Assembly: GCA_944325735.1 (NCBI GenBank) | Contig: CALVBI010000002.1 | Span: 558,001 to 622,000, forward strand | Source of the DNA: Candidatus Gastranaerophilales bacterium | GTDB taxonomy: Bacteria; Cyanobacteriota; Vampirovibrionia; Gastranaerophilales; Gastranaerophilaceae | Direction of reading: 5' to 3' | Length of the DNA: 64,000 nucleotides | Shown: piece after piece, positions 1 to 64,000 of the stretch | Numbering within the stretch: the first letter of the stretch is position 1 | How the letters are laid out: each line of letters opens with the position of its first letter | Program-made: the position numbers and the translations under genes | The notes under the pieces: generated by a model | Told to the model about the DNA's origin: nothing | Seen by the model: only the letters and a program-made list of their open reading frames with translations | The model's database searches: none

Positions 1-1280
1 TCCATTCTTGAAAAATCTAAGATATCATTTACCATACTATTTAATCTTATTATTTCTTGATTAATTGTTCCGATAAATTCTTTTTGGGTATCATAATCAA
101 ATTCATTGCCATAATTGTATAATGTGTCAATGTAACTTCTTAGAACTGTAACAGGAGTTCTTAATTCATGAGAAACATTTGAAATAAATGTCGATCTCAT
201 AGCATCCATTTCAGCTTCTTTAGTCATATCAATAAGTACAATTATGTATCCGACATAATCTTTGTTTCTTGTAAACATTGGAGAAATTATTGATTTTATA
301 ACTCTTTTATCAACTTGAATGCTGAATTCTAGAGGTTTATTTTCCATAATTTCGATTGGAGTGTCCTTAAATTCTTCAATCTTATCTTTAAAGCAGTAAT
401 TCCCTTCTGTGTCTATATAGTTTTGAATTTTCATATTGAGCATTTGATTTTCATCAAGCTCAAGTAATTTGTGTGCGTGATTATTTATCAATACAACATT
501 GTCATTGTTATCACATACAACAACTCCGTTTGCAATACTCATTAATACTGCTTCTAACTTGTTTCTTTCAAGTGTTAATTGCTCAATGTTTTGTTCTTCA
601 TATAAATGAAGCCTATTAGACATATTATTGAATGCATTGAATAATTCTTTAACTTCAGAACTTACATCTTTATCTTGTATTGTGTAGCCAAATTCTCCAG
701 TTGAAATTCTTTGTACACCGTTATGTAGAATTCTTAATTCTCTAGTAATTAAATAAGTATTAATAAGGATTACAAAAGCAAAAACAACCCAAGCAACTGT
801 AAATACAAATAATAATGAAGCTCTTGTTGTTGTTGATATTTGACTTATAATATTTCCTGATAGTCCAACGGTAACAGATCCTACACTATTCCCTTTAGTT
901 GTAATTATTGGAGAACTAACAATTATATTAGGATTTTTGGGTGAAATTTGAGTATTCCCATTAGCCTTGTATATTAATTTCCCATTTGAATCTCTAAATT
1001 CTATAAAAATAATATCGCTGTGTGATTCAACAATAGTATCTGCATGTGATTTTAAAGTTTCAATAACTTGATTTTTCGGGGATTTGCTTACAAGTTCACT
1101 ACATTCTATTGCTAATGCTCTGGATACTATTTGACCAAAATTTTGATAACCATAATTTAATTTTTTTTGAATATTAAAGATTGCAAATACAGCAATTGCA
1201 ACTATTAGTATTGTGCTTAATAAAAGTCCTGAAATTATTAATCTGTTTTGTGTTGTCAAACTTATTTTACTGTTATTCAT
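1..1280 (-). CDS. Sensor histidine kinase, VicK/NblS-like (3' part outside window)
   Basis: Reading from the ATG at 1280 there is no stop before the window edge, so the C-terminal ATP-binding domain is missing. Visible in order: a membrane segment at about residues 14-35, a roughly 115-residue extracytoplasmic sensor region, a second membrane segment at about 150-171, a HAMP linker, a PAS domain (about 240-350) and the HisKA H-box SNVSHELRTPV with the phospho-accepting His at residue 371. This order matches the WalK/VicK and cyanobacterial NblS (Hik33) type of membrane kinase. No response regulator is adjacent inside the window; one may lie beyond the edge. There is no Shine-Dalgarno site; a TATAAT ends 7 nt before the ATG. 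The ligand cannot be inferred. Confidence 0.9.
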   Translation of the reverse strand, partial: MNNSKISLTTQNRLIISGLLLSTILIVAIAVFAIFNIQKKLNYGYQNFGQIVSRALAIECSELVSKSPKNQVIETLKSHADTIVESHSDIIFIEFRDSNGKLIYKANGNTQISPKNPNIIVSSPIITTKGNSVGSVTVGLSGNIISQISTTTRASLLFVFTVAWVVFAFVILINTYLITRELRILHNGVQRISTGEFGYTIQDKDVSSEVKELFNAFNNMSNRLHLYEEQNIEQLTLERNKLEAVLMSIANGVVVCDNNDNVVLINNHAHKLLELDENQMLNMKIQNYIDTEGNYCFKDKIEEFKDTPIEIMENKPLEFSIQVDKRVIKSIISPMFTRNKDYVGYIIVLIDMTKEAEMDAMRSTFISNVSHELRTPVTVLRSYIDTLYNYGNEFDYDTQKEFIGTINQEIIRLNSMVNDILDFSRM

Positions 1281-1287
1281 ATTAATA

Positions 1288-1316
1288 ATTATAACATTTT
1301 GATTGTATGCAGGCAA
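1288..1316 (-). promoter_or_regulatory. Promoter of the sensor kinase, probably leaderless
   Basis: On the minus strand TTGCCT (1311-1316), a 17-nt spacer and TATAAT (1288-1293) are followed by 7 nt and the ATG. Transcription would start at or next to the start codon. Confidence 0.6.
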
Positions 1317-1327
1317 GTTTGATAATA

Positions 1328-1798
1328 TTATTCAACAATATCTGCAAGTGTGAATTTTATAACTTTTGAGAGATTACCAAGACTCATTTCAACTTGATAA
1401 CCAATTTTTCCAGCACTAAAGATTATTGTATTAAAATTTTGAGCGCTAGTATCAATTGTTGTTGTGAAAAATTTTTTCATTCCAATTGGAGAACACCCAC
1501 CATGAATGTATCCTGTTAATGGTAAAAGTTCTTTAGATTTTATCATTTCAACTGATTTTTCACCTACAGCTTTTGCTGCTTTTTTCAAATCTAATTCTTT
1601 TGCAACGGGGAGCATAAATACATAGTATTTTTTTGACTTGCCAACTGTTACAAGAGTTTTAAATACCATTTCAGGATTTTGATTTAATACAGATGCAACC
1701 TCAATTCCGCTGACTGCATCTGTATTAGCATAACAATAATGATTATAATTTATCTTGAGCTTATCCAGCTCTCTCATTACATTTGTTTTATGTTCCAT
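1328..1798 (-). CDS. ybaK: Cys-tRNA(Pro)/Cys-tRNA(Cys) deacylase, YbaK/EbsC family
   Basis: A 156-residue protein of the YbaK/ProX editing family, the usual full length. These enzymes hydrolyse Cys mischarged on tRNA(Pro) in trans to prolyl-tRNA synthetase. Family landmarks are the MVFKTLV strand with its conserved lysine near residue 47, the GYIHGGCSPIG turn at about 96-106 that lines the active site, and the final strand FTLAD. It starts 10 nt after the stop of the upstream flavoprotein on the same strand, so the two are probably co-transcribed. Function rests on family membership. Confidence 0.92.
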   Translation of the reverse strand: MEHKTNVMRELDKLKINYNHYCYANTDAVSGIEVASVLNQNPEMVFKTLVTVGKSKKYYVFMLPVAKELDLKKAAKAVGEKSVEMIKSKELLPLTGYIHGGCSPIGMKKFFTTTIDTSAQNFNTIIFSAGKIGYQVEMSLGNLSKVIKFTLADIVE

Positions 1799-1808
1799 AA
1801 ACTTTTAA

Positions 1809-3185
1809 TTATCCGCGAGCACAAATTGTTCTAGCTGCATGGACACCAGAAGCTGATGCTTGGATTAGCCCTCTTGTTACTCCGGCACCATCTCCTATTG
1901 CAAATAGATTTTTTACTCCTTCAGTTTCTAATTCATTTGTTAATTTAACTCTTGCAGAGTAGAATTTAACTTCAATACCATATAATAATGTGTATCTAGA
2001 AGCTGTACCAGGGCAGATTTTGTCTAATGCTTGAAGCATTTCAATGATACTTGTCATTTGTCTATATGGAATTACTAAACTTAAGTCCCCTGGAGTTGCA
2101 CAAGTTAGAGTTGGTCTAATTGTACTAGCTTTAATTCTTTCAGGAGTAGATCTTCTTCCATCAAGTAAGTCGCCGAATCTTTGAACTAAAATTCCACCGC
2201 CAAGCATATTTGCAAGTCTTGCAATATGTTGTCCATATTGAATTGGTTCTTTAAACGGTTCTGTGAATTTTTCACTTACAAGTAATGCAAAATTTGTATT
2301 GTTAGTTGTTTTTTCTGCATAGCTGTGACCGTTTACAGTAGAAATACCATTATAGTTTTCTTGAACAACTTCACCATTTGGGTTCATACAGAATGTTCTA
2401 ACTTCATCACCAAATGTTGGAGAGTTGTATATTAATTTAGATTCATATAATTTATCTGTTAATGGTTCAAATACAGGTGCTGGTAATTCTACTCTTACGC
2501 CGATATCTACAGCATTATTTACCATCCCGATTTTATGTTTCGCAAATTCGTGAGTAAGCCAATCTGCACCTTCTCTACCTGGTGCTATAATTGTATATTC
2601 TGCACAAATTGTTTCTCCGTTATCTAATTCAATCCCTTTTACTTGTTCGCATTCAACGATTAGAGATTTTGCAGAAACATCATTTATTATGGTAATTCTT
2701 TCATTTAGGTAATCTTGCATATTTTTTAATACATTAAGACTTCTTTCTGTTCCTAAATGTCTCACAGGAGAATGTACAAGTTTTAATTCCGCAAGTACAG
2801 CTTGTCTTTCAAGTTCTTGGAATACTTTCATATCAGTACCAAAAACTTCATCTGTAGCACCGAAATCTAAATATAATTGGTCAGAATATGCTATTAAGTC
2901 ATCAACTTTTTTTCTATCCATATAATCTACAAGGTGACCACCAACATCAGGGGTAAGAGTTAGTTTCCCGTCAGAAAAAGCTCCGGCACCGCCCCAACCG
3001 CATAGTAGACCACATTTTTTGCAAGTTGGACATTTTTCATAGCCTTCACGAAGCAAACATTTTCTATTTTCTATTTTTTGACCTTTTTCTATTAATACAA
3101 CTTTCCAATCAGGTTTCAATTTCGTAATTTCTAAAGCTGCAAAAATCCCAGCAGGGCCTGCTCCAATGATTGCTACATTATACAT
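1809..3185 (-). CDS. NAD(P)/FAD-dependent dehydrogenase (COG2509 type)
   Basis: A 458-residue flavoprotein. The N-terminal Rossmann motif GAGPAG (8-13) binds FAD. A cysteine cluster (CPTCKKCGLLCGWGGAG, about 52-68) follows, typical of the uncharacterised COG2509 dehydrogenases. The C-terminal GDGAGVTRGLIQAS closes the FAD site and a central GREGADW element belongs to the fold. The substrate is unknown for the family. An SD-like GGAG lies before the ATG. It is the first gene of a two-gene unit with ybaK. The cysteine cluster may be a redox or metal site; this is inference. Confidence 0.88.
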   Translation of the reverse strand: MYNVAIIGAGPAGIFAALEITKLKPDWKVVLIEKGQKIENRKCLLREGYEKCPTCKKCGLLCGWGGAGAFSDGKLTLTPDVGGHLVDYMDRKKVDDLIAYSDQLYLDFGATDEVFGTDMKVFQELERQAVLAELKLVHSPVRHLGTERSLNVLKNMQDYLNERITIINDVSAKSLIVECEQVKGIELDNGETICAEYTIIAPGREGADWLTHEFAKHKIGMVNNAVDIGVRVELPAPVFEPLTDKLYESKLIYNSPTFGDEVRTFCMNPNGEVVQENYNGISTVNGHSYAEKTTNNTNFALLVSEKFTEPFKEPIQYGQHIARLANMLGGGILVQRFGDLLDGRRSTPERIKASTIRPTLTCATPGDLSLVIPYRQMTSIIEMLQALDKICPGTASRYTLLYGIEVKFYSARVKLTNELETEGVKNLFAIGDGAGVTRGLIQASASGVHAARTICARG

Positions 3186-3283
3186 TTCATATCTCCATAT
3201 CTATATTTTACCAAACCAATTAACTATACCTTAAATAAAATAATTTTTAAAGTGTTTGTGAAGAATTTGTTAAGAGTGTAGTT

Positions 3284-4612
3284 TTACTTGTGTATGTTAG
3301 TTAATTTAGCTTGTTTAATATTTATAATCAGCTCTTTAATTTCATCACTGTTATAAATTGCTTTTGCTTCTTTTGCATAATCTAAGGCTGTATCGTATTT
3401 CCCAATATTCATATTTATAGCAGCAAGATTATATAAAATCAGATATTTTTCATTATCTGATTTTGCATATTTATATCCTTGCTTCATCGCTTTAATTGCT
3501 TCATGATTTTTATTTAATTCAGCGTATGCAATTCCTAAGTCAATATATCCACCAGCTATTTGTGGAGCATTTTTTATATAATTTTGTGCTTCTTTTAATT
3601 TTCTTTGAGATATTTGGTTTGATGACCCTAAAATAATTGGTGCGTAAATTTGTCCGTTTTTGTCTAATTGATCTATAGGTGTGTTACAAATTGTTGGAAA
3701 CATCTTGTATAATAAATTTATTGTATTTATATCCTTGGCTGACAGGTATTGAAAAGAACTTCTGTATGGAGCATAAAAGTTGCTACTTTCATCTGCAGAC
3801 ATATACATCAAATCTTCTGAACTATAGCTATGTCCCATAATTCCAAGTGCGTGACCTATTTCATGCAGGATCGTATTATATAATTCTTTATCAGAGAAAA
3901 ATTTTCCTAAAGGATCTTTAGTGTATAGTATTATTGTCATGTTATATAAGTTAGAGTCTTTGTAATTTGGTGTTGTGAAACCTACAACATATCTGCAATT
4001 TTTTTCTGTGCATAAATCATTTGGAGGATCTGCTATTTTGATAATAATATCTGCATTTTTAGACGAATCAATTGTCTTAAATTTTATAAAATCAATTGAT
4101 GTTTGCCATTGACCTAACGCGTTTAATATTTCTTCGTTGTAGTATGTTGGAATATTATATTCACTAGTATTAATTATTGCTACTTTTAATGGAAATTTAT
4201 TAATATCCCATCGAATTATACCATTATCTAATGGAACTTGTTCAATGTAGTTATCTCCAATATTTGAAAGGATTTTGTTTCTCCATTTTGTAATTCTTCT
4301 TTCTGCAGCTTGTTGAGCACTATCAGTTATATTGCTTGATGCTATTTCGAATAGTTCTTCTTGGACAGTTAAATTTGGTTTTAAATGTTTTAAGGTTTTT
4401 ACATAATAATATCTGTAATCTTTATGTTTTTTATTTAAGTTATAAGCTTTTTTCAAATATTTATGGGCGTTGGGGTAATTTTGATTTTTGTAATTATTAT
4501 AACCTTGCCAATAAAAATATGATGGCATAAGTTTGAACACAATTCCAAATATAATTGCAATTGTGCAAATTAATATAGTAAGTTGCCTATCAGTATTATT
4601 TGCTTGGCTCAT
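3284..4612 (-). CDS. Membrane-anchored TPR protein with matrixin-type metalloprotease domain
   Basis: A 442-residue protein. A single N-terminal membrane segment (about 10-32) is followed by a short TPR-like helical stretch (NYPNAHKYLKKAYNLN), a central zinc-protease domain and C-terminal TPR repeats (about 345-425). The zinc motif HEIGHALGIMGH, with three histidines and the catalytic Glu, and the downstream Met-turn DLMYMS define the metzincin/matrixin (M10-like) fold. The active site would lie outside the membrane. It starts 17 nt inside the end of scpB, so it appears to be the last gene of the smc-scpA-scpB operon, although no role in segregation is implied. The target is unknown. Confidence 0.85.
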   Translation of the reverse strand: MSQANNTDRQLTILICTIAIIFGIVFKLMPSYFYWQGYNNYKNQNYPNAHKYLKKAYNLNKKHKDYRYYYVKTLKHLKPNLTVQEELFEIASSNITDSAQQAAERRITKWRNKILSNIGDNYIEQVPLDNGIIRWDINKFPLKVAIINTSEYNIPTYYNEEILNALGQWQTSIDFIKFKTIDSSKNADIIIKIADPPNDLCTEKNCRYVVGFTTPNYKDSNLYNMTIILYTKDPLGKFFSDKELYNTILHEIGHALGIMGHSYSSEDLMYMSADESSNFYAPYRSSFQYLSAKDINTINLLYKMFPTICNTPIDQLDKNGQIYAPIILGSSNQISQRKLKEAQNYIKNAPQIAGGYIDLGIAYAELNKNHEAIKAMKQGYKYAKSDNEKYLILYNLAAINMNIGKYDTALDYAKEAKAIYNSDEIKELIINIKQAKLTNIHK

Positions 4613-5117
4613 TATCTTTTATCCCTTTATCAATTTCAAGTATTTTGGCAAGGGAACGGGTATCACCTTTTAATTTAAAATATTCAGCGAATTTTGGTGT
4701 TGTTTTTAGGTTAAAACTTCTACCATTTTTGTCCCTAGTTTTTGATACTAGTCCTTTATCTACAAGTTCTTGTACATGATCGTATGCAGTAGATCCTCTT
4801 AATTCCTTTAAGTCAGTTTGTCTTATAGGCTCTTTTAGAGCAATTACAGAAAGAGTTCTTAGTACCGCAGGTTTTAAATCAACAGGACAAAGTAATTCAA
4901 CTAAATCCATATAATCTTCTTTTACTTGAAGAATATATCCGTTTTCATCGTCGATTTCCAAAGCTCCATCACGAGAAGAATAATCCATAATTAATTCTAA
5001 AATAGCTTCTTCTATTTTTTCAGTTTCTTCTCCTAATATATTTGCGATTTCTTCTAAAGAAACTGCGCGAGCAGTGATAAATAATACGGCTTCTATTCTG
5101 GATTTTAACTGTTCCAT
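4596..5117 (-). CDS. scpB: Segregation and condensation protein B
   Basis: At 173 residues it is the usual length. Paired winged-helix domains are recognisable: the N-terminal SRIEAVLFITARAVSLEEIA helix-turn and the central LRTLSVIALKEPIRQTDLKELRG element, which is diagnostic for ScpB. ScpB dimerises on ScpA to form the kleisin subcomplex that joins the SMC heads. It starts 24 nt after the scpA stop in the same orientation, giving the order smc-scpA-scpB. Its 3' end overlaps the metalloprotease gene by 17 nt. Confidence 0.95.
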   Translation of the reverse strand: MEQLKSRIEAVLFITARAVSLEEIANILGEETEKIEEAILELIMDYSSRDGALEIDDENGYILQVKEDYMDLVELLCPVDLKPAVLRTLSVIALKEPIRQTDLKELRGSTAYDHVQELVDKGLVSKTRDKNGRSFNLKTTPKFAEYFKLKGDTRSLAKILEIDKGIKDNEPSK

Positions 5118-5141
5118 TTCTTTAACCTCTTTGCCAACTTT

Positions 5142-5972
5142 TTATTGTTCTTCACTCGTTTCCGCTAGCTCCTGTTTTTCTGCACCTTTTACGACATATA
5201 AATCTGAATAGAATTTTTCTTGTTGTAATTCGTAATCACTTTCAGCTGTCAAAAATAGTAATGCTATATATGCACTTATTTTATCCATGCCTAAAAGAGT
5301 TAATTCATTCAATTCAATTTTTTCGTTTTTTTCAAAGATTTGACCTAAATTTTCTTTAAGAGTCAAGACACAACTTTCAATATATTCTTCATGAGCAAGA
5401 TTTACAATATCATCAGGAGTTAATCTTGAGTATGATTGAACACGTCTTTTTGCTCTTTCATGAGCACTTTTTAAAGATTGTTTTTGTTCTAATTTTTCAT
5501 AAAATTCTAATTGTCTAATCAAATCTTTCAATGTAACAACACGATTATGATTTAATCTGACACTTGTACGTCTTTGAAGAACTTCATCAATAGATATTAC
5601 GTTGTTAGTTGGGATATAATCTTCTTCGCCATAATCTACAATAAATCCGTCATCGTCATACTCAATATTCGGTTCTTCCGGTTCAAATTGCATTATATCA
5701 ATGCCTTCTAAGACATTTGATTTTAATTTTAAAAGAACAGCGGCAAATAAAAAAGTTCTTCCTGTTACTCTTAAATTTTGGGATTTCATTTGAACCATAT
5801 GAGCAAGATATTTATCTGTAACATCGACAATGTCAATATTCCAAGGGTCAATTTTCCCAGCTTTAGCCATATCAACAAGAATGCCAATTCCCTCACTTTT
5901 GGGTTTGCCATCTTTTGATAAACCTAAATCAGGTAAATCTATATTATAATTTAATGCTGCCTCTGTACTCAT
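5142..5972 (-). CDS. scpA: Segregation and condensation protein A (kleisin)
   Basis: A 276-residue kleisin. The N-terminal GIGILVDMAKAGKIDPWNID segment and the FLFAAVLLKLKSNVL helix bind the SMC coiled-coil neck; the C-terminal winged-helix (TLLGMDKISAYIALLFLTAE) contacts the SMC head. An acidic linker (about 100-125) is longer than in many homologues. It lies 7 nt downstream of smc and 24 nt upstream of scpB, so all three subunits of the bacterial condensin are encoded together. Confidence 0.95.
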   Translation of the reverse strand: MSTEAALNYNIDLPDLGLSKDGKPKSEGIGILVDMAKAGKIDPWNIDIVDVTDKYLAHMVQMKSQNLRVTGRTFLFAAVLLKLKSNVLEGIDIMQFEPEEPNIEYDDDGFIVDYGEEDYIPTNNVISIDEVLQRRTSVRLNHNRVVTLKDLIRQLEFYEKLEQKQSLKSAHERAKRRVQSYSRLTPDDIVNLAHEEYIESCVLTLKENLGQIFEKNEKIELNELTLLGMDKISAYIALLFLTAESDYELQQEKFYSDLYVVKGAEKQELAETSEEQ

Positions 5973-5979
5973 ATCCTAC

Positions 5980-8900
5980 TTATTCGTCCCTTAGTTTTAT
6001 ACCTGTAACTTTAGTTATGCCTTTTTCTTTTTGAGTAACACCTAAAGTTCTATTAGCTGATTCTATCATAGGTCGTCTGTGACTAACTACTATAAATTGC
6101 GTATCTTTTGACTGGTTCTGCACCATTTGGGCGATACGTTCAACGTTCATTGTATCTAAACTTGCATCCACTTCATCAAATGCATAGAATGGTGATGGCA
6201 TATATCTTTGTATTGCAAATACAAATGCAAGTGCAGTTAAAGATTTTTCGCCACCGGACATACTCTCTAGCCTTTGAAGTTTTTTATCTCTAGGTTGAGC
6301 TTCAATAGTCATACCTCCAGATAAAGGATCATCAGGACATTCTAGTTTTAATTCCCCTTCACCTTCTGATAATTGATGGAATACTTCTTTAAAGTTTTCA
6401 TTTATGTGATTATAAGTTTTCATAAATGTTTCTTTTTTCAATTGTTCATAGCCCTGCATTCTGTCTAAAATTTCTTTTCTTTCTTTAGATAGAGTCTCAA
6501 TTTGTTGTTTTAATTCACTTTGGCGGGCAAGAATTTCATCGTATGCTGCAAGGGCTCTCATATTTACATCGCCTAATTCTGTCATTTTCTTTTCCAGACG
6601 TTGAATTTTTGAAGTAATTTCATCAATTGATATTTCAACAGGTTCAAGTTTACCTATGTCTTCTCCTGCATCTTCTAATTCTTTTTTTGCAGTTTCTAAT
6701 TGTGGTTCTAATTCTCTCCTACGAGCTTTAAAAGATTCAATTTGTTCTGCAATTCTTTCAATATCTGAGATTTTTATGTGTTTTTGTTTTTCGAGATCTA
6801 TTAAATTTTCTTTGATTTCATCACGTTCTTTTAATAATTTCCCAAGTTTTTCTTCAATTTGAGCAATTTGTTCATGCAGATTTTCCATTTTTTTATTTAA
6901 CTCTACAATATCATTTTTGTAACGAGTTTTGTCTTCTTCTAATTTAACGTTAGTATGCTCAATATTTGTAATTTCTTCTTCTTTTGTTTCGATAAGATTT
7001 TGATGGAAAGCAATTTGACGATTAAGTTCGTTTTTGTCATTATCAGCTGTCATCAATTTAGTTTGTAAACGTTTTATTTCAGATTCTACACCTTCTGTTT
7101 TTTCTTTCAAATCTTTTAAGTCTTGATCATTAATAAGTTTTTCAACTTCATCAATTTCTTCTTGACAAACAGCCATATCATCATAGATTTTGACATTTTG
7201 TTCTTCAAGTTTATCAAGTTTTTTGTTTAATTCAACAATTTTAGGTTCTGTTTGTGTAATGAAATCAGATTTTTCTTTTAAAATATTTTCGCTATTTTCA
7301 TAATTGCGATTCATATTTTCAAGTTCACCTTTAGATTTCGAATATTCAGTCATTGAATCTGAATATTTGCTTCTTACATCTTCAAGTTTATCTTCCAATG
7401 ATGTTTTTTTATTTTCTAAAGAACCTAATTTTTGTTCCATTTCTTTAAGGCGATCTTTGAATTTATTAAGTTCATCATCATCATTTTGACTAAAACTTAA
7501 TCCAGTTCTTAATCTTGTACCACCGGTCATTGAACCTGATTTTTCTAATAACTCTCCTTGAAGAGTTACCATTCTGTATTTACCGATAAGTTTTTTTGCA
7601 CATTCAATATCTTCAACGACAATTGTATCGCCTACTGCATAGAAAAATGCGTCAATATATTCATCATCAAAATCTACTAGATTAATAGCAAAGTCAATTA
7701 CTCCTTTATCTTTTGGTAATTGCAAGCGTGTTGGAGCTTTTTTAATTTTGTTTAAAGGAATAAAAGTAGCTCTTCCTGCATTTGATGATTTTAAAAGTTC
7801 GATTGCGACAGATGCAACATGCTCATCATCAACTACAACGTGCGCCATTCTGCCACCGAATGCAACTTCCATAGCAATTGCATATTCTTTGTCTACTGTA
7901 CCTAATTGTGCTAAAGGTGCATGTACTCCTCTTAATTTAGCATTCATAATGGTATCAATAGCACGACCGAAGTTAGCATCTTCTGCAGCTTGTTTTTTAG
8001 CTTCCATTGTAGATATTTTTCTGTAAGCCATTTGAATGTTATAATTCAAATCATTGATTTCATTTTTTGTTACATCTAAGTCATGGAGTGTGTTTTGTTG
8101 AATAATCTTAAAATCACTCATTTCTTTTTGTAACTGTTCAACAAGAGTTTTTTTTAAATCTTGGTTAGCTGCAAAATTAGCTTTCATTTCGTTTAATTCT
8201 TCTAATTTCGCTTTAGCTTCATCCAATTCTTTTTGAAGATTTTTTAAATCATTTTCTAAAGGAAGTTTTGTTTGAATTAGTTTAGTTTCTTCATCTTTTA
8301 AATCTTCAAGTTTTTTGCGTAAATTGTTACGTTTTTCAATATGTTGATCAGCAGTGGCATTAAGCCCTGTCATATCTTCTAATATCTTTTTCAATTCAGC
8401 ATCTTTTTCTTTGATGTTTGAATTAATTATATTGATTTCATCATTTTTAAGATCGATTTTTAGCTTAAAATCTTCAATTTTCTTTTTAAAGCCTTCAATC
8501 CCATTTTTTGCATTTTCGATTGATCTTAAGCCGTCATGAATTTGTTTATCAGCATAATTTGAAGCGTTATTTTTTCTATCAATTTCACCTTTGATAGATT
8601 CTTCTTGTTTTTTTAATTCAATTTGTTGTGCTTCACCTTTTTCTTTTACAAGTTCAGAAATTTCATTATATTTTTGATTGATTAATTTTAATCTTTCGTC
8701 AAGATCTTTGCTGTTTAATTCTTCTTCTTTTTTCTTTTTTGTGAATTCAAGAATATTTTCATGAGCTTTTTCAAGGTTCTTTTTAATATCAAAGAAGCGA
8801 ACTTTATTAATTTGACTTTCAAGACCTTGTTTTTCTTCTCTTAATTTTTGGTATTTTAGAGCAACTTCTCTTTCTTCTTTTAGTTGTTCTAATCTGTTAT

Positions 8901-9477
8901 CAACTTCATTCAAAATAACTGTCGAACGTTCTACTCTTTGTTCTACAGTTTCTAATTCACCTGTTGCTTGTTCTATTCTTCTGTCAAAATCTGCAATTCC
9001 AGCTATTTCATCAATAATCTTACGGCGATTTTTAGGTGTACAATTTGTAATCCCCATAACATCACCTTGCATCATAACATTATAACTGTTTGGGGTTACA
9101 TTATATTTTTCTAAAATAGCATGTACATTTGTAAGTGTTGTAACACTGTCATTTATATAATATGTACTTGCATAACCTTGGGATGTTTTTCTGATTTTTC
9201 TTCCAATTGAAAGGTCTTCTCCGTTTTCGGTTTCTCCAAAAGTTACTTTTACAAATGCTTCATTTCTTTTAGTGTAGGTAGAAATAAAATGAGATAAATT
9301 TTCAGCACGTAGTTCGCTAGCATTTGCTAGACCAAGTGCAAAAAGAACACTGTCAATAATATTACTTTTTCCGGAACCATTTGGCCCAGAAACAGTTGTA
9401 AACCCTTTTAATAGGGGGATTTCTGATTTATTTGCGAATGATTTAAAATTATCTATCTCTAATTGTTTTATGTACAT
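5980..9477 (-). CDS. smc: Chromosome segregation ATPase SMC
   Basis: A full-length 1165-residue SMC. The N-terminal head carries Walker A GPNGSGKSN (about 32-40). Long coiled coils flank a hinge domain at about 500-660 with the expected glycines (GRAIDTIMNAKLRGVHAPL and KSGSMTGG). The C-terminal head has the ABC signature SMSGGEKSLTALAF and Walker B with D-loop FYAFDEVDASLD. It compacts and segregates the chromosome together with ScpAB encoded just downstream. Start: ATG with a TAGGA ribosome site. The 105-nt gap to the divergent gene at 9589 must hold its promoter. Confidence 0.98.
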   Translation of the reverse strand: MYIKQLEIDNFKSFANKSEIPLLKGFTTVSGPNGSGKSNIIDSVLFALGLANASELRAENLSHFISTYTKRNEAFVKVTFGETENGEDLSIGRKIRKTSQGYASTYYINDSVTTLTNVHAILEKYNVTPNSYNVMMQGDVMGITNCTPKNRRKIIDEIAGIADFDRRIEQATGELETVEQRVERSTVILNEVDNRLEQLKEEREVALKYQKLREEKQGLESQINKVRFFDIKKNLEKAHENILEFTKKKKEEELNSKDLDERLKLINQKYNEISELVKEKGEAQQIELKKQEESIKGEIDRKNNASNYADKQIHDGLRSIENAKNGIEGFKKKIEDFKLKIDLKNDEINIINSNIKEKDAELKKILEDMTGLNATADQHIEKRNNLRKKLEDLKDEETKLIQTKLPLENDLKNLQKELDEAKAKLEELNEMKANFAANQDLKKTLVEQLQKEMSDFKIIQQNTLHDLDVTKNEINDLNYNIQMAYRKISTMEAKKQAAEDANFGRAIDTIMNAKLRGVHAPLAQLGTVDKEYAIAMEVAFGGRMAHVVVDDEHVASVAIELLKSSNAGRATFIPLNKIKKAPTRLQLPKDKGVIDFAINLVDFDDEYIDAFFYAVGDTIVVEDIECAKKLIGKYRMVTLQGELLEKSGSMTGGTRLRTGLSFSQNDDDELNKFKDRLKEMEQKLGSLENKKTSLEDKLEDVRSKYSDSMTEYSKSKGELENMNRNYENSENILKEKSDFITQTEPKIVELNKKLDKLEEQNVKIYDDMAVCQEEIDEVEKLINDQDLKDLKEKTEGVESEIKRLQTKLMTADNDKNELNRQIAFHQNLIETKEEEITNIEHTNVKLEEDKTRYKNDIVELNKKMENLHEQIAQIEEKLGKLLKERDEIKENLIDLEKQKHIKISDIERIAEQIESFKARRRELEPQLETAKKELEDAGEDIGKLEPVEISIDEITSKIQRLEKKMTELGDVNMRALAAYDEILARQSELKQQIETLSKERKEILDRMQGYEQLKKETFMKTYNHINENFKEVFHQLSEGEGELKLECPDDPLSGGMTIEAQPRDKKLQRLESMSGGEKSLTALAFVFAIQRYMPSPFYAFDEVDASLDTMNVERIAQMVQNQSKDTQFIVVSHRRPMIESANRTLGVTQKEKGITKVTGIKLRDE

Positions 9478-9553
9478 AAATTCCTACCAAGTCTTATTAT
9501 CTATTGAACAACATATTGTTTAGCATGTCAAAAGATTAAATAAATCTTTACGT

Positions 9554-9582
9554 TTGCCAATTATAATAATTAATGGTATTAT
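9554..9582 (+). promoter_or_regulatory. Promoter of the 9589 gene, probably leaderless
   Basis: TTGCCA (9554-9559), 17-nt spacer, TATTAT (9577-9582), then 6 nt to the ATG at 9589. No Shine-Dalgarno site is present, so the predicted transcript begins at the start codon. Confidence 0.6.
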
Positions 9583-9588
9583 TTGCAT

Positions 9589-11454
9589 ATGTTAGATTTT
9601 AAATCTCAAAATGATAAAGAAAGAGAGTTTTTTAATCAAGATTTTTCTGTAGTTAATGAACTTTTAAAGCGAATCAGAAAAGCTTTAGTTTCAGGACAGT
9701 CTATTACTATAAGTGATTTGGATTTTTCTGGAATTATTAATTTTAATCCGCAAGAAACTCTTGTATATATTTCATTGTTTCAAAATGGTCAAAAATTTAT
9801 TCGTTATGGAAGTAAAAGAAAAGATTTTGAAGCAACAATAAATAGAAATATTGAAATGCTTAGAAATAACAAGAATTTTCTAAATTTCTCTGTAAACGAT
9901 GACAATTCTTGCAGAATAATGCTTGAATATATTATTGATAGAAAAAAAATAAATAAAAATGAATTAAACTCTGAACGTTTTGACAATGGTAGATTTGAAA
10001 TTGGTATTAACGGATTAGAATTAAGAAAAGATGGAATTTCTTGTTATTATATGCCAACAGATGCGATTACTTTAAGTCATATGGGATTGCGTTCTGCTTT
10101 GCAGACTTTGGTAAGAAAAACTCCAATTGCGAAATTAACTAACAGTATTTCTGAAAGATTAAATATTTTATCTGCTTCTAATGATTATGAATATTATTTG
10201 TTTAGAAGCAGAGCATTTATTACTTATAAAAATACTTGTATTCCTCTTTATAGGGGAAATATTAGATACACAGAATTTAGTTATGATGTTTTATATAATC
10301 AAGTTATAAAATCTGTTGATTGGATTTTAGATAATATGTATGAAGATGGTCGTTTTTTGTATTATTACGATTGTTGTGATGATACATATAAAGATCATGA
10401 ACATCCTAATCGACCTGAAGACAATTTATATTACAATGATTTAAGGCATTGTGGTGGCGTAATTGCTCTTATTAGAGCTTATGAATTGACTTCTGAGCAG
10501 AAATATATTGATGCTGCTAAAAAAGCACTTAATTGGAGTGTTTCTATTTCAAAAGAACATGATACCAAATGGGGTAAAGCTTATTATGCATATTATAACA
10601 GTAAAGCTAAACTTGGTGGAACAGGTGTTTTACTTGTTGCGATGATGCAATATCGTTCTTTTACAGGTGACAAGTCATTTGATGAATATATAAAAGGGTA
10701 TACAAGACATATTTTGAGTCGTGTATATAAAAATGGAGAAATTCTTGGTTATTATATTCACCCTAAATATAATAATGGAGAACCTTTAATAAATATGACT
10801 GATGAAGAAAGAAAAGAAACTTTTTCTTTTTATTATCCTGGTGAAGCTTTGCTTGGTTTGGCTTTATTTGCAAATAATTTCTTAGATGATGACAATTTAG
10901 CTAAAGAAGTTAGAAAAATTTCTAAAAAAGCTCTTGATTGGATTGTTGATGAAAGACCTCGTATTTATGCAGATTTGTTTACAGCATTACCTTCTGATGC
11001 TTGGTTAATGCAAGCAATTGAAGAGTGGTGTAAGGATAAAGATTTTCAAAAACAGAATTATATAAATTTTGTCTTTACTGATGCTGCAACAATGGTGGAA
11101 AAAACTTATAAAAAAGATGATTCCCCTTATATTGATTATGAAGGTGGATATTACTATGAATATGGAGATCACTATTTTCCAGATGGGGCAAGATCTGAAG
11201 GACTTGTTGCTGCATATTATTTAGCAAAATATTTAAAAATGGATAATTTAGCTCAAAAACTATTAAATGCTTGTAAAAAAGTTGCAATGTGTCAATTCCA
11301 TCTTTTTAATGATGAACTAAATAATTATTCTCATAAGAATCAATTGCGTTCTAAAAATTCAATAAGATTTAAAGCAACTCGTCAATGGGTAAGAGTTGAT
11401 TCTATTCAACACGTTTCCTGTTTCTTCGCAAGATTGTATAAAGCTGAAAATTGA
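9589..11454 (+). CDS. AMMECR1-like plus six-hairpin (alpha/alpha toroid) glycosidase-like protein
   Basis: The protein is 621 residues from the ATG at 9589; an in-frame TTG lies 6 nt earlier, but the -10 box placement favours the ATG. The N-terminal 180 residues include FEIGINGLELRKDG and SALQTLVRK, which resemble the AMMECR1 fold. From about 240 to 600 the repeated helical hairpins (SVDWILDNMYEDGRFLYYYD, GGVIALIRAYELT, KYIDAAKKALNW, YPGEALLGLALFA) are typical of six-hairpin glycosidases and epimerases. No signal peptide is seen, so it is probably cytoplasmic. A specific sugar substrate cannot be named. It is transcribed alone, divergent from smc. Confidence 0.55.
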   Translation: MLDFKSQNDKEREFFNQDFSVVNELLKRIRKALVSGQSITISDLDFSGIINFNPQETLVYISLFQNGQKFIRYGSKRKDFEATINRNIEMLRNNKNFLNFSVNDDNSCRIMLEYIIDRKKINKNELNSERFDNGRFEIGINGLELRKDGISCYYMPTDAITLSHMGLRSALQTLVRKTPIAKLTNSISERLNILSASNDYEYYLFRSRAFITYKNTCIPLYRGNIRYTEFSYDVLYNQVIKSVDWILDNMYEDGRFLYYYDCCDDTYKDHEHPNRPEDNLYYNDLRHCGGVIALIRAYELTSEQKYIDAAKKALNWSVSISKEHDTKWGKAYYAYYNSKAKLGGTGVLLVAMMQYRSFTGDKSFDEYIKGYTRHILSRVYKNGEILGYYIHPKYNNGEPLINMTDEERKETFSFYYPGEALLGLALFANNFLDDDNLAKEVRKISKKALDWIVDERPRIYADLFTALPSDAWLMQAIEEWCKDKDFQKQNYINFVFTDAATMVEKTYKKDDSPYIDYEGGYYYEYGDHYFPDGARSEGLVAAYYLAKYLKMDNLAQKLLNACKKVAMCQFHLFNDELNNYSHKNQLRSKNSIRFKATRQWVRVDSIQHVSCFFARLYKAEN

Positions 11455-11463
11455 TAATAAAAA

Positions 11464-11485
11464 AGACTAACAAGTCAGTTAGTCT
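11464..11485 (-). terminator. Rho-independent terminator of the first MGMAA gene
   Basis: Arms AGACTAAC and GTTAGTCT surround a 6-nt loop. Read on the minus strand, the stem is followed by a T-rich run (CTTTTTTATTATC), so it ends the minus-strand gene whose stop is at 11561 and not the plus-strand gene before it. Confidence 0.8.
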
Positions 11486-11560
11486 AGGGAAAAAAGGGAA
11501 AGGAAACAAATAAGTGAGAAAACTCACAAATTTTAATATATAAAACTTTTCAATAATGTT

Positions 11561-12622
11561 TTATCCGAACGTTTTGAAAGTAGATTCAGTGTTCTTTTCA
11601 ATAACTTTTTGCACCGCATCCATTTCAGTCGAAATAGCATCTTGTTCTGTATCTAATTGTTTTAATCTTAATTCTAAGTTTTTATCTTGAGCTTGAGTAA
11701 TTTCAATTTTGGCATTAATTTCTTGAATAGCTTGATCATATTGATGCTTGTCATATTCATATTGATTCATCGCATCATCATATGCATCTTGATCAGTAAT
11801 TGTATTAGTTGTAACTGCATAAGTAACTTGATCATCTTTTCCCGGGTTAAGAGTCACGTTAATAATTCTTCCAGATGCGTCTTGTTCTAAACGAGCAGTA
11901 ACCCCTTTGACTTCTTCAGTTTTTTGAGCAGAACCAATAGTATATGCCGGAATATTGCTTTGAGAAGAGCCTGTGTCAGAATAGATCGCAGAATCTAATA
12001 CTTCTTTTTTGTAGAAGTATGGAGACCAAGTTCCAGTAGTAGTATTTTGAACATATCTCACCATCCAATTAGCATTGCCATATTGGTTGTTAAGCATATC
12101 AATATATTTGTTTTCTTCTTTAAGTAAATTTTTTAATTGATCATTAGATAAAGTTTTCAGATATTCATCATTAGCTTTTAAATCTTCTAATTCTTCATCA
12201 GTCATTGCATCAATGTCGCCTTCATCTCTAGTTTCCATTAGTCTGAGTTCTTTAGCGCCAACATTGTATTTATAAGGAGCTTTATCTCCAATTCTAGTAA
12301 CAATAGAAGAACCAGCAGAAACAACTGCAAAATCGTCCGTCCAAGAAGAAGTGTAGCTGATTAAATAAGTTCCGTCACTTTGCGCAATCATAGAAGAAAT
12401 AGAATTGCTTAAAGCACCATCTTCGAACGTATAAACAGTTTTTGTATAATCATCAACAGACGGAGGGACCGGAACAGACATTCCTAACAAATCATTGTAA
12501 TAGTTAGCAGATTGGTTAGACAAAACAGTTCTTTGTTGGTTAATCTGTTGTCCTTCATATTCAACATTTGTCTTTCTCGCAGTCAGTCCTAAGAACCGAG
12601 CTTGAGAAGCTGCCATACCCAT
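11561..12622 (-). CDS. MGMAA-family protein 1 (conserved ends, variable core)
   Basis: A 353-residue protein beginning MGMAASQARFLGLTARK and ending in an amphipathic coiled coil with DTEQDAISTEMDAVQ and a terminal TFKTFG. Both ends are shared with the protein at 53940-55871, while the centres are unrelated. There is no signal peptide or membrane segment. Conserved helical N- and C-termini around a variable beta-rich core are the layout of flagellin, hook and similar self-assembling proteins exported by type III-like machines; that link is an analogy only. An AAGGGA ribosome site precedes the ATG. It is monocistronic, with its own terminator. The family is common in Gastranaerophilales by recollection; function unknown. 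Confidence 0.75.
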   Translation of the reverse strand: MGMAASQARFLGLTARKTNVEYEGQQINQQRTVLSNQSANYYNDLLGMSVPVPPSVDDYTKTVYTFEDGALSNSISSMIAQSDGTYLISYTSSWTDDFAVVSAGSSIVTRIGDKAPYKYNVGAKELRLMETRDEGDIDAMTDEELEDLKANDEYLKTLSNDQLKNLLKEENKYIDMLNNQYGNANWMVRYVQNTTTGTWSPYFYKKEVLDSAIYSDTGSSQSNIPAYTIGSAQKTEEVKGVTARLEQDASGRIINVTLNPGKDDQVTYAVTTNTITDQDAYDDAMNQYEYDKHQYDQAIQEINAKIEITQAQDKNLELRLKQLDTEQDAISTEMDAVQKVIEKNTESTFKTFG

Positions 12623-12735
12623 GACTTGTTCCCTTTCTCATTTGTTTCCTTGTGAATTTAATATCGGCATTTGTTTCAATATTCTTTAATATTTTAATTC
12701 TTTTTTGTAATATTTCTTCATAATTCGTATAAAAA

Positions 12736-12766
12736 ACAAGGGATTACGAAGCCCGTAATCCCTTGT
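12736..12766 (-). terminator. Rho-independent terminator of the GT35 gene
   Basis: A 13-bp perfect stem (12736-12748 with 12754-12766) and a 5-nt loop; on the minus strand it is followed by TTTTTTATACG. It lies 22 nt after the stop of the phosphorylase homologue. Confidence 0.9.
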
Positions 12767-12787
12767 AAAATATTATTAAATAATATG

Positions 12788-14479
12788 TTATTTAATATTT
12801 GCGAAAGTCCAAGCATCAAATGTAGGAGTTTCAGAAATATTCATTTCTTTTTTCTTTTCACCTGAACTTGAATCATTATGAGCGATTGGTTTGTATAATC
12901 TGTTATAATATTCTACAACCATTCTGTCTGAATTGAAATATGCTTCAGATGTTCTAATTGCTTGTTGCATTAGACGAGCCCATTCTGCTTTATTTTCATA
13001 GTATGTTGGAATAATTTCATTTTCAATTTTGTTCATCATGCATTCATGATCTTTCCAATGACGTTCTTCCCATGGCATTTCATCATCTAATTCTGGATAT
13101 TCAATAGTGTATCCGTTAATGCCGTCGAATGTACCTTCTACTGTCCAACCATCAAATGTTGACAAGTGAAGAGCTCCGTTTGCATTTGCAGACATACCAG
13201 AAGTTCCTGATGCTTCGAATGGTCTTAGAGGTGTATTTAACCAAATATCTGAACCACGTTTTAATTTCCCTGATAATTCTAATTCATAACCAGGTAATAC
13301 AACAACATTTTTCAAGCTGTGTGAACGGTTAAGAAGTTTGTTAAACATTTCTTTACCCATAACATCATCTGGGTGGAATTTACCTGCAAAAATGATTTGA
13401 ATTTTATTTTCGTCAAGAAGTCTTGTAATTCTATCTTTATCCATAAGAATTAACCAAGCACGTTTGTAATCTGCAAATCTTCTTGCCCAAGTGATTGTTA
13501 ATACATCAGGATCGAATCTTTTACCTGCAACGTTTGCTACATATTCAAATAATTCTTCCTTCATTTCACGTTTAACAGCTAATAATTTTTCTGGAGTATT
13601 AGCTTCTTTAATTCTAGGATCTTGCCAATAATGTAGGTTTACAGCATTTGTAATAGCTCTGATTGGGCATCTGCCATCAACCCATTCCCACATCTTATTA
13701 GCAACTAGACCGTGTAATTGTGATACAGCGTTTGCAATTCTAGACATTCTTAAAGCTGCAACTGTTAATGAGAAGTTTTCTCCACCTAATTCAACAGCTC
13801 TTTCTCTAGAACAACCAGCAAAGAAGCCACCTTCCATTAATGTATCTACCCAGTGAACTTCATTACCTGCTGCAACTGGTGTGTGTGTTGTAAATACAGT
13901 TTTCTTTTTAACTTCTTCTAAATTACCATTGTATTGTCTTAGTAATTCAAATGCTGCTGGAAGTGCGTGACCTTCGTTCATATGTACAACATCAAAGTTG
14001 TAACCAATTTGTTGAAGTATTCTTACACCTGCAACACCTAATACTGTTTCTTGAGCAATTCTTATTTTTTCGTTGCCGTCATATAATTTATGAGAAATAC
14101 TTTTTGCCCATTCACTGTTTCCTTCAATATCAGTTGTTAATAGATATACAGGGCAAGCTCCGAATAGTTCAGGTTCTACTAAGAATGCTTTAACTTTAAC
14201 TTTTTCTCCGAAAATTTCAACTTCTGTAGTAGCATTTGTATCTTTTAGAAAATCATAATATTTTCTAATATAAGCTACTTCAACTTGACCATCTTGTGCA
14301 ATTCTTTGATCATAGTATCCATATGACCATAACATAGTTACACCAACCATAGGCATTTGCAAGTATCCTGCTGATAGCATATGTGAACCAGCTAAAAATC
14401 CTAAACCGCCAGAATAGATTTTTAATGATTGATCTAATGCGATTTCCATTGAGAAATATGCTACATTTGGTAATGACAT
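12788..14479 (-). CDS. GT35 alpha-glucan phosphorylase homologue lacking the PLP lysine
   Basis: A 563-residue protein, shorter than classical glycogen phosphorylases (about 800) but like the compact TIGR02094 type. The N-terminus carries VAYFSMEIALDQSLKIYSGG and LAGSHMLSAGYLQMPMVGV; VHMNEGHALPA and TWARRFADYKRAWLI follow. In the cofactor segment, where the family has EASGTSGMKAALNG, this protein reads EASGTSGMSANANG: the Lys that forms the Schiff base with pyridoxal phosphate is Ser430 (TCT on the minus strand at 13190-13192). Glucan phosphorolysis is therefore doubtful; it may be a glycan-binding or a differently catalysing relative. It has a good SD, is transcribed alone and has its own strong terminator. 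Confidence 0.85.
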   Translation of the reverse strand: MSLPNVAYFSMEIALDQSLKIYSGGLGFLAGSHMLSAGYLQMPMVGVTMLWSYGYYDQRIAQDGQVEVAYIRKYYDFLKDTNATTEVEIFGEKVKVKAFLVEPELFGACPVYLLTTDIEGNSEWAKSISHKLYDGNEKIRIAQETVLGVAGVRILQQIGYNFDVVHMNEGHALPAAFELLRQYNGNLEEVKKKTVFTTHTPVAAGNEVHWVDTLMEGGFFAGCSRERAVELGGENFSLTVAALRMSRIANAVSQLHGLVANKMWEWVDGRCPIRAITNAVNLHYWQDPRIKEANTPEKLLAVKREMKEELFEYVANVAGKRFDPDVLTITWARRFADYKRAWLILMDKDRITRLLDENKIQIIFAGKFHPDDVMGKEMFNKLLNRSHSLKNVVVLPGYELELSGKLKRGSDIWLNTPLRPFEASGTSGMSANANGALHLSTFDGWTVEGTFDGINGYTIEYPELDDEMPWEERHWKDHECMMNKIENEIIPTYYENKAEWARLMQQAIRTSEAYFNSDRMVVEYYNRLYKPIAHNDSSSGEKKKEMNISETPTFDAWTFANIK

Positions 14480-14702
14480 ATTAACCTTCCTCTTCTTATA
14501 CTATGTAAACTATTTCACCCAAATTTCGGGGTACTTCAACAGCATAACACAAAAATTTTTCATTCAACTCTATTTTACTAATTTTTTTTTACTAATCCTT
14601 AAGAATTAGTTATTAGTAGCTATTTTACTCTTAATGATTCTTAACATATTGGTAAATTTTTCTTATTTTTGACATTATTTTCTTAGTATAAAAAGTAAAT
14701 GT

Positions 14703-14861
14703 ATGATTTTAAATAAATTTTATAATTCGTTTAGAAAAAGTTGTATTACGCCGCAAATAAGACATGTGCATGGAATAAATCCAAAATTGTTTTATAAAAA
14801 TGGTAATTATCTTTGCTTACCTCGTTTTTTTCAATTGAAATGGAAGAAGCGTGAAGTATGA
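14703..14861 (+). CDS. Small basic protein upstream of the subtilase-like gene
   Basis: A 52-residue ORF, rich in Lys, Arg and aromatics (contains HVHGINPKLFYKNGNYLCLP), that ends in an ATGA overlap with the start of the next frame, which suggests translational coupling. No recognised domain, no signal peptide and no clear Shine-Dalgarno site. Support comes from the coupling and from the reading frame being open in an AT-rich stretch. It could be a partner peptide of the peptidase-like protein or an unrelated ORF. Confidence 0.45.
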   Translation: MILNKFYNSFRKSCITPQIRHVHGINPKLFYKNGNYLCLPRFFQLKWKKREV

Positions 14862-15708
14862 ATAAAATTGCCCTTAATAATATGAGGGCTTTTTATGATA
14901 AATCTTTTAAAAATGCTCTTTCGAGTGATTATTTAGTATTAAAAGATGATAGCTATGAAGCGAGTTTTTCAAGAGTCAGATGGGTAAATCCAAAAGATAA
15001 TAATGCATATTTTTATTAAAAGACGGAGAGCCAATTAATAATGAGCAAAATATTCGAATATTAGATAGTACAGGTAGATTTATTAAAAATGCAAAAATAA
15101 AAAAGAAAACAATTATTGTCTTTGAGTTAGATAGTGATGATAAATTTAAAGATTTGAATAATGCATCTCATTCTGATTTAACATCAATTTTTATAAGACG
15201 TTTTAATCCTTTTGCAAATATAAAAGTTTGTTTATGGAAAGATAAACTAGATATAGATAATACTTTAGGAAAATTGTTAGATGAAAATGTTGCAGCAATA
15301 TCTTGTGATTTTTCTTCAAATGTATTAATTAATCAGCAATCTAAATTAATGAAATTGTATAATAAGATTTTTCATAAAAAATTAAAAGTTAATCCTGAAG
15401 ATTTAGCTGACAAATTATTTAATATGTTAGATACTAATGAAAAACAATTTGATAAAATCCCTTCCAATGTAAGAATATTTATGGCTTCTGGTAATGATGG
15501 AGTTGATTCCTATAATAAATACCTATCATTAAGACGTATTGAAGGTGTTGGAAGTTTAAATGACAAGAAAAAAATATCTGATTTTTCAGCTTCTAGAAAT
15601 TCTTATTTTACATTTAGATTAATTAGTGATCTTGATGGAAGCTCTTTTGCCGTTTCAGTTCGTGCGGCAAAAGTTGTTTTAAATCAGATGATGGAAGGAA
15701 TATTATAA
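14858..15708 (+). pseudogene. Subtilase-like (S8) protein interrupted by a frameshift
   Basis: Frame 2 runs from the ATG at 14858 and stops at 15017-15019; the continuation is open in frame 1 from 15004 to 15708. A single -1 shift at the T run 15010-15014 joins them into about 283 residues. Subtilase hallmarks in the joined protein: a possible Asp segment IRILDSTG (D70; FELDSD at about 92 is the alternative), a His segment NASHSDLTSIF (H105), the oxyanion motif MASGNDG (N213) and the Ser segment DGSSFAVSV (S263), followed by a helix as in GTSxAxP. It has no signal peptide. Either a homopolymer sequencing error or a recent inactivation; a canonical slippery heptamer is absent. It meets the next gene tail to tail with a 6-nt overlap. 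Confidence 0.6.
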
Positions 15709-16941
15709 ATTAGCTACTTTGTCTAAAATTTTTCTTAATGCTATTTTTACGTGTGCATAAGTTAAGCCGCCTTGCATATAAGCAACATATGGGGCTCTCA
15801 TTGGTCCATCTGCTGATAATTCTATTGTTGATCCTTCAATAAATGTCCCGCCTGCCATTATAACTTGATCTTCATATCCCGGAATATATTCCGGAATAGG
15901 TGTTACATACCCATTTACAGGTGATAATGATTGTATTGTTCTACAAAAATGCTCTAAAGGTTCAGGAGAGCCAAATGTAATGTTTTGAATAATATCAGTT
16001 CTTTTTTCATTGTATTTTGGATATGAATTATATCCGATTTCATCAAAGATTTTAGCAGCGAGTACGGCTCCTTTTACGGCGTCACAAACTACTGATGGTG
16101 CCATAAATAAACCTTGGAATATTAATCTGTGCTGATTAAACATAGCACCGCCTTCTGAACCGATTCCAGGTGCAGTTAATCTGTTTGCGCATTTATCTAC
16201 ATATTTTGCTTTTCCTGCAATGTAACCGCCGGCTTCTACAAGTCCGCCGCCAGGATTTTTTATTAATGAACCAGCGATTAAATCAGCGCCGACTTCAAGA
16301 GGTTCTTTTGAATCTACGAATTCTCCATAGCAGTTGTCAACAAAACATATACAATTTGGATTATTCTTTTTTACTATTTCACATATTTTCCCAATTGTTT
16401 CAATTGATAATGATTTTCTTGTTGAATAACCTTTTGAACGTTGGATTAATACCATTTTTACTGTCGCATCAATCATTTCATCAAGTTTTTCAAAATCAAT
16501 ATCTGTTCCATTTTTTAGTGGCACTTCATCATATAAAACACCATTTCCAATAAGAGAGTCTTCTTTTGTTAAATCATCTCCGGCAGTGCCAATAACTTCC
16601 TGCATTGTATCGTATGGGGCGCCTGCGACTGAAATTAATTTGTCTCCATATTTTAAATTCCCAAAAAGACAGCAGGCAAGAGTGTGCGTGCCTGATGCAA
16701 AATGAATTCTTACGAGAGCTTTTTCAGCTTTAAATACATCTGCAAAAACTTTGTCTAATACTTCTCGACCTAAATCATCATGCCCGTAGCCTGAGACTGT
16801 GTAAAAGTGTTCCGGAGCTACTTTATTTTCAATAAAAGCATTTAAAACTTTTTCTTGGTTAAAGTCTCTTATATCTTCAATTCTTTCAAATTCATTTCTG
16901 ATTGCTTTTTCAGCTTGTTTAATAATTTCAGTGCTATTCAT
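15703..16941 (-). CDS. PLP-dependent lyase of the methionine gamma-lyase/aluminium resistance family
   Basis: A 412-residue fold-type I PLP enzyme of the COG4100 (PF06838) family, full length. The N-terminal YTVSGYGHDDLGREVLD is the family signature; FVDNCYGEF holds the Asp that contacts the pyridine nitrogen, and GSLIKNPGGG holds the Schiff-base lysine. The family is annotated as cystathionine beta-lyase-like and linked historically to aluminium resistance; the natural substrate is not settled. A GGAG ribosome site precedes the ATG. Transcribed alone. Confidence 0.9.
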   Translation of the reverse strand: MNSTEIIKQAEKAIRNEFERIEDIRDFNQEKVLNAFIENKVAPEHFYTVSGYGHDDLGREVLDKVFADVFKAEKALVRIHFASGTHTLACCLFGNLKYGDKLISVAGAPYDTMQEVIGTAGDDLTKEDSLIGNGVLYDEVPLKNGTDIDFEKLDEMIDATVKMVLIQRSKGYSTRKSLSIETIGKICEIVKKNNPNCICFVDNCYGEFVDSKEPLEVGADLIAGSLIKNPGGGLVEAGGYIAGKAKYVDKCANRLTAPGIGSEGGAMFNQHRLIFQGLFMAPSVVCDAVKGAVLAAKIFDEIGYNSYPKYNEKRTDIIQNITFGSPEPLEHFCRTIQSLSPVNGYVTPIPEYIPGYEDQVIMAGGTFIEGSTIELSADGPMRAPYVAYMQGGLTYAHVKIALRKILDKVANL

Positions 16942-17047
16942 AATTTCTCCGCCAATTTCTGATTACTTTTATAATATTGCAACAAAAAATAATCGTCAAC
17001 TTTATATGTCCTGTTGTAAAGGGTAATATGATTATTCGTGAGTTAAT

Positions 17048-17053
17048 TATATA
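17048..17053 (+). promoter_or_regulatory. -10 box of the VWA gene (leaderless type)
   Basis: TATATA followed by 6 nt and the ATG at 17060, with no Shine-Dalgarno site. No convincing -35 is seen. Confidence 0.35.
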
Positions 17054-17059
17054 TTTGTT

Positions 17060-17779
17060 ATGAATAAAATTTTAATTATATTTTTAATGCTAAGTTTAAC
17101 AATTCCTGTATTTGCTTCAAATTATGGAGTTTATTCTCCTGATAATTATGAACTAGATAATCCTGACGAAAATGAGAGAATATTATTTATTCTAGATTAT
17201 TCAAATAGTATGTCTGAGTATTTAGAAGGGAAAAGAAAAGTTGATTTGATGGTTGATACTATGAAATCAATTTTACCGAATTTAAATCCTAATATATCAG
17301 TTGGATTAAGAGTTTATGGTCATAGAATGGGGCTTACACCTTTTGAGGCTTGCAGGGCATCTTCACTAGTATCTCCTATTTCTGTTGCTAATGGAATAAA
17401 TATTAGAAATTCCTTATTTGATATCAAACCAAGAGGAATGACTCCGATTACCTATTCTTTAAAGCAAGCAGTAAAAAATGACTTTTTAGGATTTTCGGGT
17501 AAAAAACATATAATTTTATTAACTGATGGTGGGGAAAACTGTGACGAAAGTCCTTGTTCTTTTGTCTTAGAGTTAATTAAGGTTAGAAAAGATGTGACTA
17601 TTGATGTTATTGCATTTAATATTGATGATGAGGACGATTTAGACCAATTAGAATGTACATCACTTGTGACAAGCGGGAAATTTTATAATGCCAAAACAGT
17701 AGCTCAGCTTGCAAATAGTTTAAATAACAGTGTTAATTCTTTTAAAAAAGTTGAGGCTAAGATTATTGAAAATCCTTAA
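17060..17779 (+). CDS. Secreted von Willebrand factor A domain protein
   Basis: At 239 residues it is nearly all one VWA domain. A signal peptide covers 1-19 (IFLMLSLTIPVFAS, cleavage near Ala18/Ser19). The metal-ion-dependent adhesion site is intact: DYSNS (DxSxS), the threonine in GMTPITYS and the Asp in LLTDGGENCDE. It has four cysteines, consistent with an exported protein. Such proteins bind partners through a divalent cation. The partner is unknown; the next gene lies 38 nt downstream but has its own promoter. Confidence 0.85.
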   Translation: MNKILIIFLMLSLTIPVFASNYGVYSPDNYELDNPDENERILFILDYSNSMSEYLEGKRKVDLMVDTMKSILPNLNPNISVGLRVYGHRMGLTPFEACRASSLVSPISVANGINIRNSLFDIKPRGMTPITYSLKQAVKNDFLGFSGKKHIILLTDGGENCDESPCSFVLELIKVRKDVTIDVIAFNIDDEDDLDQLECTSLVTSGKFYNAKTVAQLANSLNNSVNSFKKVEAKIIENP

Positions 17780-17805
17780 ATGGTTTAATCAGATAATTTA
17801 TGTAA

Positions 17806-17811
17806 TATAAT
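17806..17811 (+). promoter_or_regulatory. -10 box of the DegT-like gene (leaderless type)
   Basis: A perfect TATAAT is followed by 6 nt and the ATG at 17818; no Shine-Dalgarno site. The -35 is weak. Confidence 0.5.
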
Positions 17812-17817
17812 TTACAT

Positions 17818-18621
17818 ATGGAATTAGTATATTTGAATTCTGCAAGGAATTGCTTTAGATATATAATGAAAGCGTTTAAAATTAAAGAAATTTATATTCC
17901 GTATTATTTGTGTTCATGCCTGCGTCATATTGCTTTTGCAGAAGGGTGTAAAATTAATTTTTATCATATAAATTTAGATTTTTCACCTGCTTCTACTTTC
18001 CCTAAAAATGCTTATATTCTTTATCCTAATTATTTTGGCGTTTGTTCAAAAATAGTTGAAAATTTAGCTAAAATTTATCCTAATTTAATAGTTGATAATG
18101 CGCATTCTTTTTATGCAGAACAAATTGGTATCGCATCTTTTAATTCTTTGAGGAAATTTTTCCCACATATTAGAGATGGTGCTTTATTGTGTATCAATAA
18201 AAAAGTTTCTTTTGACATTGATAAAGATGATTATAAATATGTTCCAAAAACTTTAAATTACGATGAAATATGCCAAAATGAAAGAAGAATAGATAATCTT
18301 GATATGAAATTTATGTCAGATACAACATATAAATTGTTTAAAGCTTTAGATTTGGATTTAGAAAAAGCAAAAAGAAAATCTGTTTTTCAAAATTTAGAAC
18401 AAATATATAATGATACAAATTGTTTAGATTTTACTTTAAACGATGAAGATGTACCTTTTTGTTATCCATATTTAGCCAAAAGTGAAGAAGATGCAGATAA
18501 ATTAGTTGAAAAACTAAAAAATAATGAAATTACGATTTATCGATATTGGGACAGAATACCTGATAGTTATCTTGAAAGCCAATTTTATAAAAGTTTAGTT
18601 GCAATCCCTATAGATTGTTAA
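17818..18621 (+). CDS. DegT/DnrJ/EryC1-like PLP aminotransferase-fold protein, short
   Basis: 267 residues, against about 370 for typical sugar aminotransferases. LIVDNAHSF (the Asp pairs with the cofactor nitrogen) and FNSLRKFFPHIRDGA (with the Schiff-base lysine) are the two DegT hallmarks and both are intact. The N-terminal part is abbreviated, so this may be a compact relative that acts on a different amine acceptor. No sugar biosynthesis genes are adjacent. It converges with the XRE gene (4-nt overlap of the 3' ends). Confidence 0.65.
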   Translation: MELVYLNSARNCFRYIMKAFKIKEIYIPYYLCSCLRHIAFAEGCKINFYHINLDFSPASTFPKNAYILYPNYFGVCSKIVENLAKIYPNLIVDNAHSFYAEQIGIASFNSLRKFFPHIRDGALLCINKKVSFDIDKDDYKYVPKTLNYDEICQNERRIDNLDMKFMSDTTYKLFKALDLDLEKAKRKSVFQNLEQIYNDTNCLDFTLNDEDVPFCYPYLAKSEEDADKLVEKLKNNEITIYRYWDRIPDSYLESQFYKSLVAIPIDC

Positions 18622-18908
18622 TCATCTGTCATCTTAAAATCTTTTGGAAGTTTTTGAATTAATAATTCAATGAAGTCTAAAAAATCCATATCAAGAGAAT
18701 TAACTATTTTCCAAAGAGTTGTAATTTGGGGATCTCTTTGTCCTTTTTCAATGAGTGAAAGAGAACTGCTTGATAAATCGTATTCATAAGAATGTAATAA
18801 AATCCCTTTGCCTATTTTTTCTCTTTTTTCGTGAATAATTTCACCAATAGCATTTAATAATATCTCTTTTTTTACTTTATCTATATTTTTTAATCGCTTC
18901 CGTTGCAT
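18618..18908 (-). CDS. XRE-family helix-turn-helix regulator
   Basis: A 96-residue protein that is a single Cro/C1-type helix-turn-helix domain: LLNAIGEIIHEKREKIGKG as first helix, then SSSSLSLIEKGQRDPQITTLWKI as recognition helix and following turn. It is divergent from the pilin gene at 18973 across 64 nt that hold overlapping promoters and a 7-bp inverted repeat, so it is a likely repressor of itself and of the pilin. The transcript looks leaderless (TACTAT ending 7 nt before the ATG). Confidence 0.85.
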   Translation of the reverse strand: MQRKRLKNIDKVKKEILLNAIGEIIHEKREKIGKGILLHSYEYDLSSSSLSLIEKGQRDPQITTLWKIVNSLDMDFLDFIELLIQKLPKDFKMTDD

Positions 18909-18915
18909 ATTTTTA

Positions 18916-18929
18916 ATAGTATGTTATAA
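18916..18929. promoter_or_regulatory. Back-to-back -10 boxes of the XRE and pilin genes
   Basis: TACTAT on the minus strand (18916-18921) ends 7 nt before the XRE ATG. TATAAT on the plus strand (18924-18929) would start the pilin transcript near 18936. The two promoters overlap. Confidence 0.45.
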
Positions 18930-18932
18930 TAT

Positions 18933-18952
18933 TAATTAGGTATGACTAATTA
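18933..18952. promoter_or_regulatory. Candidate operator between the XRE and pilin genes
   Basis: Perfect 7-bp arms TAATTAG and CTAATTA around a 6-nt spacer. The repeat covers the expected start of the pilin transcript and the -35 region of the XRE promoter, where a dimeric regulator could repress both. Confidence 0.4.
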
Positions 18953-18972
18953 GTAATATAGGGGATATATTT

Positions 18973-19596
18973 ATGAAAAGAGCTTTTACCTTAGCTGAGG
19001 TTTTGATAACACTTGGAATTATTGGAGTAGTAGCAGCGTTAACTTTGCCAGGATTAATAACAAATTATCAAAAAAAGGTTGCTGCAGTTAGGCTTGAAAA
19101 ATTTTATACAATTATGAGTCAAGCTGTTATGAGTTGGGTTGCAGAAGATGTTATTGATACTGATACTTTTCAGTTTGATGATAGTGTTGTTAGGAATGGT
19201 GAAAATTCAAAAAATTGGTTTAATTCTACAATAGGAAAATATATTCAGCAAGATTCAATTTTAAATAGCGCTAATAAACAGTCATACTTTGATTCAAAGT
19301 TTGTTGATGGTTCTGGTTTTGTTGCATATATAACATCAAAAGATATTATGCATTTTTTTTATTGTATTGAATATAAATATTGTTTACTTGAAAATTACGA
19401 TGGAAAACATACTTTTTTATTTTCACTAGTTAATGGCAAGTTTATTCCTTCAACAAATTCTCATATTCTAAAAAGTAGATCTCAATTGCTAGACGAGTGT
19501 AAGAATCCACCAAATGGTAATAAATCTACTCGCCATGCATGTGCAAAATTAATCCAAGTTGATGGTTGGAATATTTCCAAAGATTATCCTTGGTAA
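18973..19596 (+). CDS. Type IV pilin-like protein 1
   Basis: A 207-residue prepilin. The short leader MKRA is followed by FTLAEVLITLGIIGVVAALT, giving Phe at +1 and Glu at +5 as needed for prepilin peptidase and N-methylation, inside a hydrophobic assembly helix. The C-terminal globular domain has two cysteine pairs (YCIEYKYC, and DECKN with HACAK), probably disulfides. A GGGGAT ribosome site precedes the ATG. No pilus assembly genes are nearby; this is a stand-alone minor pilin or pseudopilin. It faces the XRE regulator and ends exactly where the PLD gene ends. Confidence 0.88.
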   Translation: MKRAFTLAEVLITLGIIGVVAALTLPGLITNYQKKVAAVRLEKFYTIMSQAVMSWVAEDVIDTDTFQFDDSVVRNGENSKNWFNSTIGKYIQQDSILNSANKQSYFDSKFVDGSGFVAYITSKDIMHFFYCIEYKYCLLENYDGKHTFLFSLVNGKFIPSTNSHILKSRSQLLDECKNPPNGNKSTRHACAKLIQVDGWNISKDYPW

Positions 19597-21345
19597 TTAT
19601 TTGCATCCAATATCATCATTATCAATTTTTCCGTCAAAATTGTTATCAATACCATCTGAACAAGAGCCTATTGAATATTTTCCCTCTGATCTTATGCCTT
19701 GTTTCAGGTATCTTTCAGGGATTTTTTGCCATAAGTATTCAAAAAAGCCTCTATAGTATTTTGCAAGTATTTTATTTTCTATTATTAGTACATTTTCGTC
19801 ATTTTTGTTTTCGCCATTTTTAGAAAAATTCATTGATCCGATTATTAAATACTTGTCATCTATTATCATAGTTTTTGAATGTACTTTTCCAGCATAATTT
19901 TCTACTTTAACTAAAATCCCATTCTCTCTGAGTATTTTTATATTTGAAGCTTTATAATTTGTTGCGTCGTGTATTATTTTAATTTGTACTCCTCTTTTTC
20001 TGGCATTAATCAGTGAATTTTTTAATTCTTCATGAGTTAGCACAAATGTTGGTATGTAAATATATTTTTCAGCTTTATTAATTATTGGAATAATATTTGT
20101 AGAGATAATTTTATCTTGTGGTGAAAATAAGGGGAGAATTTTTGTATCTTTTAGGGTAATTGTTTCTGTTTGAATTTTTTCTTTTTCATTGTGGAATTTC
20201 CCTGAGAGCATTTGGCTAAATTCTTGCTCATATATTTGAGCTAACTGTTCTAAATTAATTAAAATTAGGCAGTCAGAGTTAAAGCCTGACAGTCCTGTGT
20301 TTGCAAAGTTCATAGAACCTGTAATTACTTTTGACTGATCAATGATAATAAATTTATTATGCATTATCTCTTTTGGAGTATCTGTGGATTTTTCGTCAGC
20401 TAAATTAATTATTGAATCGATGTCAGGGTAATAATTACCTTTGCTAGTATCATAGATTAACCTAATTTTTACTCCTCTTGATTTTGCTTTAATCAATGCA
20501 TTAATGACTTCTGGAGTATTGCTCCAGCCGTATAATGCTATATCAATTGATGATTTGGAGTTTTTTATTTGATTTACAATTTCTTTGCAGGCAAGAGAAG
20601 TGCATTTATTATCTGGTTTAAGTTTTGTTGTTAAATCTGTAAGAAACAATTTTATGCTGCCATTTGAAATCATTAGCGGATATTGAGGGATAATCTTTTT
20701 TATATTTTTTTGCTTTGTTATATGGCAAAATTTGCAAGGTATAGTCTCTGCTGGAAGTTGTTTTTCTTCAATTACTACAGCATCACTTGCTACAAGACCG
20801 TATTTACAGTCAAGTGTATGATATTTATTGCTTTTATGATTAAGAATTACAAGTTTGAGTCTTTTTGCTTTGTCTAATTGTTTTTTATAGTTGTTAAGGT
20901 AAGTTATATTGCCGTTTTCAAATCCTAAACCTGAAATTAATAATTGTTTTTTATAAGAAATATTATCTACATTAATATCTGCAAATTTACAGTCTTGATT
21001 TCGCTCTTTTGAGAATTTTAATTTTACATTTTTTTCTAATAATGTATTTTCTGCAAAATTGTCAGTAATATAGCCTAATTTTATAGCATCAGTTTTCGAA
21101 ATTCCAATTTTTTTATATAAATTGTCGTCTAATTCAGATAGATTAGCTGTAAAAGTTTCTGTGCTTGGAATACATATTATTTCATCGTCTTCAAGAATTT
21201 TATTACTATTTAAGTCAACACCTATTTTTGTCGGAGTAAAAATTTTTAGCACAACTTTATCTGATTTTTGAAAAACATCAAAAATCGAAAAAATAATGAA
21301 TATTCCAATAATTGATAAGATTGCAAATATTTTATTTGTTTGCAT
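19597..21345 (-). CDS. Membrane-anchored phospholipase D-family protein with two HKD motifs
   Basis: 582 residues. An N-terminal signal anchor (about 5-20) is followed by an Ada-like cysteine segment (NKYHTLDCKYG with IPCKFCH, about 165-205), then two PLD repeats: HNKFIIIDQSKVITGSMNF (about 335) and HSKTMIIDDKYLIIGSMNF (about 495). Both HxKxxxxD catalytic sets are intact. The C-terminal tail DGIDNNFDGKIDNDDIGC is a calcium-binding-like loop repeat of the kind found on secreted proteins. It is a probable extracytoplasmic nuclease or phosphodiesterase. The start overlaps the deacetylase gene by 14 nt, so the two are coupled. Confidence 0.85.
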   Translation of the reverse strand: MQTNKIFAILSIIGIFIIFSIFDVFQKSDKVVLKIFTPTKIGVDLNSNKILEDDEIICIPSTETFTANLSELDDNLYKKIGISKTDAIKLGYITDNFAENTLLEKNVKLKFSKERNQDCKFADINVDNISYKKQLLISGLGFENGNITYLNNYKKQLDKAKRLKLVILNHKSNKYHTLDCKYGLVASDAVVIEEKQLPAETIPCKFCHITKQKNIKKIIPQYPLMISNGSIKLFLTDLTTKLKPDNKCTSLACKEIVNQIKNSKSSIDIALYGWSNTPEVINALIKAKSRGVKIRLIYDTSKGNYYPDIDSIINLADEKSTDTPKEIMHNKFIIIDQSKVITGSMNFANTGLSGFNSDCLILINLEQLAQIYEQEFSQMLSGKFHNEKEKIQTETITLKDTKILPLFSPQDKIISTNIIPIINKAEKYIYIPTFVLTHEELKNSLINARKRGVQIKIIHDATNYKASNIKILRENGILVKVENYAGKVHSKTMIIDDKYLIIGSMNFSKNGENKNDENVLIIENKILAKYYRGFFEYLWQKIPERYLKQGIRSEGKYSIGSCSDGIDNNFDGKIDNDDIGCK

Positions 21346-22183
21346 ATTCTTTTTTATAATTTGTTATTTCAAATCCAAGTCTTGCAATTTTATCTTTCAA
21401 GGCTTTGTTTTGAGTTATTAAAAATTCCGTATAATGTTGATTTTTATTTGATGTCGCATAGTGACAAGGATGTATCAATGCTTCTGTAATATGTGAATCT
21501 TCAATTGCTCTCAGCCCATATTCTATTGTTAAATCATCCATTAATCCTGTATACCCGACACCTATCAGGTTATCATTAGTTTTAAGCCCATACTCCTCAA
21601 CAACTTTTTTATTGATAGAAGTGAAGTAATTTAATAATAAGATTTTTAAAATATTAGGTGGATATTTAAAGTTAAGATGTTTTCTTATGCTTGGTACAAA
21701 ATACATTTCTTCATATTGAGTTCTGATATATGGAATATTGTACTCTTTTGCAAGTTTTGCAGTAATCTTGAATAAGTTAGGTATTGAATGCGTATGTACA
21801 TGGGAATCAATATGATCAACTTTTGCATAATTCATAACAGTTTCAATTTGAGTTCTGAATTCAAATTCTACCTGATTTAAAAAACTTTCATCATGGGATT
21901 TTAAAAGAATACTTAAAAATCCGTTATTAAATTTTCCTTTTTTATTTGTTAAAAGTGGAGCTTTTGTCAAAGAACGCCCTTCAATAATGTTTAAATGCAC
22001 ACCAAGACCTAAATTGGGACATTCAGGAATTATCTCATTTACTGCTGCATTAAATGCTTTCCCATTCGCACAAAGGCTTGCACTTGTTAAAAATCCATTG
22101 TGGTAACCATCTAGGACAGCTCTGTTGAATGCTTTAGACATTCCAAAATCATCTGCATTTAAAATAAATTTTTTCTCTACCAT
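21332..22183 (-). CDS. ChbG/HpnK-family carbohydrate deacetylase
   Basis: 283 residues. LNADDFGMSKAFNRAV carries the metal Asp pair (DD); GLGVHLNI and HIDSHVHTHSIP supply the metal histidines, and EALIHPCHYA the late active-site histidine. The family (YdjC-like) removes N-acetyl groups from short glycans or from glycolipids, as HpnK does. It is divergent from a GT2 glycosyltransferase gene across 80 nt, a neighbourhood suited to lipid-linked sugar modification; this context is inference. First gene of an operon with the PLD protein. Confidence 0.88.
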   Translation of the reverse strand: MVEKKFILNADDFGMSKAFNRAVLDGYHNGFLTSASLCANGKAFNAAVNEIIPECPNLGLGVHLNIIEGRSLTKAPLLTNKKGKFNNGFLSILLKSHDESFLNQVEFEFRTQIETVMNYAKVDHIDSHVHTHSIPNLFKITAKLAKEYNIPYIRTQYEEMYFVPSIRKHLNFKYPPNILKILLLNYFTSINKKVVEEYGLKTNDNLIGVGYTGLMDDLTIEYGLRAIEDSHITEALIHPCHYATSNKNQHYTEFLITQNKALKDKIARLGFEITNYKKEYANK

Positions 22184-22198
22184 ATTCTAAAAAAATCC

Positions 22199-22227
22199 TT
22201 GCTTTAATAATATGTATATTATAGTAT
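22199..22227 (+). promoter_or_regulatory. Candidate promoter of the GT2 gene
   Basis: TTGCTT (22199-22204), 17-nt spacer and TAGTAT (22222-22227), about 36 nt before the ATG, which also has a GAGAGAG ribosome site. Confidence 0.35.
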
Positions 22228-22263
22228 AAAGTTGTCTATTTTTGCAAATGAGAGAGAAAATTT

Positions 22264-23217
22264 ATGGATAAACCGACATTAGCTATAATTGTTCCTTGTT
22301 TTAATGAAGAACTATGCGTAAAATCAACTATAGAAAAGTTGTTGACTTTGTTAAATACACTTGTTGATAAAAATAAAATAAAAAATGATAGTTATTTATA
22401 TCTAGTAGATGATGGATCTGTAGATAATACATGGAATATTATAGAAGATGAACACAAGAATGATAAACGTGTAAAAGCATTGAAATTTATTAGAAATTTC
22501 GGGAACCAGAAGGCTCTTATCGCCGGATTAGAAGGTGTTCGAAGCCTTGGTTGTGATTGTGCTGTATCAATTGATGCAGATTTGCAGCAAGATGAAAATG
22601 CTATTGAACTTTTTATAGAAGAATATATGAAAGGTGCTGATATTGTATCAGGTATCAGAAATGATAGAAAAACGGATTCATTTTTTAAAAAGATTACAGC
22701 TTTGATGTTTTATAAAACTATGAATATATTAGGTGCCAAAATACCTCCAAATCATTCAGATTACAGATTAGTTAGTAAAAGAACTTTAGATGTAATGGAG
22801 TTGTATCCTGAAAAATATCTATTCTTAAGAGGTTTTTTTAACGAATTAGGACTAAAAACTGCTTATGTTCATTTTAATGTAAAACCAAGAATGGCAGGAG
22901 AATCTAAATTTAATTTTATGTCACTTATGGTATTAGCATTAAACGGAATAACATCTTACAGTGTTGTACCACTAAGATTTGTAGCTGTATTAGGCTTTTT
23001 TATGGCTTTATTTGGCTTTTTAGTCGGAGTTGAAACTGTTATTGAAAAAATATTTTGGCATAATTCTCCTAACGGTTGGGCTACAACAATTATTTTGTTG
23101 TGTGTATTTGGTGGTATTCAACTATTTTGTTTAGGTCTAATTGGTGAATATGTAGGTCAAGTATTTAGAGAGGTAAAAGCAAGACCACGCTATATTAAAG
23201 ATATTGAGTTAAAATAA
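22264..23217 (+). CDS. Membrane GT2 glycosyltransferase (DPM1/ArnC/GtrB type)
   Basis: 317 residues. The GT-A catalytic domain starts ALIIVPCFNEE-like (AIIVPCFNEELCVKS), with LVDDGSVDNTW and the metal motif SIDADLQQDENAI. Two membrane helices follow (about 233-255 and 268-292). This is the layout of enzymes that load a sugar onto polyprenyl phosphate. The PRMAGESKFNFMSL segment at the membrane interface is typical of the group. It is divergent from the ChbG/HpnK deacetylase, which could act on the same glycolipid. Confidence 0.9.
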   Translation: MDKPTLAIIVPCFNEELCVKSTIEKLLTLLNTLVDKNKIKNDSYLYLVDDGSVDNTWNIIEDEHKNDKRVKALKFIRNFGNQKALIAGLEGVRSLGCDCAVSIDADLQQDENAIELFIEEYMKGADIVSGIRNDRKTDSFFKKITALMFYKTMNILGAKIPPNHSDYRLVSKRTLDVMELYPEKYLFLRGFFNELGLKTAYVHFNVKPRMAGESKFNFMSLMVLALNGITSYSVVPLRFVAVLGFFMALFGFLVGVETVIEKIFWHNSPNGWATTIILLCVFGGIQLFCLGLIGEYVGQVFREVKARPRYIKDIELK

Positions 23218-23268
23218 ACTGGAAGATTTATTTATAAATTATATAAAATACAAAGAAAGGAGCTAGAA

Positions 23269-23307
23269 ATGAAAGAATGTAGAAATGTCGGGGGGGGGGC
23301 AATTTAA
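23269..23307 (+). CDS. Short ORF with strong ribosome site ending just after a poly-G tract
   Basis: AGAAAGGAG stands 6 nt before an ATG that opens a 12-codon frame (MKECRNVGGGAI) running through ten G and stopping at 23305-23307. With 11 or 8 G the frame would continue without a stop into the pilin frame at 23370, adding 34 or 33 residues. As read here it is either a switched-off start of the pilin gene or a leader peptide. Confidence 0.45.
   Translation: MKECRNVGGGAI
23290..23299 (+). repeat. Homopolymeric tract of ten G, candidate phase-variation switch
   Basis: Ten consecutive G in a roughly 30% GC genome, placed inside a reading frame and directly before a surface-protein gene. Long G tracts change length by slipped-strand mispairing, as known for Campylobacter contingency loci. 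Confidence 0.7.
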
Positions 23308-23369
23308 AGCTTTCCTGTCTTGATTATCAATGGGTTGAAAAAGAGATAACAAAATGTTATATTAGTGAT

Positions 23370-24074
23370 ATGATACATCACTATAAAAAAGAAAAAGGGT
23401 TTACACTCGCAGAGATTTTAATAACATTAGGAGTAATTGGAGTTGTTGCAGCTTTAACTTTACCTAGTTTAGTTAATAAATTTAAAGTAAAACAGTTACA
23501 GACTGCTTTTATGCGTACAAGTAGTATAATTCAAAGTGTTTTAAATGAAACAGCAGTAGAATTTGGTTATGCAAGTTTTAAAGATATAAATTCATTATGT
23601 GCTGGATTGACTACTGCTGAAAATAGTGCTTGTAAATCGAAATATAATGAGCTGTTTGAAAATATAAATGATTTTTATGCTTCTAGATTTCGTGTTATTA
23701 ATACATTACAAAATGAAGATGTAAGAAAATATCCATTGAGTAATTATTCTAATGAAACACAAACAAGCTATATTAGTATTTATGGTGCTGGTGATATTTT
23801 TTGTTTAGCTGATGGTGCTTGTGTTACAAAACTTCTATTTTTTTATCACAATCCTGCAGATGGAATATCTCTAACTTTTGATACAAATGGTCCTCTTAGA
23901 GGTCCTAATAGATATGGTTATGATGTCTTTTTATATAATACTGGGTCTTGGACTAAATTATGTTCTAAAAAACAAGATGGCGGAATATATAATGGTAGAG
24001 GATGTTATGAGTATGCACTAAAAGATATAAATCCTGATGATAATTCTAAAGGATATTGGTCAAGCTTGTATTAA
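23370..24074 (+). CDS. Type IV pilin-like protein 2
   Basis: 234 residues from the ATG at 23370. The leader MIHHYKKEKG ends in the Gly needed for cleavage and is followed by FTLAEILITLGVIGVVAALT with Glu at +5. The globular part has cysteine pairs (LCAGLTTAENSACK, FCLADGAC, LCSKK, GRGCYE). The ATG at 23370 has no Shine-Dalgarno site or good -10 box, whereas the upstream ATG at 23269 has an excellent one, so the true start may be upstream through the G tract, with this copy out of frame. A bidirectional terminator follows. Confidence 0.82.
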   Translation: MIHHYKKEKGFTLAEILITLGVIGVVAALTLPSLVNKFKVKQLQTAFMRTSSIIQSVLNETAVEFGYASFKDINSLCAGLTTAENSACKSKYNELFENINDFYASRFRVINTLQNEDVRKYPLSNYSNETQTSYISIYGAGDIFCLADGACVTKLLFFYHNPADGISLTFDTNGPLRGPNRYGYDVFLYNTGSWTKLCSKKQDGGIYNGRGCYEYALKDINPDDNSKGYWSSLY

Positions 24075-24090
24075 TAAAAATAGTTAAAAT

Positions 24091-24122
24091 AAAAAAGTGG
24101 GTATTAATTAACCCACTTTTTT
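24091..24122. terminator. Bidirectional terminator between pilin 2 and the SRP RNA
   Basis: Stem GTGGGT/ACCCAC flanked by an A run and a T run, so it works for the pilin on the plus strand and for the SRP RNA on the minus strand. Confidence 0.85.
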
Positions 24123-24127
24123 ATTTT

Positions 24128-24382
24128 GCCGTGCCACTGTCTATCGAATTAAGTAAATAAAATCTTTAAATATATTATCTCTTTTTAATTACATAATACC
24201 CGCAAGTGTTATCTTAGTGCTGCTATGTTTCCATCCTGACACGGTTCGATAGCTTACGCCACTATGCACTTAAACGTCAACAATAATACATTTATCAAAG
24301 TTATTTACCGAACCCTCACAACAGGCTCTGCACCCCGCATTAACTTCGGGTCAAGAGATTGCAATTCCCCGTGGAGCACGGC
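24128..24382 (-). ncRNA. ffs: Signal recognition particle RNA, large type with Alu domain
   Basis: A 255-nt RNA on the minus strand whose ends pair perfectly (GCCGTGC with GCACGGC). Domain IV shows GTGTCAGGATGGAAACATAG followed by CAGCACTAAG: the conserved symmetric and asymmetric loops (GTCAGG, AGCAGCA) that bind Ffh, capped by a GAAA tetraloop. The 5' part with GTTGACGTTT and the Alu-like region match the layout of the Bacillus scRNA rather than the roughly 100-nt 4.5S RNA. The Ffh-bound particle targets nascent membrane proteins to the translocon. Confidence 0.9.
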
Positions 24383-24389
24383 TGATTTG

Positions 24390-24418
24390 ATATTAACATA
24401 AAATTATTAATTAGTCTA
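24390..24418 (-). promoter_or_regulatory. Promoter of the SRP RNA
   Basis: Minus strand: TAGACT (24413-24418), 17-nt spacer, TAATAT (24390-24395), then 7 nt to the paired 5' end of the RNA. Confidence 0.55.
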
Positions 24419-24500
24419 CGTTTTTTTATTAATTTTATAGCCATTCTACTAATGTAAAATTTGACTGAAAAAGGATAATAATAGTTTGAAAGGAGAAATA

Positions 24501-24893
24501 ATGGAACGTTTAGATTTATATAGATGTGAAATCTGTGGAAATCTTGTTGAAGTCATTTTAGCAGGTGGCGGAGAGCTTGTATGTTGCGGTCAGCCAATGC
24601 AAAAAATTGACGGAAAAAATAAAGAGGAAGCAGTTTTTGAAAAACATATTCCAGTATTTGTAAAACAAGAAAATGGAACAGATGAAGTCAGAGTGGGAGA
24701 AGTTCTGCATCCTATGCTAGATGACCATTATATTATGTTTATAGAAACTATTTCTGAAGATAAAAAACATGCTCAACTACAATATTTATCACCTGGAGAT
24801 GAACCTAAAATGCTAATAGAACATAAGTTAGGCAAAACTTTAGCAAGAGAATTTTGTAATTTGCATGGTCTATGGGAGGGCGAAAGTGATTAG
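24501..24893 (+). CDS. dfx: Desulfoferrodoxin (superoxide reductase)
   Basis: 130 residues; the ATG at 24501 is preferred because AAAGGAG lies 6 nt before it. The N-terminal desulforedoxin domain binds iron with the CEIC and VCCGQPM cysteines. The C-terminal neelaredoxin domain supplies the catalytic centre: EKHIPVF, the histidines in LHPMLDDHYI, and EFCNLHG with the Cys and last His. It reduces superoxide to peroxide without making oxygen, typical of anaerobes. The downstream ferritin gene starts inside its last codons, so both form an oxidative-stress/iron operon. Confidence 0.95.
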   Translation: MERLDLYRCEICGNLVEVILAGGGELVCCGQPMQKIDGKNKEEAVFEKHIPVFVKQENGTDEVRVGEVLHPMLDDHYIMFIETISEDKKHAQLQYLSPGDEPKMLIEHKLGKTLAREFCNLHGLWEGESD

Positions 24894-25398
24894 CGAAAAA
24901 GTAGAGAATATTTTAAACTCACAAATTAATAAAGAATTTTATTCTGCATATCTATATCTAGCTATGTCTGCTTATTTTGATGAAATTGGTCTATATGGCT
25001 TTTCAAATTGGACAAAAATCCAAGCTAGAGAAGAAGTTGAACATGGCATGATTATTTTCGATTACATTATTGAACGTGATGGGAAGGTAAAACTTGAACA
25101 AATAAATTCACCTGAGAGAAATTTTGAAAATCCTCTGCAGGTATTTGAAAAAATACTAGAACATGAAATTTATGTGACTGAAAGCGTTAATTGTGTAGCA
25201 TCTTTGAGTGAAGACGAATGCGATTTAGCTACGCGTCATTTTATAAATTGGTATATCTCAGAGCAAGTTGAAGAAGAAGCTAATGCTCGCGATGTAATTA
25301 CTAAATTAAAGATGTTTGGTGATGACAAAGCATCTTTGTATCATTTAGACCAAGATTTGGGAAAAAGAGAGTATAAAGCTCATTCATATAAAATATAA
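24886..25398 (+). CDS. ftnA: Ferritin
   Basis: 170 residues from the GTG at 24886, chosen because GGGAGGG lies 5 nt before it; an in-frame ATG at 24865 has no ribosome site. The ferroxidase ligands are visible: the Glu in NKEFYSAYLYLA, REEVEHG (Glu and His), the Glu in EHEIYVTE and SEQVEEEA. This is the non-haem bacterial ferritin type, a 24-mer cage that stores Fe(III). The start overlaps the dfx stop by 8 nt. A terminator follows. Confidence 0.95.
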   Translation: MISEKVENILNSQINKEFYSAYLYLAMSAYFDEIGLYGFSNWTKIQAREEVEHGMIIFDYIIERDGKVKLEQINSPERNFENPLQVFEKILEHEIYVTESVNCVASLSEDECDLATRHFINWYISEQVEEEANARDVITKLKMFGDDKASLYHLDQDLGKREYKAHSYKI

Positions 25399-25424
25399 AT
25401 TATAAATTATTTATCTTATTTCTT

Positions 25425-25453
25425 AAAAGAGGGATTTTTAATTCCTCTTTTTT
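25425..25453 (+). terminator. Terminator of the dfx-ftnA operon
   Basis: AAAAGAGG and CCTCTTTT arms with an 11-nt loop, followed by further T. Confidence 0.8.
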
Positions 25454-25506
25454 ATTTATATTGCGAATTTGTAACTAATTTGTCCTTAATAAAAAAATAT
25501 ATTATT

Positions 25507-27117
25507 ATGGTAAGTATGAATAATGGTAAAATTGTAGTAGTTGACGATGAAAAAATGGTTACCTCAGCATTTAAAACTTTATTTAAAGTTGAGGGATATA
25601 CTGATGTGCATTTATTTAATAGCCCCAAAGAAGCAGTTGATTTCTTAAAAGAAAATACCCCGGATCTAATTATTTCTGATTTTATTATGCCTGAGATGAA
25701 TGGGTTAGAATTTTTAACTGAGGCTAAAAAGCTTTATCCTGAAGTAAGTATGATTCTATTGACTGGTTATGCGGATAAGGAAAATGCCATAAAGGCTATC
25801 AATGAAATTGGCTTGTATAAATATATTGAAAAACCTTGGGATAATGATGACTTGTTAATGAATATTAAAAACGGTATTGAAAGAAGTCATTTATTAGAAA
25901 ATTTAAGGAACAAAATTAGTGAATTGGAAGAAGCAAAGAAAAAATTGCAAGATTATTCAACTAATTTAGAAAAAATAGTAGCAGAACGTACTGCTGACTT
26001 ATCAGAAGCTAATAAAAAGCTTTCAGGAATTATTAATTATTGCGCAGATGGCATTATTATTGTTGACGGTAAAGGTAATATTCAACAAGTTAATCCTGCT
26101 TGTGAAAATATGGTTGGATTATCAGAAAATGCACTTTGTAAAAAGAAATTCCAAGAAATTGCATATTCTAATGTAAAAGAATTTAATTCAGCAAAAGACA
26201 ATAAATCTGGTGAGATTTTTGGGCTAAGTGAAGAAAATTCTGAAATTTTACTAAGAGACTATTTTATTGTAAATGAATTGAGCGGAATACATACTCCTGT
26301 CGAAATTAGTTTTGCGGCAATTTCAGGCGAAAATAATAATTTTGATAAGTTTGTAGGCGTAATAAGAGATGTAAGTGTTCAAAAAGAAACAGAAAGATTA
26401 AGAGATGATTTTATCGCAACTCTTACTCATGATATGAGAACTCCTTTATTAGCTGCTATTCAAACATTAAAATTTTTCTTGGATGGTGCAATCGGAGAGC
26501 TTGATGAAAAGCAGAAAGTCTTATTATCAACTATGCTTCAAAGCAATGAGGATTTATTAGGTCTTGTTAATGCCCTTTTAGAGGTATATCGCTTTGAAAG
26601 CGGGAAATTAAGTTTATGTAAGACTGTTTTCCCTATAAAAGATTTAGTAGAACAATGTTATACTGAACTAAAACCGCTTGCTTTAAAGAAAAATCTAAAT
26701 TTTGAAGTAACCTTTGACATGCCAGATAATTTGCATATTTTGGCAGATAGAGCGGAAATTAAAAGAGTTATTACAAATTTATGTGGTAATGCTCTAAATT
26801 ACACTAATAAAGGTGGTGAAATAAAGGTTCTAGCGAAAGCTCAAAGCGGTGATTTTATATTTTCTGTTACAGATAATGGAAATGGTATTCCTCAAGCTGA
26901 TATTCCAAATTTATTTAAGAGATTTTCTCAAGGTACTACAAGAAAAAGATCTACTGGTACTGGGTTAGGTCTTTATCTTTCAAGACAAATAATTGAAGCT
27001 CATAACGGTAAAATTTGGGTGGATAGCAAAGTAGACAAAGGTAGCGAATTTTCATTCCTACTTACAGATGTAGTAAAAGATCCAAGTATTAAAGAAAGAC
27101 AGGTTTCTAATGGCTAA
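25507..27117 (+). CDS. REC-PAS hybrid histidine kinase
   Basis: About 536 residues from the ATG at 25507; an in-frame ATG at 25516 and a TTG at 25480 are alternatives. Domains in order: N-terminal receiver (VVVDDEKMV, phospho-acceptor Asp in ISDFIMPEMNG, LLTGYAD, IEKPW), a coiled coil (about 130-175), PAS (about 180-300), HisKA with THDMRTPLLAA and an ATPase domain with DNGNGIPQ and GTGLGLYLS. There is no membrane segment, so it is cytosolic. The next gene, a NarL-type regulator, overlaps by 8 nt and is the probable output. Confidence 0.92.
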   Translation: MVSMNNGKIVVVDDEKMVTSAFKTLFKVEGYTDVHLFNSPKEAVDFLKENTPDLIISDFIMPEMNGLEFLTEAKKLYPEVSMILLTGYADKENAIKAINEIGLYKYIEKPWDNDDLLMNIKNGIERSHLLENLRNKISELEEAKKKLQDYSTNLEKIVAERTADLSEANKKLSGIINYCADGIIIVDGKGNIQQVNPACENMVGLSENALCKKKFQEIAYSNVKEFNSAKDNKSGEIFGLSEENSEILLRDYFIVNELSGIHTPVEISFAAISGENNNFDKFVGVIRDVSVQKETERLRDDFIATLTHDMRTPLLAAIQTLKFFLDGAIGELDEKQKVLLSTMLQSNEDLLGLVNALLEVYRFESGKLSLCKTVFPIKDLVEQCYTELKPLALKKNLNFEVTFDMPDNLHILADRAEIKRVITNLCGNALNYTNKGGEIKVLAKAQSGDFIFSVTDNGNGIPQADIPNLFKRFSQGTTRKRSTGTGLGLYLSRQIIEAHNGKIWVDSKVDKGSEFSFLLTDVVKDPSIKERQVSNG

Positions 27118-27784
27118 AAATATCAGAGTATTAATTGTCGAAGACCATGATATGGCTCGTATGGGGCTATCTGTTGTGTTGGGCAACCATCCTAATATTG
27201 AAGTTGCTGCAATGTGCGCTGACGGTCAAGAAGGTGTTGATAAGGCTCTTGAATTAATACCTGATGTTGTAGTTATGGATATCGGTTTGCCTACTATTGA
27301 CGGTATTGAGGCAACAAAAAGAATTAAAGCATCAAATAATAAAATTAAAGTTTTGATGTATACATCAAGAGAAGATGAAGATGATATCTTTGATTCTTTT
27401 CAAGCTGGTGCGGATGGATATATTACAAAAGGAGCAACCTCTGAGCAAACTGTATCTGCAGTTCTTGCTGTTTCAGAAGGTGCAGGTTGGCTTGATCCAG
27501 CTATTGCAAAAGTTGTTTTAACCAATATTCGTCGCACAAACACAAATACTGAAAGAAAAGGCGAAATAAATTATAAATTAGGTAAAAATTTATATGGACT
27601 AACTGAACGCGAAATGGAAGTCTTAGCTTTAATTGTTGATGGGCTTACTAATCCGCAGATTGCTGAAAAACTTGTGATTACAATTTCAACCACAAAAACT
27701 CATGTTCATAGCATTTTGCAAAAATTATATGTAAATACTCGTTCTAAAGCTATATCAATGGCTATGAAAGAGGGTTTAGTATAG
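27110..27784 (+). CDS. NarL/FixJ-family response regulator
   Basis: 224 residues. An N-terminal receiver (VEDHDMARMGL, Asp in VVMDIGLPTIDG, Thr/Ser in MYTSRED, Lys in YITKGA) is joined to a LuxR-type helix-turn-helix (LTEREMEVLALIVDGLTNPQ, TTKTHVHSILQKL). All phosphorylation residues are present. It overlaps the hybrid kinase gene by 8 nt and lies 1 nt before the next gene, so the three are one operon. Confidence 0.95.
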   Translation: MAKNIRVLIVEDHDMARMGLSVVLGNHPNIEVAAMCADGQEGVDKALELIPDVVVMDIGLPTIDGIEATKRIKASNNKIKVLMYTSREDEDDIFDSFQAGADGYITKGATSEQTVSAVLAVSEGAGWLDPAIAKVVLTNIRRTNTNTERKGEINYKLGKNLYGLTEREMEVLALIVDGLTNPQIAEKLVITISTTKTHVHSILQKLYVNTRSKAISMAMKEGLV

Positions 27785-27785
27785 T

Positions 27786-29162
27786 ATGATTCCTGCTCTT
27801 TTAGCTATTGCAGCCGCTTTTTGTGCATATATTCAGTGGGGAGATGAAATTCCTATACCTAATTTTGATAAAGATATAAATAAAAAAGAAGCAAAATATA
27901 TTCACGATGTTAATAAAAAAGCAGAAAAAGAAAAATTTGAAAGAGCTAAACTTAACAGAAATCCAAGCGGTTATATGACTGTTGAGGAATATGAATTGCT
28001 TTCTATTCCAAAAGATAGAATGACTGTTGAGGTTGATATTCCAAAATTTACAATTCCTGCAGATATGATTTATGTCCCTCAGCCTTCATATAAAATTGTA
28101 AGATACAATAATCCTCCTGGAAGTCCTGAAATAGAATTATCAAAGACTTTTTACCAAAAGCGTCAGCAAAATGCTCAAGGGATTGTGTCTCCAGATTTTA
28201 CAAAGCTTATATATCCAGCTATATATTATTATCCAAACAGTGGTTCTACTGCTTGTGATTTGTTTGTAATTAATTTAGAGGAAGCTAAATCAAATATAGA
28301 TAAAATTTTAACAGCTAATACTATCCATAAGCTTTCTGATCCGATTTTATCAACAGATAAGACAAATGATAATTATTACACATTTCGAACTCTTACTCCA
28401 ATTGATTTTAACCCTGATGGGTCTAAATTACTTGTAAAAGAAAAGATAGGTAATTCAAGAGATGGCATATGGAAAACTACCCCTGTTGTGTACGATTTTT
28501 CAACTGGAGTTTCCTATGATTTGATTGAAGTAAGAGATGCTATAATCTATTACTGGAAAGAAAATAAAGACTTAAATTTAGATGACAAAAGATGGGATGT
28601 ATATCCTTTAGGTTTTGCTGCTGATGATCCTGATTGGGTAATTGTAAATGCTGTTGCATATACAGGTGATACGCCTGTTAATTTAGGAACTTGGAAAGTT
28701 AATACAAAAGGTGAACAATCAAGATTAATTACTTTTACAAATTCAGAAGTTCAGGTAAGTATGAATGGATATAAGCTTGTAAAAGACGGAATTGTTCCTT
28801 CTGCAATTACTGAAAAAGAACAAAAAGAACTTGAGAAAATTGAAAAAGCAAAGGCTAAGCAAAAGGAAAAAGCAGATAAAGAAGAAGTAAAAGCCCTTGA
28901 AAAATCTTATAAAGCTAAAATTAAAGAAATGGATGCTGAATTTAAGGAATCTCAAAAGGATTATAATTTACGCAAAAAAATCCAAGGTTCTACATCAGGT
29001 GATGAAGTTTTAATTAAATACAAAGAAATAAAAGCTGAACAAGAAGCTAAAAAGCAACAACAATTGGAAAAACAAAAAGAAAAAGAATTAAAAGCATTAG
29101 AAAAGCAAAAACAAAAGGAAGAGAAAAAGCGTCAAAAGGAACTTGAGAAATCTAACAATTAA
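27786..29162 (+). CDS. Exported beta-propeller-like protein with a charged coiled-coil tail
   Basis: 458 residues, third gene of the two-component operon (1-nt gap). A hydrophobic N-terminus (MIPALLAIAAAFCAYI) may be a signal or anchor. The middle has TolB/WD-like strand repeats (VSPDFTKLIYPA, DFNPDGSKLLVKEK, GTWKVNTKGEQSRLI). The last 115 residues are almost wholly Lys, Glu, Gln and Ala and predict a long coiled coil. It is not assigned to a named family. Its place after kinase and regulator suggests a sensory accessory or target. Confidence 0.6.
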   Translation: MIPALLAIAAAFCAYIQWGDEIPIPNFDKDINKKEAKYIHDVNKKAEKEKFERAKLNRNPSGYMTVEEYELLSIPKDRMTVEVDIPKFTIPADMIYVPQPSYKIVRYNNPPGSPEIELSKTFYQKRQQNAQGIVSPDFTKLIYPAIYYYPNSGSTACDLFVINLEEAKSNIDKILTANTIHKLSDPILSTDKTNDNYYTFRTLTPIDFNPDGSKLLVKEKIGNSRDGIWKTTPVVYDFSTGVSYDLIEVRDAIIYYWKENKDLNLDDKRWDVYPLGFAADDPDWVIVNAVAYTGDTPVNLGTWKVNTKGEQSRLITFTNSEVQVSMNGYKLVKDGIVPSAITEKEQKELEKIEKAKAKQKEKADKEEVKALEKSYKAKIKEMDAEFKESQKDYNLRKKIQGSTSGDEVLIKYKEIKAEQEAKKQQQLEKQKEKELKALEKQKQKEEKKRQKELEKSNN

Positions 29163-29400
29163 TAAGTTTTAGTTTCTCTTGATGTGTTAGCTTTTTAATT
29201 CGAGCTTCTTCTTTCATTGCATCTGATTTTGTCGCAAACTCTTTTTTATATACTACTTTAATAGGTTTATTGGCTCTTGTGTATTTTGCTCCCTTGCCTT
29301 CCAAGTGTGCTTGAAAACGCTTGTCTACATCATCTGTATATCCGCAATAGAGAGTGTTACTCTCTGTTAAAATAATATAAGTATAATATTTTTTATCCAT
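29152..29400 (-). CDS. GIY-YIG nuclease domain protein (UPF0213/YhbQ-like)
   Basis: An 82-residue single-domain protein. YYTYIILTESNTLYCGYTDD gives the GIY-YIG strands (here TYI and YCG), with the Arg in VDKRFQAHLEGKGAKYTR, and the late catalytic Glu in KEEARIKKLT. Members nick DNA or act in repair; the cellular role is mostly unknown. It converges with the coiled-coil protein (11-nt overlap). TATAAA ends 6 nt before its ATG, directly after the terminator of the upstream gene. Confidence 0.9.
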   Translation of the reverse strand: MDKKYYTYIILTESNTLYCGYTDDVDKRFQAHLEGKGAKYTRANKPIKVVYKKEFATKSDAMKEEARIKKLTHQEKLKLINC

Positions 29401-29406
29401 AAAATA

Positions 29407-29412
29407 TTTATA
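29407..29412 (-). promoter_or_regulatory. -10 box of the GIY-YIG gene (leaderless type)
   Basis: Minus-strand TATAAA followed by 6 nt and the ATG at 29400; no Shine-Dalgarno site. The -35 region falls in the terminator and is weak. Confidence 0.35.
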
Positions 29413-29417
29413 AATAA

Positions 29418-29444
29418 AAAAGACGATTTTTATAACCGTCTTTT
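29418..29444 (-). terminator. Terminator of the Ser/Gly/Cys-rich protein gene
   Basis: Arms AAAAGACG and CGTCTTTT with an 11-nt loop; on the minus strand it is followed by a T-rich run. Confidence 0.8.
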
Positions 29445-29482
29445 AATGTATTTCTTCTTTTTCTTTATTTCAAAAATTTCGA

Positions 29483-29854
29483 TTAGCAAACAGATGTAAA
29501 TCCACCTGCAGATGCTCCACAAGAAGCTCCAGAAAAACCACCACCGCAGCTAGCTGTAGAAACTGAAGATGAACTATCTGAAAAACTTCCGCTTGATGTT
29601 AATGTAGATACAGCATTAGAAAAACTGCTTAAAAAACCACCTGTATAAGCTACTGTTTCACCAGAATCAGAATATTGAGTATAATCAACTGCAAAAGGAT
29701 TGCTTGTTGAAAACATATCATATACTCTTGTTTCAAATAAACTATGTTGTTGATACATAGCTAATGATCCTGCTGTTTCAACTGATTCTGCCGGTCTTGT
29801 GCTTCTGATATTATTAGTTCTTGTTTCAGATGATTTTGATGCGATGTTATTCAT
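29483..29854 (-). CDS. Small Ser/Gly/Cys-rich protein
   Basis: 123 residues, not recognised. The N-terminal half is polar with no signal peptide; the C-terminal 45 residues are a run of serines followed by ASCGGGFSGASCGASAGG and a final Cys, giving three cysteines among Gly and Ser. AGGAG lies 6 nt before the ATG and a terminator follows, so the gene is well framed. The tail could be a modified-peptide core, a low-complexity surface tail or a metal-binding segment; nothing next to it decides among these. Confidence 0.65.
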   Translation of the reverse strand: MNNIASKSSETRTNNIRSTRPAESVETAGSLAMYQQHSLFETRVYDMFSTSNPFAVDYTQYSDSGETVAYTGGFLSSFSNAVSTLTSSGSFSDSSSSVSTASCGGGFSGASCGASAGGFTSVC

Positions 29855-30048
29855 TATCTGCTCCTATTAATATCTCGTGTCTTACATTTATATAAACAAT
29901 TTTATTTTTGATGAATTTCGACATGCGTTTCTTTTGTTACAATCCTTAACATAATATATCCATCTATAGATTTATCCAATTAAAACTCTTGGTTGATGCG
30001 AGTTTTAATAATATCTAGTATTGTGTAAGTGTAGAGGATTAAAAGGAT

Positions 30049-30678
30049 ATGTTGAAAAAGATTTTATTTACATTAATTATATTTACTGGGCTTTCTGCCT
30101 ATGCTGGGGATAATTTCCTAAATTCAGTTGTAATTGACAACAATGATGGAGATATGTCAGTAATTTTAAGATCAGATGAAGTTACTAAAGTTAAAAAGGA
30201 AATAGAATCTTCAGATAAAGTTATTCTAACATTGAAAGGGATTGCTCAATCTCCAAGCATTAATACATTGTATAAGAATGCAAAAGATGTAGATGGATTA
30301 GTTATTCAGAATGATGGAAATAACGATTTAAAAATTTATATTGAAGCTCCAAATATTGCAAGAGCTGATGTAATTTTTGATACTCCTAATTCAGCACCAA
30401 TTACTGTAAGCGATTCTACTGGAGAGGAAAGAGTTGTATGGAGTGTAATATCAATAGCTATATTACTGCTTGTAATGCGTTCTGCTAAAAATATTTGCAC
30501 TGAACCTCCTAAGAAGGATATTAACGAAATTATTAAAGAACGCGAGAAAGAGCTTTATAGAAATTTCCAAAAAGAAGTAGCGTCAATGCCAAGTATTGGA
30601 TATAAACTTAAAGCTTACAATAAACATGTTATAAAAGGTGAAACTTTAAGATCATATTCAACTTACACAAAAGTTTAA
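30049..30678 (+). CDS. Exported AMIN-like domain protein with one membrane segment
   Basis: 209 residues. A signal peptide (LFTLIIFTGLSAYA) ends near Ala19. A beta-rich domain follows (VVIDNNDGDMSVILRS, KVILTLKGIAQSP, DLKIYIEAPNIARADVIF), resembling the AMIN domain that binds peptidoglycan or secretins in pilus and amidase proteins. A membrane helix at about 130-146 leads to a basic C-terminal tail on the other side. An AAAAGGAT ribosome site is present; single gene with terminator. Function is only inferred from the domain resemblance. Confidence 0.6.
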   Translation: MLKKILFTLIIFTGLSAYAGDNFLNSVVIDNNDGDMSVILRSDEVTKVKKEIESSDKVILTLKGIAQSPSINTLYKNAKDVDGLVIQNDGNNDLKIYIEAPNIARADVIFDTPNSAPITVSDSTGEERVVWSVISIAILLLVMRSAKNICTEPPKKDINEIIKEREKELYRNFQKEVASMPSIGYKLKAYNKHVIKGETLRSYSTYTKV

Positions 30679-30680
30679 AA

Positions 30681-30710
30681 AAATCAGCTTTATTAGCGGA
30701 TTTTTTTATT
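30681..30710 (+). terminator. Terminator after the AMIN-like gene
   Basis: Stem AATC-A-GCT with AGC-G-GATT (one mismatch), loop of five, then seven T. An A run before the stem may let it also stop minus-strand wecB transcripts. Confidence 0.7.
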
Positions 30711-30718
30711 AATAATTA

Positions 30719-31828
30719 TCAAAAGTTACTAATAATTTCTTCAATTTTCTTAGCAGATGTTCCATCTCCGTATGGATTTTGAGCTTTTAATCTGGTTTCT
30801 TGTCTTGATTTTGATAAAACATCTTCACTATGTGAAATTATTTTATCGTAATCAGCTCCAACTAAAATAGAAACACCGGCATCTATTCCCTCTTGACGTT
30901 CTGTTTCATAACGCATAACTAGTGTTGGACAGCCAAAAGATGGAGCTTCCTCTTGTATTCCGCCAGAATCTGTTAGTATTAACTTTGCATTTTTCATTAA
31001 ATATACCAAGTATGGATAATCTAATGGTTTTAAAAGTTTAACATTTTTATATTTTCGTAATCTAGAATGGATTTTATCTTTAACATTTGGGTTCGGATGC
31101 ACCGGAATGACAAAAGTATGATCTTTATATTTTTCTGTCAAATACTCAATAGCATCTAGAATTCTATCGATTCTTTCACCGTGATTTTCACGTCTATGAG
31201 CTGTGATTAGTACAAGTTTGTCATCAACTTTTATATTTTCATTTTCAAAATATAATCTTGCACTATCTAAAGTTCTATCAGAAAGACAGAACAAAGCATC
31301 AATTACAGTGTTACCAACTACAAAAATTTTATCATCTGAAATATTTTCTTTTAATAAAGCTTGTCTATTTTTTTCTGTTGGTGCAAAATTTAGCGCTGCG
31401 ACTCTTGATGTCATTTGACGCATAACTTCTTCTGGGAATGGTTCATAGATATCATAAGATCTAAGACCTGCTTCAACATGATATACTGGTATTTTTCTGT
31501 AGAAACTAGCCAAAGCCCCACATAATACAGTCATTGTATCGCCTTGCACAATTGTGGCATCAATATTATGTTCCTCAAATACTTTATCAAGAGCATTTAA
31601 AATTCTTGTCTGAACTTCAGATAATGTCTGATTAGGTTTCATACAATCCAAATTTAAATCAGCTTGAAGACCAAAATAGGCAAGAGTTTGGTTCGATAAC
31701 TCTTTTTGTTGTTCTGTATTACAAACTATAACATTATATTTCTCAGGATATTTTTTTAGTTCCAAAATAATTGGAGCAAGTTTAATAACTTCTGGTCGTG
31801 TACCAAAAACAAATAATATATTTTTCAT
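30719..31828 (-). CDS. wecB: UDP-N-acetylglucosamine 2-epimerase (non-hydrolysing)
   Basis: 369 residues, full length. GTRPEVIKLAP at the N-terminus, HVEAGLRS, AHRRENHG and TDSGGIQEEAPSFG are the family motifs, with the catalytic Asp, Glu and His positions intact. It converts UDP-GlcNAc to UDP-ManNAc for surface polysaccharide or teichoic acid-like glycans. No other glycan genes are adjacent. A TATACT lies 12 nt before the ATG, giving a very short leader. Confidence 0.95.
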   Translation of the reverse strand: MKNILFVFGTRPEVIKLAPIILELKKYPEKYNVIVCNTEQQKELSNQTLAYFGLQADLNLDCMKPNQTLSEVQTRILNALDKVFEEHNIDATIVQGDTMTVLCGALASFYRKIPVYHVEAGLRSYDIYEPFPEEVMRQMTSRVAALNFAPTEKNRQALLKENISDDKIFVVGNTVIDALFCLSDRTLDSARLYFENENIKVDDKLVLITAHRRENHGERIDRILDAIEYLTEKYKDHTFVIPVHPNPNVKDKIHSRLRKYKNVKLLKPLDYPYLVYLMKNAKLILTDSGGIQEEAPSFGCPTLVMRYETERQEGIDAGVSILVGADYDKIISHSEDVLSKSRQETRLKAQNPYGDGTSAKKIEEIISNF

Positions 31829-31944
31829 AATTATAATTTTAGTATAAAAATATTCTTATGCAATTATGTAACAATATTTATTACCGAATAGGGGAATTAA
31901 TAATTTATATCAAGATTTATAATTAAGACAAAGGAGATAAATAA

Positions 31945-32175
31945 ATGTTAGACCTATATATTCTGGAAACTTGTCCGTTTTGTAGAAAAGTTATGACAAG
32001 TTTTGATGAAAATAATATTAAATATAATAAAAAAAATATTCTGGAAAAAGAAAATTTAGATGAGTTAATTAAACTCGGTGGCAAACAGCAAGTGCCGTTT
32101 CTAGTTGATAATGACAACAATAAATTTATGTATGAGTCTGATGATATTATTAAATATGTAAAAAATAAGGGATAA
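31945..32175 (+). CDS. Glutaredoxin
   Basis: A 76-residue thioredoxin-fold protein. LETCPFCRKV holds the CPFC redox pair; QQVPFLVD holds the cis-proline; YESDDIIKYV is the C-terminal helix that reads glutathione or its substitute. A good AAAGGAG site precedes the ATG. It ends 1 nt before the Hcp-like gene, so it may be the electron or thiol partner of that protein. Confidence 0.92.
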   Translation: MLDLYILETCPFCRKVMTSFDENNIKYNKKNILEKENLDELIKLGGKQQVPFLVDNDNNKFMYESDDIIKYVKNKG

Positions 32176-32176
32176 T

Positions 32177-33760
32177 ATGTTTTATAATTCTTTCAAAAGT
32201 AATGAATATAATAATTGCACAGCAAAAGGAGCTTGCTCTGTATCACCAAATATATCTTCAATGCAAGAAGTTATGTTTATAATACTTAGGCAAATTTCTT
32301 ACTATTTGCTTAAATTAATGGAATTTAATATCTATAAAAATGAAATAATAAAAGATCTAATTTTTGAGATTTCTGTAATAGATGGTGCCAAAGACTTATC
32401 TGAAGCACAGATTCTAAATTCTTTTTCAAAGCAATATTTAAATTTGGTAAATTGTAGAAAAGAATATTTAAATATTTGTAAGGAAAGTAAAGTAAATTGT
32501 GATGATTTGAAAAATCTTATAAAATTGTACCCTAAAACTAGTCTTGCTGCTATTTTAAAAAAAGGTGACAAAGAATTTATTCATAAATATAAAAAATTGA
32601 ATTTTAACCAAAAATATTATGCTGAAATATTGCTTGCTTTAATTAAAAGTGTCTCAATTAATTTAAGTAATCTTTATGAACAAAATTCAGATTTTTATAG
32701 TATTTCAAAAGAAGTATTAGCTGGATTAAATTTATTTAATTCATATAAAGTTCCAACAGAGAAGTTTAAAGCCCAAATGTATATACTTGCAAAGTGTGAC
32801 GTAAAACTATTAGATTTGATTAGTAACTCGCAAATAAGCAATTTTGGAGAACTAATTCAGGGAAAAGTTTCTTTTTCTACTAGACCAAATAAAGCAATAT
32901 TAGTTTCCGGTTCAAATTTAGAAGATTTAAAATTGGTTTTGGAAAATGTTAAAAATGAAGATCTTGATGTCTATACCAATGGAAATTTGCTGATATCTCA
33001 TGCTTTTCCTTATTTTAATAATTCTCGAAACTTAATTGGTCATTATGGTAATGGTTCATTAAATACAATTTTAGATTTTGCAACATTCCCTGGTGCCATA
33101 TTATTAACTAAAAATGAAGCACAAAATATTGAATATCTTTATAGAGGGAGATTGTTTACTACTGATGATATTGCGCCTAAAGGTGTTGTTAAAATTGAAA
33201 ATAATAATTTTACTCCCCTTATAGAATCTGCAAAACAAGCTAAAGGCTTTGCAAAAGGTCAGCAACGAGCTTCTACAATTGTAGGTTACAATGATCAAGC
33301 TTTAGAAAAGGAAATCAATAAAATTGCTAATTTAAATCCTGAGAAAATTTTTATTATTGGACATACAGAAATTACAATTGAGGTTAAAGATTATTTTAAA
33401 AAGTTTTTCTCTTTAATGCCTCAAAATACTTATGCTATCTCTTTTTCATATGATCCAAAATTAAATAATGTACTAACTATAAATCTTGCAAATGACTATG
33501 CTTTAATTTATAGGACATTGAATAAAATATTTGAAAAGATCCCAATTGATTCTGATAAATTAGCATTTTTCCTTACAAAATGTGATGTTAATTCATTATC
33601 AAATATAATTAATTTAAAAAATAAAGGTGCAAAAAATATCTTTTTATCAGATTGTCCGCCATTAGTAATAAATCCTGCAATTTTGCATGCTTTTACAAAA
33701 TTATTCGAAATTAATAAAATAACAAATCCAAAAGATGATTTAGCATTATTAGGTTACTAG
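32177..33760 (+). CDS. Hybrid-cluster-protein (Hcp) homologue without hybrid-cluster ligands
   Basis: 527 residues, alignable by eye with Hcp over most of its length. Segments that carry the cluster ligands are present but substituted: THGEMLPAH reads TNGNLLISH, TSNC reads TKNE, GGCDG reads GHTEI, the LACGKY segment reads SFSYDP, AGQCND reads NLAND, and WFEQK reads FLTKC. All His, Glu and Cys ligands of the hybrid cluster are therefore lost. At the N-terminus only the Cys14/Cys20 pair (NCTAKGACS) of the four cluster cysteines remains; two such subunits could share one cluster as in CO dehydrogenase (inference). It lies 1 nt after a glutaredoxin. NO or hydroxylamine reductase activity is not expected. 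Confidence 0.75.
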   Translation: MFYNSFKSNEYNNCTAKGACSVSPNISSMQEVMFIILRQISYYLLKLMEFNIYKNEIIKDLIFEISVIDGAKDLSEAQILNSFSKQYLNLVNCRKEYLNICKESKVNCDDLKNLIKLYPKTSLAAILKKGDKEFIHKYKKLNFNQKYYAEILLALIKSVSINLSNLYEQNSDFYSISKEVLAGLNLFNSYKVPTEKFKAQMYILAKCDVKLLDLISNSQISNFGELIQGKVSFSTRPNKAILVSGSNLEDLKLVLENVKNEDLDVYTNGNLLISHAFPYFNNSRNLIGHYGNGSLNTILDFATFPGAILLTKNEAQNIEYLYRGRLFTTDDIAPKGVVKIENNNFTPLIESAKQAKGFAKGQQRASTIVGYNDQALEKEINKIANLNPEKIFIIGHTEITIEVKDYFKKFFSLMPQNTYAISFSYDPKLNNVLTINLANDYALIYRTLNKIFEKIPIDSDKLAFFLTKCDVNSLSNIINLKNKGAKNIFLSDCPPLVINPAILHAFTKLFEINKITNPKDDLALLGY

Positions 33761-33762
33761 AT

Positions 33763-33800
33763 AAAAAATAGAGACTCCAATTTTGAAGTCTCTATTTTTT
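33763..33800. terminator. Bidirectional terminator between the Hcp-like gene and rpsG
   Basis: A 14-bp stem (33763-33776 with 33787-33800) with A and T runs at its ends; it serves both converging genes. Confidence 0.9.
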
Positions 33801-33819
33801 TTGAATATTAAATTAAAAA

Positions 33820-34290
33820 TTAATATCTGTAATGAGCAAAAGCTTTGTTAGCTTCAGCCATTTTGTGAGTATCTTCACGTTTTTTGCAAGCTGCACCTGA
33901 ACCGTTTGAAGCATCAATCAATTCATTAGTTAATTTGTCAATGAATGATTTGCCGCCACGTTTTTTAGCAGCTTCAATTAACCAAGATGAAGCAAGTGCA
34001 AAACCTCTGTCAGCTTTAACTTCGATAGGTACTTGGTAAGTAGAACCACCGATACGTCTAGCTTTTACTTCTAACAATGGAGTTGCATTTGTCATTGCTT
34101 TTTGGAAGATTTCAAGAGCTTTTTCGCCAGTTCTTTCTTCTATTTTTACTAATGTAGCATAGAAGATTTTTTCAGCTAGAGACTTTTTACCACGTCTCAT
34201 AATTCTATTGATAAATTTAGAAATATCAACACTATTATATACTGGATCTGCTAAAGGTATTCTTTTAGCTGGTTTAGAACGTCTAGACAT
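33820..34290 (-). CDS. rpsG: 30S ribosomal protein S7
   Basis: 156 residues, standard length. [34 protein letters not shown] and [20 protein letters not shown] are the S7 signatures. S7 nucleates the 30S head and lies at the E site. It overlaps rpsL by one base (TAATG). The usual followers fusA and tuf are absent; the operon ends at the terminator shared with the Hcp-like gene. Confidence 0.98.
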   Translation of the reverse strand: [156 protein letters not shown]

Positions 34291-34676
34291 TATTTCTTAC
34301 CTCCTTTAGCATTTTTCTTAGCACCATATTTAGATCTGCTTTGAGCTCTGTTTGCAACACCTGCAGTATCTAAAGTACCTCTAACGATGTGGTATCTTAC
34401 ACCTGGAAGGTCTTTAACCCTTCCGCCTCTGATAAGAACAACACTGTGTTCTTGTAAGTTGTGACCAATACCTGGGATATATGAAGTAACTTCAAATCCG
34501 TTTGTTAATCTAACCCTTGCAACTTTTCTTAAAGCTGAGTTTGGTTTTTTAGGGGTTGTTGTATAAACCCTTGTACATACTCCACGTCTTTGAGGACAAT
34601 CCATCAATGCTGGAGATTTTGTTTTGTCGATTAGCTTTTTACGTTCTCTACGAACAAGCTGATTAATTGTAGGCAT
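34290..34676 (-). CDS. rpsL: 30S ribosomal protein S12
   Basis: 128 residues. [27 protein letters not shown] and [17 protein letters not shown] are invariant S12 segments at the decoding site. The lysines changed in streptomycin-resistant mutants (in PKKPNS and RVKDLP) are wild type. It is first in a two-gene unit with rpsG, behind a leader of about 160 nt that contains an inverted repeat. Confidence 0.98.
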
Positions 34677-34757
34677 TTTTTTCTCCTTTTTTTAGTAACT
34701 ACATCGGCAAAATCATATCCTAAAACCCTTACGCATTCCGGTTATGACTGGACTATT

Positions 34758-34774
34758 GGAATAATAATTATTCC
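34758..34774 (-). promoter_or_regulatory. Inverted repeat in the rpsL leader
   Basis: GGAATAAT and ATTATTCC form a perfect 8-bp hairpin with one central base. It sits between two copies of GCGTAAGGG (minus-strand sense; 34773-34781 and 34726-34734). It may take part in leader control of the S12-S7 operon. Confidence 0.35.
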
Positions 34775-34842
34775 CTTACGCCCTATTTTTGCCTCACTCT
34801 GCGAAAATTCAGCACGAAAATTTCGGCTAAGAGTGTAATTCT

Positions 34843-34871
34843 ATTAAACAACAGCCAGAATTGATTGTCAA
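34843..34871 (-). promoter_or_regulatory. Promoter of rpsL-rpsG
   Basis: Minus strand: TTGACA (34866-34871), exactly 17 nt, TTTAAT (34843-34848). It stands back to back with the promoter of the divergent gene at 34913. Confidence 0.75.
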
Positions 34872-34877
34872 TAAATA

Positions 34878-34906
34878 TTGCAAACTTGTTAATAATGCTA
34901 TATAAT
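34878..34906 (+). promoter_or_regulatory. Promoter of the 34913 gene, probably leaderless
   Basis: TTGCAA (34878-34883), 17-nt spacer, TATAAT (34901-34906), six T, then the ATG at 34913. No Shine-Dalgarno site. Confidence 0.65.
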
Positions 34907-34912
34907 TTTTTT

Positions 34913-35587
34913 ATGAAAAAGGAAATAAAAGATAAATTAATTGAAATAGTAAGTTTTTTTATTTGTTTAGTAGCTCTTTTAGCAATTGCATATTATTCAG
35001 GTTTTATTAAAGGTTTTAGCGTTAGCGATTTTCAAGATGCATATAATAGACTGGTATATAATTTTACAAACTCTGCATCAAAAAGTGGCGTAAAAACTGA
35101 CTTATTTGACACATCAAATAAAAACACAAAAAGAATTTCTTCATATAAAAATTATCATCCAATGAGAATTCCAGAAGAAGTTTTACGAGGTGTTGATACT
35201 TCTGGAGTTTGGAAAAATGTGTTTTATTCTAACAAAAAGGTTGTTTTTTACATATATGATGAATCTCAACTTAACTTTCATAATTCTATAGCAAACTATC
35301 TAAGCACTAATACTAAAGCCCAAAAGTATAATTTGGTTGCTTACTCTGAAAATAGTTTTAATAGTATGCATTTAGGTGATTTTGGACCGTCAAAAATATG
35401 TGATAGCTTAGAAGAATGTAATTCGGTTAGACAAAAAGCTGCTGATTACACTGCTTTATCAGAGTTTATGCAACGCTGTGGAAGATATATGTGTATTATT
35501 AATCCAAATAGGCAACAATACATAAAACTAAGCAGTAAAAATTCTGGTCAAGCAGCGCAAATGATTCTTGAATTAATGAATTGGTAG
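34913..35587 (+). CDS. Membrane-anchored protein of unknown function
   Basis: 224 residues from the ATG at 34913; upstream in-frame TTG (34865) and ATG (34895) are rejected because the promoter ends 6 nt before 34913. A single membrane helix (about 11-33) anchors an extracytoplasmic domain with alternating strands and helices (KKVVFYIYDES, YNLVAYSENSF, YMCIINPNRQQYI) that loosely recalls a thioredoxin-like fold. It has four cysteines (ICDSLEEC and RCGRYMC) but no CxxC active site. Not recognised; transcribed alone, divergent from rpsL. Confidence 0.6.
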   Translation: MKKEIKDKLIEIVSFFICLVALLAIAYYSGFIKGFSVSDFQDAYNRLVYNFTNSASKSGVKTDLFDTSNKNTKRISSYKNYHPMRIPEEVLRGVDTSGVWKNVFYSNKKVVFYIYDESQLNFHNSIANYLSTNTKAQKYNLVAYSENSFNSMHLGDFGPSKICDSLEECNSVRQKAADYTALSEFMQRCGRYMCIINPNRQQYIKLSSKNSGQAAQMILELMNW

Positions 35588-35589
35588 AA

Positions 35590-36087
35590 TTAGTCTGTTA
35601 AATTAAAATCACCGTTCTTTTTAATATGTTCAACGAGCCCACCATCATTTAATAGCTTAATCATAACTGGAGGTAATGGTTCAATTGGGATAATAGCTCC
35701 ATTGGTTAAGTCTGTTAAAATCCCTTTTTCTATATCTAAATCTAATTCATCTCCTGCATCAATAGCATCTGTATCAGCTTCAATTGCTAATAGGCCTATA
35801 TTAATAGCATTTCTGTAAAAAATTCTTGCAAATGATTTTGCAATTACAGCACCTACTCCTGCAATTTTAATAATTTGTGGAGCGTGTTCCCGTGAAGATC
35901 CAAGTCCAAAATTAGATCCGCCAACAACAAAATCACCTTTTTGCATAGAACTTGCAAAATTAGGATCAGCATCTTCAAGTACGTGTTTTGCAAATTCAGG
36001 TAAATTTGAACGCAAATGGAATAATCTACCTGGTGCTATATGGTCTGTTGATATGTTATCCCCAAATTTGAAAGCTTTTCCTCTCAT
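35590..36087 (-). CDS. leuD: 3-isopropylmalate dehydratase small subunit
   Basis: 165 residues, the short archaeal-type LeuD. NISTDHIAPGRLFHLRSN and the swivel-domain motif GGSNFGLGSSREHAP are diagnostic. With LeuC it isomerises 2-isopropylmalate in leucine synthesis; related small subunits serve homoaconitase or methylmalate pathways, and the specificity loop (GRLFHLRS) alone does not settle it. LeuC is not in the window, so the subunits are not adjacent here. Confidence 0.9.
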   Translation of the reverse strand: MRGKAFKFGDNISTDHIAPGRLFHLRSNLPEFAKHVLEDADPNFASSMQKGDFVVGGSNFGLGSSREHAPQIIKIAGVGAVIAKSFARIFYRNAINIGLLAIEADTDAIDAGDELDLDIEKGILTDLTNGAIIPIEPLPPVMIKLLNDGGLVEHIKKNGDFNLTD

Positions 36088-36187
36088 AATATTCTCCTTA
36101 TAATAACTATTAAAAATTCAGTCAGAATTTCTTTCTTCTTGATTATACTACAAAATAGTGATATAATACAAAAAGTGAGGTAAACTT

Positions 36188-36814
36188 ATGTATTTTGATA
36201 GAAAATGTAAAATAACTTTTATATGCAATGGTGCAACTATATATAGTGAAGATGACAGATTTACAGATTCCGAAGCTTATCCGCCACTTAATGATGCCGG
36301 ACAAGAGGAAATCGAAAGGATATGTAATTTTTTAAAAAAACGCGCAATTAAAAATGATAAAATTTATACATCTCCAGCATTGAGATCAACACAATCAGCT
36401 GCAATGATTGCTAAATTATTTAAACAAGATTTTGAAATTGTAGAAGATTTACACCCAAGAAAGTGCGGAGATTTTAATGGCTTAACTTTTGAACAAGTTT
36501 ATGAAAAATATCCTGATGCTTTAGATAAATTAATTAACTGTCCAGAAATAGCTGTTCCTGAAAATGCTGAAAGTGTAACAGATTTTATTAATCGTGTTAA
36601 CTCAACATTAAATAGAATTATTGAAGCAAATTTGGGTAACAGAATTATTATTGTAACTCATAAAGATATAATTAAGGCTGCTATAATTTCAGCTCTTAAT
36701 ATTCCTCATAGTTCTTTACATAGAATATATGTAAAATCTGGTAGTGCAACTCAAATAAGTTATTATGAAAAATGGTCTAGTCTTGTATATTCTGACTATA
36801 CTCCAGTTATTTAG
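36188..36814 (+). CDS. Histidine phosphatase superfamily protein without the catalytic His
   Basis: 208 residues with the phosphoglycerate mutase fold: YTSPALRSTQSAAMIA (second Arg), LHPRKCGDFNGLTFEQV (acid region) and IVTHKD (second His, residue 158) are all present. The RHG triad that carries the phosphorylated histidine is replaced: the sequence reads TFICNGAT, so Arg is Cys13 and His is Asn14 (codons TGC AAT). A phospho-histidine intermediate cannot form; probably a pseudo-phosphatase or a binding protein. The ribosome site is GAGG. It converges with the radical SAM gene (8-nt overlap). Confidence 0.85.
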   Translation: MYFDRKCKITFICNGATIYSEDDRFTDSEAYPPLNDAGQEEIERICNFLKKRAIKNDKIYTSPALRSTQSAAMIAKLFKQDFEIVEDLHPRKCGDFNGLTFEQVYEKYPDALDKLINCPEIAVPENAESVTDFINRVNSTLNRIIEANLGNRIIIVTHKDIIKAAIISALNIPHSSLHRIYVKSGSATQISYYEKWSSLVYSDYTPVI

Positions 36815-38339
36815 AGTTCACCAGTCTTAGATTTTCTTGAATTAGGAATTCTTTGCCGGGTTTAATTTCGATAAAATCCCAAGGGAGAGATTTTGTAAAA
36901 TCATAATTTTCAGTAGCAAAAGAATCAGTATCTATTTTTAATTCTTTTGCTGCTTTTTTAAATGCTCCTAATTTTCCACCATATTGGTACACTTTTAATA
37001 TAAAATCATTTAATGAAGCGTCTCCTCTTGAAAGTACAGCTTGCCAGTAATCCCATTTTATACTTGATATATGTGCTGTAATTCCTAGCTTGTGTAACTC
37101 TTTTTTTAGAAAATTACTTTTTTCTTCAAGAGATTTTGTGCTTTCACGTCCAATCCATTGGAATGGAGTATTAGGTTTTGGAACAAAACTTGAAAATCCA
37201 AATGAAATATCAAAACCTTTATTTTCTTTTTTTAATTTTTTTGCTAGGCTAATTATTTCGTCTAAATCAGATTGAGTTTCAGTTGGTAGTCCAATCATTC
37301 CATAGAATTTTAGCCCTTTCAGACCATTTGCTCGGGCTATTTTAACAGCTTCAAATATTTGATTTTCAGTTAAATTTTTATTTATTACTTTTCTAAGTCT
37401 GTCACTACCTGCTTCTATAGCTAATGTTGAATTTTTCTGACCACCTGCAACCAATGTTTTTATTACATCAGAAGTTATAGCATCAACTCTTAAAGAGGAT
37501 ACACTCATTTCAATTTTTTCACCATTTTGTATTTTTTCATAAATATATTTACAAACATCATGAAAATGAGGGTGAGCGCTAATTTGTGCACCTAAAAGGG
37601 CTATTTTATCAGTATATTTAAGTCCTAAATCAATTGTTTTTATTAATTCATTATATGGAACACAACGCAGCGGTAAATTTAAATATGAAGCTAAACAAAA
37701 TCCGCATCTGTTGGCACATCCTCTAGACATTTCTAATATGAATGTATTTTTAAAGAAAGCATTTTCACTTAATACTGGAGTGTATATGCATTCTGACAAT
37801 TTTTTAGTAAGTTTTTTTACTTTTTGTGGATATTTGGGAACATACACCCCTTCAATTTCAGATAGCAACTTTAGTATAGTATCTTTAGATTTGTCTTGGT
37901 TCTCTTTGCATATATCAATGACTTTCAAATTAACATCTTCTCCATCTCCAATTATAAAGAAGTCAAAAAATTCTTTATATGGTTCTGGATTTGCTGACAC
38001 AACAGGTCCTCCTGCAAAAATGAGTGGAAATTTATCTCTATCTTTGGCTTTTAGTGGTAGATTATACTTTTCCAACATAGAAAATATGGTTAAAAAGTCC
38101 ATATCGAAAGAAAAAGAAAAGCCAAATACTTTTACATCAGATATATTATATTTAGTATTTTCCGTGTCAGAACATATTCTTTCAATATTAACTCCTTCAA
38201 TTTCATCAATAGTTTTAAACATCCATAAATAGCCTAATGAAGACATTGAAAATGAATAAATACCAGGAAAACCCATCCACATAACAAAATCAGTGGTTTT
38301 TGAACTTATTCTGTTATATAAATATTTTTCATTATTCAT
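36807..38339 (-). CDS. B12-binding-type radical SAM protein
   Basis: 510 residues. The N-terminal 150 residues form a Rossmann-like B12-type domain (VKVFGFSFSFDMDF, PLIFAGGPVVSANPEP, FFIIGDGE). The radical SAM core carries SRGCANRCGFC, whose three cysteines hold the 4Fe-4S cluster, followed by LALLGAQISAHP-like strands (IALLGAQISAHP) and FYGMIGLPTET. This resembles the COG1032/TIGR03960 group, often of unknown reaction. Its start overlaps the AI-2E family gene by 8 nt, so both are in one operon. Confidence 0.88.
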   Translation of the reverse strand: MNNEKYLYNRISSKTTDFVMWMGFPGIYSFSMSSLGYLWMFKTIDEIEGVNIERICSDTENTKYNISDVKVFGFSFSFDMDFLTIFSMLEKYNLPLKAKDRDKFPLIFAGGPVVSANPEPYKEFFDFFIIGDGEDVNLKVIDICKENQDKSKDTILKLLSEIEGVYVPKYPQKVKKLTKKLSECIYTPVLSENAFFKNTFILEMSRGCANRCGFCLASYLNLPLRCVPYNELIKTIDLGLKYTDKIALLGAQISAHPHFHDVCKYIYEKIQNGEKIEMSVSSLRVDAITSDVIKTLVAGGQKNSTLAIEAGSDRLRKVINKNLTENQIFEAVKIARANGLKGLKFYGMIGLPTETQSDLDEIISLAKKLKKENKGFDISFGFSSFVPKPNTPFQWIGRESTKSLEEKSNFLKKELHKLGITAHISSIKWDYWQAVLSRGDASLNDFILKVYQYGGKLGAFKKAAKELKIDTDSFATENYDFTKSLPWDFIEIKPGKEFLIQENLRLVNSK

Positions 38340-39375
38340 CAGTTTCTTTTGCCTTCAAATTCATTGGAGTTAGATATAATTCATCAATTAAAACGCATAC
38401 CATTGCTGCAATTGCAGGAGATAGAATTACTCCCCAAAATCCTAAAAATTGTTCTGCTAAAAATAATGCTAAAAATATCATTAATGGATGTAATTCCATT
38501 AATTTTCCAAATAATACCGGCCTTACAACATAGTTTGATATTTGTTGTACCAGTAAGAAACCAACTATTATTAAAACAATTTTTACTAATCCTGCTGGGT
38601 AAGCAACTAATATAATAATTCCTAGAGCAATGGTTGGACCTAATAACGGTACTATATCAAGGATTCCTGTAATTAAGCCTAAAAGAGTAGAATATTCAAT
38701 TCCTAAAATAACAAGTACAATTGCCATCATAAGTCCGACAGCAGCCATTGATATAATTTGAGCCCTTACATATCCACCGACTTTATTGCTAATATTGGTT
38801 AATATTTCGTCAGCTTTGTCTTTTAAATCAGGTGGGAAAAATTCTAAAAATTTCTTTTTTAGATAAACTTTATCCACAAGAATATAATAAACAATCATAG
38901 TCAAAGCAACTGTAACCATTACTACCTGAAATGCACTGACAGTAAAGTTCCAAGATTGATTTACAAGTCCCTGAGCAAAAGAGGTAGAATTTCCTAAAAT
39001 CGTTTGTGGATCAAACATATCAGGTAATTTATGTCCATATATTTCTGTATTAAACAGGAAATTTGTAACATCAGTAACTTTATCAGGTAAAGTAATTAAA
39101 AAAGTTTTTATTTCTTTGTAGGCTACGAAAATAATCGGTATAAATAATGCAATAATTGCTAAAATAGAACTAAGTAATACAATTGACGATGCAGCTGTTC
39201 TATTTTTCATTTTAACCATTAATTTGGTTACATAAGGGTTTAGAGCACAAGCTATTACATATGCACCAAAAAATAGCATTAATATTCCTACAATTTTTGG
39301 GAATATTAAAAGTAATATTATAACTAAAATTGCAAAAATTAAATTTTTTGTTGTAAAAAAACGTTTCCCTATCAT
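38332..39375 (-). CDS. AI-2E/PerM-family membrane transporter
   Basis: 347 residues from the ATG at 39375, which has AAAGGAG 5 nt before it; an in-frame ATG 21 nt upstream lacks a site. Seven or eight membrane helices, with the large loop around residues 100-140 (FNTEIYGHKLPDMFDP) and the family core VGGYVRAQIISMAAVG, ILDIVPLLGPTIALG and VRPVLFGKLMELHPL. Members export small molecules or ions (AI-2, Na+/H+). The 5' partner of the radical SAM gene. Confidence 0.9.
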   Translation of the reverse strand: MIGKRFFTTKNLIFAILVIILLLIFPKIVGILMLFFGAYVIACALNPYVTKLMVKMKNRTAASSIVLLSSILAIIALFIPIIFVAYKEIKTFLITLPDKVTDVTNFLFNTEIYGHKLPDMFDPQTILGNSTSFAQGLVNQSWNFTVSAFQVVMVTVALTMIVYYILVDKVYLKKKFLEFFPPDLKDKADEILTNISNKVGGYVRAQIISMAAVGLMMAIVLVILGIEYSTLLGLITGILDIVPLLGPTIALGIIILVAYPAGLVKIVLIIVGFLLVQQISNYVVRPVLFGKLMELHPLMIFLALFLAEQFLGFWGVILSPAIAAMVCVLIDELYLTPMNLKAKETDE

Positions 39376-39542
39376 AGATACTCCTTTATAAAGCATTTTA
39401 TCAAGAAATAATTATTAATGCAATTTGTTAAATTGGGTAATTTTTATTGTAAAGATATGTTAACAAAAGTTTTAATTTAAGCAATTTAAAATAGAATATA
39501 TACTTTATATATTTACGAGGACTAAACACAAAGGATACTAAC

Positions 39543-40073
39543 ATGGGTTTTCTATCAGGCGCATATGGTAAATTAATGGCCGGGAAACTTGTCAGAGATC
39601 TTCAGTATCAGATGACAAGCGTTCAGAGTCAATTGCGCCGTGTTACCAGAGAAGTGGGTGACATGGAAAAGATGTTTACTGCCCAAGAAAGAAACCTGAA
39701 AGCCCAAATGCAATCTCAAATGAATTCTTCTGTATTTGGTTTGATGCGGGGTGCTGGTTTTGGAGCATTTGATCCTTCAAATATGGCTGGAGTTACCAGT
39801 GGAATGTCACAAGAACAATTCTCGCAGTATTCTATGTTTAATCAAATGGTACAACTGCAATATGCAATGGCACAATCAGCATGGCAAGATATGTTTGAAA
39901 TGCGAAGAGAATCTATGCTTCAACCACTTAAAGATTTAGAAGATGATTTACAAACTCAAAAAGATAATTTAGAATCAAGGTTAAAAATAGCTCAAGCTGA
40001 ATATGATGCTAAGAAAGAAGAAGAAAAAGCCGGAGTAAAAGGAATGACACCTGATTACACAGGACAAGGTTAA
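39543..40073 (+). CDS. All-helical Met/Gln-rich protein (MGFLSGAYGK type)
   Basis: 176 residues, not recognised as a named family. It starts MGFLSGAYGKLMAGKLVRDL and contains two coiled-coil stretches (about 18-65 and 120-160) around a Gly/Phe-rich, Met-rich middle (FGLMRGAGFGAFDPSN). There is no signal peptide. AAAGGAT lies before the ATG and a terminator follows, so it is a single gene. The helical ends and lack of a Sec signal recall the MGMAA proteins, though the sequences do not align. Possibly exported or structural. Confidence 0.6.
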   Translation: MGFLSGAYGKLMAGKLVRDLQYQMTSVQSQLRRVTREVGDMEKMFTAQERNLKAQMQSQMNSSVFGLMRGAGFGAFDPSNMAGVTSGMSQEQFSQYSMFNQMVQLQYAMAQSAWQDMFEMRRESMLQPLKDLEDDLQTQKDNLESRLKIAQAEYDAKKEEEKAGVKGMTPDYTGQG

Positions 40074-40076
40074 TAT

Positions 40077-40112
40077 AAAAAATAGGTTCCTAAATAAGGA
40101 ACCTATTTTTTT
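40077..40112. terminator. Bidirectional terminator before thrB
   Basis: Stem GGTTCC/GGAACC extended by A and T runs, 7-nt loop. It serves the helical protein and the converging thrB. Confidence 0.85.
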
Positions 40113-40132
40113 GCCAGTAATTTTCTTTTAAT

Positions 40133-41077
40133 CTATTCATGAGTAATAATATGTGCACCTTGATTTTCAACAGGTAAAGTCATAATGTTAACTTTTACAT
40201 TCATATCTTCCCAGGTATTTTTAATAATCGATTTGATTTTATCTAAATCATTTTTTTGAGAAATGACTATTATTGAAGGTCCTGCGCCACTTAATACACA
40301 GCCTAAAACATTTTCTTCATGTTTTAAATTCTCAATAATTTTATCAAGGCCTGGGACTAATTTCATGCGATATGGCTGGTGTAATCTGTCTTTCAACGCT
40401 GCTCTCATAAGTTCTGAATCTTTAGTATTTACAGCTTGAACAAACATAGCAAGCCTTTTTGCATTAAATACAGCATCTGCCATAGGAACTTCTTTTGGTA
40501 ACACTGATCTTGATATATCAGTTGATAATTCATAATCTGGTACACATACAGTTATGTTCCATTCTTCAGGCCAATCAAGCTTTCTGTAAAGAATACTTCC
40601 ATCATCTTCTTGTGAAGACAAAACTAAACCTCCAACAATTGCAGGTGTTACATTGTCAGGATGCCCTTCAACTTCAGAAGCAATTGACAAAAGTGCAACT
40701 TCATCTGCAGGATGCCCTAAAAGTTCATTTGCGGCTAACAAACCACCGACAATAACTGATGCACTGCTACCTAAACCTCTAGCAATAGGAATTTGTGATT
40801 GGACGGTAATTTTTAATTCACTAGGTGTTTGCCCAATTGAGTTGTATAATAATTCAACAGCTTTATAAATTATGCTGTTTTCATCCATTGGAATATGTTC
40901 CATTATTAAGTCGTCTGAATTTTGACTATCATTGATAACATTTATTTCAATTCCAGTACCTGGTAAAACTGTTTCTTCAATTGTGATTGTGTTGTAAATG
41001 GGTAAAGCCATACCTAGACAATCAAATCCAGGCCCCAGATTTGCCGTTGTTGCAGGCACTTTTACGCTAATTTTCAT
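40133..41077 (-). CDS. thrB: Homoserine kinase
   Basis: A 314-residue GHMP kinase. The N-terminal VKVPATTANLGPGFDCLGMA and the ATP loop PIARGLGSSASVIVGG are diagnostic; GCVLSGAGPSIIV is the C-terminal motif. It phosphorylates homoserine for threonine synthesis. thrA and thrC are not adjacent. GAGGGA lies before the ATG. Confidence 0.97.
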   Translation of the reverse strand: MKISVKVPATTANLGPGFDCLGMALPIYNTITIEETVLPGTGIEINVINDSQNSDDLIMEHIPMDENSIIYKAVELLYNSIGQTPSELKITVQSQIPIARGLGSSASVIVGGLLAANELLGHPADEVALLSIASEVEGHPDNVTPAIVGGLVLSSQEDDGSILYRKLDWPEEWNITVCVPDYELSTDISRSVLPKEVPMADAVFNAKRLAMFVQAVNTKDSELMRAALKDRLHQPYRMKLVPGLDKIIENLKHEENVLGCVLSGAGPSIIVISQKNDLDKIKSIIKNTWEDMNVKVNIMTLPVENQGAHIITHE

Positions 41078-41158
41078 AATTCCCTCATAAGAAACAATAA
41101 TTGTTCCATAAGATATTGTATACTTTTAATAAATATATTATATCAAAAAGATTAAAAT

Positions 41159-41187
41159 TTGCCAATAATTTAGATATATTCTATAAT
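41159..41187 (+). promoter_or_regulatory. Promoter of mnmD, probably leaderless
   Basis: TTGCCA (41159-41164), 17-nt spacer, TATAAT (41182-41187), then 6 nt to the ATG at 41194. Same -35, spacing and distance as the promoter at 9554. Confidence 0.7.
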
Positions 41188-41193
41188 TGCTAT

Positions 41194-42447
41194 ATGTACG
41201 AACTATACCCATACTTTACTAATGATGGCTCAGTAGGGCTTTTCTCTCCAAGTGCAGATGATATCTACCATTCTACATATGGAGCGCTAACAGAAGCATA
41301 TGAAAAGTTTATTTTGCCATCAAATATAAATAATTTTCTTAGAAATAATTCTGAAATAAAAATTTTAGATATTTGTTTTGGAATTGGTTATAACTCAAAA
41401 AGTTTTCTAAATTATTTTTTAGATTTTTTGTATAACGAAACGATAGGTACAGATAAAATTAAAAGTATCGATAAGATAGATACATATAACAAAAAATTCA
41501 AAATTTATATACATGCTCTGGACAATGATAAAAATTTAGCATATCTATCTCCATTTTTTATTTCTAACAATAAAAAAATTAAAAATAATGAGCTCTCTTT
41601 CAATCAAGAAAAAATAAAAAGGATGTTATCTAATAAAGTAATACAAAAATATAAATTAAAAGAAGAAGTAAATATTTTATTACTAAAAAGAATATTAGAT
41701 CAAATTGATGAAGAAACAATTCAAATATTAAATAATAAAAAATATAATCAATTTTTTGATCGAAATATTATCAATTTATTTAAGTTTTTAGGAACTAAGG
41801 AATGCAAATATACCCTTATTAGATGCTTAAATGCGTTCTTACATAATATATATTATAAGTATATATCTAAAGGGTATAAAAAAGCGTTAAAAGCCCTTAA
41901 ATTTATAGATTTTGATTTTAATCTAGAAATAGATGATGCGAGACAATCATTACAAAGAGACAATATATTATATAATTATGTGTTTTTAGATGCATTTACA
42001 CCAACAAAGTGCCCTTGCTTATGGACTGTAGATTTTTTAAGACTTTTATATTCTCATTTGGAAGATGGTGGAATGATTCTTACATATTCAAATTCTGCAC
42101 AAGTACGTAATGCTTTTATAAATGCAGGATTCACAGTCGGTAAAATTTATTCGGAATCTTCTAAAAAATTTACTGGTACAGTTGCACTTAAAAATAATTC
42201 TGATCTTGAAAAACTAATTTTTGATCATAAAAATAATAATTTAGTAAAAATATCAAAGCTCTCAGAATACGATTTAGGACTTATAAAAACTAAAGCAGGT
42301 ATATTTTATCGTGACGAAAATTTATCGCTCGATAATGAGGCAATTATAAAAGCTCATGAAATAGAAGTTCAAAATTCTAATTTTATGTCAAGCTCAAAAT
42401 TTATTAAAGTATATAAAAAGTTAAATAATAGAAGTGAATTATTATAA
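41194..42447 (+). CDS. mnmD: tRNA (mnm5s2U34) methyltransferase domain protein, MnmD type, with insertion
   Basis: 417 residues from the ATG at 41194; an earlier TTG frame start is rejected on promoter position. The opening TNDGSVGLFSPSADDIYHST, the SAM-binding ILDICFGIGYNS (about 58-69), FLDAFTPTKCPCLW (about 262) and YSNSAQVRNAFINAGFTVG match the methyltransferase half of MnmC (PF05430), which finishes the wobble uridine modification. Roughly 80-90 lysine-rich residues between about 100 and 250 are extra compared with usual MnmD. The oxidoreductase half of MnmC is absent; the separate FAD gene downstream is of another family. Confidence 0.8.
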   Translation: MYELYPYFTNDGSVGLFSPSADDIYHSTYGALTEAYEKFILPSNINNFLRNNSEIKILDICFGIGYNSKSFLNYFLDFLYNETIGTDKIKSIDKIDTYNKKFKIYIHALDNDKNLAYLSPFFISNNKKIKNNELSFNQEKIKRMLSNKVIQKYKLKEEVNILLLKRILDQIDEETIQILNNKKYNQFFDRNIINLFKFLGTKECKYTLIRCLNAFLHNIYYKYISKGYKKALKALKFIDFDFNLEIDDARQSLQRDNILYNYVFLDAFTPTKCPCLWTVDFLRLLYSHLEDGGMILTYSNSAQVRNAFINAGFTVGKIYSESSKKFTGTVALKNNSDLEKLIFDHKNNNLVKISKLSEYDLGLIKTKAGIFYRDENLSLDNEAIIKAHEIEVQNSNFMSSSKFIKVYKKLNNRSELL

Positions 42448-42608
42448 GTATATATCTTTACGATAGATATAAATAATATTTTTGTTTTTTTGATATTTTT
42501 TTGAATTTTAATTGTTATTTTTTTATTAAAAAAATTTTTATTTTTAACATGTGAGTAAAGAAAAATTAATTATTTTGTATTTAATTTAAATATTCATATA
42601 ATATTAAT
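42448..42608. other. Extremely AT-rich intergenic spacer
   Basis: 161 nt, mostly T and A runs; apart from the promoter at 42575-42602, no ORF, hairpin or repeat can be supported. Confidence 0.5.
42575..42602 (+). promoter_or_regulatory. Promoter of the 42609 flavoprotein gene, probably leaderless
   Basis: TTGTAT (42575-42580), 16-nt spacer, TATAAT (42597-42602), then 6 nt and the ATG at 42609; no Shine-Dalgarno site. Confidence 0.6.
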
Positions 42609-43907
42609 ATGAAAAATTATGATTTAATAGTTGTTGGTGGCGGAACAGCAGGTTGTTCTGCTGCATATAACGCTGGCATAAGAGGACTTAAAGTATTACT
42701 AATAGAAAAGAGCATACATTTAGGAGGAACAATTACATCTGCTCTTGTTGTTCCTGCAATGAAATCTGGTGAACATCAGATAAATACAGACTTTTATAAA
42801 GCTCTAATTGATGAATTGCACGCTATTGGCGGTCAAGCGACTTATCAAGATAACCCAGGGTGGTTTAATCCAGAACTTACTAAAATTGCTTTAGACACTC
42901 TTATGGCAAAAGCTAATGTAGATGTATTTTTCGATACTCATATAAGAGATGTAATAGTTGAAAATAGGGCTATTAAAGGTATTGTTATATCAAAAGAAAT
43001 GTTATCTGTATATAACGATATGATAGAAATTCAAAATAAAGAATTATCTGTATCTATCGAGGCGAGATATATTATAGATGCGACAGGAAATTGTGAAATT
43101 GGAAAACTTTGCGGTTGTGAATTTTTAGAAGAAAAAAATGAAAATCAACCAGTAAGTTTAAGATTTATGATGGGTGGTATAGATGTTCCACGCTTTGCAA
43201 AATGGCTTGAGGAGTATGATACAGATAGAAATGTTACTACTGTAGAGGATATTGACGGGTTTATACATTTATCTACTGCTTATACTTGGGATAAGGATAA
43301 AAAGTGGGCATTAGCACCACTTTTCGAGGATGCTGTAGCTAAAGGGATACTAAAAGACCACGATAGAAACTATTTTCAGATATTTACAGTAGCTGGAATG
43401 CCTTCTACTATTGCTTTTAATTGTCCTAGAATTATTGATTACACAAAGACATTAGATGTAGAAAATATGTCAAAAGCCTTGCAATTAGCACGTAAAAACA
43501 TATTCAGGCTTGCTAATTTTTGCAGAATTTATTTTCCTGGTTTTGAAAAATCTTATATTTCAAACATAGCAGATATGCTTGGAATCCGAGTTTCTAGACG
43601 AATTAAAGGAAAATATATTTATACAATTGATGATGTAAAATCAGGCAGGACATTTGAACATCCAGTTGTTGTATCAAATTATCCTGTAGATGTTCATTCT
43701 GAGAAAAAAGATTCATCTACTCTTGAAATGGTCAGAGATTACACATTACCACTTGAAAGTCTTATGTCCGCAGATATTGATAACTTATTTGTTGCAGGCA
43801 GATGTATTTCTGCAGATTTTATGGCACAAGGAGCTTTAAGAGTTCAAGCAAGCTGTTTTTCTATGGGCGAAGGAATAGCTAAATATGTAGCTAGTCTTTT
43901 GGCTTAA
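42609..43907 (+). CDS. FAD-dependent oxidoreductase (FAD_oxidored family)
   Basis: 432 residues. The N-terminal dinucleotide motif VVGGGTAGCSAAYNAGIRG (about 8-26), LLIEKSIHLGGT and the C-terminal NLFVAGRCISADFMAQGALR close the FAD site; YIIDATGNCEIGKLCGC belongs to the PF12831 type. Relatives oxidise diverse small molecules or carry a cluster; the substrate is unknown. Convergent with the CoA-disulfide reductase-like gene (17-nt overlap). Confidence 0.85.
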   Translation: MKNYDLIVVGGGTAGCSAAYNAGIRGLKVLLIEKSIHLGGTITSALVVPAMKSGEHQINTDFYKALIDELHAIGGQATYQDNPGWFNPELTKIALDTLMAKANVDVFFDTHIRDVIVENRAIKGIVISKEMLSVYNDMIEIQNKELSVSIEARYIIDATGNCEIGKLCGCEFLEEKNENQPVSLRFMMGGIDVPRFAKWLEEYDTDRNVTTVEDIDGFIHLSTAYTWDKDKKWALAPLFEDAVAKGILKDHDRNYFQIFTVAGMPSTIAFNCPRIIDYTKTLDVENMSKALQLARKNIFRLANFCRIYFPGFEKSYISNIADMLGIRVSRRIKGKYIYTIDDVKSGRTFEHPVVVSNYPVDVHSEKKDSSTLEMVRDYTLPLESLMSADIDNLFVAGRCISADFMAQGALRVQASCFSMGEGIAKYVASLLA

Positions 43908-45252
43908 CTTTATTTATAAGAATTTGTGCAGCATTCAGTAGTGGATCTATTGTTGGTGAAAATGGAGGAGCATAAGTTAAGTCATTATTGCAAAATTCTT
44001 CAACAGTCATTCCCGCCAAAAGAGCCGCAGCAAGAGCATTAATTCTTTTATCTGCATCACCTGCGCCAATAGCCTGTGCACCAAGTAACTTACCTGTATT
44101 ATAATCAGCAATAAGTTTAAGCGTAATATTATTAACATCAGGCATATACCCAACTTTATCATTTTTGGTAACTGTTGCTGTTATTGGGTTATAGCCAAGT
44201 GCTAAAGCCTTTTTCTCCGTTAGCCCTGTCATAGACATAGTTAAATTTAAGCATCTAGTAACTGCAGACCCTAATACTCCTAAGAATTTATCTTCACCTC
44301 CGCACGCATTAATTGCTGCTGTACGACCTTCTTTATTGGCATTTGTTCCTAACGGAAGCCATATTTTTGTATTAGATATCACCAAATTTTCTTCAACACA
44401 GTCACCGCAAGCATAAATATCTGGAATACTAGTTTCCATTTTTTCATTTACTCTTATTGCACCTGTTATTCCTAATTCAATTCCTGCATCTTTTGCTATT
44501 TCAACATTAGGTTTTACTCCAGTGCATAAAATAACAAAATCAGTATTAAATTCTCTACCTGAACCTGTTTTAACAGTATGAACGCCATTAATATCACCTG
44601 AAAATTCTGTAACAATTTCTGAGGTTACTATTTCAAAACGCCCATTGTTAATTGAACTTAACTGGTTTTCGATTAATTGAGACATATCTTCGTCAAAAAT
44701 AGGCATAATATGTGGGGAATACTCAACGAGTGTTGCTTTAAGATTTTGTTTAACTAAAGCTTCTAATAGTTCTATACCAATATATCCCCCACCAACAATT
44801 GTACCATGTTGTGATTTTAATAGCTTTTCTTTTATAGCAATTCCATCTTCTATTTTTCGCAGTGTAAAAACATTAGGCAAACTAACATTTTTTATTTTAG
44901 GAATAATTGGTCTTGCTCCAGTTGCTATTATTAATTTGTCATATTCAACAAGATTAGCTCTTTGAGATTCCAAATCTTGAATCAACACTTGTTTAGCTTC
45001 TGGAATAATTTTTACTGCTCTATTTTTCAGATGAATATGCACATTCTTTTTTTCAAATTCCTCAGGTGATCTCACTAATAAAAGTCGATAATCTTCAAAA
45101 TTTCCTTCTATAAAATATGGAAGACCACACGCAGAATAAGAAATATGCGTATCATCAGTGTATAAATCAATATTTGCATCAGGCAATAATCTTCTTGCCT
45201 TAGCTGCAGCTTTAGCACCAGCTGCAACTCCACCTAAAATTATAATTTTCAT
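43891..45252 (-). CDS. CoA-disulfide reductase/NADH oxidase-type flavoprotein
   Basis: 453 residues, single-cysteine class of pyridine nucleotide-disulphide reductases. GGVAAGAKAAAKARR binds FAD, SYSACGLPYFIEG holds the redox Cys (about residue 44), GGGYIGIELLEAL binds NAD(P)H and YACGDCVEE closes the FAD site. Members reduce CoA disulfide or persulfides, or reduce O2 to water. A rhodanese extension is absent. The start lacks a ribosome site and has TATATT 6 nt upstream. Confidence 0.9.
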   Translation of the reverse strand: MKIIILGGVAAGAKAAAKARRLLPDANIDLYTDDTHISYSACGLPYFIEGNFEDYRLLLVRSPEEFEKKNVHIHLKNRAVKIIPEAKQVLIQDLESQRANLVEYDKLIIATGARPIIPKIKNVSLPNVFTLRKIEDGIAIKEKLLKSQHGTIVGGGYIGIELLEALVKQNLKATLVEYSPHIMPIFDEDMSQLIENQLSSINNGRFEIVTSEIVTEFSGDINGVHTVKTGSGREFNTDFVILCTGVKPNVEIAKDAGIELGITGAIRVNEKMETSIPDIYACGDCVEENLVISNTKIWLPLGTNANKEGRTAAINACGGEDKFLGVLGSAVTRCLNLTMSMTGLTEKKALALGYNPITATVTKNDKVGYMPDVNNITLKLIADYNTGKLLGAQAIGAGDADKRINALAAALLAGMTVEEFCNNDLTYAPPFSPTIDPLLNAAQILINKVKPKD

Positions 45253-45258
45253 ATGATT

Positions 45259-45287
45259 AATATAGTATTAAACGAAAAATTTTTACA
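45259..45287 (-). promoter_or_regulatory. Promoter of the CoA-disulfide reductase-like gene (leaderless type)
   Basis: Minus strand: TGTAAA (45282-45287), 17-nt spacer, TATATT (45259-45264), 6 nt, ATG at 45252. Confidence 0.4.
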
Positions 45288-45295
45288 TTAGGCGA

Positions 45296-45436
45296 TTAGT
45301 TTAATCCAGATGTGTTTAAAATAACACCTTTCATAAACTCACAATATGCATCAATATCTTCTTGTGTTTTTTCAACTTTATCAACTAAATTTGTAATTTC
45401 TACAACAATTTTTTCATTTTTTAAATCTTCAAACAT
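45296..45436 (-). CDS. Small acidic protein (46 residues)
   Basis: ATG at 45436 with GGAG upstream (9-nt spacing); 46 codons then TAA. The product begins MFEDLKNEKIVVEITN and predicts one amphipathic helix (LVDKVEKTQEDIDAYCEFMK) with a single Cys. Not recognised. It fills an otherwise empty 330-nt gap; the ribosome site and the amphipathic pattern argue for a real gene. Confidence 0.55.
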   Translation of the reverse strand: MFEDLKNEKIVVEITNLVDKVEKTQEDIDAYCEFMKGVILNTSGLN

Positions 45437-45583
45437 GATACACACTCCAAAATTAAATTAATTACAAAATAGTATTCGGTATTTTTTTATTGATTCTTTA
45501 ACAAAATTACTAACATTGTTACATATTTTAAAAATTAAGCAAAAAATAATCTTTTTTTATTTTATCTTCAAAAAGGAGTTTTT

Positions 45584-45949
45584 ATGAACAATTTAAATGT
45601 TAATAAAAGTGGATACATACCTAAATTTACAGGAATAAAATATAATAAATCTTTAAAAATGGCCAGAGATTATGCAATTAATAGCGGACAAAAAGATGAG
45701 TTTAAAAATATTAAACGATTAGTAAATAAATATTCAGGGGAAAGCCTTTCGATTACAGTGCGAAAAAATAAGTTTCCATATGATTGCTTACATGTCTCAG
45801 TTTTAAATAAAGGACGTTTAAATAAATTTATTGGTGGGGTAGATTATCTACATTCAGCAAATGAGCCAATTGGGAAAGTAGTATTTGACATATTACAAAA
45901 TTTAGCAGACAAGACAAGTAAAATTCATAAAACTGTTTTTAACCGATAA
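45584..45949 (+). CDS. FTGI-motif protein 1
   Basis: 121 residues, not recognised. The N-terminus is a flexible stretch ending in the motif PKFTGIKY (about 13-20), similar to NFTGIYK in the protein at 48377. The rest is basic, with mixed helices and strands (LSITVRKNKFPYDCLHVSVL). No Sec signal peptide. AAAGGAG lies 6 nt before the ATG. It ends directly against the converging permease gene. Confidence 0.6.
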   Translation: MNNLNVNKSGYIPKFTGIKYNKSLKMARDYAINSGQKDEFKNIKRLVNKYSGESLSITVRKNKFPYDCLHVSVLNKGRLNKFIGGVDYLHSANEPIGKVVFDILQNLADKTSKIHKTVFNR

Positions 45950-46834
45950 TTAATCAATTTCGTTGTATACAAGTTTTTTTCGTAAATTCCACTGACAAAG
46001 TGTTAATACTAGAATTAATAAAAATAGCACATATGCAATTGCAGAAGCTTTTCCCACATTAAAATATTCAAAAGCATTTTTATAAATTGCATAAACTAAA
46101 ACATTTGTACTATCTAACGGTCCACCTTGTGTCATTAAATAAATCAAATCAAATATTTGAAATGAAGAGATTGCTGTAATAATTACAACAAAAAATATAG
46201 TTGGAGATAATAATGGAACAGTAACGTTTTTAAAAGTTTGAAAAGCATTAGCACCATCTATTTTAGCGGCTTCAAACATACTTTGAGAAATTCCAGCCAA
46301 AGATGATAAGAATATTACCATATTATAACCAATCAATTTCCATACGGATACAATAATTAAAGCTGTCATTGCATAATGTGTATCATATAACCAATTAATA
46401 TGTAGGTGTAAAATATGATTTAATAAACCTATATTAGGATCAAAAATCCACTCCCACACAACTCCTATTACAATCATTGGAGTAATAAACGGTAAAAAAT
46501 ATGCTGTTTTATAAAATTCAGATCCTCTAATTTTTGAATTCAAAATACATGCTAAAATCAGAGGAATTATAACCCCTAAGACAGATGTACTAACAGCAAA
46601 TACGATTGTGTTCCATAATATTTTGAAAAATAATAGTTCAGAAAAAATTTCCTTGTAATTATCAAATCCAACAAATTGAATAGGATTTAATAAATCCCAT
46701 TTAGCAAAACTCAAGCCAAAAGAACATATTACAGGAATTATAATAAAAATAATTGTCCCGACTAATGCTGGCAATATAAATATCCAACCTGCAAAACGTT
46801 GATTGTTAGATAAGTTATCAAGAAAATTTTTCAT
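45950..46834 (-). CDS. ABC sugar transporter permease (MalF/UgpA type)
   Basis: 294 residues from the ATG at 46834, chosen because TATAAT ends 6 nt before it; a TTG 15 nt upstream lies within the promoter. Six membrane helices; the EAA loop that docks on the ATPase reads EAAKIDGANAFQTFKNVTVP. It belongs to the carbohydrate uptake family 1 (UgpA/MsmF). The partner permease, the binding protein and the ATPase are not nearby, so the transporter genes are scattered or the gene is an orphan. Confidence 0.92.
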   Translation of the reverse strand: MKNFLDNLSNNQRFAGWIFILPALVGTIIFIIIPVICSFGLSFAKWDLLNPIQFVGFDNYKEIFSELLFFKILWNTIVFAVSTSVLGVIIPLILACILNSKIRGSEFYKTAYFLPFITPMIVIGVVWEWIFDPNIGLLNHILHLHINWLYDTHYAMTALIIVSVWKLIGYNMVIFLSSLAGISQSMFEAAKIDGANAFQTFKNVTVPLLSPTIFFVVIITAISSFQIFDLIYLMTQGGPLDSTNVLVYAIYKNAFEYFNVGKASAIAYVLFLLILVLTLCQWNLRKKLVYNEID

Positions 46835-46840
46835 GCTATA

Positions 46841-46846
46841 ATTATA
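46841..46846 (-). promoter_or_regulatory. -10 box of the permease gene (leaderless type)
   Basis: Minus-strand TATAAT, 6 nt, then ATG at 46834. The -35 region is weak. Confidence 0.5.
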
Positions 46847-46873
46847 CAATAATTAATAAGGGGAGAACTTAAT

Positions 46874-48322
46874 ATGAAAAAATATGAACACGCTTTTGGT
46901 AAAAACGATATAAGAGGCATATATGGTGAAGATATAACAGAAGAGTTATACTTTCAAACAGGACGTGGTTTTGTAAATTGGCTAAAAAAACAATCTGGTA
47001 AAAAAGAATCAGATATGTGGATTACTATCACTAGAGATGCAAGATTACATTCACCTGCGCTAGAAAAAGCTCTAACAGACGGTATTACATCAACTGGAGC
47101 AAATGTTATTCATTTAGGCTTAGCCCCAACACCTATTGGTTACTATTCTGAAGTAGTTGGCATTCCAGGATATGAAATAATAGCTGCTGCAATTATTACA
47201 GCTAGTCACAATCCAAAAGAATACAATGGACTTAAAATGACTTATAATAAAAGAACATTGACTGAATCACAAATTGCAGAAGTAAAAGATTATACATTTA
47301 AAGAATTTGAAAAAACTGATGATTTAACTACTACAAAAGGAAAAGTTACTAATTATGATATTATTCCTGACTATATAAAGGATATGGAAAATAGATTTGG
47401 CAGAATTGGTGAAGGTGTAAAAATAGTTGTTGACAGTGCTAATGCGACAGGAGGAGTTGTAGGCCCTGAATTGTATAAAAAACTTGGCTGTGATGTAATC
47501 GAATTATATTCAACTCCTGACGGCAACTTCCCTAATCACCATCCAAATCCAAGTGTTGAAAAAACTTTAGATACTTTAAAAGAAGTTGTAATTGAAAATA
47601 AAGCTGACGTTGGTATCGCATATGATGGTGATAGTGATAGAATTGGAATTATTGATCAAGACGGAAAATTTTTAACAGGAGATAAATTACTTTTAATTTA
47701 TGCAATGGATTTAATTGAAGATTGCAAACAAACAGGCACTTGTCCAACTGTAGTAAGCGAAGTTAAATGTTCTCAAGTTCTTTACGATCAAATTAATAAA
47801 CTTGGCGGCAATGCTGTAATGTGTAAAACCGGTCATGGATATATTAAAGATAAAATGAAAGAAACAAACGCTTTATTAGCCGGTGAAATGAGTGGACACA
47901 CATTCTTTAAAGACAGATATTATGGTTTTGATGATGCAGTATATGCGGGCTGCAGAATTATTGAAATTATAGCAAAACATAAAAAAGTTAACCCAAATTT
48001 CAAAATATCTGATATGCTAAAATCTTTTGATGAAGTATGTTCATCTCCAGAAGTTCGTTTCCCTTGTCCAAACGAAAGAAAAAAAGAAGTACTTGAAAAA
48101 TTCAAAAAATGCGTTGAATCAAACAAGAATATGTTTGGCTCTGAAATCAAAGAAATAATTACTCTTGATGGTATGCGAATTGTATTTGATGGAGGTTTTG
48201 CACTTATTAGGCAAAGTAATACAGAACCTGTGTTCACATTAAGATTTGAAGCTAAAAATAAAGAAGAGTGTGAACAATTCAAATCTTGCATGATTAACAC
48301 ATTAGAAAATATTTTAAAATAA
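46874..48322 (+). CDS. Phosphomannomutase/phosphoglucomutase
   Basis: A 482-residue alpha-D-phosphohexomutase. NDIRGIYGEDI at the start, the phosphoserine loop ITASHNPKEYNGLK, the metal loop AYDGDSDRIG, the sugar loop GEMSGHTFF and the phosphate-binding RQSNTEPVFTLR are all intact. It interconverts hexose 1- and 6-phosphates for glycan or storage-sugar synthesis. GGGGAG lies before the ATG. Whether mannose or glucose is preferred cannot be read from the sequence. Confidence 0.95.
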   Translation: MKKYEHAFGKNDIRGIYGEDITEELYFQTGRGFVNWLKKQSGKKESDMWITITRDARLHSPALEKALTDGITSTGANVIHLGLAPTPIGYYSEVVGIPGYEIIAAAIITASHNPKEYNGLKMTYNKRTLTESQIAEVKDYTFKEFEKTDDLTTTKGKVTNYDIIPDYIKDMENRFGRIGEGVKIVVDSANATGGVVGPELYKKLGCDVIELYSTPDGNFPNHHPNPSVEKTLDTLKEVVIENKADVGIAYDGDSDRIGIIDQDGKFLTGDKLLLIYAMDLIEDCKQTGTCPTVVSEVKCSQVLYDQINKLGGNAVMCKTGHGYIKDKMKETNALLAGEMSGHTFFKDRYYGFDDAVYAGCRIIEIIAKHKKVNPNFKISDMLKSFDEVCSSPEVRFPCPNERKKEVLEKFKKCVESNKNMFGSEIKEIITLDGMRIVFDGGFALIRQSNTEPVFTLRFEAKNKEECEQFKSCMINTLENILK

Positions 48323-48376
48323 GATAGCAAAAAAAATTTTTTATAAGGTTTATAGTCTGCATATAAAGGAGAAAAT

Positions 48377-48940
48377 ATGCAGACTATTAATTCGCAATTA
48401 AATTTTACAGGGATATACAAAATTCCTAATACACCTAAAAATATAAAAGAAATTGAAGAAAAAGTTATCCCTATGTATAATTATTTAAAACATGAAAATG
48501 TTTCGGGCTTCCCTGGAGAAAATCCTTTTGTTCTCGGGTTTGAAGCAATAAAAGATATAGTTGCAAACGCTAACAATGCATCAAAAGTTTGGTTAGAAAT
48601 GAATGCAAAAAATCACGGACAAATTCTTCCGGATACAAATACTAATTTTCTCCATATTGTATCTGGAAAAAAGGATTTGCAAGAATTTGTTGATTTTATT
48701 ATCCAGCGTTTAAAAGCTAATGAAAATACCCCATTAAATAAATTAAAACATATTTTCAGTTCAATAAAAAATATAAACAGCGAAAAACAAAAATTACCAG
48801 AACACTTACAAATAGTAGATAAAGCAATTGAGTTATACGAAAAAGAGCGTTTAGAATATCAAAAATTTATTCAAGATAAAAATATTATATCTGTATCATC
48901 AGCACAAGAATTATTAGCGAAAATGCTAACAGAAAAGTAA
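48377..48940 (+). CDS. FTGI-motif protein 2
   Basis: 187 residues, not recognised. It begins MQTINSQLNFTGIYKIPNT: a short polar lead followed by FTGIYK. The rest is helical, with an end rich in Lys and Glu. No Sec signal. AAAGGAG lies before the ATG and a terminator after the stop. It stands immediately before rpsE, where rplR would be expected in a normal spc operon. Confidence 0.6.
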   Translation: MQTINSQLNFTGIYKIPNTPKNIKEIEEKVIPMYNYLKHENVSGFPGENPFVLGFEAIKDIVANANNASKVWLEMNAKNHGQILPDTNTNFLHIVSGKKDLQEFVDFIIQRLKANENTPLNKLKHIFSSIKNINSEKQKLPEHLQIVDKAIELYEKERLEYQKFIQDKNIISVSSAQELLAKMLTEK

Positions 48941-48967
48941 CGAACAAAATTAAGAAATTAAACAAAA

Positions 48968-49000
48968 GATTACAAAACACTTGCATTGTAATCTTTTTGT
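48968..49000 (+). terminator. Terminator after FTGI protein 2
   Basis: Arms GATTACAA and TTGTAATC followed by TTTTTGTTG. Confidence 0.85.
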
Positions 49001-49014
49001 TGTTATTATAGATT

Positions 49015-49043
49015 TTGTCAGAAAAGTTACTCACGAATATTTT
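49015..49043 (+). promoter_or_regulatory. Candidate promoter of the rpsE-secY operon
   Basis: TTGTCA (49015-49020), 17-nt spacer, TATTTT (49038-49043), just behind the terminator; leader about 75 nt. Confidence 0.45.
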
Positions 49044-49123
49044 ACCATAGGCTTTAATTAGCTTTATTTTGGTATATTCGCTTACATACAAGATTTATTA
49101 ATTAACATGAAAGGTAAAAATCA

Positions 49124-49762
49124 ATGGATTTAGAAAACAAAGAAGAAATGACAGTAGAAGAAGTTGCAGTAGTTGAAGAATCAACAGAAGCTCCTGCAGA
49201 AGATGCTGCTGAAGAAAAACCGGCTCGTTCAAGACGTGGTCGTGGTAAAAAACAAAAAATTGAAACAACTGAAGAAAAACCTCAATCAGAATGGATTGAA
49301 CGTGTTGTACAAATCAGCCGTGTAACAAAAGTTGTTAAAGGTGGTAAAAAATTAAGCTTTAGAGCTATTGTAATCGTTGGAAACAAAAAAGGACAAGTTG
49401 GCGTAGGTTGTGCTAAAGCTGCTGAAGTTATTATTGCTATTCAAAAAGCAATTGCTGACGGTAGAAAAAATCTTATCAATGTACCTATTTTCAAAACAAC
49501 TATTCCACACCCAATTACAGGTCGTTCTGGAGCAGGTGCTGTAATGCTTAAACCAGCTTCTCAAGGTACAGGTATTATTGCAGGTGGTGCAGTTCGTTTA
49601 GTTCTTGAACTTGCTGGTATCGAAAACATATTAGCTAAATCTTTAGGATCTAAAGCACCTCTTAACGCTGCTAACGCAACTTTAGAAGCATTAAAAGCTC
49701 TTACTCCATTTTCAGAAGTTGCTAAAAAACGTGGTTTAACAATGGCTGAATTATTAAACTAA
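49124..49762 (+). CDS. rpsE: 30S ribosomal protein S5 with acidic N-terminal extension
   Basis: 212 residues against about 165 usual. The first 55 residues are extra: an acidic stretch ([20 protein letters not shown]) then a basic patch ([14 protein letters not shown]). The S5 core is intact: [20 protein letters not shown] (binding to 16S rRNA), [10 protein letters not shown] and [12 protein letters not shown]5 guards decoding accuracy next to S4. First gene of a short ribosomal/translocon operon. Confidence 0.97.
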
Positions 49763-49820
49763 TCAGTTCGGTTATTGAAAGTAATTTAGAGAAAAAATAA
49801 ATTTAAAAAGGATAATAAAA

Positions 49821-50012
49821 ATGGCAAAAACAGAATTAAAACAAATAAAAATTAAACTTGTTAAAAGCCTTATCGGTGCTTCTGAAAAACAACGTAGAGT
49901 TGTAGCTGGATTAGGCTTAACAAAACAAAATCAAGTTGTAGAACATTACAACAGTGCAACTATTTTAGGTATGGTAAACAAAGTACCTCACTTAGTTGAG
50001 ATTGTAGAATAA
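49821..50012 (+). CDS. rpmD: 50S ribosomal protein L30
   Basis: 63 residues, standard size. LKQIKIKLVKSLIGASEKQR and LGLTKQNQVVEH are the family core. It lies between rpsE and rplO as in the classical spc operon. AAAGGATAA is the ribosome site. Confidence 0.96.
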   Translation: MAKTELKQIKIKLVKSLIGASEKQRRVVAGLGLTKQNQVVEHYNSATILGMVNKVPHLVEIVE

Positions 50013-50021
50013 GGAGACATG

Positions 50022-50046
50022 AGGTCATATCATGACCTTTTGTTTT
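50022..50046 (+). terminator. Hairpin with T-rich tail between rpmD and rplO
   Basis: AGGTCAT, 3-nt loop ATC, ATGACCT, then TTTGTTTTT. It has the form of a weak intrinsic terminator inside the operon and may act as an attenuator or processing site. Confidence 0.5.
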
Positions 50047-50092
50047 TCTTAATTGCGGAAGCGAAAGCGAGTAATAAGAAAGGAAATTAAAA

Positions 50093-50539
50093 ATGACAAT
50101 TACATTAGAAGATTTAAGACCTGCAGAAGGTGCTACACATAAAATTAAAAGAGTAGGCAGAGGCCGTTCATCTGGTAGAGGTAAAACATCTTGCCGTGGA
50201 CACAATGGTGAAGGACAACGTTCAGGAAGCTCAGCTAAAAGAGGTTTTGAAGGTGGTCAAATGCCTGGTTACAGACAAATGCCAAAATTAAAAGGCTTCA
50301 AAATTATTAACCAACTAAATTATGCTGAAATTAACGTAGGCAGAATTGCTCAATATGGCATGAAAGAAGTTTCTTTAGAAGTTCTTAAAGAAGCTGGCAG
50401 AGTTCACCCATCTTGCGTTGGCCTAAGAGTTTTAGGTAATGGCGAATTAAAGGATGCTATTACTGTAAAAGCTTGTTATGTAACACCATCAGCAAAAGAA
50501 AAAATTGAAAAAGCAGGCGGAAAGGTTGAGTTAGTATAA
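50093..50539 (+). CDS. rplO: 50S ribosomal protein L15
   Basis: 148 residues. The N-terminal LEDLRPAEGATHKIKRVGRG and GKTSCRGHNGEGQRSGS basic loop, then GFEGGQMP and the C-terminal fold are standard. The stop overlaps the start of secY by one base (TAATG). Confidence 0.97.
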   Translation: MTITLEDLRPAEGATHKIKRVGRGRSSGRGKTSCRGHNGEGQRSGSSAKRGFEGGQMPGYRQMPKLKGFKIINQLNYAEINVGRIAQYGMKEVSLEVLKEAGRVHPSCVGLRVLGNGELKDAITVKACYVTPSAKEKIEKAGGKVELV

Positions 50540-51876
50540 TGGCACAAGGAATGAAAATGCCGACAACTGATGATTTAATGTCTATGTGGCAAGCATCAGG
50601 ATTAAAAGAAAAAATTCTTTTTACATTCTTGATGATTGCAGCATTTAGATTTGGTGTACAAATGCCTTTATTTGGGATTAATAATGAAATTTTCTCAAAT
50701 ATTGCTCAAGGAAATAATATCATTGGATTTTTAGATTTATTTTCTGGTGGTGCTTTAGGAAAAGTTTCAATATTTGCCTTAGGTATTGGACCATATATTA
50801 CATCATCAATTATTATCCAACTTGTTTCTGTTGTAATTCCTTCATTGGAAAAACTTCAGAAAGAAGAAGGTGAAGCAGGCAGAAGAAAGCTGTCACAGTA
50901 TACACGTATTTTTACAGTTGTATTAGCTGTGTTCCAGTCTTTAATCTTTATGTTATACCTGCATCATTTACCTGGAGCAGTTTTACCAAATGTTAACCCA
51001 ATTATGTTCTTTATAAGTTCTATAGTTGTATTAACAGCTGGATCTGTTCTTGTAATGTGGATTTCAGAACTTATTACTGAAAAAGGTATCGGTAATGGTG
51101 GTTCATTAATCATCTTTATCGGTATTTTATCAGGTATCCCGATTTACGCATCAAGGACAGCTCAAATTGTTGCCAATAATTCAATGATGCAATTAGGATT
51201 AGCAGTTTTATTACTTATTTTCTTTGCAGCAATGGTATTTATTGTAATTATGCAAGAAGCTGTAAGAAAAGTAATCATTGTAAACCCTAAAAGACAAGTC
51301 GGGAATAAAGTCTATGGCGGCATGAATTCATTTATTCCGTTTAAACTTAACCCTGGCGGAGTTATGCCAATTATCTTTGCTATTGCAATTTTATTGTTCC
51401 CTTCAACTATTTTAAGTTTGGTAGGACAAGCAAATTTCAAAAGTGAGTCTGTAAAAGCTATGGTTATCCATTTGACTCAAATTTTAAGTCCGGATGGTAT
51501 AACTTATTATGTATTATATTTCTTATTAATTGTTGCATTAACATTTTTCTATGCTTCAATTATGCCGAATATGCAGCCAAAAGATATTGCGGATAACTTA
51601 AAAAAATATGGTTCTTCAATTCCTGGTGTAAAACCTGGTAGACCAACAGCTGAAGCACTTGATAAAATTTTAACTAAAACAACATTTATCGGTGCTATGG
51701 GACTTGGTATAATTGCATTAGTTCCATCTCTTGCAAGTTATATTACTAATATTAAAACTATTCAAGGTATTGGAGCTACTTCTTTAATAATCATGGTAGG
51801 TGTTGCTCTTGACTTAATAAATCAAGTAAGAACCCACTTATTAGCCAGAAATTATGAATCATTCTTAAAAGAATAA
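50539..51876 (+). CDS. secY: Preprotein translocase subunit SecY
   Basis: 445 residues, ten membrane helices. FRFGVQMPLFGIN near the start, the plug-helix region LFSGGALGKVSIFALGIGPY, ERGIGNG-like EKGIGNGGSLIIF and the late cytosolic loop (GKPT-like region VKPGRPTAEALDKI) are the family landmarks. It is the channel for Sec export. The usual followers adk, map and infA are missing; a strong terminator closes the operon. Confidence 0.98.
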   Translation: MAQGMKMPTTDDLMSMWQASGLKEKILFTFLMIAAFRFGVQMPLFGINNEIFSNIAQGNNIIGFLDLFSGGALGKVSIFALGIGPYITSSIIIQLVSVVIPSLEKLQKEEGEAGRRKLSQYTRIFTVVLAVFQSLIFMLYLHHLPGAVLPNVNPIMFFISSIVVLTAGSVLVMWISELITEKGIGNGGSLIIFIGILSGIPIYASRTAQIVANNSMMQLGLAVLLLIFFAAMVFIVIMQEAVRKVIIVNPKRQVGNKVYGGMNSFIPFKLNPGGVMPIIFAIAILLFPSTILSLVGQANFKSESVKAMVIHLTQILSPDGITYYVLYFLLIVALTFFYASIMPNMQPKDIADNLKKYGSSIPGVKPGRPTAEALDKILTKTTFIGAMGLGIIALVPSLASYITNIKTIQGIGATSLIIMVGVALDLINQVRTHLLARNYESFLKE

Positions 51877-51896
51877 AAGTAATTTATAAATCTTTT

Positions 51897-51925
51897 AAAA
51901 GACCGCTTAATGCGGTCTTTTTTTG
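51897..51925 (+). terminator. Terminator of the rpsE-secY operon
   Basis: A 10-bp stem AAAAGACCGC/GCGGTCTTTT with a 5-nt loop and T run. A second weaker hairpin (GCTCC/GGAGC) follows at about 51940-51960; the rest of the spacer to 52142 shows nothing further. Confidence 0.92.
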
Positions 51926-52142
51926 TTCAAAAAAAAGCTCCCCTTATATATTGAGGAGCAAATACTGAGCAATCAGAAGAGTTGAGGATTTACATTTATA
52001 TCATATATTTTTTTCTTATTAATATCATTAGAGAAAATAATTAAAGTTTAATTATTTTCTAATTATTAAGGATAATTAAGAATATAGTTATATTGGACAA
52101 ATTATAAAAAATATCATATAATAATAAACAAATGAGGTTATT

Positions 52143-52733
52143 ATGAGAGAATTAATAGAAAAAAATAGAAAAATTACAGTTGTTCCTTCAGATTTTAAAT
52201 GTGCAAATAAAGGTACTATTATTGATGTTGATCCAAAATATTTTACAATACAGCTAGAATATGAACCAACAGGAATGCTAAGACATAATTATTGTGAATT
52301 TTATACACAAACATCACATGGAACATTGTATTTTGATTCATATCCAGAAAATATAGAAGGTAATATTGTAAAAATAGCTAATCCTGCAAAACACAGATTT
52401 TTGCAAAGACGTCAATATACTCGTATAAAATTTGTTGAAGATTTAAGTTTAAATTGTGATAATACATCACATAAAATAACAACATTAGATATTTCAGCAG
52501 GTGGTATGAAAATTAGAACTAATGAAAATATCAACATTGAGGGAGTGTATAAAATATCATTACCACTATCTGAAAAACAGTCTGTAGAATGTATGTTCAG
52601 CCCTATAAGAATTGAAAAGAATGAAAATGGCGGATATACTATATCAGGCAGATTTGAATATCACAATAATAGAGATAAAATGACACTAATTCAATATTGC
52701 ACAAAAAGAAGTATTGAAATACAAAATAAATAA
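52143..52733 (+). CDS. PilZ domain protein (cyclic-di-GMP receptor)
   Basis: 196 residues. An N-terminal YcgR-like beta domain (about 1-95) precedes the PilZ domain. The ligand residues are intact: RRQYTR (the RxxxR motif, about 98-103) and LDISAGGMKI (the DxSxxG motif, about 120). Binding of c-di-GMP would alter a partner such as a pilus or glycan machine. No cyclase is adjacent. Confidence 0.88.
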   Translation: MRELIEKNRKITVVPSDFKCANKGTIIDVDPKYFTIQLEYEPTGMLRHNYCEFYTQTSHGTLYFDSYPENIEGNIVKIANPAKHRFLQRRQYTRIKFVEDLSLNCDNTSHKITTLDISAGGMKIRTNENINIEGVYKISLPLSEKQSVECMFSPIRIEKNENGGYTISGRFEYHNNRDKMTLIQYCTKRSIEIQNK

Positions 52734-52811
52734 TAACGTGCCAAGTCACGTAAAATACAAGTATATTAAAAGCTTGTAAAATATCTAACAAGAAGAGGCA
52801 CAAATATTTAA

Positions 52812-53837
52812 ATGAGTTTAATAAATTTACTAAGAAAAAAAAGTAGAAAATTTTTGTTCACAACCCCATCTCATGGACAAAAATTTTTTATTTTCAATAA
52901 ATTTCGCAATTTTTACAAAAAAGATATTTCGGAAACAGATGCACATAATCCACAAGAAGCACTTTTAAAAGCTCAAGAAAATGCCGCAAAGATTTATGGA
53001 ACTCAACATACTTATTTTCTTACAAACGGCTCTACAAGTGGCATTATTGCTTCGGTATTAGCTTGTACGAATAAAGATGACAAAGTATTAATTTGGAGAA
53101 ACGCGCATCCTTGCCATAAAAATGCTGTTAAACTGGCAGGCTGTGTGCCTGTATACTATGATTTACCAATTAATAAAGATTGGGGAGTCCCAGATAAAAC
53201 TTTACCAGAATTAATTGACATTAAAGATGTAAAAGCTGTCATTGTAACATCACCTACATATGAAGGTATTGTATCTGATATTAATGCATTAAAAAATGTT
53301 TGTAAAAAAAATAATTCATACTTGATTGTAGATGAAGCGCATGGCGCTCTTTATCCATTTTCTGAAAGACTACCACAAAGTGCTGTAAATATTGCAGATT
53401 TTACTATTCAATCTTTACATAAAACAGCAGGCGGGCTTAACCCAACAGCTCTTTTGCATGTAAATTGTAATATAGATGCTTCAAATGCCTTATCTATGAT
53501 TAATACTACATCTCCTTCATACCCTCTTTTAGCAACTATTGAAGCTAATATTAATTTTCTGAATTCTAATAAAGGGAAAAAACACCTAAACAAGTTAATT
53601 GATATTCTTGAAGATATAAAAATGTCAGCAAATAATATTGAATTTTTTGGGGATGACATAACCAAATTATTAATAAAAAAAGATGGTATTTCTGGACACG
53701 AATTATCTAAGCTCTTATTTGAAAGATACAATATTGAAGATGAAAAGACAAATGATATTTCAACAATGTTATTATGTGGAATAGGGACATCTGAAAAAAA
53801 ATTAACATATTTAAAAAAAGTGTTAATTAATTTGTAA
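52812..53837 (+). CDS. Orn/Lys/Arg decarboxylase-family protein, short form
   Basis: 341 residues against about 480 usual. TTPSHGQ at the start, YFLTNGSTSGIIA, VTSPTYEGIVSDI, LIVDEAHGALYPF (the Asp that contacts PLP) and the Schiff-base lysine in QSLHKTAGGLNP are intact. The C-terminal domain is much reduced. The fold-type I PLP core would decarboxylate a basic amino acid, for polyamines or acid resistance; the shortened end makes the substrate uncertain. Confidence 0.85.
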   Translation: MSLINLLRKKSRKFLFTTPSHGQKFFIFNKFRNFYKKDISETDAHNPQEALLKAQENAAKIYGTQHTYFLTNGSTSGIIASVLACTNKDDKVLIWRNAHPCHKNAVKLAGCVPVYYDLPINKDWGVPDKTLPELIDIKDVKAVIVTSPTYEGIVSDINALKNVCKKNNSYLIVDEAHGALYPFSERLPQSAVNIADFTIQSLHKTAGGLNPTALLHVNCNIDASNALSMINTTSPSYPLLATIEANINFLNSNKGKKHLNKLIDILEDIKMSANNIEFFGDDITKLLIKKDGISGHELSKLLFERYNIEDEKTNDISTMLLCGIGTSEKKLTYLKKVLINL

Positions 53838-53939
53838 CATATTTGTAACATTTTATATGTATTATTAAAGAATTCATAAACATAAGCCGATATTCCATAG
53901 TGAAAGTTACTAAGGAAAATTGAAAGGTAAACCTCAACT

Positions 53940-55871
53940 ATGGGAATGGCAGCAGGACAAGCAAGATTATTATCTATAACATCCCGTATGTCTGATAATG
54001 AGTTAAGAGCTCAAATTATCAACAACGAGAAAATGCGTCTTGCTACAAAAAGCTCACAAGTAAGTGAGGCTTACACTGCAGCCTTAAATGATGCTCAAAT
54101 GATGTTTACAAACTATGATGCTGATAATAATGCAACATATCAACAATTAACATTTAATGCGTTAACAGCATATAACCCATATAATAACCAATATGCAATT
54201 TCAAATGCTTCTGGTCAGGTACTAGTGTCAGAAAACGATGCAGTTAATTTCAAAGCTGCTAATGGCGATTTAAATAAATTCCTTGGTTACTATGGGCTTG
54301 AATATAGTACTACTTATTTTGATAATTTAAATGAGTATGCAAATGCTGATGGCACAATTCCATACTCTACAGGAACAAAAGATAATAATGGAAATATTAT
54401 TTTAGCAAACAGCGGTTATACTGCAGAAATGTTAAAAGCAGCATATGAAGGAACCGATGGTTATGATGGCTACAATGTAACATTAGCATCTGAACAGTAT
54501 TACAATTATTCTTCTGCTATATCAAATTTTGATGAAGCATATACTAATTTTACAGCTACGATTTGTGAAAATATGCAAAATGTCTTAAAGAATACTGTTC
54601 AAGGTAATGGAAGAACTTTAAGCGATCTGGAAAGTGATATTAATAATGCAGGAAATATTTCGGCAATGCAAAACGTGTTAAGGAATATTTCTGCATTTGT
54701 AACTGAAGCAGAAAAATTATCATTACATGATGATAGTACCACTGCATATTTTAATAACTTACAAAATAAAATTGAACTAGAATCAACTGGAGAAACAACA
54801 TTTACTAAAGAAGATGGATATATTAGTTATACAGAAGATTCTGAAAATAAAATAATAACACTAGGTGACAGCGAAAAATCTGACTTTCAAATCATTAAAA
54901 CTTCATCTGGTTATACTGTAAAATATTTAAATCCAGATAACGATACTATGGAAACGCTGGATTCAGAATCCTATGAGTTAAATGTTGGAAGTACTATTTC
55001 TTTTAAATACAAAAGTGAAGATGGTGATACATTATTCACAGGTATCCCTAATTATTTTAACAATAGCTCAATTACAGATTATACTGTAACAGAAACAAAT
55101 CCGCTTGATTTAGATAGCATGAAAAATACCGCTAAAAGTGTTTTAACTAGCCTTAGTTCATCAATATATAATGTGTGGAATCCATCACATAGCATATTTA
55201 AAGATACTACTTCTCCTGAATACCAAGCATATGAAGAAACTGCAAAAAAACTTGAACAAGTTTTATTTGGGAGCAATGGATATGTTTCATCTGAAGAATA
55301 TCCAAATATGCTAGATGTTTCTTGGATATTGTCACATATGAATGGTGCTCAACTTGATAATTTTCAACCGATTTTAGATGTAATCATGTTAGATAATATT
55401 ATGAATACGTATGGCGAAATTAAATATGCTTGGATTGATAAAAGCGAAGTCACTGATTCATATAATGAAAATGGAGATGCAAAAGCTCAATGGTATACTA
55501 ATTTATTTAATCGCATGCAAAGTGGTGGATATCAAGTATTACAAGATGGTCTTGCATCAAGTACAGAATGGATCGAATTTGCTTTTGAAAGCGGATTAGT
55601 CACTCTTGAACAAGTTGATTCTAAGTTTAATTGGAATACTGTAATGTATTCAAGTTGTAGTGACATCACTGAACAAACTAATAATGTTGATATTACTATA
55701 GCTGAAGCAGAATATAATGCCGCAATGAACAAAATAGAAAACAAAGATAAAATGTATGATTTAGAATTAAAAAATATTGATACCGAGCATAATTCATTAC
55801 AAACAGAATATGATTCAATTAAAAGTGCAATTGATAAAAATATCGAAAGAACATTCAAGATATACAGCTAA
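53940..55871 (+). CDS. MGMAA-family protein 2 (conserved ends, long variable core)
   Basis: 643 residues. The start MGMAAGQARLLSITSRMSDN and the end (DLELKNIDTEHNSLQTEYDS, then ERTFKIYS) match the protein at 11561-12622 at both termini; the 500-residue middle is rich in Asn, Thr and Tyr and does not align. N- and C-terminal helices would pair as a coiled coil. No signal peptide. GAAAGG lies before the ATG and a terminator after the stop. It may be an assembled or exported surface protein; no function is known. Confidence 0.75.
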   Translation: MGMAAGQARLLSITSRMSDNELRAQIINNEKMRLATKSSQVSEAYTAALNDAQMMFTNYDADNNATYQQLTFNALTAYNPYNNQYAISNASGQVLVSENDAVNFKAANGDLNKFLGYYGLEYSTTYFDNLNEYANADGTIPYSTGTKDNNGNIILANSGYTAEMLKAAYEGTDGYDGYNVTLASEQYYNYSSAISNFDEAYTNFTATICENMQNVLKNTVQGNGRTLSDLESDINNAGNISAMQNVLRNISAFVTEAEKLSLHDDSTTAYFNNLQNKIELESTGETTFTKEDGYISYTEDSENKIITLGDSEKSDFQIIKTSSGYTVKYLNPDNDTMETLDSESYELNVGSTISFKYKSEDGDTLFTGIPNYFNNSSITDYTVTETNPLDLDSMKNTAKSVLTSLSSSIYNVWNPSHSIFKDTTSPEYQAYEETAKKLEQVLFGSNGYVSSEEYPNMLDVSWILSHMNGAQLDNFQPILDVIMLDNIMNTYGEIKYAWIDKSEVTDSYNENGDAKAQWYTNLFNRMQSGGYQVLQDGLASSTEWIEFAFESGLVTLEQVDSKFNWNTVMYSSCSDITEQTNNVDITIAEAEYNAAMNKIENKDKMYDLELKNIDTEHNSLQTEYDSIKSAIDKNIERTFKIYS

Positions 55872-55890
55872 TTTTCTTACTACACACTAA

Positions 55891-55917
55891 AACAGAGGCT
55901 TTATCCTCTGTTTTTTA
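55891..55917 (+). terminator. Terminator of MGMAA protein 2 gene
   Basis: Arms AACAGAGG and CCTCTGTT, 6-nt loop, followed by a T run. Confidence 0.9.
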
Positions 55918-56028
55918 TTTATATATATTAAATCTTTATACGATATAAAGATTATGTAAGGAAATTAAGAAACATATATTTTTTAGTTTATAATCATAAT
56001 ATAGATTAGATAAATGGAGATAATTATA

Positions 56029-56313
56029 ATGGCATCAGTTAATGAAATTCTTTCAAAATTAGAAAATGCAGACAATGTAACTAAAAATAAATTAGAAAAT
56101 GAATTAGTAAATATCGGAACAGCTGTATTACCTCAATTAGTTGATGAATTACAAGTTGTAAGAGGTATTAAAAGAGGCGTTGTAGCTATGACACTAATTA
56201 GAATTGGAGATGCTTCTGTTAAATATCTTAGAAAAGCTGCAGAATGCAATAAAGATTTTGAATGGGTTGCAGAATATTTAATTAGAGAAATTAAAGGATC
56301 TGTTGCAGCTTAG
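56029..56313 (+). CDS. Small HEAT-like helical protein
   Basis: 94 residues from the ATG at 56029, which has TGGAGA upstream; an ATG 15 nt earlier overlaps that site. Helical pairs (NEILSKLENADNVTKNKLEN, AVLPQLVDELQ, GVVAMTLIRIGDASVKYLRK) resemble two or three HEAT repeats as in phycobilisome-lyase-like HEAT proteins, but no function follows from that. Single gene with terminator. Confidence 0.65.
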   Translation: MASVNEILSKLENADNVTKNKLENELVNIGTAVLPQLVDELQVVRGIKRGVVAMTLIRIGDASVKYLRKAAECNKDFEWVAEYLIREIKGSVAA

Positions 56314-56333
56314 TTATATTAAAATATAAACCT

Positions 56334-56364
56334 AAAAAAGATCGAAATATTTCGATCTTTTTTT
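56334..56364 (+). terminator. Terminator of the HEAT-like gene
   Basis: AAAGATCGAAA (56337-56347) pairs with TTTCGATCTTT (56350-56360); T run after it. Confidence 0.9.
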
Positions 56365-56365
56365 A

Positions 56366-56374
56366 TGCTAAAAT
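56366..56374 (+). promoter_or_regulatory. Extended -10 box of the GT-C-like gene (leaderless type)
   Basis: TG-n-TAAAAT followed by 7 nt and the ATG at 56382; no Shine-Dalgarno site. The -35 region falls in the preceding terminator. Confidence 0.45.
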
Positions 56375-56381
56375 TTAAGTT

Positions 56382-57893
56382 ATGGGGAAGAAAAATATAC
56401 TATTTTATATTACATTATTTTTACTAATACTTGCTTTTTCAATGACAACAACCCATTTTGACTTTGATTTATGGGCAAGATTAATTGCAGGCATGGGAGT
56501 AATTGATGGTGGACATGTGTTCACTGAAGACTTCTTATCATATACACCAGTACACACATGGTGGGATCATGAATGGGGAGCAGGAGTAATTTTTTACGCA
56601 TTTTTAAAATTTTTAGGACCATATAGTCTTATAATTTTACAAGCTGTAATGCTATTTTTAATATTCTTCACTGCCTCTAAAATTCTTAAATTAAAATCTA
56701 AGGAAACACCATACAATATTTTATTTTATTTCTTTACACTTATGGCAGTTATGGAAAATCTTAATAATCCGATAAGATGTCATATGTTCAGCTTTTTATT
56801 TTTCACTGTGTTTATTTATATTTTAGAAAAGGTTAGACAGGGAAATAATAAATTATTATTTATAATACCATTTATGACAATACTTTGGAATAATATTCAT
56901 GGCGGAGTTGTTTCGGGGCTTGGGCTAATCGGCATGTACGCTCTCGGGGAATTTTTAAATAAAAAATCTTACTTAAAATACATAATCACACTAGCAATTT
57001 CGTTATTAACATTAATAATAAATCCTTGGGGCTATAAATATATTAAATTTCTATTCATGGCAAACACAATGCAAAGGCCATATATCGTTGAATGGTGGGG
57101 ACTATTCTCTAAATTTTATCTATTTAAACAAATTAAGTTTAAATTATTTATGCTTGCTTCTGTAATCATTGAAACAATAAGTACTTATAAAGATATAAAA
57201 TTAAATGGAATTAAAACTTGGTATGAAAAAGCTGACAAAGTAAAGTATATTGTTATACTTTCAACTTTGTATCTTGCTATAAGTCATGTTAAATTACTTC
57301 CATTCTTTGCAATTGCAACAATATGCTTTGTATATGATGATTTTTATAATCTTATTAAAAATATAGAATTCCCAAAATGGAAAAATAAAATTGTTTATAT
57401 ATCTATTTTATGCATATCTATTTTTACATTCCTGATAAAAGATTTTTCTCTCCCAGTAGGTATTAACAAATACCCCGTTAAAGAAGTCGAGTTTATCAAA
57501 TTAAATAATTTAAAAGGAAATATTTTATCAAATTTTGGATTTGGAAGTTACATTTCGTACAAGCTTTATCCAAATAATCTAATTTACATGGATGGGCGAT
57601 ATGAAGAAGTTTACTATGATTACATGGTACCGGTTTTAAAAGAATTCTTCCTTGCTTACCCTAACTGGAAACAGCTTCTTACTTACTTTCCTCCTGATAT
57701 TATGATTTTAGAAAAGGCTTATCCAATATATGAAGTAATTAACAATTCGAATGATTGGCAAAAAGCATACGAAGGTGAATTGTTTGGTGTGTTTGTATCG
57801 AATAAAATTGCCCAAAAAGATTATATTAAACCAACTGATGATATAAATTACTATAAAAATACTCTATTTAGTACAGGTATTAAATTTAAATAA
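56382..57893 (+). CDS. GT-C-like polytopic membrane protein
   Basis: 503 residues with about nine to eleven membrane helices. The first loop FDFDLWARLIAG with DFLSYTPVHTWWDHEWGAG is the acidic, aromatic signature of a widespread family of GT-C-fold glycosyltransferase relatives. A soluble C-terminal part (about 370-500) includes YMDGRYEEVYYDYM. These enzymes transfer sugars from lipid carriers outside the membrane; donor and acceptor are unknown here. The next gene starts 16 nt downstream but has its own -10 box. Confidence 0.65.
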   Translation: MGKKNILFYITLFLLILAFSMTTTHFDFDLWARLIAGMGVIDGGHVFTEDFLSYTPVHTWWDHEWGAGVIFYAFLKFLGPYSLIILQAVMLFLIFFTASKILKLKSKETPYNILFYFFTLMAVMENLNNPIRCHMFSFLFFTVFIYILEKVRQGNNKLLFIIPFMTILWNNIHGGVVSGLGLIGMYALGEFLNKKSYLKYIITLAISLLTLIINPWGYKYIKFLFMANTMQRPYIVEWWGLFSKFYLFKQIKFKLFMLASVIIETISTYKDIKLNGIKTWYEKADKVKYIVILSTLYLAISHVKLLPFFAIATICFVYDDFYNLIKNIEFPKWKNKIVYISILCISIFTFLIKDFSLPVGINKYPVKEVEFIKLNNLKGNILSNFGFGSYISYKLYPNNLIYMDGRYEEVYYDYMVPVLKEFFLAYPNWKQLLTYFPPDIMILEKAYPIYEVINNSNDWQKAYEGELFGVFVSNKIAQKDYIKPTDDINYYKNTLFSTGIKFK

Positions 57894-57896
57894 TAG

Positions 57897-57902
57897 TATA
57901 AT
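57897..57902 (+). promoter_or_regulatory. -10 box of the patatin gene (leaderless type)
   Basis: TATAAT followed by 6 nt and the ATG at 57909; it begins 4 nt past the end of the upstream gene. No Shine-Dalgarno site. Confidence 0.5.
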
Positions 57903-57908
57903 TAAAAT

Positions 57909-59120
57909 ATGAATAAAAGTTTAAGATATACATGTTTATTTGGCGGTGGAGCAATTCGTGGGGTTTCTTATATCGGAGCGATTAAAGCATTAGAAGAATT
58001 GGGAATCTCTCCTACAACGTATGCAGGATCTTCTGTAGGCTCTATTATCGCCGCAATGTTAGCAGTAGGTTATACAGCAGAAGAAATTAAAGATATTTTC
58101 ATAAAAGTAAACTTTGATTTATTTAAAGATATTTCAATAGGTTTAGGGCCAATTTTTGCTTTAAGTAAAGGCGAAGTATTTCTAGAATGGGTAAGAGAAC
58201 TTATTGAAAAAAAATTCTATGGAGAAAAATATAAAAAAGGAGCTAATAGAGCTGTAACTTTTAAAGATATTGAAAAAAATTTAGTAATAATTACAACAAA
58301 TTTATCTAATTTTGAGTGTAAAGAATTTTCCAGATTTGAAACCCCTGATTACGAAATAGCTTCAGCAGTTAGGATATCTTGCTGTATGCCTGGTCTAATG
58401 AAACCTATTGAATACAATAAAACTTTGCTTGTTGATGGTGACTTACAAAAAAGCTGGCCAATGTGGAAGCTTTCTAAAAATTTGCTTTTACCTGATGAAA
58501 GAATCTTAGAGTTCAGGCTTGAAGGTTACTATAATACAAATGACACAAATGATATTTCAGGCATTGATTATGCAAATGCAGTATATAGTTGCATGACAGC
58601 TATGTCTACAGCATTTATTACAAATATTTATGGAGAAAAAGATAAGTTCGACTATATTGTACTCAATACTGGTGATATTGTTGTGGTTGATTTCAATATT
58701 TCAGAGAGTAAAAGACTAGAACTTATACAATCAGGTTATAATCAAACAATGAAATATTTTAGCTCAATTTTACCAGCTAAAAAAATAAAAATTAGAAATA
58801 ATTATCAAATAATTCAATCGCACATGCTTAAAATTCAAAAATTGATAAATTCAAGAAAAATTCTTAAAGCTAAAATTCAATTAGGGGAATTATTTACAGA
58901 ACTATGTGATTTAAATGATATTATTGATTTAACTGATTATAATGATTTAAAAGCTTTTAAAAGCATGTTTTTAAGTCACATAAATTATCCACCACTATTT
59001 GGTGCAATTACTTTAAATAATGAAAAACTAATCAAAGCTGAATTATCTAGAATAACAGCAAATCTTGCTGAAAAGCTTGAAGAATTAACCTCTTATATTG
59101 AATTATACTCTTTAAAATAA
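57909..59120 (+). CDS. Patatin-like phospholipase
   Basis: 403 residues. The oxyanion loop GGGAIRGVSYIGAIKAL (about 12-28), the nucleophile elbow GSSVGS (Ser at about 42) and the catalytic Asp in LLVDGDL make a complete Ser-Asp dyad. The patatin domain ends near 270; a helical C-terminal 120 residues is of unknown role. Bacterial patatins cleave acyl chains from membrane lipids. No signal peptide. Confidence 0.9.
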   Translation: MNKSLRYTCLFGGGAIRGVSYIGAIKALEELGISPTTYAGSSVGSIIAAMLAVGYTAEEIKDIFIKVNFDLFKDISIGLGPIFALSKGEVFLEWVRELIEKKFYGEKYKKGANRAVTFKDIEKNLVIITTNLSNFECKEFSRFETPDYEIASAVRISCCMPGLMKPIEYNKTLLVDGDLQKSWPMWKLSKNLLLPDERILEFRLEGYYNTNDTNDISGIDYANAVYSCMTAMSTAFITNIYGEKDKFDYIVLNTGDIVVVDFNISESKRLELIQSGYNQTMKYFSSILPAKKIKIRNNYQIIQSHMLKIQKLINSRKILKAKIQLGELFTELCDLNDIIDLTDYNDLKAFKSMFLSHINYPPLFGAITLNNEKLIKAELSRITANLAEKLEELTSYIELYSLK

Positions 59121-59125
59121 AATTG

Positions 59126-59154
59126 TTGACATTTAATTATGTTTGGGTTACTAT
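59126..59154 (+). promoter_or_regulatory. Promoter of tRNA-Leu
   Basis: TTGACA (59126-59131), 17-nt spacer, TACTAT (59149-59154); the expected start is about 29 nt before the mature tRNA. Confidence 0.75.
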
Positions 59155-59189
59155 AACTATGCTGAAAGTAAGCAATGACAATTAAATAA

Positions 59190-59275
59190 GCCCTGGTGGC
59201 GGAATCGGTAGACGCGTCGGACTTAAAATCCGGTTGGAGTTAAATCCAGTGCCAGTTCAAGTCTGGCTCAGGGCA
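59190..59275 (+). tRNA. tRNA-Leu(UAA)
   Basis: 86 nt, class II with a long variable arm. Acceptor stem GCCCTGG with TCAGGGC (one G-U), D-arm GGCGGAATCGGTAGAC, anticodon loop CTTAAAA with anticodon TAA, T-arm CCAGTTCAAGTCTGG. The discriminator is A, as required for leucine. CCA is not encoded. Confidence 0.97.
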
Positions 59276-59282
59276 TTTTTTA

Positions 59283-59310
59283 AAGAACCTTCAATTAGGT
59301 TCTTTTTTTA
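59283..59310 (+). terminator. Terminator of tRNA-Leu
   Basis: AAGAACCT and AGGTTCTT arms, 6-nt loop, T run. Between here and 59438 nothing else is visible except AT-rich sequence. Confidence 0.9.
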
Positions 59311-59438
59311 TTAAGAAATATTAAAATAGCGCAAAACTTAGACATATCAAGGGAATATTTGTATTATTAACAAAGTAATTAGCAATTTTTTATATTAAAT
59401 ATATTTTATATATATAATATATAATCTTGGAGAGTATA

Positions 59439-60386
59439 ATGACAAAAATAAATTTCATGCAAAGATTAAGCCAAACTTTAACAAAAATGGGCGCAGGGCT
59501 AACCCAAACTGCAATGACAGGTATTGCTCTAAAAAGCATGACTCATTCTTGCCATACTGATAGTATATTTGGTTTAGGATATGGTGGAGGATTTGGCTAT
59601 GGCATTGGCATGAATTATGGTTTTGGCATTACTCCACAAATGTTGGCCGACCCTATGGGATTTACTTGGCTTCCAAGTCCTATGAATATGTATTCTCAAA
59701 ATAATGCTTATGGAAATATGATTGCTGCACAATATGGCTATTCACTAGGACTTCAAGCAAAAGCACAAGCTGCAGCTCAAGCAGCTGCATATCCACAATT
59801 GCAGCAGTTACCAAAAACAAATGCTGAATACGCAGGTGATATTGATGAAAATCAAGACACTACGAGCGGAAAAGCTTTTGATAAAGCAACTAATGAAATG
59901 AGCACAAATAAAAATGCTAAAGATTTCACAATAATTGATGAATATACTGATCCAAATAATATAAAAAAAAGCGCTGAAGAATATAAAATAGCAGTAAGTA
60001 ATCTAGCAAAATCATATGCTGCAGATATTGATGCTACAGGAAATAGTGACAGAAAAGTTACAGCAGAAGAATTTACAAATTATGAACTAGCAAAATTAGA
60101 TTCTAACGCTACAGCACAACATAAAGCACAAGCAAAACAAATGGCATTAAATGCATTCAATAAAATTGATCAAAATGGTGACGGACTTGCAGATTGGAAA
60201 GAATTAGCAGCGACAATAGCAACATTTGATACAGACATAAAATCTCTGAAAGAAGATAAAGCAATCAAAAACGGCAATATAAATGTTTCTGATTATGCAA
60301 ACTGGTCAACATTACTCGCACAACAAAATAATAATTTATTTGACACAACAGTAAGAAATAGCTATAAACAACTATTTGATAATTAA
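59439..60386 (+). CDS. Gly/Tyr- and Ala/Gln-rich protein with EF-hand-like pair
   Basis: 315 residues from the ATG at 59439 (TGGAGAG upstream); a TTG 12 nt earlier is part of that site. A helical N-terminus is followed by a Gly/Phe/Tyr repeat stretch (GLGYGGGFGYGIGMNYGFG), an Ala/Gln helix (AKAQAAAQAAAYPQLQQLP) and two C-terminal EF-hand-like loops: DATGNSDRKVTAEEF (degenerate) and DQNGDGLADWKE (canonical). Probably calcium-binding and structural or exported; no signal peptide. Not assigned to a named family. Confidence 0.65.
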   Translation: MTKINFMQRLSQTLTKMGAGLTQTAMTGIALKSMTHSCHTDSIFGLGYGGGFGYGIGMNYGFGITPQMLADPMGFTWLPSPMNMYSQNNAYGNMIAAQYGYSLGLQAKAQAAAQAAAYPQLQQLPKTNAEYAGDIDENQDTTSGKAFDKATNEMSTNKNAKDFTIIDEYTDPNNIKKSAEEYKIAVSNLAKSYAADIDATGNSDRKVTAEEFTNYELAKLDSNATAQHKAQAKQMALNAFNKIDQNGDGLADWKELAATIATFDTDIKSLKEDKAIKNGNINVSDYANWSTLLAQQNNNLFDTTVRNSYKQLFDN

Positions 60387-61379
60387 TTGATCAAAACTTT
60401 TCCAATTAAATTCTTTAGAATTAGCAAATCTTAACAAGTCATTACTATCAAGATTTTCTAATTTTTGATAAATTTCTTCAAAATTTTCATGTGCATCCAT
60501 TGATATAAGAGGTATGGAAGCTTCATCAGCAAGTTTTTCAACTTTTACATCATAATTTATTGCACAAGTCTTTATTCCGCATTTTAAAGCAACGAGGATA
60601 GCATGAAAACGCATAGCTACCAAATAGCTTAATTTAGAAATTCTATTTACAATATCATCTGTAACTATTTCTGTTTTAATTTCAGGATTTAAAGTTTTTA
60701 AAACCTGCTCAAATCTCTTACATAACTCTAAATCTTGAGATTCCTGTAATGAAAAAATTTCAACTTTTTTATCACTAAATTTATTTGCAATAAACAAAGC
60801 AAGCCTATGTAATAAATTATAATTCAAAGTTTTAAATTCTCTTAACTGAACACCAATAATATCATCTTTAACTTCAGATTTAACATCAAGAGAATAAATA
60901 GGATCACATACAAGATTTGCACTAATCCCCCAATTTCTCAATAAAGCTAAACTTTTTTCATCTCTTACAGTGACTAAAGAACAATTTTTGAGTAAATTTC
61001 TAACAATAAATTGAGATAATTTTTTATTAAGTGGCCCGATACCTTGTGCAAATATAATAACCTTTTTGTTAAATAAAAGACCTAATGCAATTATTAAGGA
61101 ATAATATATTACACTTTTCAGACTTGTCACATCTTGTAATAAGCTACCACCACCTGAAATTAACACATCAGAGTCTTGTATTGTTTTTATAACTTTTTTA
61201 AAATCAAATCTCTTGACAGCATTAACCGAATAAGTTTTTGAAGTAAAATCAATATCACTTGAAAAGACTGTAATATCAATATTCTGCAAACTTTTTAAAT
61301 GATTAACTAACACAGAAAGAATAGCTTCATCACCAAAATTTTTAAATCCGTAATATCCCGATATTGCAACTTTAACCAT
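60372..61379 (-). CDS. Polysaccharide pyruvyl transferase (CsaB-like)
   Basis: 335 residues from the ATG at 61379 with GAGGAAATA before it; a longer frame upstream lies inside the kinase gene. VAISGYYGFKNFGDEAILS at the N-terminus, SGGGSLLQDVTS, VIIFAQGIGPLNKK and YLVAMRFHAILVALKCG are the PF04230 motifs, including the His in RFHA. CsaB adds pyruvate ketals to surface glycans that anchor S-layer proteins. Last gene of an operon with eda and the kinase (8-nt overlap). Confidence 0.87.
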   Translation of the reverse strand: MVKVAISGYYGFKNFGDEAILSVLVNHLKSLQNIDITVFSSDIDFTSKTYSVNAVKRFDFKKVIKTIQDSDVLISGGGSLLQDVTSLKSVIYYSLIIALGLLFNKKVIIFAQGIGPLNKKLSQFIVRNLLKNCSLVTVRDEKSLALLRNWGISANLVCDPIYSLDVKSEVKDDIIGVQLREFKTLNYNLLHRLALFIANKFSDKKVEIFSLQESQDLELCKRFEQVLKTLNPEIKTEIVTDDIVNRISKLSYLVAMRFHAILVALKCGIKTCAINYDVKVEKLADEASIPLISMDAHENFEEIYQKLENLDSNDLLRFANSKEFNWKSFDQLIIK

Positions 61380-62316
61380 TATTTCCTCTATATATAGAAT
61401 ACACTTCATCTTTATACGGAATAGATTTAATTGCACCTATTCCCTGAGCTTGAAGACCTGCTGTAATAGATGCAAATTTAGTTGCTTCAAAAGGAGTAAA
61501 ACCATGATTTAAAGCATGTAAAAAGCCTCCATTAAAAGTATCCCCAGAGCAAGTTGTATCTAGATAATCACAAGTATAAAAATCAGTAAAAGTAATATTT
61601 CCATTATAACCTGTATAATAACCTTTTTGAGCAATACTTTTTAATACAACTATCTGAACTCCTACATCCCATAATTTTTTGATTATATTCTCAGGCGATT
61701 CAATCTCCAAAATATTTGCAGAATCATGTTTTGTATTTAAAAATACAATATCAAGATAAGAAACAACTCTCGCGAAAGCTTCTCTTGCCTCTTCAGCAGT
61801 CGTTAATACGCTATGATAATTCGGATCATAAGCCGTTAAAATTCCATTATCTTTAGCTAACTTAAAAGCATATTCAACAGCTTCATTAGCAGAAGGAGAT
61901 AATGATTGAGTAACTCCAGACGCATACACAATATCAGCTGATTTAATATAATCCTCATCAATATCATCTATTGATAATTTTGACGGAGCAATTTTTTTTC
62001 GATAATAAATAACTTCTTTTTCAGTAACAGAAGGTCTAGCAATTATATATAACCCATTAGATTCATTAGATAATTTAACCTGAGAAATATCTAAACCTTC
62101 TTCTTGCCAGCTATCAAGCAAATAATCTTTAAAAGGATCATTGCCAACTCTTGTAATAAAACCTACTTTAGAACCCATTCTTAATGCAGAAATAGCTGTA
62201 GCCAAAGCATCTCCACCATAATATTTATATAAACAACCAGATGTTGCTAAATTTGCATTTGTAGATAATTCTATTAAACTCTCCCCAATAGCTACAATGT
62301 CTAATTTAGTATCCAT
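61372..62316 (-). CDS. kdgK: 2-dehydro-3-deoxygluconokinase-like PfkB kinase
   Basis: A 314-residue ribokinase/PfkB protein. GESLIELSTNANLATSG, YYGGDALATAISALRMG and the C-terminal DTTCSGDTFNGGFLHAL (catalytic Asp, anion hole) are intact. It starts 1 nt after the stop of the KDPG aldolase gene, so KDG kinase is the natural reading: KDG to KDPG, then pyruvate and glyceraldehyde 3-phosphate. Other sugar acids remain possible. Confidence 0.8.
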   Translation of the reverse strand: MDTKLDIVAIGESLIELSTNANLATSGCLYKYYGGDALATAISALRMGSKVGFITRVGNDPFKDYLLDSWQEEGLDISQVKLSNESNGLYIIARPSVTEKEVIYYRKKIAPSKLSIDDIDEDYIKSADIVYASGVTQSLSPSANEAVEYAFKLAKDNGILTAYDPNYHSVLTTAEEAREAFARVVSYLDIVFLNTKHDSANILEIESPENIIKKLWDVGVQIVVLKSIAQKGYYTGYNGNITFTDFYTCDYLDTTCSGDTFNGGFLHALNHGFTPFEATKFASITAGLQAQGIGAIKSIPYKDEVYSIYRGNNG

Positions 62317-62317
62317 A

Positions 62318-62926
62318 CTATCCCTTTAAATCCCTAATAACTTTTTTCGCTCTATCTGTAATCTCTGAAAGAGATAAACCATCATATAAATCTCGACCAA
62401 TTCCAACAACTGATGCTCCTGCATTTATATAAGACTGGATTTCATCAATCTTAACGTTTCCTAAAGGCATAACATTCAAAAATGGCATAGGTCTTAACAA
62501 ATCTTCAATATACATAGCTCCACCCATAGCGGTAATTGGATAAATTTTTATTAGTGGAATACGAGCTTTCCAAGCATTATAAGCTTCATTAGCAGTTGAA
62601 GTACCTGCAATATAAGGAATTTGTTTATCTTTGGAAATTTTAACTAAATTCATAGAAAAAATTGGAGAAGATAAAATTTTTGCACCAGACATTATAGCAG
62701 CTTCAGCTTGCAAAGATGTAATAATACCTCCTGCACAAACATTTGCATATTTTGAAATTTCTTCTATTGCTTTGTAAATAGTAGGATTTTCAACATTTAT
62801 TTCTATAACTTTTATGCCAGCATCAATTAAAGCTTTTGCTCTATCAATCATTAATTGAGCATCTTTACATCTTAAAATAGGTAAAATTTTTTCTTCTGCA
62901 AGTAAATTAATTAAATTTTCTTTCAT
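62318..62926 (-). CDS. eda: KDPG/KHG aldolase
   Basis: A 202-residue class I aldolase. ILPILRCKDAQLM, the Glu in VIEINVENPTIY, CAGGIITSLQAEAA and the Schiff-base lysine in IKIYPITAMGG are the family motifs. Cleaves 2-keto-3-deoxy-6-phosphogluconate in the Entner-Doudoroff or uronate route. First gene of eda-kdgK-csaB; AGGAT precedes the ATG. No edd is seen, which favours uronate or KDG feeding rather than a full pathway. Confidence 0.92.
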   Translation of the reverse strand: MKENLINLLAEEKILPILRCKDAQLMIDRAKALIDAGIKVIEINVENPTIYKAIEEISKYANVCAGGIITSLQAEAAIMSGAKILSSPIFSMNLVKISKDKQIPYIAGTSTANEAYNAWKARIPLIKIYPITAMGGAMYIEDLLRPMPFLNVMPLGNVKIDEIQSYINAGASVVGIGRDLYDGLSLSEITDRAKKVIRDLKG

Positions 62927-62979
62927 AAACTATCCTTTTTTCGAAATTTATTATATCATAAAATAAAGGGATAAGGGAT

Positions 62980-64000
62980 ATGAAAATTTTTAAGGGTAAA
63001 ACTTTCTTTATAAAATCAATTTTTTTACACATATTTTTAGTTTTTATAATTGCATTTATATCTATAAATTTTTGGGAAAATCCAATTTATGATATGCTTA
63101 TAAATTCCACCTCTGCAATAAAGGAAGGATCTAAAGACATATCATTAATTGTTATCGATAATAAATCTCTTGATACATACAGATGGCCTTGGGCAAGGTC
63201 ATTGTATGGAGAAATTTTTGAATACTTGAACAAATATACAAATGCAAAAGTCGTGATATTTGATTCTGTATTAAGTAATCTTGACAAAGAAAGACCAGCC
63301 GAATCTGATAATTATTTCTTCAAAACAGTAAAAAAATCAGATAACTTCATTGGCGGTTATATGGCTCAAAGAACTCAATATGAAGATATAAATTTAGGGA
63401 GTCAATATGATAAAGATTTCAATAAAAAATTTGCTATAGATATTACAGACAAAAGAACAAAAAACAATTCAAGATTCAGTAATTACAATAGTTTAACAAT
63501 GTTTCCTAAGCCTTATTTTGATGCTCAAAAGTATGCAGGATCAGTAAACTTAGGAACAAACGCTATAGATGGTGTACTCAGAGAATCAACTGATTTAATT
63601 GGCTATAATGACAATTACTATCCATCTCTTGCTCTAAGAGCATATTTACTTGCAAATAATACTGATAAAATTACTCTTACGAATAAATATATAATTGTAG
63701 ATAAAACAGGTCTAAAAATCCCTGCTTTTCAGAAAAAAGGGGATATCAGACATAAAATAAAATTTTATAAATTATATGAAAATTCAGAATACTCACACCA
63801 AAATTATTCAGCAATAGATATTATACAGTCAAATAGGCTTTTAAATAATGGACAAAAACCAATCATAAATCCTTCTGAATTTAACAACAAAATAGTCCTA
63901 GTTGGCGCTAATGCTCTTGGAGTTGAAGATGCTCTTGAAACTTCTATTTCTCTTAAACACCCTGGAGTAGATATTCAAGCAACAATTTTAAATAATTTCA
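62980..64000 (+). CDS. CHASE2-domain protein, N-terminal part (runs off window)
   Basis: An open frame from the ATG at 62980 (AGGGAT upstream) to the window end, 340 codons. A membrane helix at about 11-30 is followed by the extracytoplasmic CHASE2 sensor: ISLIVIDNKSLDTYRWPWAR, AKVVIFDSVLSN, and IINPSEFNNKIVLVGANALG. CHASE2 domains sit before adenylate cyclase, GGDEF or histidine kinase outputs; the output of this one lies beyond the window. Confidence 0.88.
   Translation, partial: MKIFKGKTFFIKSIFLHIFLVFIIAFISINFWENPIYDMLINSTSAIKEGSKDISLIVIDNKSLDTYRWPWARSLYGEIFEYLNKYTNAKVVIFDSVLSNLDKERPAESDNYFFKTVKKSDNFIGGYMAQRTQYEDINLGSQYDKDFNKKFAIDITDKRTKNNSRFSNYNSLTMFPKPYFDAQKYAGSVNLGTNAIDGVLRESTDLIGYNDNYYPSLALRAYLLANNTDKITLTNKYIIVDKTGLKIPAFQKKGDIRHKIKFYKLYENSEYSHQNYSAIDIIQSNRLLNNGQKPIINPSEFNNKIVLVGANALGVEDALETSISLKHPGVDIQATILNNF

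Follow-up and report, generated by a model that had tools for sequence, protein, structure and literature searches.

A ten-G tract ahead of a type IV pilin-like gene of a Gastranaerophilales bacterium, probably one of about 77 slipped-strand phase-variation switches in its genome

The poly-G contingency loci of Campylobacter and Neisseria carry a homopolymer in the 5' coding region, act by frame switching, affect surface structures and are found at many loci per genome. At the type IV pilin gene pilE of Neisseria, an upstream G4 element drives gene conversion from silent copies, and the orientation of this element matters. An intragenic G-tract switch has also been studied experimentally for the sortase-dependent pili of Bifidobacterium breve UCC2003, where the parts of the report consulted give G10 as the reference state and G9 as the ON state (PMC9187656). 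The same parts describe a second ORF in which there is no active initiation, and a population of which a fraction is ON (PMC9187656). With regard to Gastranaerophilales, no paper was found that connects this group with phase variation, and the papers pairing it with pilins or type IV pili give no sign of tracts in their titles and abstracts.

The locus described here lies on contig CALVBI010000002.1 of assembly GCA_944325735.1, in a stretch of 64,000 nt that was analysed as a whole and is referred to as the window (G000:C2:558001-622000, where G000 is the source genome). The only run of at least eight G in the window is a G10 tract on the forward strand (23290-23299), and shuffled sequence is expected to hold 0.01 matches to G8, in agreement with the first-pass annotation, which had called such a run very unlikely by chance. 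The Shine-Dalgarno sequence and the start that it had placed ahead of the tract were located as claimed: AGAAAGGAG at 23254-23262 (+) is followed by an ATG at 23269, which opens a zero-frame leader ORF (23269-23307, +; MKECRNV-GGG-AI, encoded product MKECRNVGGGAI) that enters the tract and stops after 12 codons at a TAA (23305-23307). About 70 paralogous loci have the same arrangement of Shine-Dalgarno sequence, ATG and tract. Between the tract and an inner ATG at 23370, the pilin frame is open throughout (23300-23369, +; NLKLSCLDYQWVEKEITKCYISD). With 11 G, the 21 nt before the tract, the tract itself and these 70 nt make 102 nt, so that 34 codons are joined in frame ahead of the inner ATG, and with 8 G the number is 33; recomputation thus gave the same residue counts as the first reading. 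A change of one base therefore connects or disconnects the upstream start and the pilin.

The pilin frame (23370-24074, +) encodes a type IV pilin-like protein of 234 aa, beginning MIHHYKKEKG/FTLAEI, which matches the Pfam family N_methyl (PF07963, E=3.6e-6) and contains the prepilin cleavage and methylation motif G/F-T-L-x-E. Four matches over cut-off to PF00437, the family of pilus and secretion ATPases, point to type IV pilus assembly machinery in the same genome. Downstream of the gene lies a terminator-like hairpin (24086-24127) that was scanned on the reverse strand and has a near-symmetrical stem. The scan for terminator-like structures also flagged a possible G-strand stem-loop, GGGGGGGC-AATTTAAA-GCTTTCCT (23293-23316, +), which includes the end of the run and a GCYY motif that is conserved at pilin tracts.

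The source genome, of 1.94 Mb, contains about 108 N_methyl pilin-like genes and 77 tracts of at least nine G. Out of its 78 runs of at least eight G, 73 are exactly G10, 76 are directly preceded by a C, and 76 open straight into an intact prepilin frame, 55 of them as G10 on the coding strand and 21 as C10. The proposal to look for tracts at other pilin genes of the genome was thus answered by 76 pilins that have them, and the excess of N_methyl matches leaves about 30 pilins without a tract, including the one at 18973 of the window. At G10 loci with a scorable Shine-Dalgarno start, the pilin is one base out of frame in 68 of 69 cases, being restored by the gain of one nucleotide or the loss of two, and this rule holds although the run begins in codon phase 0, 1 or 2 depending on the gene. 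The same need was found at G10 in 28 of 29 loci in the sampled stretches of genome G004 and in 33 of 34 loci of G026. The zero frame of G-type loci ends within a few codons. Moreover, 95 of 175 loci in four genomes have short leaders without any ATG, GTG or TTG between the tract and the cleavage site, which leaves the upstream start, read through the tract, as the sole option for their translation. Among the long-leader loci, several (for example L076, L092 and L100) carry HSEG...KAGLLRQKSRNDR or SGQAARLGFT, dispersed repeats that seem to have been inserted in frame between the tract and the cleavage site. At another locus, L071 (G000:C1:174645), a tract leader in a dead frame is followed by a pilin with a separate Shine-Dalgarno sequence and ATG, which looks as if tract control had been lost naturally. 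The loci were examined in stretches of sequence surrounding the tracts.

Across 33 genomes of the genus, 2019 runs of at least nine G were counted, of which 148 have nine, 1621 have ten, 150 have eleven and 100 are longer, so that lengths of 9 and 11 are equally common and G11 accounts for about 7% of the tracts. Up to about 176 tracts of at least nine G occur in one congener, and congeners hold the same pilin repertoire. Ten G leave the pilin one base out and eleven place it in frame: the C-G11-C pilin loci were in frame in 11 of 12 cases drawn from many species, 4 of 4 in G026 and 4 of 4 in G031 (these sets partly overlap), as was one G8 locus. The orthologue of the window gene in genome G015, with 84% protein identity, has G11 and a GTG start, and reads without interruption into the pilin. 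It has ATA at the position of the inner ATG, which bears on the possibility, raised beforehand as one that would speak against switching, of homologues starting at the equivalent of 23370; this homologue reads through from the upstream start, a result in favour of the first reading. Between G015 and the source genome, where the G015 stretches were chosen partly for tracts other than ten and the comparison is one between species, 5 of 13 orthologue pairs differ by one G without compensation, the window gene included (11 versus 10). Same-locus length polymorphism, as known from contingency loci, is thus present between species.

With regard to the encoded proteins, 195 of 275 substitutions in the pilin cores fall at third positions, and the cores are under purifying selection. 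The same codon-position test on the leader peptide gave no third-position excess and hence no visible purifying selection, a result that says nothing on translation of the ON frame since the leader is removed from prepilins. A search with a single exact pattern across genome contigs returned four loci only, all in Candidatus Gastranaerophilales MAGs, and no further copies of the locus were found in the viral contigs and phages searched. In the stretches sampled from genome G002 (L224-L228), the coding strands of other genes contain runs of 9-15 G, and several of these genes are of glycan type by sequence. The runs have neither the GCY motif nor the strand rule described below, and 42 of the 74 tracts of at least nine G in this genome are 12 or longer; judging from sequence, this is the ordinary picture of contingency loci. 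Genome G034, from another genus of the family, has pilin leaders with G11 (L284-L288); two that share a downstream leader differ, one being in frame and the other not, and on its contig C5 the tract orientation is mixed.

The tracts follow a strand rule that is independent of gene direction, with G10 in codirectional genes and C10 in head-on genes. Adjacent tracts on a contig have the same orientation in 69 of 71 pairs in the source genome, 65 of 66 in G004 and 10 of 11 checked pairs in G032, each exception being a single switch point. By GC skew, the G strand of the tracts is the G-rich strand in the large blocks C1a, C1b, C2a, C3 and C4, which suggests that it is the leading strand; the skew sign is absent in the small blocks C2b, C5 and C6, which have one tract each. 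The dnaA gene was considered as an origin marker and set aside, as it lies at C3:173k (G000:C3:173321-173824, L259), away from both regions where polarity and skew switch, and polarity was judged by GC skew instead.

A second shared feature is the GCYY motif, which follows the tract on the G strand for either gene direction. A G-C-Y is found 7-12 nt past the C after the run in 97-100% of the sense pilin tracts and in 71-100% of the antisense ones, compared with 11-13% of control GGC sites and 33% of nine scorable non-pilin tracts in G002. Base pairing of this motif with the end of the run is possible and would enclose a loop of 8-10 nt. The folding energy of the C, the G10 and the following 20 nt was no better than that of shuffles, although energy is unfit as a test for such a stem-loop since a G10 pairs with any pyrimidine run; in the stem-loop comparison, enrichment was confined to a fixed closing C-G pair and to the pyrimidine run that follows it. 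A sequence recognised by a protein is therefore an equally possible explanation of the motif. Leader segments differ wholly between some otherwise orthologous loci (G015_C1_1582 and G000_C1_348937; G004_C59_80855 and G026_C2_78718), which suggests exchange at the tract site. Two loci of G004 have tandem tract units within one leader: in L211 (G004:C70:15690-15830; 15737/15763) a G9 and a G10 lie about 17 nt apart, and L223 (G004:C52:84590-84740) has tandemly duplicated units within a single pilin leader. Tentatively, and with doubt outweighing confidence, the tracts might be oriented DNA cassettes, C-G10-C-N(7-10)-GCYY, placed at pilin 5' ends with G on the presumed leading strand and able, on the lagging-strand template, to form a stem-loop between the G run and GCYY. 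Such cassettes would determine slippage and a modal length of 10, one step from ON, through an action at the replication fork, and would perhaps promote leader exchange between paralogues, as a dedicated replication-coupled diversification system of about 75-150 pilins.

The reading that we favour, with a probability of roughly two in three, is that the tract serves as a switch for slipped-strand phase variation, and that about 77 such switches in this genome span a whole pilin repertoire. Translation would begin at the upstream ATG (23269); with 10 G the frame would terminate at once, while with 11 (or 8) G it would pass via the N-terminal leader into the prepilin, for which KG/FTLAE would be the site of prepilin peptidase cleavage. 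Tract length would change at random through slippage during replication, and any one cell would then make only a few, randomly chosen pilins out of a large repertoire. Phase variation by slippage would explain the frame rule, the one-base differences between orthologues and the equal counts of 9 and 11. The layout, the genome-wide rule, the one-base differences and the selection on pilin cores are observed; what we infer is slippage within one population, the resulting expression, and its use for surface variation in the gut. Against switching, tract length is more uniform (96% G10 in G026) than expected of freely slipping tracts, and MutL is present in the genome, which makes intact mismatch repair probable. 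The uniformity of the mode at 10 may represent a population consensus at mutational equilibrium.

The main rival is programmed slippage at a fixed G10 or C10, in which ribosomes (-1) or RNA polymerase (+1 nt) would slip and provide a low constant dose of each pilin with no genetic switching. The extreme uniformity at 10 fits this model, as do the conserved slippery run with its conserved out-of-frame join, the need for one same shift in each of the three codon phases and in G-type as well as C-type genes, the early stops of the zero frame in G-type loci, and a stem-loop that is possible on G-type mRNA right after the run. However, this stem-loop lies on the G strand only and is missing from the mRNA of C-type genes, so a stimulatory mRNA element common to all members was not found, nor is the folding energy better than that of shuffles. 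Furthermore, in-frame C-G11-C loci occur in most genomes, G11 runs make up the share of tracts given above, orthologue lengths shift without compensation, and the strict strand polarity of the tracts in the DNA has no reason under a ribosomal model; programmed slippage thus seems unlikely. A true length of 11 that assemblies under-call as 10, with the genes simply ON, would account for an ON state always exactly one base away, homopolymers being error-prone. Nevertheless, of the 29 assemblies with G10, most have it as the dominant length despite their very different fragmentation, and runs of G9, G11 and G12-15 are present in those same assemblies, which makes such an artefact highly improbable.

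The long-leader class, to which the window gene belongs, calls for a different alternative, in which an inner promoter and a leaderless or inner start would serve to make the pilin, with the tract leader ORF as a regulatory or vestigial add-on. As had been stated at the outset, no Shine-Dalgarno sequence precedes the ATG at 23370. The accompanying statement that there is no leaderless promoter did not hold, given that a promoter-like element, TTGAAA (23335)-17-TGTTATATT with an extended TG and TATATT (23335-23363, +), is embedded in the leader coding region and would place its +1 at about 23370, the A of the ATG. Taken alone, the match in the window is not significant, with 7 promoter-like sites found and 6.8 expected. 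Across unique long leaders, the arrangement TTGNNA-16/17-TG-TATAAT-N6-codon is nevertheless present in 33 of 75, compared with 1.5% of shuffles, and its -35 keeps the spacing in two different codon phases. In 15 of these 33, an ATG stands at the expected +1 (+7 from the -10), and the separate pilin start at C1:174645 also agrees with inner initiation. Conversely, the other 18 of 33 have GTA, ATA, ATT, GTT or GTG at that position, the window orthologue having ATA, and the short-leader loci offer no inner start; we therefore doubt this account for the class. Returning to phase variation, the promoter-like element and the suited ATG count against strict switching at the window locus, where some tract-independent expression may take place, unlike at short-leader loci, and tract control may be partial. 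The earlier suggestion of a phase-variable pilin with an off copy is thus supported in its core, a frame joined or cut off by tract length, as seen across the 76 pilins and in several congeners, whereas a strictly OFF state at G10 is doubtful for this gene.

If phase variation is right, an uncultured gut lineage would have one of the largest sets of such switches known to us, about 77 in this genome, with nearly all of them on one surface-protein family and nearly all one base from ON, and a commensal could with them vary its surface combinatorially. It would also offer a way to test whether the replication strand controls contingency tracts. Gene calls for tract pilins are likely to be wrong, with starts set downstream of the tract or with genes that seem broken.

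Compared with the contingency loci of Campylobacter and Neisseria, the layout is alike in its 5' coding homopolymer, its frame switch and its many loci per genome, but those systems have mixed tract lengths and diverse genes, whereas the tracts here share one length and one orientation and belong to one protein family. The likeness to Neisseria pilE lies in a G-rich element at type IV pilin genes, in an orientation that matters and in pilin copies that swap segments. In contrast to pilE, the run here lies within the coding sequence and determines the frame, and the leader swaps between orthologues give no more than a hint of gene conversion. B. breve UCC2003, whose pilus switch is close to the present one as a precedent in function, is likewise a gut commensal, in which, as far as the consulted parts of the report go, a G10/G11 reference tract splits a pilus gene into two ORFs and read-through is one base away (PMC9187656). 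It differs in having two loci per genome and sortase pili, and those parts report no strand polarity rule (PMC9187656), whereas in the system described here the type IV pilin-like genes concerned number about 77, a genome can have up to about 176 tracts, the length is uniformly G10, and the tracts follow a strand rule and have a motif on their 3' side.
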